From a virus, in IMG/VR virus record IMGVR_UViG_3300025128_000440, positions 1 to 20,593 of that record: 20,593 nt of DNA; one strand, given 5' to 3'. The translations under genes were made by a program, and so were the position numbers. Under the pieces are notes generated by a model. The model made no database searches. It was not told the origin of the DNA and saw nothing but the letters and a program-made list of their open reading frames with translations. This document shows, one piece after another, positions 1 through 20,593 of the stretch; positions within the stretch are counted from its first letter, which is position 1; every line of letters begins with the position of its first letter.

Positions 1-1
1 A

Positions 2-379
2 GAATCTGTTATTGTGGAAAAAGGAGTTATGAAAGCAACTCATGCCCCTACGGGATGTATGCTTATTAAAAGACATGTTATTGAAAAGCTTATTAAAGCT
101 CATCCAGAGTTAGAAATATTTCAACCGACATATATCAATGGAAAAGAGACTAGCAGAAAGAACTTTTATAACCTTTTTGATACATTACATGACGCTAAAA
201 CTAAGAAATACTTTGGCGAAGACTTTGGTTTCTGTCAAAGATGGACAGATTTAGGGGGAGAAGTTTATCTTTATATCATGGATTATATTACCCATGTTGG
301 GGAATACCAATACTGTGGTAGATTTTGGGATGAGCTTTTACATGTAAAACGTATTGACGACCCATCAAAAATCAAATAA
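2..379 (+). CDS. Glycosyltransferase, GT-A-like, C-terminal part (5' end outside window)
   Basis: The frame is open from the window edge, so the start lies upstream; the GTG at 14 and the ATG at 29 are probably internal. The visible 125 residues contain ATHAPTGCMLIKR followed by a helical HVIEKLIKAHPEL segment, then an acidic GEDFGFCQRW block and LGGEVYLY. Marine phage GT-A-type transferases share this order: a TG.M.IKR strand, then an (S/G)ED..FC.RW helix near the nucleotide-sugar and acceptor site, then an aromatic strand and H-V-G. The likely role is transfer of a sugar to a phage structural protein or a host surface component, but substrate and linkage cannot be read from this fragment. 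It sits just upstream of the virion genes. The family-level call is fairly firm; the role is inference. Confidence 0.7.
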   Translation, partial: ESVIVEKGVMKATHAPTGCMLIKRHVIEKLIKAHPELEIFQPTYINGKETSRKNFYNLFDTLHDAKTKKYFGEDFGFCQRWTDLGGEVYLYIMDYITHVGEYQYCGRFWDELLHVKRIDDPSKIK

Positions 380-435
380 AGTACTATAATACAGGATATT
401 CACACCTGCACTTCAACTTAAAATGTGACGAAATT

Positions 436-1785
436 ATGGCTATAACAGATATTAATATTTCAGAAAAATTAGAAGCAGGGGCGCCTAGCATTAAATATAC
501 AGGCAACATGGATCCTAATATGGAACCTAATATGCAGGTAGCTTCCGACCCAAGTTGGGAAGCAGAATGGGAGGATGCTTACCAGAATTATAAAGCAAAA
601 CAAATTTCATTAAATCAAGAGTTTGTAGATAAAGAAACATTTATGGAGCAATATCAAAACAACATGGCTTCAGGAGGCAGAGCTCATTTCGGTCTTGGAA
701 GTATCATTAAAAAAATTACAAAACCTATTAAGAAACTTGCTAAAAGCCCTATAGGTAAAGCTGGTATATTAGGTCTAGCAGGTTTTGGTTTAGGTGGTGG
801 TTTTGGCCCAGGAGGATTTAGTTGGGGGAATCTGCCAGGAATGACAAGTGCACGGAATTTTTTTATGGGATCTCCTTTAGGTTATAAAACAGCCGGAGAT
901 GCAGTAGCTAGAAGCTCAGGTTTTTTAAGTAACATTATTCCCTCTTCAACAATGGGAAAAGTAGCTTTAGCTGGAGGTCTAGGTCTCACAGCAGCATCAG
1001 CATTTGAAGGAATGGAAGAAGATGATGTAAAAGCTTTGAGAAATAATCCAGAAGCTTTAAGAGCTCATCTAACACAATATTATAAAAACGTTAATCCCGA
1101 TAAATCCGATGAAGAAGTTTCAACATGGGTTGAAACACAAATGTATTCAACTGGTGGAAGAGTTGGGTATGCTCATGGAACTAAAGATGAAAATAAATTA
1201 ACTGAAAAACAATTAAAGGAACTCACAAAGAACTTTGAGAGAGACATGTATTATCAATATATGCCTGACAGCACAACTAGAAGATCAGGATTTCCTCCAT
1301 GGACTAAGACGAAGTTTAAAGCTAAAGGTGGAAGAATTGGTTATGCAGAAGGTAATGATGATAAAGAGGGTATAATAGAAGTAGAAATGAGTATTGCCGA
1401 CAGATGGGAAAAAATTAAAGAACTTATGAAAAAAATGGAAGAGATTAAATCAGGTAAAACAACAGCCCCTGATAAGAAAGCTCAAGGAGGTAGAATGGGT
1501 TTTGCTTATGGTCCAGACCAAACGGCTCAGGCAGCAGGGATCATGGAAGGACTTCCAACTAGAAACAATGCAGCAGGTGTCAAGGAACTGGATTTAAGAG
1601 ATAGTGGTGGATTTATTCCTCCCGTAGGTATAAAAGAAAAAGCAGATGACATTCCAGCGATGTTATCTAATAACGAATTCGTATTCACAGCCGATGCAGT
1701 AAGAGCTGCCGGGGGTGGAAGCGTTGAAAAAGGCGCTCAAGTAATGTACGATACAATGAAAAATTTAGAAAATAAGGTAGGATAA
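436..1785 (+). CDS. Putative virion structural protein with GGR-G(Y/F)A-G motif repeats
   Basis: The protein has 449 residues. A glycine-rich hydrophobic stretch (about 105-130) follows a basic helix (IIKKITKPIKKLAK). Four short GGR motifs begin near residues 80, 240, 298 and 351. The last three read GGR-(V/I/M)-G-(Y/F)-A followed by G two residues later, and they separate charged, probably helical segments. The C-terminal 60 residues form a block (GGFIPPVGIKEKADDIPAML, then NNEFVFTADAVRAAGGG) that I recall from other marine phage structural proteins. There is no clear Shine-Dalgarno sequence before ATG 436. The stop overlaps the next start (TAATG at 1783-1787), so translation is probably coupled to the next virion gene. 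A structural role is inferred from the neighbours and the C-terminal block; no exact virion position can be assigned. Confidence 0.6.
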   Translation: MAITDINISEKLEAGAPSIKYTGNMDPNMEPNMQVASDPSWEAEWEDAYQNYKAKQISLNQEFVDKETFMEQYQNNMASGGRAHFGLGSIIKKITKPIKKLAKSPIGKAGILGLAGFGLGGGFGPGGFSWGNLPGMTSARNFFMGSPLGYKTAGDAVARSSGFLSNIIPSSTMGKVALAGGLGLTAASAFEGMEEDDVKALRNNPEALRAHLTQYYKNVNPDKSDEEVSTWVETQMYSTGGRVGYAHGTKDENKLTEKQLKELTKNFERDMYYQYMPDSTTRRSGFPPWTKTKFKAKGGRIGYAEGNDDKEGIIEVEMSIADRWEKIKELMKKMEEIKSGKTTAPDKKAQGGRMGFAYGPDQTAQAAGIMEGLPTRNNAAGVKELDLRDSGGFIPPVGIKEKADDIPAMLSNNEFVFTADAVRAAGGGSVEKGAQVMYDTMKNLENKVG

Positions 1786-2597
1786 TGGCTGAACTACAAC
1801 AAGTACAACAATTACCAGCTCCATTTATTGAAGCAGCAGGTAAAACATATTTAGACGATTTAACAAAAGCAATAGGTACAACTAAAGGTATTGATCCAAC
1901 TACATTTATGGGTCAACCTTTTGTAGCTGGGCAAGACCCACTACAAACTCAAGCTTATGGTTTATCAGCTGGACTAGGAAGTTACGCTCCTTATTTACAG
2001 ACAGCAGCTGGTGCTACAGGTCCATCAGCCTATCAAGCTTACATGTCGCCGTATCAGGCAGACGTTATTAAAACTACTTTAGATGAATTCGATGTTCAAG
2101 CAGCTAAAGGTATCCCTTCCTTGGCAGCATCAGCCTATAATGCTGACGCTTATGGTGGTGGTAGAGCAGGAGTACAAAGAGCTGCCTATCAAAGTCAAAG
2201 TGATATGAACAGAGCAGCTTTACAAGCTCAACTATTACAAGCTGGATATGGCGCAGCGCAAACAGCAGCACAACAAAATTTTAAAAATCAAATGACTCTT
2301 GGACAAGCCTCTCCAGCATTAGCAGGTCAACAAATTGCAGGTTTAACAACTTTAGGTGGAGCACAACAAGCTCAGACTCAAGCTCTTCTTGATGCACAAA
2401 AACAATTAGCGTATCAACAAGCGTATCAACCATTACAAACAGCTGAAAGATTTGGAACAGGAATTGCAAGTATGATTTCTGGATACCCAGGCAGAACTGA
2501 ACAAACAGTTTCTCCTTCTCCAAGTCCAATTGGATCAGCGTTAGGAACGGGTGCAACTCTAGCCGGTATTTATAGATTAATTCAGGGAAATAACTAA
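1785..2597 (+). CDS. Ala/Gln-rich phage structural protein, possibly internal virion or ejection protein
   Basis: This 270-residue protein is low in charge and very rich in Ala, Gln, Gly and Tyr. Its centre carries YMSPYQADVI, then a long Ala-rich helix with AYGGGRAGVQRAAYQSQ, a pattern (Y-M-x-P-Y then GGxR and Ala/Gln helices) that I recognise from many marine phage virion proteins. Long amphipathic Ala/Gln helices fit proteins packed inside the capsid and ejected with DNA, such as T7 gp14, but I see no decisive match. It overlaps its neighbours by one base on both sides (TAATG), placing it in a tight four-gene structural operon. The N-terminus (QQVQQLPAPFIEAAGKTYLDDL) looks soluble; a weak hydrophobic stretch lies near the C-terminus (IGSALGTGATLAGIYRLIQG). 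Structural is likely; ejection is inference. Confidence 0.6.
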   Translation: MAELQQVQQLPAPFIEAAGKTYLDDLTKAIGTTKGIDPTTFMGQPFVAGQDPLQTQAYGLSAGLGSYAPYLQTAAGATGPSAYQAYMSPYQADVIKTTLDEFDVQAAKGIPSLAASAYNADAYGGGRAGVQRAAYQSQSDMNRAALQAQLLQAGYGAAQTAAQQNFKNQMTLGQASPALAGQQIAGLTTLGGAQQAQTQALLDAQKQLAYQQAYQPLQTAERFGTGIASMISGYPGRTEQTVSPSPSPIGSALGTGATLAGIYRLIQGNN

Positions 2598-3631
2598 TGA
2601 GTAATACATTTAGAAGACCCATGTTTCGTAGAGGTGGGGAAGCCATGACCGGTATTATGCATAACGTTACTCCTAGAGGACACTTTGCAAACAGTAACTA
2701 TAGTCAAATTTTTACAGACCAATTGAAAGAAGCAGCTGGAGATAATTATGGAGTTGATCCCTTAACTGCATGGTTACTTAGAGCTGGTCCAGCGATGATG
2801 AATGAACCTAAGAGAGGTGGAACTCTGGCTACTTTAGCTAGAGCAACTACTGGACCTACTGAACAAGCTTTGAGCGATCTATCGGCTCGAGCAAAAGCAG
2901 GGAGAGATATAAGATTAGCTGGAACTCAACTTGGAATACAGAAACAAATAGATGAAGACTTACAAAAAATAAAAGATGCAAATGCTTTAGAGAGAACTAA
3001 GATTGCTTATAGTGACAAGGATGAAGTAAGTCCTGTAGACGCTTTAATACTAGACACAGAAGACTCCTATATAAAGGCAGGAACATATACAAATAGATTT
3101 CATGCAAAAAATAGAGCAACCTATGATCATAAAATTCAACCTAATATGATAGAAAAATTTGGAGCAGAACAAGTTGTAGATGTAGAACTTGTTCCAGGTA
3201 AAGATGTTAAAGAGAAACAAAAACAAAAATTTTTTTCAAATAACATAGGAAAATACTTCTATGATATTACTGACAACACTATTAAAAAAATAATTAAAAA
3301 CCCTGAAGATCCTACAGGCAATGCATTAGCATTAGAAACTTTTGATTCAGAAACTTTATCCCCTATAGATGATCCAAGTCCTGATATTGATAGTTCAGTA
3401 AAAGAAGAGATTAAAATAACTGACTCTTCTCTACAATTTAAATTAACAAATGAACAGGCTCAAAAAGAAGCAAAAGAAAGAGGTCTTTATTTATTAAACC
3501 CTGATGATCCTAATTTCGAATACAGAAAATTATATGAGCCTAACGCTGTGACTCAAGAAGAAATAGAACTAATTGTTCGAAAAGAAAAAGGTAAACGAAA
3601 AGAAAAAGATATAGTGCAGAAAACGAGGTAA
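2597..3631 (+). CDS. Conserved marine phage protein of unknown function, putative virion component
   Basis: The protein has 344 residues and no enzymatic motif that I recognise. The N-terminus is basic and glycine-containing (FRRPMFRRGGEAMTGIM), a leader-like start I recall from other uncultured marine phage virion proteins. A segment around residues 52-90 (DPLTAWLLRAGPAMMNEPKRGGTLATL then an Ala-rich helix) is followed by a charged helix to about residue 140. A mixed, lysine- and aspartate-rich region follows, and the tail is strongly basic and helical. The start overlaps the previous stop (TAATG), and five bases separate its stop from the next gene, so it is translated with its structural neighbours. 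It could be a tail or internal scaffold-like component. The function is unknown. Confidence 0.55.
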   Translation: MSNTFRRPMFRRGGEAMTGIMHNVTPRGHFANSNYSQIFTDQLKEAAGDNYGVDPLTAWLLRAGPAMMNEPKRGGTLATLARATTGPTEQALSDLSARAKAGRDIRLAGTQLGIQKQIDEDLQKIKDANALERTKIAYSDKDEVSPVDALILDTEDSYIKAGTYTNRFHAKNRATYDHKIQPNMIEKFGAEQVVDVELVPGKDVKEKQKQKFFSNNIGKYFYDITDNTIKKIIKNPEDPTGNALALETFDSETLSPIDDPSPDIDSSVKEEIKITDSSLQFKLTNEQAQKEAKERGLYLLNPDDPNFEYRKLYEPNAVTQEEIELIVRKEKGKRKEKDIVQKTR

Positions 3632-3636
3632 GCTAA

Positions 3637-6600
3637 ATGGCTATTGTTCCTCTTAATCCCACCGAAGAAAATAATGAAGTAAGCTGGTACAAAGCTGGTG
3701 CAGCTGGAGTTGCATCTGGAGTCCTTAAAGTACCTGAAGGAATCTTTTCCTTGGCAGCAGAACTAATTGATCTAGGAGCTGATACAGATACAGCTGCCGA
3801 TGTTGAAAGATTTTTTGATAAACTTAATCCATTTGAAGAAGTAGCTGAAGAAAGAGCTATTGGTAAATTAACAGAAGCTTTAGTTCAAATTGGTATACCA
3901 GGCGCATATGGTTTTAAATTAGGACAAAGATTAGCCAGTGGCGCTATTAAAGCAAAGAAAGCTGGTAAGTATGCTAACGTCGGATCTAAAAATTCCGTTA
4001 GAGCACAAGTTAAAGCCGATAGATTAAATCAAAAAGCAGGAATGAAAAGATTTGCTGCCGGTGTAATGGGAGGAGCTGCAGGAGAAACTTTTGTAGCTGA
4101 CATAGAAGACATAGGTTCTTTTGGAGATATCTTTGACACTGGTCCAACACAATTAGATAGAGAAGAATGGACTGAAGGAGGCAGAGAAGATGCAGCGAGA
4201 AAATTATTAAATAGACTTAAGTTTGGATCAGAATCAATTTTAATTACACCATTTGTATTTGGCGCAACGACTGCAGCCAAGGGACTAGCACGACAAGGAA
4301 AAGATTTAGCTTATTCGAATTCCAAATTTTTAAGATGGGTAGATAAATATATTGGAATGCCTTTTAGACCTAGATCAGGAATGACCGAAGAAGTAGCTGA
4401 GTCTACGTGGCTAAAAGAAAATTTAATAGCTAAAGATCAATTGAGAGCAAAACAAATTGTAACTAATTTAACTAGAGAAGTCAGTAAAATATTTCCCGAC
4501 ATGCAGATCACTATGGATAAATCTTTATCTGGGGAAAAGACTGCATTCTTAAAAGAAATGAATGAACTTTTATTTGAGGGAAATATAAGAGAAGGAACTC
4601 TAGACGGAAAAAAATTAACTAAACTTTTAGACGGTTTAAAAGGAAAGAAAATAAGTAAAGATTCTAGGAAAAATATATTCGAGGGGTTAGATGCAGCCAG
4701 AAATGAATTTGCAAGATTAATAGAATTATTGGAAAAGAATACTAAAGGAGTGGTACTTAAAGACGGTGTAAAATCTATTAAAGAAATTCTTAAAGATAGA
4801 TTCAATAAGTACATTGGTAATACATATAAAATATTTGAAGACAAAGGGATATTAGGTTTTAAAAAATATGGTCCTTCGGATGAGGCTATGGCTAATGCTG
4901 TTAATTTGTTTAGAAGAATGATAGCCAAAGATAGTGGTACAACCCTTTCTGCCAATAAACCTAATCAATATTATCAAGAAGCTAAAGAAATAGTAGATGA
5001 TCTAGTTAAACAAGTGGCAGCTTCAAGTAAAAAACCTGGTCCTCTACCTGATCTTGCATACAGTCTTAAAACAGCACAGGGTCAAACGTTAAAAGAATTT
5101 GAAAAATATTCTTTTAAAGCAGCTAAAGGAAAAGGAAGTAAAGTCTTAAGAGAATTATTTGGAGAGATCCAAGACCCAAGATATTCTATTTTTAATGCTA
5201 CGACTACGCTGTCAGCTATGGGAAGAATGACAAATTATTTAGACAATCTTTATAATACTAATAAAATGATACAGGCTCCTGTAGCAGCAGGGGGAAAAGG
5301 AGAACGAGGAGCTTTCTGGAACTCAAGACAAGAAGCAATGAAAGGAACGAATAACGTTCTCGATCCAAAGGATATTGTTTCATTGGATCCTTTAATGGGC
5401 AGACTTACAAGCTTTAAAGATGAAGTAGGAGAGAAATTACTTAATCCTTTAAAAGGAATGTATACCACACGAGCCATTTATAATGCTTTAGCAAATGCAA
5501 ATGGAATAACAGGTGGATTAGCAGGTGTTGTTAGAGGAAGAAAGGACGCAAGTTCTGCTGAACAAATGACTATGTGGTTATATAGAAACTTTTTATTGGT
5601 ACCTAAAGCCACAGCCCAACTTGCTAAAACAGTTCTATCAGTTCCAACTCATATTAGAAACTTTTTAAGTGCCGGTGCATTTGCTGGAGCTAATGGAATT
5701 CTTTTTGAAGGAATTAAAAATCCTAGAATGATGAAGGATGCATTTAGTTATGCATTAAATACTTCAGGGGTAGCTGGTTTACGTGGAAGAAAAGAAGCGT
5801 TCGAAGAATTATACAGAGAAGGAATTGAATACGGAGTATTTAATACTCAAGTTCAAATGTCAGATTTAAAAAACTTAATGAGAGATGTTAAGTGGGGCGC
5901 AGACATAGGAAATACCGATGCAATTCTAAGACCTATGTTGGCTAGACTTAAAGGAATGGGAGCCTGGGCTCAAGGGAAATATGTAGCTGAAGATGATTTT
6001 TGGAAAGGAACTACATGGTTTGTTGAAAGACACAGATATAGAAAAGCTTATGACAAAGCATTTGCCGAAGGTAAAATTCCTAGAAGAGTAACTGACAATG
6101 AAATTAAAGCTATAACAGCGAAGTTGGTTAAAAATAATGTTCCCAACTATGCATACGTGGGAGACTTTGTAAAAAATTCTAGAGTATTACCTTTTGGTAA
6201 TTTCATGTCTTTCCCATCTGAAATGATTAGAACTACTGGAAACATAGCTGAAACAGCTATGAAGGAAATGAAACATTCTAAAGCTGTTAGAGGAAGCGAT
6301 GTTACCCCTGTTGTCTGGGAGGTAGGAAAAGGATGGGTTAAGAATGATAACCCTCTTTATGAAATTGGTGCCATGAGATTAGCTGGAATGGCTACAACAT
6401 TAACTGTGGTACCAACAGCAGTCGTTGAAGGAGCTAAAGCTTTATATGATGTAAGTGAAGATGAAATAAATGCAATGCGAAGATTTGTTCCTGAGTGGTC
6501 TAAAAATTCTACCTTAGTTCCTATACGTGATGATGAAACGGGAGAGTTAAAGTATATGGATTTCAGTCATACAAATGCTTATGACATTATTGCGCGACCA

Positions 6601-7791
6601 TTTAGAACCATGTTTAATAATGTTAATGCTGGAACCGAAAATGGAGATACCCTTCTTAAATCTTTTATAACTGGTCTCGATGATGCAAGTGCTGAATTAA
6701 TGAGCCCATTCATAGCTGAATCTATTTGGACTCAAGCAATGGGAGACATTATAATGAGAGGTGGTCGAACTAAAGATGGGAGATTACTTTATACAGATCA
6801 AACTTCAGCTGGAGATAAAGCAAGAATTAGAATAGCTCACGCTTGGAAAGCTATTCAACCTGGAGGAATTGCTCAATATAAAAGATTAGGACAATCGTTG
6901 TTCGAACTTCCAACTAAAAGAGGAAAATTCCTAGAGGGTAAAACACTAGGAATGAATGATGAAGTATTAGGTTTAATGGGATTAAGACCAATATCTATTG
7001 ATCCGATGGACGCAATGGGTTTTAAAATTTCAAATTTTCAAAGTGGAATTAGAAATGCGCGAAGAGAATTTACGGGAGGCTTCTTTGGATTATTAAGAGG
7101 AGGTTCTATTGATCCAAATGATATTATAACAAGATATATTGCTTCTAATAAAGCAAGATTTGCGACTCAAAAAGAAATGTATAAAGATTTAGAAGCAGCC
7201 GGTATTCTTGGAACTAGTCGCTTAAACTTACTTAAAGCATTTAGAGAAAGACAAATGAGTCCTACTACCTTTAATAATTTAATGAAAGGTAAGTTCATGC
7301 CTTACTTCCCTTCAAAGGATATCATTGGAAGATTTAGAGAGATTGCACAGAACATAGGAGAACCCAATGCATTCTTACAAGCGCGATCAGAATTAAAAAA
7401 TCTAGAGCAGGACTATAAAAATAATTTTAATTTAGCTGAGGGTTTTGCTACCGGGGGAGCAGTAGATGGAATTAAAAGTGATGATGCAATCACTGAAGCT
7501 CTTCCTGTTCTTAAAGCTATTGATAATGACTTAAATACCTTAAGCTTAGATGATGAATGGGACATTGATGTTAAAGATTATATTGTAGAAGAACAAGAAG
7601 AAATTGTTACACCACCCTTACCTCAAGCAGTCACATCAGCTCAACCTAATCCACAAACCATCACGCAGGGCCAAGCAATGCAAGGGGCTCAAACTAATTT
7701 ATTACAAAGTGGATTGACACCAACGGAAGAAGCTTATTTAAGTAATGAAGAAAAAATAATGAGAAGAAAACAAAGAGGTATAATAACCTAA
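3637..7791 (+). CDS. Very large putative internal virion / DNA ejection protein (1384 aa)
   Basis: At 1384 residues this is the largest gene in the window. It starts at ATG 3637, about 8 bases after a GAGG sequence (3625-3628). The N-terminal 130 residues are Ala/Gly-rich and helical, with weakly hydrophobic stretches that could lie against membranes. Long charged helical regions follow. A conserved-looking central block lies around residues 645-700 (MWLYRNFLLVPKATAQLAK then VPTHIRNFLSAGAFAG). The C-terminus is acidic, then proline/glutamine-rich, and ends in LTPTEEAYLSNEEKIMRRKQ, a tail signature I recall from related phages. Near residue 1270 there is a TGG motif recalling the GGR motifs of the 436-1785 protein. 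The size, helical nature and place after an Ala/Gln-rich protein fit T7 gp15/gp16-type ejection proteins. I see no lytic transglycosylase motif. The role is inference. Confidence 0.6.
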   Translation: MAIVPLNPTEENNEVSWYKAGAAGVASGVLKVPEGIFSLAAELIDLGADTDTAADVERFFDKLNPFEEVAEERAIGKLTEALVQIGIPGAYGFKLGQRLASGAIKAKKAGKYANVGSKNSVRAQVKADRLNQKAGMKRFAAGVMGGAAGETFVADIEDIGSFGDIFDTGPTQLDREEWTEGGREDAARKLLNRLKFGSESILITPFVFGATTAAKGLARQGKDLAYSNSKFLRWVDKYIGMPFRPRSGMTEEVAESTWLKENLIAKDQLRAKQIVTNLTREVSKIFPDMQITMDKSLSGEKTAFLKEMNELLFEGNIREGTLDGKKLTKLLDGLKGKKISKDSRKNIFEGLDAARNEFARLIELLEKNTKGVVLKDGVKSIKEILKDRFNKYIGNTYKIFEDKGILGFKKYGPSDEAMANAVNLFRRMIAKDSGTTLSANKPNQYYQEAKEIVDDLVKQVAASSKKPGPLPDLAYSLKTAQGQTLKEFEKYSFKAAKGKGSKVLRELFGEIQDPRYSIFNATTTLSAMGRMTNYLDNLYNTNKMIQAPVAAGGKGERGAFWNSRQEAMKGTNNVLDPKDIVSLDPLMGRLTSFKDEVGEKLLNPLKGMYTTRAIYNALANANGITGGLAGVVRGRKDASSAEQMTMWLYRNFLLVPKATAQLAKTVLSVPTHIRNFLSAGAFAGANGILFEGIKNPRMMKDAFSYALNTSGVAGLRGRKEAFEELYREGIEYGVFNTQVQMSDLKNLMRDVKWGADIGNTDAILRPMLARLKGMGAWAQGKYVAEDDFWKGTTWFVERHRYRKAYDKAFAEGKIPRRVTDNEIKAITAKLVKNNVPNYAYVGDFVKNSRVLPFGNFMSFPSEMIRTTGNIAETAMKEMKHSKAVRGSDVTPVVWEVGKGWVKNDNPLYEIGAMRLAGMATTLTVVPTAVVEGAKALYDVSEDEINAMRRFVPEWSKNSTLVPIRDDETGELKYMDFSHTNAYDIIARPFRTMFNNVNAGTENGDTLLKSFITGLDDASAELMSPFIAESIWTQAMGDIIMRGGRTKDGRLLYTDQTSAGDKARIRIAHAWKAIQPGGIAQYKRLGQSLFELPTKRGKFLEGKTLGMNDEVLGLMGLRPISIDPMDAMGFKISNFQSGIRNARREFTGGFFGLLRGGSIDPNDIITRYIASNKARFATQKEMYKDLEAAGILGTSRLNLLKAFRERQMSPTTFNNLMKGKFMPYFPSKDIIGRFREIAQNIGEPNAFLQARSELKNLEQDYKNNFNLAEGFATGGAVDGIKSDDAITEALPVLKAIDNDLNTLSLDDEWDIDVKDYIVEEQEEIVTPPLPQAVTSAQPNPQTITQGQAMQGAQTNLLQSGLTPTEEAYLSNEEKIMRRKQRGIIT

Positions 7792-8003
7792 TGGATATCA
7801 AACCTAAAACTACACGAGAGCATATTATATCCCTATATGGTCATATTAAAGGATTGAAGAAATCACAGTATCATATGCATAATGGAATTCATGAATTGGG
7901 TGGCAAGATAGACAAGATCTATTGGGTATTATTAGGCACGGTGGGGGCTGTGTCCTTAGTTCTTTTGGAAAGAGTGCTGGATATCAAGGGTATTATTTTT
8001 TAA
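7791..8003 (+). CDS. Small phage protein with one C-terminal membrane segment
   Basis: The protein has 70 residues. The first 45 are polar and probably helical or coiled (TTREHIISLYGHIKGLKKSQ, then HMHNGIHELGGKIDKI). One transmembrane segment follows (about 46-64, WVLLGTVGAVSLVLLERVL) with a short tail. This soluble helix plus single-TM plan is shared with XhlA/hemolysin-type and some holin-like phage proteins, and I recall the TTREHI...LYGHIKG opening from marine phages. Its ATG overlaps the TAA of the 1384-aa gene (TAATG), and it ends the forward structural operon. It could help lysis, membrane attachment or DNA entry; the sequence does not decide. No endolysin lies next to it. Confidence 0.6.
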   Translation: MDIKPKTTREHIISLYGHIKGLKKSQYHMHNGIHELGGKIDKIYWVLLGTVGAVSLVLLERVLDIKGIIF

Positions 8004-8167
8004 TTGTAAATTTTCATTTACAAATTCTTTACATACTTTACAAAAAATCTTAATTTTTTTATTGCACGTTGACTATAAGTAAATTAGTAGTCAATTATGG
8101 AAAAGCCAATGATAGGAACTGTAACTACTAACTGCGTCGTGCATGACGATACGCATGACTGGGGTGG
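8004..8167 (+). other. Structured convergent intergenic region, terminator-like
   Basis: These 164 bases separate the end of the forward structural operon from the 3' end of the reverse-strand helicase gene. Directly after the TAA is a perfect 8-bp stem with a 4-base loop (TTGTAAAT 8004-8011 / ATTTACAA 8016-8023). An A-run and T-run pair follow (8042-8047 and 8054-8060), which could act as a weak bidirectional terminator. Three more inverted repeats follow: TTGACTA 8069-8075 / TAGTCAA 8088-8094; TTAGTAGT 8084-8091 / ACTACTAA 8124-8131; and TGCGTCGT 8133-8140 with ACG 8146-8148 plus ACGCA 8151-8155 (two-base bulge). The middle two share bases and cannot form together. No convincing ORF is present. 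Termination is expected here from gene orientation; any other role is inference. Confidence 0.5.
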
Positions 8168-9601
8168 TTAAATCCAGGCTTTTAATTCTTCGCCCATAAT
8201 TTCTGTAGCAATATTTACTTTTTTTCTTAAAGCTTTTACAATTCTATCATCAACTGTATCTTCAGAAATTAAATCAATATAAGTCATAGGTTTTGTTTGA
8301 CCGATTCTATCTATTCGGGCTTCTGATTGCTGACGTTTTTCTAAATCATACCCATTAGAAAAATAAATCATAGTACTCGCAGCTGTTAAAGTGATTCCAT
8401 AACCACCGGTCTGCGTAGTACCTACAAAAAATCTGCACTTAGAATCTTCTTGAAATTTTTTAATGTTACGTTGTCTTTCATTATCTGGAGTTAAACCATA
8501 ATAATCTACTACTGATCCTTCTCCATATTCTTTTACTAATGCTTTTATAATTCTTTGAACATCTTTTTGGTAATGAGACCATATAACCACTTTGCCTTCT
8601 ACTTCATCTATTAAATCCATCAACTCATCTATTCTATTAGAGGGCAACTCTTGAATGCTTCCATCATCAGCAGTGAAATGACCACAAGTAATTTGATGCA
8701 AACGCATCAATTGAACAATAACCGTGTTCGTGGAAACAACTTTTCCATTAAGCATAGCAATGGCACTTTCTTTCATTTGTTTATAAACTCTATGCTGATC
8801 TGGAGTAAGACTTACAATTCGTTTCATAAATGTTTTCTTTGGTAAATCTAAACAGTCATCTTTTAAACATCTATAAGAAAAAGGTTTTAATTTTTCCGTG
8901 AGTTCTCCTAAGTGTCGGTAGCCTACTACAATATTAATAGAACGTGATCCAATATTAATACTTTTCATAACAGCATATCGGGAACGAAACGTATAAAAAG
9001 AATCATGCCCCAGGAGCCAAGGATCAAGAAATTGGCATTGAGAAAATAAATCAATGGGAGATTTAGTAATGGGAGAACCCGTTAAGATTCTTCTATACTT
9101 CGAATAAGGTCTTAACTTTAAAATATTTTTAGTTCGTTTAGCATTATGGGTCTTAATGGTAGTAGATTCATCAACAGCTATCATGGCTTTATGTGAAGCT
9201 AAAAATTTATACGCAAACTCAAAGCCCTTACTATAAGAAAAAGCTTCAACATTCATAATGAGAATATTAAAATCGGTTCCGGTTTTAAATACACTGTGTA
9301 ATTTTTTTCTATATTCAGATGAATTATCTGAGGTTTTCCACAGGACTACATTTTTTTCAATGTGGTCAGCCATGTGGATAGGGATTTCATTTTCATACCA
9401 GGTTTTATAAACACCTTTAGGTGCAATCAAAAGGAGCCCATTTATCAACCCCTTATCATAAAGCATCGCTGCATTATCTATTAATACCTTGGATTTACCT
9501 GTACCCATTTCCATGAAATAGGCAAAGACTTCTTTATCCCAAGACATTTTTAATGCCTTTAATTGATGCTCATATGGCTTCGTTTTAAATTTATAAAACA
9601 T
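8168..9601 (-). CDS. SNF2-family (superfamily 2) DNA helicase / translocase
   Basis: This 477-residue protein has a complete SF2 helicase core. Motifs in order: a Q-like YEHQLKAL at 10-17, Walker A MGTGKS 32-37, motif Ia LLIAPKGVYKTW 57-68, Walker B as VDEST 143-147 (DEST in place of DEAH/DEAD), motif III TGSPI 174-178, motif IV KVVIWSHY 337-344, motif V TGGYGITLTAAS 398-409 and motif VI QSEARIDRIGQ 425-435. The RIDRIGQ block is typical of SNF2/Rad54-like proteins. ATP-driven movement along double-stranded DNA is expected, in replication, recombination or remodelling of bound proteins. It is the only reverse-strand gene in the window, faces its own promoter at 9626-9654, and converges on the structural operon, so it is probably timed separately. 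The family call is firm; the phage role is unknown. Confidence 0.93.
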   Translation of the reverse strand: MFYKFKTKPYEHQLKALKMSWDKEVFAYFMEMGTGKSKVLIDNAAMLYDKGLINGLLLIAPKGVYKTWYENEIPIHMADHIEKNVVLWKTSDNSSEYRKKLHSVFKTGTDFNILIMNVEAFSYSKGFEFAYKFLASHKAMIAVDESTTIKTHNAKRTKNILKLRPYSKYRRILTGSPITKSPIDLFSQCQFLDPWLLGHDSFYTFRSRYAVMKSINIGSRSINIVVGYRHLGELTEKLKPFSYRCLKDDCLDLPKKTFMKRIVSLTPDQHRVYKQMKESAIAMLNGKVVSTNTVIVQLMRLHQITCGHFTADDGSIQELPSNRIDELMDLIDEVEGKVVIWSHYQKDVQRIIKALVKEYGEGSVVDYYGLTPDNERQRNIKKFQEDSKCRFFVGTTQTGGYGITLTAASTMIYFSNGYDLEKRQQSEARIDRIGQTKPMTYIDLISEDTVDDRIVKALRKKVNIATEIMGEELKAWI

Positions 9602-9625
9602 ATTTACTTTTACTTTCTAAAAATG

Positions 9626-9654
9626 TATATATAGTATGGAAAGCAAAAAGTCAA
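9626..9654 (-). promoter_or_regulatory. Sigma70-type promoter for the reverse-strand helicase gene
   Basis: On the reverse strand, TTGACT (+ strand 9649-9654) is followed after exactly 17 bases by TATATA (+ strand 9626-9631). The helicase ATG (+ strand 9601-9599) follows about 25 bases after the -10 box. The match to the bacterial sigma70 consensus is good (5/6 and 5/6, ideal spacing). The -35 box ends only one base before the ATG of the divergent forward gene at 9656. A forward -10-like TATAGT (9630-9635) overlaps the same AT tract but has no good -35. Use by host polymerase is inferred. Confidence 0.65.
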
Positions 9655-9655
9655 G

Positions 9656-10021
9656 ATGAATACATACGAACCTAAAAGAACCGTCACAAATAAAGTATAT
9701 TTAATCCAAGAGATACCGGGAACTACTCAAGGTCAACCTAAATATAATATTTTAGGCGCACAGAAATATGGCGACATTGTGACTTTATTACCTGAATATT
9801 CTCAAATGATATTATCCCCAGGCCCCTTAATACATAAACTTAGAACTCTTCTAAAGAACATTACATCTGAGGATTATCTTTTATTATCAGGGGATCCAGC
9901 TATTATTGGTGTAACATGTTCAGTGGTTGCCGATCTTACCAATGGAAAATATAAGCTATTAAAATGGGATCGTCAGGAAAAAACTTATTATCCTATAGAA
10001 GTCGATATTTATAAAAAATAA
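9656..10021 (+). CDS. Conserved phage protein of unknown function (121 aa)
   Basis: I recall similar proteins from uncultured marine phages but know no function for them. The protein is globular, with no membrane segment or signal peptide. Distinctive stretches are NKVYLIQEIPGTTQGQPKYN, a QMILSPGPLIHKLRTLL helix, and DYLLLSGDPAIIGVTCSVV followed by NGKYKLLKWDRQEKTYYPIE. The alternation of short strands and helices suggests a small alpha/beta fold. The reading frame starts two bases after the -35 box of the divergent helicase promoter, and no clear Shine-Dalgarno sequence precedes ATG 9656, so its own expression signal is unclear. It is the first forward gene before the strong promoter at 10024 and could be an early protein. 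An active role is plausible but unassigned. Confidence 0.7.
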   Translation: MNTYEPKRTVTNKVYLIQEIPGTTQGQPKYNILGAQKYGDIVTLLPEYSQMILSPGPLIHKLRTLLKNITSEDYLLLSGDPAIIGVTCSVVADLTNGKYKLLKWDRQEKTYYPIEVDIYKK

Positions 10022-10023
10022 GA

Positions 10024-10052
10024 TTGACAATTAAAATCCTCTAGTATATACT
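10024..10052 (+). promoter_or_regulatory. Strong sigma70-type promoter of the replication operon
   Basis: A consensus TTGACA (10024-10029) is separated by exactly 17 bases from TATACT (10047-10052). The -35 box matches 6/6 and the -10 box 5/6. It begins two bases after the stop of the preceding gene and lies about 48 bases before the ATG at 10101, leaving an AT-rich leader. It is the best promoter match in the window and should be read by the host housekeeping polymerase, driving the forward replication genes up to about 17.5 kb. Confidence 0.8.
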
Positions 10053-10100
10053 GTCTTTTATAAACTAAGATTAAATTAATAAATAAACATAGGAAAGAAC

Positions 10101-10649
10101 ATGAGTATAAATTTAAGACAAGATGCCCCATCACAAAGTGACGTGATTAATCCAGAAGAATTATCTGTAGAACTAGAGAAACTTTTGACGATTCAAAAAA
10201 ATATTGAACAAAAAGAACAAGAAACCAAAGAACTTAAAGAGGATGAAAAAATTCAATCGGGAATTGTAATTCCTCAAATAATGGAACGAATGAATTTAAG
10301 TACTTTAAAACTTAAAGATGGTTCAGAAGTTTCTGTTAAAAAAATTTTTGGTGCTTCAATTAAAGCTGATAAAAAAGTTGAAGCAATTAACTGGCTTCGA
10401 ACAAACGAACTAGGCGATATTGTGAAAAATGAAGTAACAGTAACGTTTGGTAAGGGCGAAGATAACAAGGCGCAGCAATATGCTACCCTTGCGAGGGGGC
10501 AGGGCTATGAACCTCAACAAAAAGTTGGAGTGCACCCTGCAACTCTCAGATTAGTTTTGGAAGAACGTAAATCAAATAGTAAAGATATTCCGGAGGAATT
10601 TTTTAATACATTTGAAGGTGCGCAAACCAAAATTAAAGGTAAAAAATAG
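10101..10649 (+). CDS. Conserved phage early protein, DUF7173-like, unknown function
   Basis: The protein has 182 residues. An N-terminal coiled coil (about 22-50, ELEKLLTIQKNIEQKEQETK and on) leads to an alpha/beta domain. The order is VIPQIMERMNLSTLKLKDGS, SVKKIFGASIKADKKVEAIN, WLRTNELGDIVKNEVTVTFG and a C-terminal helix with HPATLRLVLEERKSN. This succession (L..LKL.DG.EV, then AS, then AxxWLRxNxxGDI, then VTVTFGKGED) resembles phage proteins I recall as DUF7173-like, found next to SSB-like genes; that family assignment is from memory. It is the first gene after the strong promoter, with AGGAAAG before its ATG, so it should be abundant early. A DNA-binding or replication accessory role is possible but not shown by any motif. 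Confidence 0.7.
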   Translation: MSINLRQDAPSQSDVINPEELSVELEKLLTIQKNIEQKEQETKELKEDEKIQSGIVIPQIMERMNLSTLKLKDGSEVSVKKIFGASIKADKKVEAINWLRTNELGDIVKNEVTVTFGKGEDNKAQQYATLARGQGYEPQQKVGVHPATLRLVLEERKSNSKDIPEEFFNTFEGAQTKIKGKK

Positions 10650-10671
10650 ACTACTAAACTAATAAACTAAC

Positions 10672-10678
10672 AAAGGAG
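10672..10678 (+). promoter_or_regulatory. Strong Shine-Dalgarno site before the SSB-like gene
   Basis: AAAGGAG lies five bases before ATG 10684 in a short A-rich leader. It is among the strongest ribosome binding sites in the window and fits a product needed in large amounts, as an ssDNA-binding protein would be. Confidence 0.7.
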
Positions 10679-10683
10679 TAAAT

Positions 10684-11454
10684 ATGAATAGTCTAGTCGA
10701 AAAGAAAAACAGTGGTTCTCTTGCTGTAGTTAATCTAAGAGAAGACTCAAGAAAAGGATCTGAGGAAATAAAACAAGAGGATGTATCAACACCTCTTTTA
10801 AAAATTCTTCATCAACTTTCTCCTGAGTGTAATGAAAGAGATCCTAAATATGTAAAGGACTCTAAACCAGGAATGATCTACGCTAGTTCACTTGGCAAAC
10901 TGATAGATGGGGAAAAGGATGGGCTTAATATAGTAATTGCTCATGCTCACACTAGATATCCAGAATGGCAAGAGAGAGGCGATAGTGCTTCTGCTCCAGT
11001 TGGAACGCATATTAATATTCCAGGAGATGCAGTAGAAGAACGTAATGGTAGATACAGATTACCTAATGGTAACTATGTAGAAAAGACAGCATATTTCTAT
11101 GTAATTATTGTAATGGGTAGTGAGTATAGACCTGCTGTTATTCCTATGAGGTCATCAAATCTTTCTCCAGCGAGAGAGTTAAATAATTTGATAACCAATT
11201 TAAGAGTGACTGATAGTAAAGGTACCTTTCAACCAGCTTCTTATTCAGCATTGTTCAACTTAAAAACAGTTGGCAAAACTGCAGGAAGTAAAAGTTGGCA
11301 TGTGTATAGACCATCTAAAGTGAAGATGCTAAACACAGAGGTTCAAGCAGAAGCAGACTTGTATAGAGCTGCATCCGAGTTACAGAAATCTGTAGCTAAA
11401 GGAACGGCTAAACCTAAATACGATAAACCTCAGTCCACTGAAGGAATTGTCTAA
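10684..11454 (+). CDS. Putative phage single-stranded DNA-binding-like protein
   Basis: The protein has 256 residues. After a polar N-terminus, QEDVSTPLLKILHQLSPECN and KYVKDSKPGMIYASSLGKLI open a beta-rich middle. Examples are LNIVIAHAHTRYPEWQERGD, EKTAYFYVIIVMG and YRPAVIPMRSSNLSPAREL, with the P-x-L-K and P-G-M-I pattern common in this phage family. The C-terminus is Lys/Ala-rich and lacks the acidic tail typical of T7 gp2.5 or E. coli SSB. I recall homologues being labelled ssDNA-binding or hypothetical; the OB-fold idea rests on that recollection, the predicted strands, the strong ribosome site and the place just before primase, helicase and polymerase. An alternative is a recombination mediator or other replication accessory. 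Confidence 0.55.
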   Translation: MNSLVEKKNSGSLAVVNLREDSRKGSEEIKQEDVSTPLLKILHQLSPECNERDPKYVKDSKPGMIYASSLGKLIDGEKDGLNIVIAHAHTRYPEWQERGDSASAPVGTHINIPGDAVEERNGRYRLPNGNYVEKTAYFYVIIVMGSEYRPAVIPMRSSNLSPARELNNLITNLRVTDSKGTFQPASYSALFNLKTVGKTAGSKSWHVYRPSKVKMLNTEVQAEADLYRAASELQKSVAKGTAKPKYDKPQSTEGIV

Positions 11455-11509
11455 TTCTCGAAAGAGAGTGGTTGCAACAAGGGCGCTGAAGCGAGAGTGG
11501 AAGCGCCCT
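11455..11509 (+). promoter_or_regulatory. GC-rich RNA structure in the leader of the primase gene
   Basis: A perfect 8-bp stem (AGGGCGCT 11480-11487 / AGCGCCCT 11502-11509) encloses a 14-base loop. It is preceded by TCTC-GAAA-GAGA (11456-11467), a small stem capped by a GNRA-type tetraloop. The octamer GAGAGTGG occurs twice (11464-11471 and 11493-11500). The large stem ends seven bases before ATG 11517, where no Shine-Dalgarno sequence is visible, and no T-run follows it, so it is a poor Rho-independent terminator. Control of primase translation or transcript processing is inferred. Confidence 0.55.
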
Positions 11510-11516
11510 AAAACTT

Positions 11517-13118
11517 ATGAGAGAATTTATAAAATATTTTACAGGCTTAAAACGTAACTATGGTTATTGCAATGTTAATAAAGGATACAAAGATGAATCA
11601 GGGAAAATTAGATTTGATGCAAAAGATTATGGTTGGGCGAAGCGTCCAATAAATGATCAAGATTATATTGATCATTTAGAAGGAAAAAAATCAATAGGAA
11701 TTCAACCGTGTGATGATAAAGGTTTAGCTATCTTTGGGGCCATCGATATTGATCCAAAAAATTATACAGATTTTAGTCCAGAAAAATATTTAAAAATAAT
11801 TGAGACAAAAGAATTACCCGTCATCCCAGTTAAATCTAAAAGTGGGGGACTTCATATTTATGTATTTACCAAAGACAGAGTAAAAGCCAGTGAGATTAGA
11901 GAATTTTTAGAAAAATTATTATTTGTTTTTGGCCTTCCAGCTAAAACAGAAATCTATCCTAAACAAACTTCATTAGAAACTACAGAAGGAAAAAGGTCTT
12001 CCGGTAATTTTATTAACATTCCTTATTATAATAAGAACGATAGAGTGGCAGTCGATACCACCAATCAAGAAATTGGCTTTGATACCTTTATGAAAGCAAT
12101 TGAATTAAATGCTCAGACATCGGAAACTTTAAAAAATTTTGGAGTAACCCTTATAGAAAAAGCTTTAAAAGAAGAATCCCAGGAATTTAAAGAAGGTCCT
12201 CCATGTTTAGGAATTATTTGTGGTGGACTAGAAAAAAATAATACCAAACTAAAGGATGAAAGAGATAGATTTTTATATAATTATATGGTGTTCGCCAAGA
12301 AAAAATACCCAGATACCTGGGAAGAAAAAGTATTAGAAGGAGCCAGGAAGTATATTCAATACGATAAAATATGGGGGGATAGTAAGGTTGAAAAGAAAAT
12401 AAAAAGTTGGAAAGGAGATACGGCTGGATACACTTGTTATGAAGACCCTATTCAGGGTCATTGTGTTAAGCCAACATGTTTACGTAGAAAATATGGAATC
12501 GGAAAACAATTAAATTCAGAGTGGCCAGAAATTATAAGTGTTACTAAAATAGATTATCGTCCTAATCCGAAATATGATTTGAGTGTTAAACTTCCAACTG
12601 GAAAAATAAAATTAGTCCGAGCAAAACATGTAAAACAAATTATAGAACAAAGAGAATTAAAAGCTTTAATCGCTGAACATACTCCAATAGTTCCTCCCCC
12701 TATTAAAGCAAGAGATTTTCAGGATATAGTAAGCTCTCTGTGGGCAGAAATGAATGTGGAAATACCTGATCCAGCTTCTCAACCGGTGGGAATTTTATTC
12801 AGATTAACTAGAGATTATTTAAATGACGTACGAGCAACCACTTATAATTCTTTTAAAAGTGGAGGAGTCTTCGTCGAAGATGAAAAAGCTTATTTTGTTT
12901 TTAATAAATATTATGAAGAACTTAAACGACATGAATGGAAAGTGGATGAAGCTGAAACACGTACAATGGTCTATGAAATATTTAAAGGAAAAGCTACACA
13001 AAAAAGAATTAAAGATTCTAATCCCGTAAGATGTGTCGCAGTCGATATGGAACAATTTTTAGAAGATGAGCCTCCTATAGAAATTTTAGAATTCGAAGAT
13101 AAAGATGACATCGTATAA
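11517..13118 (+). CDS. Archaeo-eukaryotic-type (AEP) DNA primase
   Basis: The protein has 533 residues. An AEP catalytic core is visible in order: WAKRPINDQDYIDHLEGKKS and GIQP (the prim-pol lead-in), the metal-binding DID at 77-79 in FGAIDIDPK, the nucleotide-binding SKSGGLHIYVF at 107-117 with GGLH at 110-113, and the acidic strand TEIYPKQ (144-150), then SGNFINIPYY. A cysteine cluster follows (C307, C316, C321 in TCYEDPIQGHCVKPTCLRR), probably a zinc site like those of TOTE/phage AEPs. A C-terminal region of about 190 residues (Lys/Glu-rich, winged-helix-like) is unassigned. It should lay primers on ssDNA for the family A polymerase. Its last 14 bases overlap the helicase start, coupling the two. 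The start lacks a Shine-Dalgarno sequence and follows the hairpin at 11480. The family is well supported; primase versus prim-pol activity is open. Confidence 0.85.
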   Translation: MREFIKYFTGLKRNYGYCNVNKGYKDESGKIRFDAKDYGWAKRPINDQDYIDHLEGKKSIGIQPCDDKGLAIFGAIDIDPKNYTDFSPEKYLKIIETKELPVIPVKSKSGGLHIYVFTKDRVKASEIREFLEKLLFVFGLPAKTEIYPKQTSLETTEGKRSSGNFINIPYYNKNDRVAVDTTNQEIGFDTFMKAIELNAQTSETLKNFGVTLIEKALKEESQEFKEGPPCLGIICGGLEKNNTKLKDERDRFLYNYMVFAKKKYPDTWEEKVLEGARKYIQYDKIWGDSKVEKKIKSWKGDTAGYTCYEDPIQGHCVKPTCLRRKYGIGKQLNSEWPEIISVTKIDYRPNPKYDLSVKLPTGKIKLVRAKHVKQIIEQRELKALIAEHTPIVPPPIKARDFQDIVSSLWAEMNVEIPDPASQPVGILFRLTRDYLNDVRATTYNSFKSGGVFVEDEKAYFVFNKYYEELKRHEWKVDEAETRTMVYEIFKGKATQKRIKDSNPVRCVAVDMEQFLEDEPPIEILEFEDKDDIV

Positions 13119-14538
13119 ATTTTATGGACCTCCAGGTACAGGTAAAACTCATAGATTAATTAGTCGGGTTAAGGCTTATGTTCGAACTGGAGTTCCTCTC
13201 CATAAGATTGGATACTTTGCTTTTACAAGAAAAGCAGCCAAAGAAGCACGAGAAAGAATTGGAGAAGATGAGAAAAAAATTCCTTACTTTCAAACATTTC
13301 ATTCTTTTGCTTATCATCAATTAAATTTGCAGGAAGAAAATATTATGCAACCCTATCACTATGAAGATTTAGGTAAACGATTAGGGATTAGAGTGAACTA
13401 TGTTGATAAATTTAATGATGAAGAAACTCATTTTTTAAATCATAAAGACCCTTATTTTCAAATCATTGGAAAATCAATGAATAGAGATAGTATTCTTCGA
13501 GAGGAATTTGACAGAAATGATCATGATAGAAAGATTATTAATTGGGGAACCCTAAAACATATTTATGATAACTATATTAAATATAAAAATAAAAGCCGAC
13601 TCCATGATTTCAATGACATTATAAAACAAGTTATAGCTAAAGAAGATAAACTTCCCACCTTTAAAGCCATCTTTATAGATGAAGCGCAGGACCTTTCCCC
13701 CCTTCAATGGAAACTCTATGATGTTTTAAAAAAACGTACGGAGAATATATATTTAGCTGGAGATGATGATCAAGCTATCTTTGCCTGGGCTGGAGCTGAC
13801 GTCAAAAGATTTATTAAAGAACAAGTAGATAAAGAAACAGTATTAAAATATTCTAAAAGAATTTCTAAAAGTGTCCAGGAACAATCGGAACTTCCCGTGA
13901 GTCGAATATCAGGCATCAGGAAACACAAAGTTTATCTCCCCCGAAATCAAGAAGGCTCTTCACAATATATTACCGAACTTAACCAAGTAGATTTAACTCA
14001 AGGGAAATGGTTGATTTTAACCAGAAGAAAAGATACTTTGCTGCAATTGATGAAAGAATTAAATAAAAGAAATTTATATTTTGAAACTAAAAAAGGAAAA
14101 AGTTTTAAGGTACGTCTATATAAAGCAGCTGTTAATTATACTAAGTGGACAATGAATGAATTACTCGAGGCTAAGGAAATTACAGATATTCAAGATTTTA
14201 TTCCAGGTACTAAGTGGGATAATAAAAAACCTTGGTACGAAGTTTTCACTAAAGCTTCCGATAAAGAAGTTACTTATATACGAAGTATGTTAGAAAATAA
14301 TGAAAGACTAAGTGAACCGGCTAGAATTTTTTTATCCACTATTCATGCCATCAAAGGAGGAGAAGAAGATAATGTAATTTTAAGTTTAGAGTTGGGAGAT
14401 AAAATAATTAAATCTATGAAACGAAGTAAAGATCGAGCAGATGAAGAACATCGGGTATGGTATGTAGGTATAACACGAGCCAGAAATAATTTATATAAAT
14501 TAAAAGCAAAAATAAATAGGAAAGGATACCCATTATGA
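13105..14538 (+). CDS. UvrD/Rep-like superfamily 1 DNA helicase
   Basis: The protein has 477 residues, shorter than cellular UvrD (about 720) because the 2B/1B insertions are reduced. SF1A motifs are in order: Walker A GPPGTGKT 8-15, motif Ia FAFTRKAAKEAR 38-49, motif Ic TFHSFAY 64-70, Walker B IFIDEAQDLSP 189-199, motif III LAGDDDQAIFAWAGAD 217-232, motif IV WLILTRRK 302-309, motif V STIHAIKGGEEDNVIL 411-426, and motif VI EEHRVWYVGITRARNNLY 447-464 with the arginine finger. It should be an ATP-driven 3'-5' unwinding or strand-displacing motor. It follows the primase with an overlapping start, which suggests cooperation at the fork; no DnaB-like helicase is seen nearby. The family call is firm. 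Confidence 0.93.
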   Translation: MTSYKFYGPPGTGKTHRLISRVKAYVRTGVPLHKIGYFAFTRKAAKEARERIGEDEKKIPYFQTFHSFAYHQLNLQEENIMQPYHYEDLGKRLGIRVNYVDKFNDEETHFLNHKDPYFQIIGKSMNRDSILREEFDRNDHDRKIINWGTLKHIYDNYIKYKNKSRLHDFNDIIKQVIAKEDKLPTFKAIFIDEAQDLSPLQWKLYDVLKKRTENIYLAGDDDQAIFAWAGADVKRFIKEQVDKETVLKYSKRISKSVQEQSELPVSRISGIRKHKVYLPRNQEGSSQYITELNQVDLTQGKWLILTRRKDTLLQLMKELNKRNLYFETKKGKSFKVRLYKAAVNYTKWTMNELLEAKEITDIQDFIPGTKWDNKKPWYEVFTKASDKEVTYIRSMLENNERLSEPARIFLSTIHAIKGGEEDNVILSLELGDKIIKSMKRSKDRADEEHRVWYVGITRARNNLYKLKAKINRKGYPL

Positions 14539-14813
14539 GCAGTAAAGTCTGGGATAAACAACACGGAGGATCCCATTATCAGAAATATAAAATTCAACCA
14601 AGCAAGTTTGTGGTGGAGAATGAGTTGCTTTATCCTGAGGGATGCGCTATAAAATATATTATTCGCCATCGCGATAAAAATAAAAAGGAAGACTTATTGA
14701 AAGCCATACATTTTATAGAAATGATTATTGAAAGAGATTATCCAGACACAGTTAGCTTTGATGAAGATGCCCTTAAAGATAAAGATAACTCATGGGGGAT
14801 AATAACTAAATGA
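14535..14813 (+). CDS. DUF3310 family protein (T7 gp1.7-like nucleotide kinase motif)
   Basis: The protein has 92 residues. It shows the signature of DUF3310: HGGSHYQKYKIQPSKFVVEN (H-Y at 13-14, Q-P-x-x-F/V), then LYPEGCAIKYIIRHRDKN (x-GxAIKYI-x-R), then KKEDLLKAIHFIEMIIE. In T7 gp1.7, a nucleotide kinase, a domain of this type is present; stand-alone phage copies like this have no proven activity. It overlaps the UvrD stop (ATGA) and the next gene start, inside the replication operon, which fits a role in nucleotide supply. The C-terminal 20 residues are acidic and probably disordered. The domain call is confident; the reaction is inference. Confidence 0.85.
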   Translation: MSSKVWDKQHGGSHYQKYKIQPSKFVVENELLYPEGCAIKYIIRHRDKNKKEDLLKAIHFIEMIIERDYPDTVSFDEDALKDKDNSWGIITK

Positions 14814-14980
14814 AATGTTTTTATTGTAATGCCGACGTTAGATGGAACAATGATTTTGATACAGAGGATACTCGTCCAGATTCAGATCATGATATTGTAA
14901 GTATGTATAACTGCGATAAATGTGATACTTGGTATGAAGTATTTCATCAAAAGAAAAAAACTTCTGGGAAAAGTAAATGA
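14810..14980 (+). CDS. Small zinc-ribbon-like protein (56 aa)
   Basis: This small gene has two CxxC knuckles: CFYC (residues 3-6) and CDKC (35-38), spaced by about 28 residues rich in Asp and aromatic residues, with TWYEVFHQKKK after the second knuckle. This is the plan of a single treble-clef or zinc-ribbon domain. The ATG overlaps the stop of the DUF3310 gene (ATGA), and the TGA overlaps the polymerase ATG at 14977, so it is embedded in the coupled chain of replication genes, which argues that it is real. It may bind DNA, RNA or a protein partner of the polymerase or helicase; nothing more can be said. Confidence 0.75.
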   Translation: MKCFYCNADVRWNNDFDTEDTRPDSDHDIVSMYNCDKCDTWYEVFHQKKKTSGKSK

Positions 14981-16914
14981 TATTACCTTCTACGGAATGG
15001 GTTGCTCATACCGAGCATCCTGATTTACGATCATTTGATGAAATTGCAATCGATTTAGAAACTCGAGATCCTTCTTTAAAATCAAAGGGTTCCGGCGTTT
15101 TAAGAAATGAAGGAGAAGTAGTAGGAATTGCTGTAGCTGTTTCAACTGGGTCGTGGTATTTTCCCATAGCTCATAAAGAAGGACCCAACTCTAATAGGAA
15201 AAAAACTTTAGAATGGTTTAAAGACATCTTAGAATGTCCAGCCACAAAAATATTTCACAACGCCATGTATGACGTGTGTTGGATAAAAAAGTTAGGTTTA
15301 AAAATCAATGGTTTAATAGTGGATACCATGATCGCTGCTTCCTTATTAGATGAAAATAGATTTTCATATACCCTTAATACTTTATCCTGGCATCATTTGA
15401 ATAAGGGAAAAAGTGAAAAGGCTTTAATAGCAGCAGCAAAAGAAAGAGGACTCGATGCAAAAAAAGATATGTGGCAACTTCCAGCGATGGAAGTAGGAGC
15501 TTATGCAGAAAAAGATGCTGAACTAACTTTACAGTTATGGCAAAAATTAAAAAAACAAATTATAGAAGAGGACTTACAGAATATTTTTAATCTGGAAACT
15601 GATCTTTTTCCTTGTCTGGTTGACATGAAATTTCTCGGAGTGAGAGTGGACGTTCAAAGAGCTCATGAATTGAAGCGACAACTAACATTACAAGAAGAAA
15701 TGTTACTCCACAAAGTAAAAACAGAAACAGGAATAGATGTTCAATTATGGGCAGCAGCATCGATTGCCAAAGTTTTTGACAAACTCCACCTACCTTATGA
15801 CCGTACTGAAAAGACAAACTCTCCTTCATTTACTAAAAATTTTCTTTCGACTTGTGAACATCCGTTAGTCAAGATGATAGCAGAGGCTAGAAAAATAAAC
15901 AAGGTTAATACTACCTTTATTGATACCATTTTAGAACATGAATATGGAGGAAGAATACATGCAGATATAAATCAGATTCGCTCGGACGAAGGGGGAACTG
16001 TAACTGGAAGATTCAGTTATTCTAATCCGAATCTACAGCAAATTCCTGCCCGTGATCCAGACACCGGACCTCTAATCCGATCTCTCTTTCTTCCAGAATC
16101 AGGTTGCCAGTGGGGTTGTTTTGATTACTCGCAACAAGAACCAAGATTGGTAGCACACTACGCATTAAAATTTAAATTAGCTTCTGTTAATCCTATTGCC
16201 GATTCTTATGATAGTGATCCCAGCACAGACTTTCATAAGATTGTAGCTGATATGGCAGAGATACCTAGAAACCAAGCTAAGGTTATTAATCTAGGATTGT
16301 TTTATGGAATGGGGAAGGCCAAACTTCAAGCAGAACTTGGTGTAAGTAAAGATAAAGCGAATGAATTATTTAATCAGTATCATACTAAAGTTCCTTTTGT
16401 AAAACAATTAATGAATCAAATCATGAATATTTCTCAGGACAAAGGAATAATAAAAACTTTATTAGAAAGAAGATGTAGATTTCCTAAGTATGAACCTATC
16501 CTAAGAGGAAACGATTGGGGTAAGTATGTTCCAGCCGAAGACCATGAGAGAATGTTGGAACTGCAAGAGATGGGCGAATTTTTAAAAGACGAAGAGGGAA
16601 AAATTTTAAAAGACAAAGATAACAAACCCCGAAAAAATTATTGGCATAAAAATAGTTTCCGAAGAGCATTTACATACAAAGCTCTTAATAAATTAATTCA
16701 AGGTTCAGCTGCAGACATGACTAAGAAAGCTATGTTGGATTTATATAAAGCTGGTATAACTCCTCACATACAAGTTCATGATGAATTGGATATCTCAGTT
16801 AAAGATGATAACCAGGCCAAAGAAATAATTAAAATTATGACTAAAGCAGTTGATCTTGAAGTTCCCAATAAAGTAGACTATGAATCGGGTCCCAATTGGG
16901 GGTCAATAAAATGA
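14977..16914 (+). CDS. polA: Family A DNA polymerase with 3'-5' exonuclease domain
   Basis: The protein has 645 residues and lacks the 5' nuclease domain, as in phage T7-type enzymes. The proofreading domain has Exo I IDLET (D26, E28), Exo II HNAMYD (N95, D99) and Exo III YAEKD (Y176, D180). The polymerase domain has RFSYSNPNLQQIPARD (345-360), motif A CFDYSQQEPR (D383), motif B RNQAKVINLGLFYG (431-444), and motif C VHDE (600-603). Motif B has Leu (residue 439) where E. coli Pol I has Phe762. About 60 residues around 505-565, rich in Lys and Glu, separate RRCRFP from the NKLIQGSAAD helix and look like an insertion. The start is the ATGA overlap with the zinc-ribbon gene. It replicates the phage genome; the family call is very firm. 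Confidence 0.96.
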   Translation: MILPSTEWVAHTEHPDLRSFDEIAIDLETRDPSLKSKGSGVLRNEGEVVGIAVAVSTGSWYFPIAHKEGPNSNRKKTLEWFKDILECPATKIFHNAMYDVCWIKKLGLKINGLIVDTMIAASLLDENRFSYTLNTLSWHHLNKGKSEKALIAAAKERGLDAKKDMWQLPAMEVGAYAEKDAELTLQLWQKLKKQIIEEDLQNIFNLETDLFPCLVDMKFLGVRVDVQRAHELKRQLTLQEEMLLHKVKTETGIDVQLWAAASIAKVFDKLHLPYDRTEKTNSPSFTKNFLSTCEHPLVKMIAEARKINKVNTTFIDTILEHEYGGRIHADINQIRSDEGGTVTGRFSYSNPNLQQIPARDPDTGPLIRSLFLPESGCQWGCFDYSQQEPRLVAHYALKFKLASVNPIADSYDSDPSTDFHKIVADMAEIPRNQAKVINLGLFYGMGKAKLQAELGVSKDKANELFNQYHTKVPFVKQLMNQIMNISQDKGIIKTLLERRCRFPKYEPILRGNDWGKYVPAEDHERMLELQEMGEFLKDEEGKILKDKDNKPRKNYWHKNSFRRAFTYKALNKLIQGSAADMTKKAMLDLYKAGITPHIQVHDELDISVKDDNQAKEIIKIMTKAVDLEVPNKVDYESGPNWGSIK

Positions 16915-17486
16915 CCTATAGTTTTAAAAACCATAATAGGGGAGACGTCACAAATTTAATTATGGCTATCAATACCATAGGAAAAGATTTAGTGGGTTTA
17001 GAGTTGGGAGTTTTGCAGGGGGAAAGTTTCATGACTATTCTTCACAACTGCAGTATAAAAAAATTATATGGTGTAGATCATTGGAAAGGATATTCCGATT
17101 ATCTTAGCGCAGCACCCACTGGAAAGCCTGTGTACACTGTATCTCCTGAACAGTCGGAATATAATAAACTAACTGCTCTTCATAGAATTAAATATTCGGG
17201 GATGAAAGATAAGGTTACCATAATTGAAGCAGATTCCCTAGAAGCTGTAAAACAAATACCAGATAAAAGTTTAGATTTTATATTTTTTGATGCCATGATG
17301 AACGAAGACCAAACTTATACAGAAGCTTTAGCTTATTATCCTAAAATAAAATCGGGAGGATATTTTATGGGGGATGATGCTTTTTGTCATCAACAAGTCA
17401 TTATGCCTTTGACCCGAGTATTAAAATACTATAAAAACATCAATCCTATTATTATCTATGGGCGTTGTTTTATGTTTAAAATATAG
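16911..17486 (+). CDS. Class I SAM-dependent methyltransferase (Methyltransf_24-like)
   Basis: The protein has 191 residues from ATG 16911. That ATG overlaps the polymerase stop (ATGA), as at neighbouring gene joints, so I prefer it over the upstream TTG at 16896. Motif I is GLELGVLQGESF (E-x-G-x-x-x-G, binding SAM), followed by the acidic loop YGVDHWKGY and IIEADSLEAVKQIPDKSLDF. The motif IV-like strand is FIFFDAMM, and a late KSGGYFMGDDAF follows. This set matches Methyltransf_24-type enzymes, which usually methylate sugars or small molecules. I see no DPPY or PC motif of a DNA methyltransferase. A surface or sugar target would fit the glycosyltransferase at the left edge and the carbamoyltransferase at the right edge, but the target is unknown. 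Confidence 0.8.
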   Translation: MTYSFKNHNRGDVTNLIMAINTIGKDLVGLELGVLQGESFMTILHNCSIKKLYGVDHWKGYSDYLSAAPTGKPVYTVSPEQSEYNKLTALHRIKYSGMKDKVTIIEADSLEAVKQIPDKSLDFIFFDAMMNEDQTYTEALAYYPKIKSGGYFMGDDAFCHQQVIMPLTRVLKYYKNINPIIIYGRCFMFKI

Positions 17487-17493
17487 ATATAAT
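17465..17493 (+). promoter_or_regulatory. Possible promoter for the small accessory genes
   Basis: A perfect TATAAT (17488-17493) is preceded after 17 bases by a weak TTGTTT (17465-17470, only TTG conserved). The site lies at the end of the methyltransferase gene and 20 bases before a strongly initiated small gene at 17514. The -10 box and spacing are good, the -35 poor; it may alternatively be a chance AT-rich match. Confidence 0.4.
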
Positions 17494-17503
17494 AAAACAA
17501 AAC

Positions 17504-17508
17504 GGAGG
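17504..17508 (+). promoter_or_regulatory. Strong Shine-Dalgarno site of the 33-aa membrane protein gene
   Basis: GGAGG lies five bases before ATG 17514. It decides in favour of this short gene being real and well translated. Confidence 0.7.
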
Positions 17509-17513
17509 AAACT

Positions 17514-17615
17514 ATGGAAAACATAAAAGTGAAACTTCAACAATGGTCTCTATTATATAGAGAATATATTGTTGGTTTTATCGTTGGTCTAATTGTAGGC
17601 GCCATTATATTCTAA
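17514..17615 (+). CDS. 33-aa single-pass membrane miniprotein
   Basis: The gene encodes a polar, basic head (MENIKVKLQQWSLLYREY) followed by one transmembrane helix (about 19-33) with evenly spaced glycines (YIVGFIVGLIVGAIIF, G at 21, 25 and 29). The G-x-x-x-G-x-x-x-G spacing is a helix-packing zipper, so the protein may oligomerise. It has a strong Shine-Dalgarno sequence (GGAGG) and a candidate promoter 20 bases upstream. Its TAA overlaps an ATG at 17615. The charge on the N-terminal side predicts that end to be cytoplasmic. Possible roles include a holin-like or superinfection membrane peptide, both guesses. Its small size makes chance possible, but the Shine-Dalgarno sequence and a clean TM make it likely real. 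Confidence 0.65.
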   Translation: MENIKVKLQQWSLLYREYIVGFIVGLIVGAIIF

Positions 17616-17624
17616 TGAATTATC

Positions 17625-18275
17625 ATGGCTTACCTGAATGCGAACATCCCTGTGACTTATGCACAGATCAGGAGAGAATATCTCTATGATCTTAAGAAGC
17701 ATCACGGGGAAGTTGAAGACTGCATTATCTTTGGGTTGGCAAGTATTACAGGACGTCCGATCCTCTTTCATGCTATTATGGAAAACGGTGCTGTGTTCTA
17801 TCGTTTACCTATTTCAGCCTTCATACAAAGGGGATTTGACGTCAAAGAAGTTCCTAGGATGCGACTGGACGAGTTGGAGCTTTGGAATTGTTTTAGTTAC
17901 TATCCTGCTGTTACTTCTTATGACATCTTAGATGCCCAATCAGGGAAATTTTTTGGAAAAGATAAAAAACTCCACCCAGGAGCGTATCTTTTTACTGTTG
18001 ACTGGGCCCACCCAGAGAGTAATATAATAGATACAGATCATTCTGAGATTCCACACGAACATAAGTGTGCACATATATTAGCCTTAGATAATGGTAATTA
18101 TGCAGCTCAACCTAATAATAGAATTCTTTGGGACATACCATCGTTCACAGTAAAAAACGAAGTTCCCGATTGGAAGGTTCAGACTTCAGAATGGAATGTA
18201 GAAGATACGCGTAAATGGAGAACTGAAGATACAGATAATTTCTTTTACGAAATTGAGGAGAAGAAAAATGATTAA
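17625..18275 (+). CDS. Conserved marine phage protein of unknown function (216 aa)
   Basis: I recall this family from uncultured marine phages without any assigned activity. The N-terminus MAYLNANIPVTYAQIRREYL opens a compact domain. It continues with LYDLKKHHGEVEDCIIFGLA, FHAIMENGAVFYRLPISAF and ELELWNCFSYYPAVTSYDIL, then a His/Asp-rich VDWAHPESNIIDTDHSEI and PHEHKCAHILALDNGNYAAQ. Histidines and acids in the middle third could bind a metal, but no known motif forms. The C-terminus is charged (TEDTDNFFYEIEEKKND). No Shine-Dalgarno sequence precedes ATG 17625, which lies nine bases after the previous stop, so re-initiation is likely. The stop overlaps the Cys-rich gene start at 18268. The function is unknown, but the ORF is long and clearly real. 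Confidence 0.75.
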   Translation: MAYLNANIPVTYAQIRREYLYDLKKHHGEVEDCIIFGLASITGRPILFHAIMENGAVFYRLPISAFIQRGFDVKEVPRMRLDELELWNCFSYYPAVTSYDILDAQSGKFFGKDKKLHPGAYLFTVDWAHPESNIIDTDHSEIPHEHKCAHILALDNGNYAAQPNNRILWDIPSFTVKNEVPDWKVQTSEWNVEDTRKWRTEDTDNFFYEIEEKKND

Positions 18276-18435
18276 ATGTAAACAATGTGGACATGATTGC
18301 CATTGTGATCCAGACTCTTGTAAGGATGGATGCATATGTGTAGATTGTAATTGTAAAAAAAATAAACAGGAGCAACCAGTGAAAAAAACTATTTGGAAAA
18401 AATTTGTAGATTGGTTATTTGCGTGGCAAAAATGA
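18268..18435 (+). CDS. Nine-cysteine metal-binding-like miniprotein (55 aa)
   Basis: Starting at ATG 18268 with GAGGAG eight bases upstream, the protein has nine cysteines in its first 29 residues (4, 7, 11, 13, 18, 22, 24, 27, 29) and two histidines. They lie in a dense C-x-C, C-x2-C, C-x3-C pattern around DPDSCKDGCICVDCNCKK. This resembles metallothionein-like or multinuclear zinc-binding peptides more than a single zinc knuckle. The C-terminal 17 residues (KKTIWKKFVDWLFAWQK) form an aromatic, basic amphipathic helix suited to lie on a membrane. It overlaps the previous stop and, by ATGA, the next start. The role is unknown; metal storage, redox sensing or a membrane-bound adaptor are options. 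Confidence 0.65.
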   Translation: MIKCKQCGHDCHCDPDSCKDGCICVDCNCKKNKQEQPVKKTIWKKFVDWLFAWQK

Positions 18436-18617
18436 TAAATGACAAAATTATCGCCACACTCCTTACTATTCTCCTTGCTCTTGGAGGATGGACGCTTTCA
18501 CGCACCTTCTCCCTCTCCCAAGATATGGTCCTTATCAAGGAAAAAGTATCACAATTGGAGGAAAAAATTGATAGCAAGTTTAAAAAGAAAAAGAAGAAAA
18601 AAAAGAAAGCCAACTGA
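18432..18617 (+). CDS. Small TM plus coiled-coil protein with polylysine tail (61 aa, first copy)
   Basis: From the ATGA overlap at 18432, the protein has one membrane helix (about 6-20, IIATLLTILLALGGW), then SRTFSLSQDMV, a short heptad-like helix (LIKEKVSQLEEKID) and a tail with nine lysines in a row. It is a paralogue of the protein at 18798-19055: ILLALxGWxLSRTFxLS is shared at 14 of 17 positions. The next gene, a lipoprotein, begins inside its 3' end in the +1 frame, an arrangement reminiscent of Rz/Rz1 spanins. The soluble part is short for an inner spanin, and the basic tail predicts a cytoplasmic C-terminus, which speaks against it. The start is not ambiguous; the role is open. Confidence 0.7.
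   Translation: MINDKIIATLLTILLALGGWTLSRTFSLSQDMVLIKEKVSQLEEKIDSKFKKKKKKKKKAN
18557..18561 (+). promoter_or_regulatory. Shine-Dalgarno site deciding a TTG start
   Basis: GGAGG is followed after six A residues by TTG 18568. It lies inside the upstream coding region and marks the likely start of the overlapping lipoprotein gene, better than other in-frame options. Confidence 0.55.
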
Positions 18618-18801
18618 AAAAGCAATACAGGCTTTGATAATTGGCCTAGTGTTGGCTCTGGTACTTTTAGCTGGATGTAATTACAAAATGGTTCCATCCG
18701 AAACAAAAATAGAGTATGGTACCACAGAAACAGACTCTAAGAATAATAAGCTGCAGCAAAAGCAGTCTATTACTCAGACCTGGAAATGGAAACAACAATG
18801 A
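18568..18801 (+). CDS. Small lipoprotein overlapping the preceding membrane gene
   Basis: From TTG 18568 the protein has 77 residues: a highly basic n-region (about residues 5-19, KRKRRKKRK), a hydrophobic helix (LIIGLVLALVLLAG, 23-36), and a lipobox LAGC with the cysteine at 37. The mature part is about 40 residues, polar (KMVPSETKIEYGTTETDSKN then QSITQTWKWKQQ). The lipobox is a good match to signal peptidase II sites. The basic n-region is unusually long; an internal TTG at 18634 would shorten it but has a poorer ribosome site. The stop overlaps the next ATG (18798, ATGA). Small outer-membrane lipoproteins encoded across a TM-protein gene resemble Rz1 outer spanins; this is context only. 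Confidence 0.65.
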   Translation: MIASLKRKRRKKRKPTEKAIQALIIGLVLALVLLAGCNYKMVPSETKIEYGTTETDSKNNKLQQKQSITQTWKWKQQ

Positions 18802-19055
18802 TTGAAAAATTAATGACAATGCTAGTGGGAATTTTGTTGGCGTTAGCCGGATGGAGTCTTTCTAGAACTTTTGAACTTTCTACTATCCAGGCAGTGCATG
18901 AAGATAAAGTACAGAGAATTCAAGCACAAGTTTTAAAACTAGAAGATCAGATGGATAAAATGATGGACTCTGATGAAGAGATCATGGACCAACATAAAAA
19001 ATTATTTGAAGCTCTAGAATCAAATCAACCTTCAACAGGATATAGTTATAACTAA
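18798..19055 (+). CDS. Small TM plus coiled-coil protein (85 aa, second copy)
   Basis: I start this at ATG 18798, which overlaps the lipoprotein stop (ATGA), rather than at 18786 four codons upstream. A membrane helix (about 5-19, LMTMLVGILLALAGW) is followed by SRTFELS, then a coiled-coil segment (AVHEDKVQRIQAQVLKLEDQ to about residue 72). The tail SNQPSTGYSYN follows. It is paralogous to the protein at 18432-18617 across the membrane segment but has a longer, acidic, non-polylysine soluble part, which would allow a periplasmic C-terminus. Its stop overlaps the start of a second lipoprotein gene (TAATG at 19053-19057), repeating the TM-protein-then-lipoprotein order. The inner spanin role is a hypothesis. 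Confidence 0.7.
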   Translation: MIEKLMTMLVGILLALAGWSLSRTFELSTIQAVHEDKVQRIQAQVLKLEDQMDKMMDSDEEIMDQHKKLFEALESNQPSTGYSYN

Positions 19056-19216
19056 TGAAAAAATTATTATTAATCTTATCCTTACTTGCATTCACTTCCT
19101 GCGTTGCAGTGGGACCAAAATGTACTTACACACAAGAAGGAACAAAAATTGAGTCTTGGGTTTGGGTTTTTCATGGTGGAAAACCGGCTGATGTAGACAA
19201 AATGAATTGTAACTAA
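19055..19216 (+). CDS. Small lipoprotein (53 aa)
   Basis: The gene has a classical short signal: a basic MKK, a hydrophobic stretch LLLILSLLAF, and a lipobox-like FTSC with the cysteine at residue 16. The -3 Phe and -1 Ser are less usual than Leu and Gly/Ala. The mature part of 38 residues contains two further cysteines (23 and 52), which could pair, and GTKIESWVWVFHGGKPADVD. The ATG overlaps the stop of the TM protein before it (TAATG), so this is the second TM-protein/lipoprotein pair in a row. Only weak likeness to the first lipoprotein is visible (TKIE). A partner role with the membrane protein is inferred from coupling. Confidence 0.65.
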   Translation: MKKLLLILSLLAFTSCVAVGPKCTYTQEGTKIESWVWVFHGGKPADVDKMNCN

Positions 19217-19218
19217 TT

Positions 19219-19533
19219 ATGGAACTAGCAAAAGCAAGAAGCACTGAAGAAATTATTAAAGACATTAAAGCTACTTTAGAATCTAAAGTAAAAGATAATG
19301 TGGCAGTTCATGGAGGAGAGATTAATTTTCTTTCTTATGAAAAAGGTATTGTAAGACTACAAATGGCTGGAGCGTGTTCAGGCTGTGCCATGAGTAAAAA
19401 AACTCTTCAAGAAGGTGTAGAAAGATTACTTACTCACTATGTTCCTGAAGTAATAGGTTTATTAAGTGAAGATGATCATGAAGCCAAACACAAAGGTTAC
19501 ACACCTTATTTTCCAAAGGAATTAAATGTCTAA
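19219..19533 (+). CDS. NifU-type Fe-S cluster scaffold domain protein
   Basis: The protein has 104 residues: essentially one NifU C-terminal-like domain, with LESKVKDNVAVHGGEINFLS, then IVRLQMAGACSGCAMSKKTL, EGVERLLTHYVPEVIGLL and a polar tail. The diagnostic CxxC (C53, C56 in GACSGC), which binds a bridging Fe-S cluster, is intact, so it is probably active. Stand-alone domains of this kind receive a cluster and pass it to client proteins. In a phage it would support host Fe-S assembly or mature an Fe-S protein during infection, an auxiliary metabolic role. It starts two bases after the preceding TAA with no strong ribosome site and overlaps the next gene. Family firm, client unknown. Confidence 0.92.
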   Translation: MELAKARSTEEIIKDIKATLESKVKDNVAVHGGEINFLSYEKGIVRLQMAGACSGCAMSKKTLQEGVERLLTHYVPEVIGLLSEDDHEAKHKGYTPYFPKELNV

Positions 19534-19741
19534 TAAACCCTTATCAATTTCAGACGAAGCAAAAGTTCAAATGCCGATGAAAACGGTAGCCTCACTGATC
19601 GCGATGGTCGCGATTGGAACCTGGGCATATTTCGGAATCATTGAGTCGCAAAATCGGATGGAGACAACTCTAAAATTAATGGAAACCGATGTGGTCGAAA
19701 ATACGGAATTCCGTATCAAGTGGCCGAGGGGGCAACTGTAG
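19526..19741 (+). CDS. Membrane-anchored phage protein, N-terminal part, possibly split by frameshift
   Basis: The 71-residue product has a polar N-terminus (SNKPLSISDEAKVQMPMK), a TM helix (about 20-37, TVASLIAMVAIGTWAYFGII) and a helical stalk that runs to TEFRIKWPRGQL before TAG at 19739-19741. I recall related marine phage proteins in which WPRG is followed within two residues by GSLPAD and a coiled coil. Here GSLPADSEQF sits in the -1 frame just downstream. Leaving out the two bases TA at 19739-19740 would join the frames as WPRGQLGSLPADSEQF. This is therefore probably the first part of a longer gene, broken by a 2-base insertion, read through by recoding, or affected by a sequencing error. 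Confidence 0.6.
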   Translation: MSNKPLSISDEAKVQMPMKTVASLIAMVAIGTWAYFGIIESQNRMETTLKLMETDVVENTEFRIKWPRGQL

Positions 19742-19956
19742 GCAGTCTTCCGGCTGACTCAGAACAATTTATGATGATCGAGGATCTTTACAAGACCACC
19801 GACAAATTAATTAAACATATTGAGTCTATGGCTTTGAATAAAGTCAACATAGAATTTTTAACAAAACAAATGGAAAAAGTTTTAGAAGATATTGAAGAAT
19901 TAAAAGATGCTAGTAGAGATATGCATTATAAAAATGGAAACAAGGAGATATTTTGA
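19720..19956 (+). CDS. C-terminal coiled-coil part of the membrane protein (-1 frame)
   Basis: The frame contains VGSLPADSEQFMMIEDLYKT then a long charged helix (LTKQMEKVLEDIEELKDASR) and a polar tail. A possible GTG start at 19720 would give 78 residues, but no Shine-Dalgarno sequence precedes it. The resemblance of the junction to homologues I recall suggests it is the second half of the gene at 19526. Its stop overlaps the next start (TTGA at 19953). If really separate, it would be a soluble coiled-coil protein without membrane anchor. Confidence 0.5.
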   Translation: MAEGATVGSLPADSEQFMMIEDLYKTTDKLIKHIESMALNKVNIEFLTKQMEKVLEDIEELKDASRDMHYKNGNKEIF

Positions 19957-20162
19957 CCGAGGTTGTTTTTGCCCTACTGATGTTTATAAACGGAGAAATT
20001 AAGGAACACCGTATCCAACCCTCGATGGGAATGTGCCTTCGTGGGAAACGTGAAGCAGAGAGAACCTACAGTGAAACTGTATCTTATAAATGCATTAAGA
20101 CTAAGGCTGAAACTGAGATATATATGGGCGAAAAAAGTATTAAAAAAATAATCCTTGAATAA
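19953..20162 (+). CDS. Small secreted or membrane-associated phage protein (69 aa)
   Basis: The start is TTG 19953, five bases after AGGAG (19943-19947), and it overlaps the previous stop. The protein opens with a short hydrophobic stretch MTEVVFALLMFINGEIKEHR, which may be a signal or a strand. Two cysteines follow (28 and 47) in MGMCLRGKREAERTYSET and VSYKCIKTKAETEIYMGE, then a Lys/Ile-rich end. The pattern of hydrophobic start, NGEIKEHRI and two Cys is one I recall from small proteins of marine phages. Cys pairing would imply export. No function is assigned. The TTG start with a strong ribosome site, and the tight spacing, support translation. Confidence 0.65.
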   Translation: MTEVVFALLMFINGEIKEHRIQPSMGMCLRGKREAERTYSETVSYKCIKTKAETEIYMGEKSIKKIILE

Positions 20163-20304
20163 AAAGAAGAGAAAGAATAAAAAGACAAATCCAATAGCCA
20201 GATGGTTAAGATTAAGACGGTATAGGATGCTTGTAATGAAAAACAAGAAAAAGTATAATAGAAAGAAAATAAAAAATGATTTTAGTAGGGATAGGGAAAG
20301 CTAA
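20155..20304 (+). CDS. Very basic small protein (49 aa, DUF7230-like)
   Basis: From TTG 20155 (inside the last codons of the previous gene) runs a 49-residue frame that is almost half Lys and Arg, with KKTNPIARWLRLRRYRM, then KNKKKYNRKKIKNDF. NPIA followed by a basic helix and a KKxYxRKK end resembles small basic phage proteins I recall as DUF7230-like. Such peptides may bind nucleic acids. No good ribosome site precedes the TTG, an internal ATG lies at 20227, and the frame overlaps the following gene start by 29 bases, so the exact start and even its expression are uncertain. Confidence 0.45.
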   Translation: MNKKKRKNKKTNPIARWLRLRRYRMLVMKNKKKYNRKKIKNDFSRDRES

Positions 20305-20593
20305 TCATGACGAAAGTATTGCAGCCTGGATTGATGGTAAGGTTAAATATTTAAAACATGAAAGAGACTCAAATATAAAACATAATCAAGCCCCTGAAAA
20401 ATGGTATTATGAAACTCTTCTTCGATGGGGAATAAATTTAAAAGATATAAAACGTCTGTATTATACAGATAGTGGAAGAATGGGAACGCGTTTTCCCTTA
20501 AATGGCAAATTAAGCCAAACCACCTATGCTCCTACGCCTTATTCTCCTGATAATTTTATCGAAATTTGTGTTGATCATCATTTAGCTCACGCC
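20276..20593 (+). CDS. Carbamoyltransferase (NodU/TobZ family), N-terminal part, cut by window end
   Basis: From ATG 20276 the frame stays open to the window edge (106 residues visible; family members are usually about 550-600). The N-terminus MILVGIGKANHDESIAAWID is the opening strand and loop of the ASKHA/Kae1-like fold, with HDESIAA typical of the family. After a helical KHERDSNIKH stretch and DIKRLYYTDSG comes EICVDHHLAHA, whose histidines correspond to the metal/ATP-binding HxxxH-type motif of TsaD and carbamoyltransferases. The enzyme would transfer a carbamoyl group from carbamoyl phosphate, via carbamoyl-AMP, to a hydroxyl or amino group of an unknown acceptor. In phages this could modify a sugar, surface structure or nucleotide. 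The family is well supported. Confidence 0.88.
   Translation, partial: MILVGIGKANHDESIAAWIDGKVKYLKHERDSNIKHNQAPEKWYYETLLRWGINLKDIKRLYYTDSGRMGTRFPLNGKLSQTTYAPTPYSPDNFIEICVDHHLAHA

Follow-up and report, generated by a model that had tools for sequence, protein, structure and literature searches.

The window analysed here is a 20,593-base IMG/VR virus record. Its forward strand carries a cassette of four genes: protein A (449 aa, 436-1785), protein B (270 aa, 1785-2597), protein C, the third (344 aa, 2597-3631), and the large last protein D (1384 aa, 3637-7791). Tblastn searches returned two best annotated relatives of A: its orthologue HTVC027P gp82, which is 74% identical to A over residues 350-448, and a protein from phage 023Pt_psg01. 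B matches the DNA ejection protein family PHROG 4287 (E 1.1e-7), and the HTVC027P homologue of D is annotated as a putative structural protein. The order gp82, gp83, gp84, gp85, a small protein and a reverse-strand helicase is common to the window and HTVC027P, as is a glycosyltransferase gene (gp80 in HTVC027P) slightly upstream of the cassette. Thus, the PHROG assignment of B and the gp82-gp85 synteny show A to be encoded alongside recognised DNA ejection or transfer proteins. From this gene context we take the product of ORF 436-1785 to be the first protein in the ejection cassette (A-B-C-D) of a podovirus of HTVC027P type, probably with a role in the virion.

A Pfam search gave no match for A, B, C or D, and a PDB sequence search gave none for A. 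The C-terminal part of A (1591-1782, + strand), which includes DDIPAMLSNNEFVFTADAVRAAGGG, has columns that are invariant across 46 homologues. Residues 391-429 alone weakly matched a tape-measure family (PHROG 5448, E 8.6e-4) and other tape-measure PHROGs. A literature search on this C-terminal motif returned, among the matches listed, unrelated papers only. Relatives of A were found in 13 genome-collection loci, including those of Pelagibacteraceae AG-404-L13, AG-422-I02 and AH-287-O20; the remaining loci carried MAG or single-cell labels of other taxa. The host of the phage in the window is likely SAR11, and passages of two papers describe HTVC023P/HTVC027P-type phages as abundant SAR11 phages (PMC9599517, PMC11066056). 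Far downstream of the cassette, a NifU-like iron-sulphur ORF (19219-19533) and the start of a carbamoyltransferase-like ORF (20276-20593) were recognised by eye; both are unusual phage cargo genes.

Protein A contains three copies of a glycine-rich motif on the + strand: YSTGGRVGYAHGT (residues 237-249, 1144-1182, with GGRVGYAHG at 1153), KAKGGRIGYAEGN (residues 295-307, 1318-1356, with GGRIGYAEG at 1327) and KAQGGRMGFAYGP (residues 348-360, 1477-1515, with GGRMGFAYG at 1486). The earlier note had reported GGR-x-G-(Y/F)-A-x-G at these three places, and a DNA pattern scan and protein shuffles confirmed that the copies are real. A degenerate DNA pattern for the motif matched the window exactly three times, compared with no match in 100 shuffles. 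When the residues of the 449-aa protein were shuffled 20,000 times, two or more copies never arose, and one copy arose 104 times. A fourth GGR listed in the note, at 673, does exist, but its context (GGRAHFGLGS, 673-702, + strand) has no G at +5 and it is not the same motif. It has a conserved context of its own, reading ADGGRxxFGLGS or ADGGRxQYGLGS in relatives (L001-L004). A double-glycine leader, a short N-terminal stretch of a small peptide that ends in GG, was excluded, as the motifs lie at residues 240, 298 and 351 of the 449-aa protein.

To describe the motif, we gathered 48 loci by A homology and at least 120 stretches by an exact DNA pattern for GGR[I/M]GYA, and anchored the alignment on GGRxG alone. 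The 13-residue consensus was [AYK]-A-[DNEQK]-GGR-[IVM]-G-[YFL]-A-x-G-[GTS]. Among 141 distinct instances from A proteins, position -2 was A in 82%, +4 was I/V/M in 95%, +6 was Y/F/L in 95%, +7 was A in 67% and +9 was G in 95%; the figures for I/M at +4, Y at +6 and A at +7 are inflated, since the DNA pattern required these residues, and positions -2 and +9 are free of this selection. The flanks were near-random, with at most 0.3 bits at positions -12 to -7 in the A instances. The same consensus was obtained from 36 terminase-portal instances, 13 instances in C and 35 in the interval between gp75 and A. A sister group of A proteins carries AxGG[LI] in place of the GGR form; this replacement of R by L or I indicates that the arginine is not essential everywhere. 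Judged by its sequence, the element is a short linear motif.

The G-G-R-x-G-Y/F composition resembles that of RGG boxes. An RGG-like peptide (Gly-Arg-aromatic) could keep internal proteins on the packaged DNA, and scattered helix-turn-helix matches in some carriers would agree with such a contact. However, each motif has one arginine only, the strong branched-hydrophobic preference at +4 is unlike RGG repeats, and the sister group replaces the arginine. We consider a nucleic-acid contact quite improbable.

We then surveyed 173 sources, comprising the window, the A-homology loci, four annotated phage regions and the pattern loci, and omitting L053, a duplicate taken from the record of the window itself. 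GGRxG[YFLIM] occurred in at least 176 major ORFs: at least 97 of A type, 25 in the gp75-A interval, 25 between terminase and portal, 13 of C, 4 of B, 3 of D, 2 beside B, 2 near the portal and 5 elsewhere. Among complete ORFs, it was found in 77 of 105 A proteins (28 had no strict motif), 11 of 72 C, 4 of 87 B and 1 of 43 D proteins, as well as in all four gp41-like proteins and none of three gp42-like ones. It was absent from complete ORFs of gp75 (0/91), helicase (0/16), terminase (0/7) and portal (0/5). The earlier note had named absence of the motif from other structural proteins of the phage as part of what would refute it. This check came out in favour of the note, as the motif was present in A, C and terminase-portal types, whose place in the virion is assigned from gene context. 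In the HTVC027P genome, the carriers were only gp82 and, between terminase and portal, gp41 and gp42, besides the B-type GGGREGV of gp83. We rejected GGGREGV/GGGRAGV of B as the same motif; its context is different (e.g. GAFGGGREGVQRAEF) and it forms its own family. No motif was found in the other pelagiphages HTVC010P (0/89 ORFs), HTVC011P (0/67) and HTVC008M (0/336), indicating that it belongs to the HTVC027P-type lineage and not to SAR11 phages generally.

To avoid the bias of the pattern scan towards the motif, we also drew samples without motif selection. Portal homology provided 80 loci; in 67 of them, non-redundant ORFs with a length of 150 aa or more lay upstream of the portal, 91 in all, and 34 of these contained the motif, compared with 0.50 expected from shuffles. 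Carriers in the terminase-portal interval had not been expected beforehand. In the A-homology sample, GGRxG[YFLIM] was present in 14 of 36 distinct complete A homologues (0.51 expected), and AxGG followed by R, K, L, I or V was present in 35 of the 36. Among the A ORFs sampled by D homology, the motif was present in 9 of 13.

Other short elements were observed near the portal gene. The first ORF after the terminase (e.g. L181:2901-4352 and L238:4677-5456) carries a C-terminal tag GGL[AP]xILG[VA]; this tag was found in 31 of the 91 sampled ORFs upstream of the portal, and in loci with a terminase gene all 29 such ORFs start within 150 nt of it. Some terminase-portal proteins (e.g. L178:6281-8893, L081:6849-8471 and HTVC027P gp42, L174:23405-26080) have a Tat-like [KR]RxF[LIM]K with a hydrophobic stretch after the GGR motif, as observed for 8 of 33 and 6 of 33 distinct copies in two samples. 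This stretch followed none of 134 copies in A and none of 13 in C, and the Pfam TAT_signal profile matched 1 of 52 terminase-portal members (E 0.01). Weak helix-turn-helix matches (Pfam HTH_23, E 0.014) and an HNH-like stretch recognised by eye (VDHFDKVKNNPFSNLRVI) suggest that gp42 may be a DNA-acting protein encoded beside the portal. Three small HTVC027P proteins after the portal, gp44, gp46 and gp47 (L174:28689-29880), have [FY]KxGG near their ends (VFKKGGSSK, IFKNGGKK and MYKKGGSVKKKK), which is possibly another version of the tag.

The earlier note had grouped the GGR motif with FRRGGEAM in C and FATGGAVDG in D. Both exist as described, and an aromatic residue precedes GG in each, but neither is the same element as GGRxG. 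FRRGGEAM is held by RPMFRRGG (2615-2638, + strand), a near-invariant N-terminal tag of C. RPMFRxGG occurred in 82 of 84 C homologues and, by inspection of N-termini, in all 15 of those sampled by D homology, and C is divergent among homologues outside this tag. FATGGAVDG (7444-7470, + strand) is not conserved: FATGG near the C-terminus of D had counterparts in 3 of 43 homologues, the window counted.

The same note had suggested a common signal for proteolytic processing, capsid packaging or binding to a shared partner. The recurrence of one consensus in several morphogenesis-linked proteins supports a common signal, but we found no support for proteolysis. In that case a head or host protease would cut at the GG motifs during maturation and free the helical segments. 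Processing of ejection proteins has been proposed elsewhere, with P22 gp20 cut by a host enzyme according to a part of PMC8954989, and a host protease is a possible cutter here. However, no head protease was recognised with Pfam and PHROGs among HTVC027P gp56-gp59, and for the capsid protein gp59 the match to capsid-protease profiles was confined to their capsid part. Of the options in the note, cleavage has the least support, and we regard it as improbable.

We modelled A with AlphaFold from a 46-sequence alignment. The low-confidence model (mean pLDDT 62, pTM 0.27) consists of consecutive helices with unmodelled linkers between them, and a comparison with BFVD and PDB gave no significant fold match. 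In the first part, an N-terminal helix (residues 40-78, 553-669, + strand) ends just before the first GGR, at residue 80, which is followed by a helix at 88-103. In the later part, helices at 225-237, 257-275, 320-338 and 361-371 alternate with the GGR sites at 240, 298 and 351. The claim that the GGR motifs separate helical segments was thus borne out, as far as a model of this confidence can be read. All four GGR sites have a pLDDT below 50, and so does 41% of A (182/449 residues). A model of a gp42-type protein (mean pLDDT 47) was too poor for judgement.

Copies within one protein had a median spacing of 93 residues (range 46-320, 38 spacings). Their flanks were 0.071 identical, compared with 0.059 after shuffling; the copies are therefore not a recent duplication. 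Identical residues used the same codon at 231 of 395 positions (0.58; 0.47 expected from codon usage). The unrelated flanks, together with differing codons at the other 164 positions, indicated that the motif is kept at the amino-acid level. These values bear on the idea that the motif is conserved because its DNA provides the homology at which modules are exchanged from one gene to another. Helical modules that are common to both gene clusters and adjoin GG motifs would fit such a joint, but the codon identity, the flanks and the conservation at the amino-acid level speak against it. This explanation is already disfavoured, and we hold it to be very unlikely indeed.

To see how the carriers are related, we masked the motifs and clustered the proteins by BLAST. 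A-type, C and terminase-portal proteins were largely separate, with few links. The largest cluster (120 members) contained 97 A, 19 gp75-A interval, 3 terminase-portal and 1 C proteins; the others were one cluster of 53 terminase-portal proteins, one of 11 C proteins and nine with one or two members. The links between A and terminase-portal proteins that we inspected were due to small exchangeable helical modules. One module, EYxKYxFxMxEQGLxPMSFEEF, gave 47 domain matches in 43 ORFs: 24 upstream of the portal (18 with GG close behind, a count biased by a seed made mostly of upstream-of-portal proteins picked for a following GGL), 10 in A (8 with GG), 3 in the gp75-A interval (3), 6 unlabelled (4), 2 other (2), 1 in B (0) and 1 in terminase-portal proteins (0). 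A second module, FGKPLxxLTxxE, seeded with four A proteins, matched 12 times in A and twice in terminase-portal proteins, with GG close behind in 9 and 1 of these cases, respectively. Neither module model matched A of the window, whose N-terminal helix is like the two modules by eye only.

The position of the motif between predicted helices and beside exchangeable modules is consistent with a passive hinge, that is, a glycine-rich turn between helical modules that serves packing, unfolding and threading through portal and tail and that no partner reads. The number of AxGG elements also rises with protein length (Spearman 0.74, n=105). This scaling fits a hinge and counts against docking, and when the length correlation is read along with the module boundaries, the two fit a hinge and docking equally well. 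What a plain hinge leaves unexplained is why unrelated proteins have I/V/M fixed at +4, Y/F/L at +6, and A at -2 and +7. The hinge is the main rival to docking and a considerable possibility, at clearly less than an even chance.

We favour, tentatively and at somewhat short of an even chance, the reading that the GGR motif is a docking (address) peptide for internal, co-ejected virion proteins, placed between interchangeable helical modules. The motif would lie in flexible linkers between these modules and be bound by a common surface inside the prohead. Such binding would recruit or order the internal co-ejected proteins, namely A, in some cases C, and the carriers from the terminase-portal interval. 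The flexible glycine linkers would also make it possible for the chains to unfold and be threaded out along with the DNA. The motif, its consensus, its distribution over genes and its place between predicted helices are observed; we infer the presence of the carriers in the virion and their ejection, as well as a common partner and its binding by the motif.

Several observations point to docking. Non-glycine side chains are fixed in unrelated proteins at linker positions, the copy number is variable, and carriers are restricted to two morphogenetic gene clusters. The same consensus, including A at -2, I/V/M at +4, Y/F/L at +6 and G at +9, recurs in three gene slots. The motif is strongly enriched without motif selection and absent from gp75, helicase, terminase and portal; the carriers are otherwise unrelated apart from helical modules, and B is in an ejection family. 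Against docking stand the replacement of R in the sister group, the A proteins with no strict motif and the co-variation result. Motifs in different proteins of one locus were identical at +4 in 21 of 60 cases, compared with 31.4 by permutation, in the final statistics, which left out B and D. This does not support a genome-specific partner, though it would be compatible with one that recognises the invariant core alone. A literature search on pelagiphage virion proteomics yielded no proteomic record of any carrier in the virion.

A broader proposal, which we think rather unlikely, is that GGRxG[YFL]AxG, AxGG[LI], GGLAxILGV and RPMFRxGG form a lineage-wide address code that marks modular internal proteins for HTVC023P-type capsid loading and ejection into SAR11 cells. 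If it is true, possession of a tag could be enough to bring new helical modules or cargo into the particle. Many proteins of HTVC023P/HTVC027P-type phages have no assigned role, and the motif, which links two distant clusters, the terminase-portal region and the ejection cassette, offers a sequence handle for predicting internal cargo. How a podovirus chooses its internal proteins becomes testable by altering one short peptide.

Among known systems, podovirus ejection proteins (P22 gp7/gp20/gp16 and T7 gp14/gp15/gp16) are alike in forming a multi-gene cassette, to which B adds a DNA ejection family and A a helical build in the low-confidence model. Unlike them, A-D have no Pfam match and A has no PDB sequence match, and we know of no model ejection protein with a repeated 13-residue motif. 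In phage DSL-LC04 the equivalent genes are annotated as tail tape measure and DNA transfer protein. The tape measures of long-tailed phages have a C-terminal region (D-x-IPAxLSxxE[FY]V) that A matches weakly, and those of TIN4, Orchid and 1M3-16 (genes in L288-L291) pair FxxGG with DSIPAxLSxxE[FY]V like the end of A; the Hestia tape measure did not fit the strict regular expression. However, the match covers only about 40 of the 449 residues of A, and a passage of PMC9599517 describes the HTVC027P-type group as podoviruses, unlike the long-tailed tape-measure phages.

The terminase-portal carriers are similar to polyvalent/MuF-type injected proteins, as described in a part of PMC5512222, in being large, modular, variable and encoded beside the portal gene, and in their scattered helix-turn-helix matches; A itself is of another kind. 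Pfam scans of 52 terminase-portal members gave scattered single matches, mostly helix-turn-helix, with no MuF and no recurrent enzymatic domain. We therefore did not class them as polyvalent proteins, which are recognised by several enzymatic domains. We found no mention of the GGR motif in open-licence PubMed Central text. Podovirus ejection proteins with a tape-measure-like C-terminus are thus a known class, and a shared motif spanning two gene clusters appears to be undescribed in the searchable literature. Its recurrence in unrelated proteins suggests a common attachment tag or a flexible joint for proteins inside the particle.

Follow-up and report, generated by a model that had tools for sequence, protein, structure and literature searches.

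A strictly linked membrane protein and lipoprotein gene pair in a pelagiphage HTVC027P-like contig as a candidate two-component spanin

Gene content of the locus

The window analysed here is the whole of a 20,593-base contig from IMG/VR virus record IMGVR_UViG_3300025128_000440, which is incomplete. The DNA polymerase A encoded in the window shares 76% identity with that of Pelagibacter phage HTVC027P, and the HTVC027P gene order (primase, helicase, polA, a PurM-annotated gene, E and G) is kept. By sequence, the window can be classed as an HTVC027P-like pelagiphage contig. Four small genes, here called A, B, C and D, lie on the plus strand between the PurM-annotated gene (17625) and the genes E, F and G (19526-20162).

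Gene A (18432-18617, plus strand) begins in an ATGA overlap with the preceding gene and encodes a 61-residue protein with a single transmembrane (TM) segment, a short amphipathic helix and a C-terminal polylysine tail (KKKKKKKKK). It is a candidate i-spanin. Inside gene A, a Shine-Dalgarno sequence, GGAGG (18557-18561), stands 6 nt upstream of the TTG start codon (18568-18570) of gene B, the two together occupying 18557-18570 on the plus strand. The aligned B homologues begin with ATG or TTG at the corresponding position, also with a Shine-Dalgarno sequence. Gene B (18568-18801, plus strand) lies in the +1 frame relative to A, shares 50 nt with it and encodes a 77-residue lipoprotein precursor with the lipobox LLAGC and a mature part of 41 residues, a candidate o-spanin. 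Gene C (18798-19055, plus strand) is joined to B by an ATGA overlap and encodes an 85-residue protein with a TM segment and an acidic coiled coil. Gene D (19055-19216, plus strand) has 1 nt in common with C and encodes a 53-residue lipoprotein with the lipobox FTSC and two invariant mature cysteines (KCTYTQEGTKI..NCN). The four open reading frames, their frames and their overlapping junctions, including the start of B inside A in another frame, are exactly as the first-pass annotation had described them.

Several features of the surrounding genes were observed. The PurM-annotated gene (17625-18275) is named phosphoribosylaminoimidazole synthetase in GenBank pelagiphages, whereas its match in PHROGs is phrog_3704 'ferredoxin' (E 5.6e-77); it had no match in Pfam. 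A small Cys-rich protein with an amphipathic C-terminus, S0 (18268-18435), recurs directly before A, C or D in the relatives. Between D and E lies a gene for a NifU-like C-terminal domain (19219-19533; PF01106, E 2e-20); this optional passenger follows B, C or D in a few relatives. A 70-residue protein with an N-terminal helix and a C-terminal TM segment is encoded at 7791-8003; its layout is XhlA-like and it had no PHROG match. E and F (19526-19956) correspond to one protein (phrog_20984) in two frames, which is intact as gp15 in HTVC027P. Such splits were also observed in L030, L033, L039, L052, L068, L086, L095, L123, L124, L127, L189 and L196, and they fall at two recurrent sites: GAGGGGGCAACTGTAG, which needs a -1 shift and is the type found in the window, and TTACCCCGCTGA, which needs a +1 shift. 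In three contigs the stop is lost and the +1 shift is still needed. Programmed frameshifting and recurrent decay are both possible explanations of the E/F split.

Association of the four genes across related loci

The comparison set comprised approximately 300 IMG/VR loci gathered by searching for relatives of A, B, C and D. B relatives were also gathered by B profiles, and all families were mapped on the loci with local HMMs. Neighbours were counted on 142 distinct loci, and co-occurrence on 53 distinct complete spans reaching from the PurM-annotated gene to G.

The neighbour counts showed that B lies directly after A in 47 of 54 distinct A loci and that A lies directly before B in 47 of 52 B loci, the remaining B loci being tandem copies or remnants without the cysteine. 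Within the complete spans, A and B were found together in 29 of 29 cases and A was never found without B. B without A was represented only by four lipobox-less remnants (L100, L123, L124 and L125), and the L125 locus also carries a broken A. As for C and D, 22 complete spans had C but lacked D, 17 had D but lacked C, and 12 had both. The gene after C was E in 45 cases and D in 10 of 75 distinct loci, and D was preceded by S0 in 45 distinct loci and by C in 10 of 81. Given that the loci were gathered with these same genes, spans with neither C nor D are under-sampled, and the claim is therefore limited to the lack of a positive association between C and D.

Taken together, the neighbour counts and the co-occurrence in complete spans show that A/B is a real unit and that C/D is not a pair. 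The locus had previously been read as two successive pairs of a TM protein and a lipoprotein. The A-B order proved to be conserved across contigs and the C-D order did not, with C often occurring alone without a lipoprotein neighbour and D often without C; what survives of the two-pair reading is that the TM gene was duplicated (A and C). A role of C/D as a second spanin is ruled out by the neighbour statistics, as the obligate linkage of TM protein and lipoprotein was not found. The apparent tandem is thus corrected to a duplicated TM gene and a mobile lipoprotein that adjoin through shuffling.

The membrane protein A and its lysine tail

Hydropathy and the family alignment place one TM segment at the N-terminus of A. 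No member of the family contains a cysteine, nothing similar was found in the PDB, and no homologue was detected in cultured phages at E<=1. Against phrog_739 'Rz-like spanin', 9 of 17 members gave a match (best E 8.8e-5).

The polylysine tail, which the first-pass annotation had noted, is no peculiarity of this contig but is conserved across the whole A family. The last 20 residues of every A contain 9-15 lysines and arginines (mean 10.5), compared with 2.1-5.7 in the other families. The tail is present both where B overlaps A and where the two genes are separated (L008 and L044). It is thus retained in its own right, and the separated pairs rule out that it results from the overlapping frame. 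The net charge of A is approximately +9 after the TM segment and 0 before it. Charges near the TM segment are balanced, and the +9 resides in the distal tail. Under the positive-inside rule, a polylysine tail favours a cytoplasmic C-terminus, and in that case A could not reach B. The cationic tail therefore makes the orientation of A uncertain, and A might act in the manner of a disruptin or a holin.

A could accordingly be a cationic membrane-active peptide or a holin-like effector whose tail does the damage while B regulates or localises it, the tail acting either from the cytoplasmic side or, like a disruptin, on the outer membrane. The tail composition of every A, even where B does not overlap, and the charge difference across the TM segment would fit such an effector, and disruptins, which are short cationic amphipathic peptides, are known to take the place of spanins in some phages (PMC12819732). 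However, no lipoprotein accompanies disruptins, whereas B is strictly linked to A, and a separate two-TM holin-like gene is already present in the same cassettes. We consider both variants of this explanation unlikely.

C as a paralogue of A

The relationship between A and C that had been noticed in the motif ILLALxGWxLSRTFxLS was borne out and is not due to chance. The residues are identical at 14 of 17 positions and the DNA at only 30 of 51 nucleotides; tblastn of C against A gave E=1.7e-8, and the family profiles align over the N-terminal 46 residues (hhalign E=7e-16). C has 358 relatives in IMG/VR, and its acidic coiled coil and terminal GYSYN are conserved. In cultured phages, nothing was found at E<=1 except an irrelevant weak match in Citrobacter.

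The complete spans include C without A/B and C without D. Where C stands alone, no lipoprotein is encoded nearby, and in some of these spans a third small lipoprotein lies 2.5-3 kb downstream. This third lipoprotein family has a mature part of approximately 20-30 residues with a DxNPxTTI motif and is located approximately 2-3 kb downstream of G, both in loci that carry A/B and in others (for example, L060 8705-8869, L039 5026-5232, L026 8685-8879 and L007 4090-4209). Judged by the profile comparison, C is a paralogue of A and a separate neighbour that is not obligately paired with a lipoprotein.

The coiled coil of C raises the question of whether C, in a classical N-in/C-out arrangement, is the functional partner of B, with A as an accessory. 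Where C is present, the order seen most often is A-B-C (25 of 52 distinct B loci), and 11 of 12 C members match phrog_739 'Rz-like spanin' (best E 1.7e-4). Yet 12 complete spans carry A and B without C, 17 carry C without B (12 with C only and 5 with C and D), and intact B is always together with A. A B-C partnership is thus highly improbable.

The lipoprotein B: start layouts and mature domains

The commonest start of B is an ATG with a Shine-Dalgarno sequence, 67 nt short of the end of A; elsewhere B starts 7 nt after A, and a few starts lie at -3 to -13 relative to the end of A. The same mature domains occur in the overlapped and the separated layouts. An A-B fusion by programmed frameshifting in the A-rich tract was rejected, as B is found in all three frames relative to A and is preceded by a Shine-Dalgarno sequence of its own.

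The lipobox cysteine, which belongs to LLAGC in the window, is invariant in the families, and approximately 21 relatives have a non-canonical lipobox with S or T at -3, which weighs against the spanin reading. The mature part is of at least three unrelated kinds on one signal-peptide framework. One kind reads YKMVPxETKIEYGTTETDSKN...WKW and has the relatives CPDKTTVE and TTLE; another reads GARHS/GVKH/RHSIGI...KxxYKIIFG, and the two groups align together in the signal peptide only. The types of A and B partly mix, with RTF-type and TTVG-type A each accompanied by YKMVP, GARHS and CPD lipoproteins. Unrelated mature domains that are swapped on one signal-peptide and TM framework, with both layouts in one family, illustrate how such pairs evolve.

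Two further arrangements were observed. B occurs in tandem in L018 (3431-3770) and L126 (4690-5029), where the first copy stops two residues into the mature part (..LAGCS*) and the second encodes a complete mature domain behind a different signal peptide; this looks like an intermediate of signal/domain exchange. In L133 (6285-6854) and L171 (3228-3788), A is followed by a B-type N-terminus with a long secreted C-terminal part in place of the lipoprotein domain (KNEYLG.NWR.C...), which loosely resembles HTVC027P gp14.

Beyond the signal peptide, B showed no sequence relationship to known o-spanins, and it matched nothing in the PDB. Among phages, the second type of B matched only the metagenome-derived KT997847. 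B and D share little, as had been stated earlier, and their being duplicates is ruled out (hhalign probability 18%, 8 columns).

D as a mobile lipoprotein

At least 103 relatives of D were found in IMG/VR, and their mature part is nearly invariant (KCTYTQEGTKI.SW.WF..P.DLDK.NCN). The neighbours of D vary and include S0, A, C, E, terminase/portal genes and a holin-like gene; in other phages, it sits between terminase and portal genes or after a holin-like gene. These varied positions identify D as a mobile single gene. A bacterial origin was rejected, as no relative was found in 84,980 GTDB genomes, and cultured phages gave no match at E<=1. D is thus a phage-only mobile lipoprotein, a separate neighbour and not a partner of C.

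Full-length D weakly matched phrog_1119 Cor in 18 of 24 members (best 0.0028), and its top match in the PDB was T5 Llp (E 0.32). These weak matches come from the signal peptide and disappear once it is removed, and homology to Cor or Llp is thus not supported. The AlphaFold model of D is a low-confidence hairpin (pLDDT 64). The exclusion lipoproteins T5 Llp, Cor and Rtp45 (PMC9586334; PMC12685063) are, like D, small stand-alone phage lipoproteins, and the two conserved mature cysteines of D count as a further likeness, whereas the mature part of D alone matches neither Cor nor Llp. A role of D in superinfection exclusion is a reasonable guess and no more, prompted by its two cysteines and its occurrence as a stand-alone lipoprotein of phages.

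Lysis genes in the neighbourhood of A/B

The location of A and B in the relatives was considered with respect to lysis genes. Two kinds of endolysin were identified, LYZ (PF00959, E 7e-14) and M15 (PF08291, E 1.8e-12; phrog_894 endolysin). A further gene, HOL, belongs to phrog_2524, which is annotated as of unknown function; its two TM segments and its synteny suggest a putative holin. In cultured pelagiphages, HOL adjoins an M15 peptidase (HTVC010P and Greip) or a lysozyme (HTVC033P), and in HTVC010P, E and G lie a few genes beyond HOL.

In L120, an M15 peptidase, a two-TM holin-like protein and a small TM protein precede A and B, while in KT997847 (Autographiviridae, Chosvirus) the order is holin-like protein, A, B and small TM protein. 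Other arrangements are M15-HOL-E-G-A-B (L168 and L320), A-B-S0-LYZ-HOL (L282), LYZ-HOL-E-C-G-A-B (L237 and L242) and A-B-C-E-G-M15 (L044). Overall, an endolysin or HOL was located within 3 kb of A/B in 36 of 141 distinct loci, and in 11 of the 23 with full 3-kb flanks. This lysis context in relatives is the strongest evidence for a spanin-like A/B.

The window itself, an incomplete contig of 20.6 kb, contains neither an endolysin nor a holin. This agrees with the first-pass annotation, which had seen no adjacent endolysin; no endolysin of the M15 kind is present anywhere in the window. In several HTVC027P-like contigs, the M15 gene lies approximately 10-11 kb upstream of C in contig coordinates, and its absence near A/B, as in the window, is therefore ordinary. 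The cultured relatives compared here have no annotated lysis gene past the endolysin.

The setting in the window and its close relatives, where A/B adjoins the replication-side genes polA and the PurM-annotated gene and no endolysin is adjacent, could also point to an envelope system with a role outside lysis, for instance in receptor masking or superinfection exclusion, that travels as a moron in a late cassette. The swapping of at least three unrelated kinds of mature B, as expected under antagonistic selection, and the variable genes around the pair (D and the NifU-like gene) would agree with this. However, A/B repeatedly adjoins the holin-like gene and an endolysin of the M15 or lysozyme kind in several distinct genome backgrounds, and the known exclusion lipoproteins Llp, Cor and Rtp45 do not need the obligate TM partner that B has. 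A function outside lysis is, on balance, improbable, slightly more so than a cationic effector.

A/B as a candidate two-component spanin

Phages of SAR11-type bacteria are among the most abundant in the sea. To our knowledge, the means by which they break the outer membrane has not been established. A/B is a concrete candidate for that step, present at no fewer than 141 distinct loci and with two kinds of endolysin cassette, and it is testable in E. coli.

A/B is probably a small two-component system for outer-membrane disruption that works like a phage spanin. The strict co-occurrence of A and B, their overlapped and separated layouts, and their linkage to endolysins and a putative holin make a two-component spanin the best explanation. 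The reduced spanin-like pair that had been proposed from the window is supported on these grounds for A/B and fails for C/D. In the proposed mechanism, A would be anchored in the inner membrane by its one TM helix, presumably with the N-terminus inside and the C-terminus outside, and B would receive its lipid at the lipobox cysteine and be delivered to the outer membrane. The endolysin would first remove the peptidoglycan. The A-B pair would then make contact, bridge the envelope and destroy the outer membrane as the last step of lysis.

The short soluble parts, earlier held to be an objection to a spanin, do not count against it. Their summed length is approximately 37+41 (about 78) residues in the window and 58-120 in 102 distinct pairs, with a median of 85 that lies within the 62-300 periplasmic residues published for two-component spanins (PMC6139136). 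With respect to cysteines, the periplasmic counts in A/B are 0/0 in the window and in 75 of 102 pairs, and 0/2 in the other 27, the latter being the commonest pattern among known spanins (PMC6139136). B in the window has no cysteine besides the lipidated one and so lacks a feature that is general, not absolute, in spanins: of 526 surveyed, 505 had at least one cysteine and 21 had none (PMC6139136).

A bolder reading, which we regard as possible but doubtful, is that uncultured marine phages have in A/B a modular system for outer-membrane lysis that had not been described before. In such a system, a polylysine-tailed anchor would serve unrelated, exchangeable lipoprotein effector domains, and the cationic tail, rather than a coiled coil or disulphide, would engage the outer membrane or its lipopolysaccharide. 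Compared at the sequence level, A/B is a candidate spanin variant without relation to known ones; its conserved lysine tail and exchanged mature domains are unusual, and the mechanism itself is perhaps not new.

Comparison with known systems

The genes gp13 and gp14 of HTVC027P occupy the same slot as A-D, between the PurM-annotated gene and E. gp13 has a TM segment and a coiled coil and gp14 has an N-terminal signal; gp14 differs in being a 177-residue secreted-type protein without a lipobox, and neither protein has a sequence match to A, B, C or D. The Rz-like spanin family phrog_739 resembles A and C in its TM and helical segment. This match is weak and dominated by the TM segment and coiled coil, and the length of 122 residues differs from the 61-85 of A and C.

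Unlike known spanins, A has a conserved polylysine tail and a very short soluble helix, the window A/B has no periplasmic cysteines, B cannot be aligned to known o-spanins, and B carries three or more unrelated mature domains on its common signal-peptide framework. In other respects, A/B corresponds to described pairs. Lambda Rz/Rz1, P2 LysB/LysC and T4 PseT.3/PseT.2 (Kongari et al. 2018, PMC6139136) likewise consist of a single-TM protein that is followed or overlapped by a small lipoprotein in another frame, and the mature part of B, at approximately 40 residues, is Rz1-like. Overlapped and separated layouts occur within one family in both A/B and two-component spanins, the known spanins of both layouts having conserved mature lipoprotein domains (PMC6139136). 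As in the relatives of A/B, the gene pair of two-component spanins is found with an endolysin and a putative holin, and the T4 spanin shows the same pattern of 0 and 2 cysteines as the CPD-type A/B relatives.
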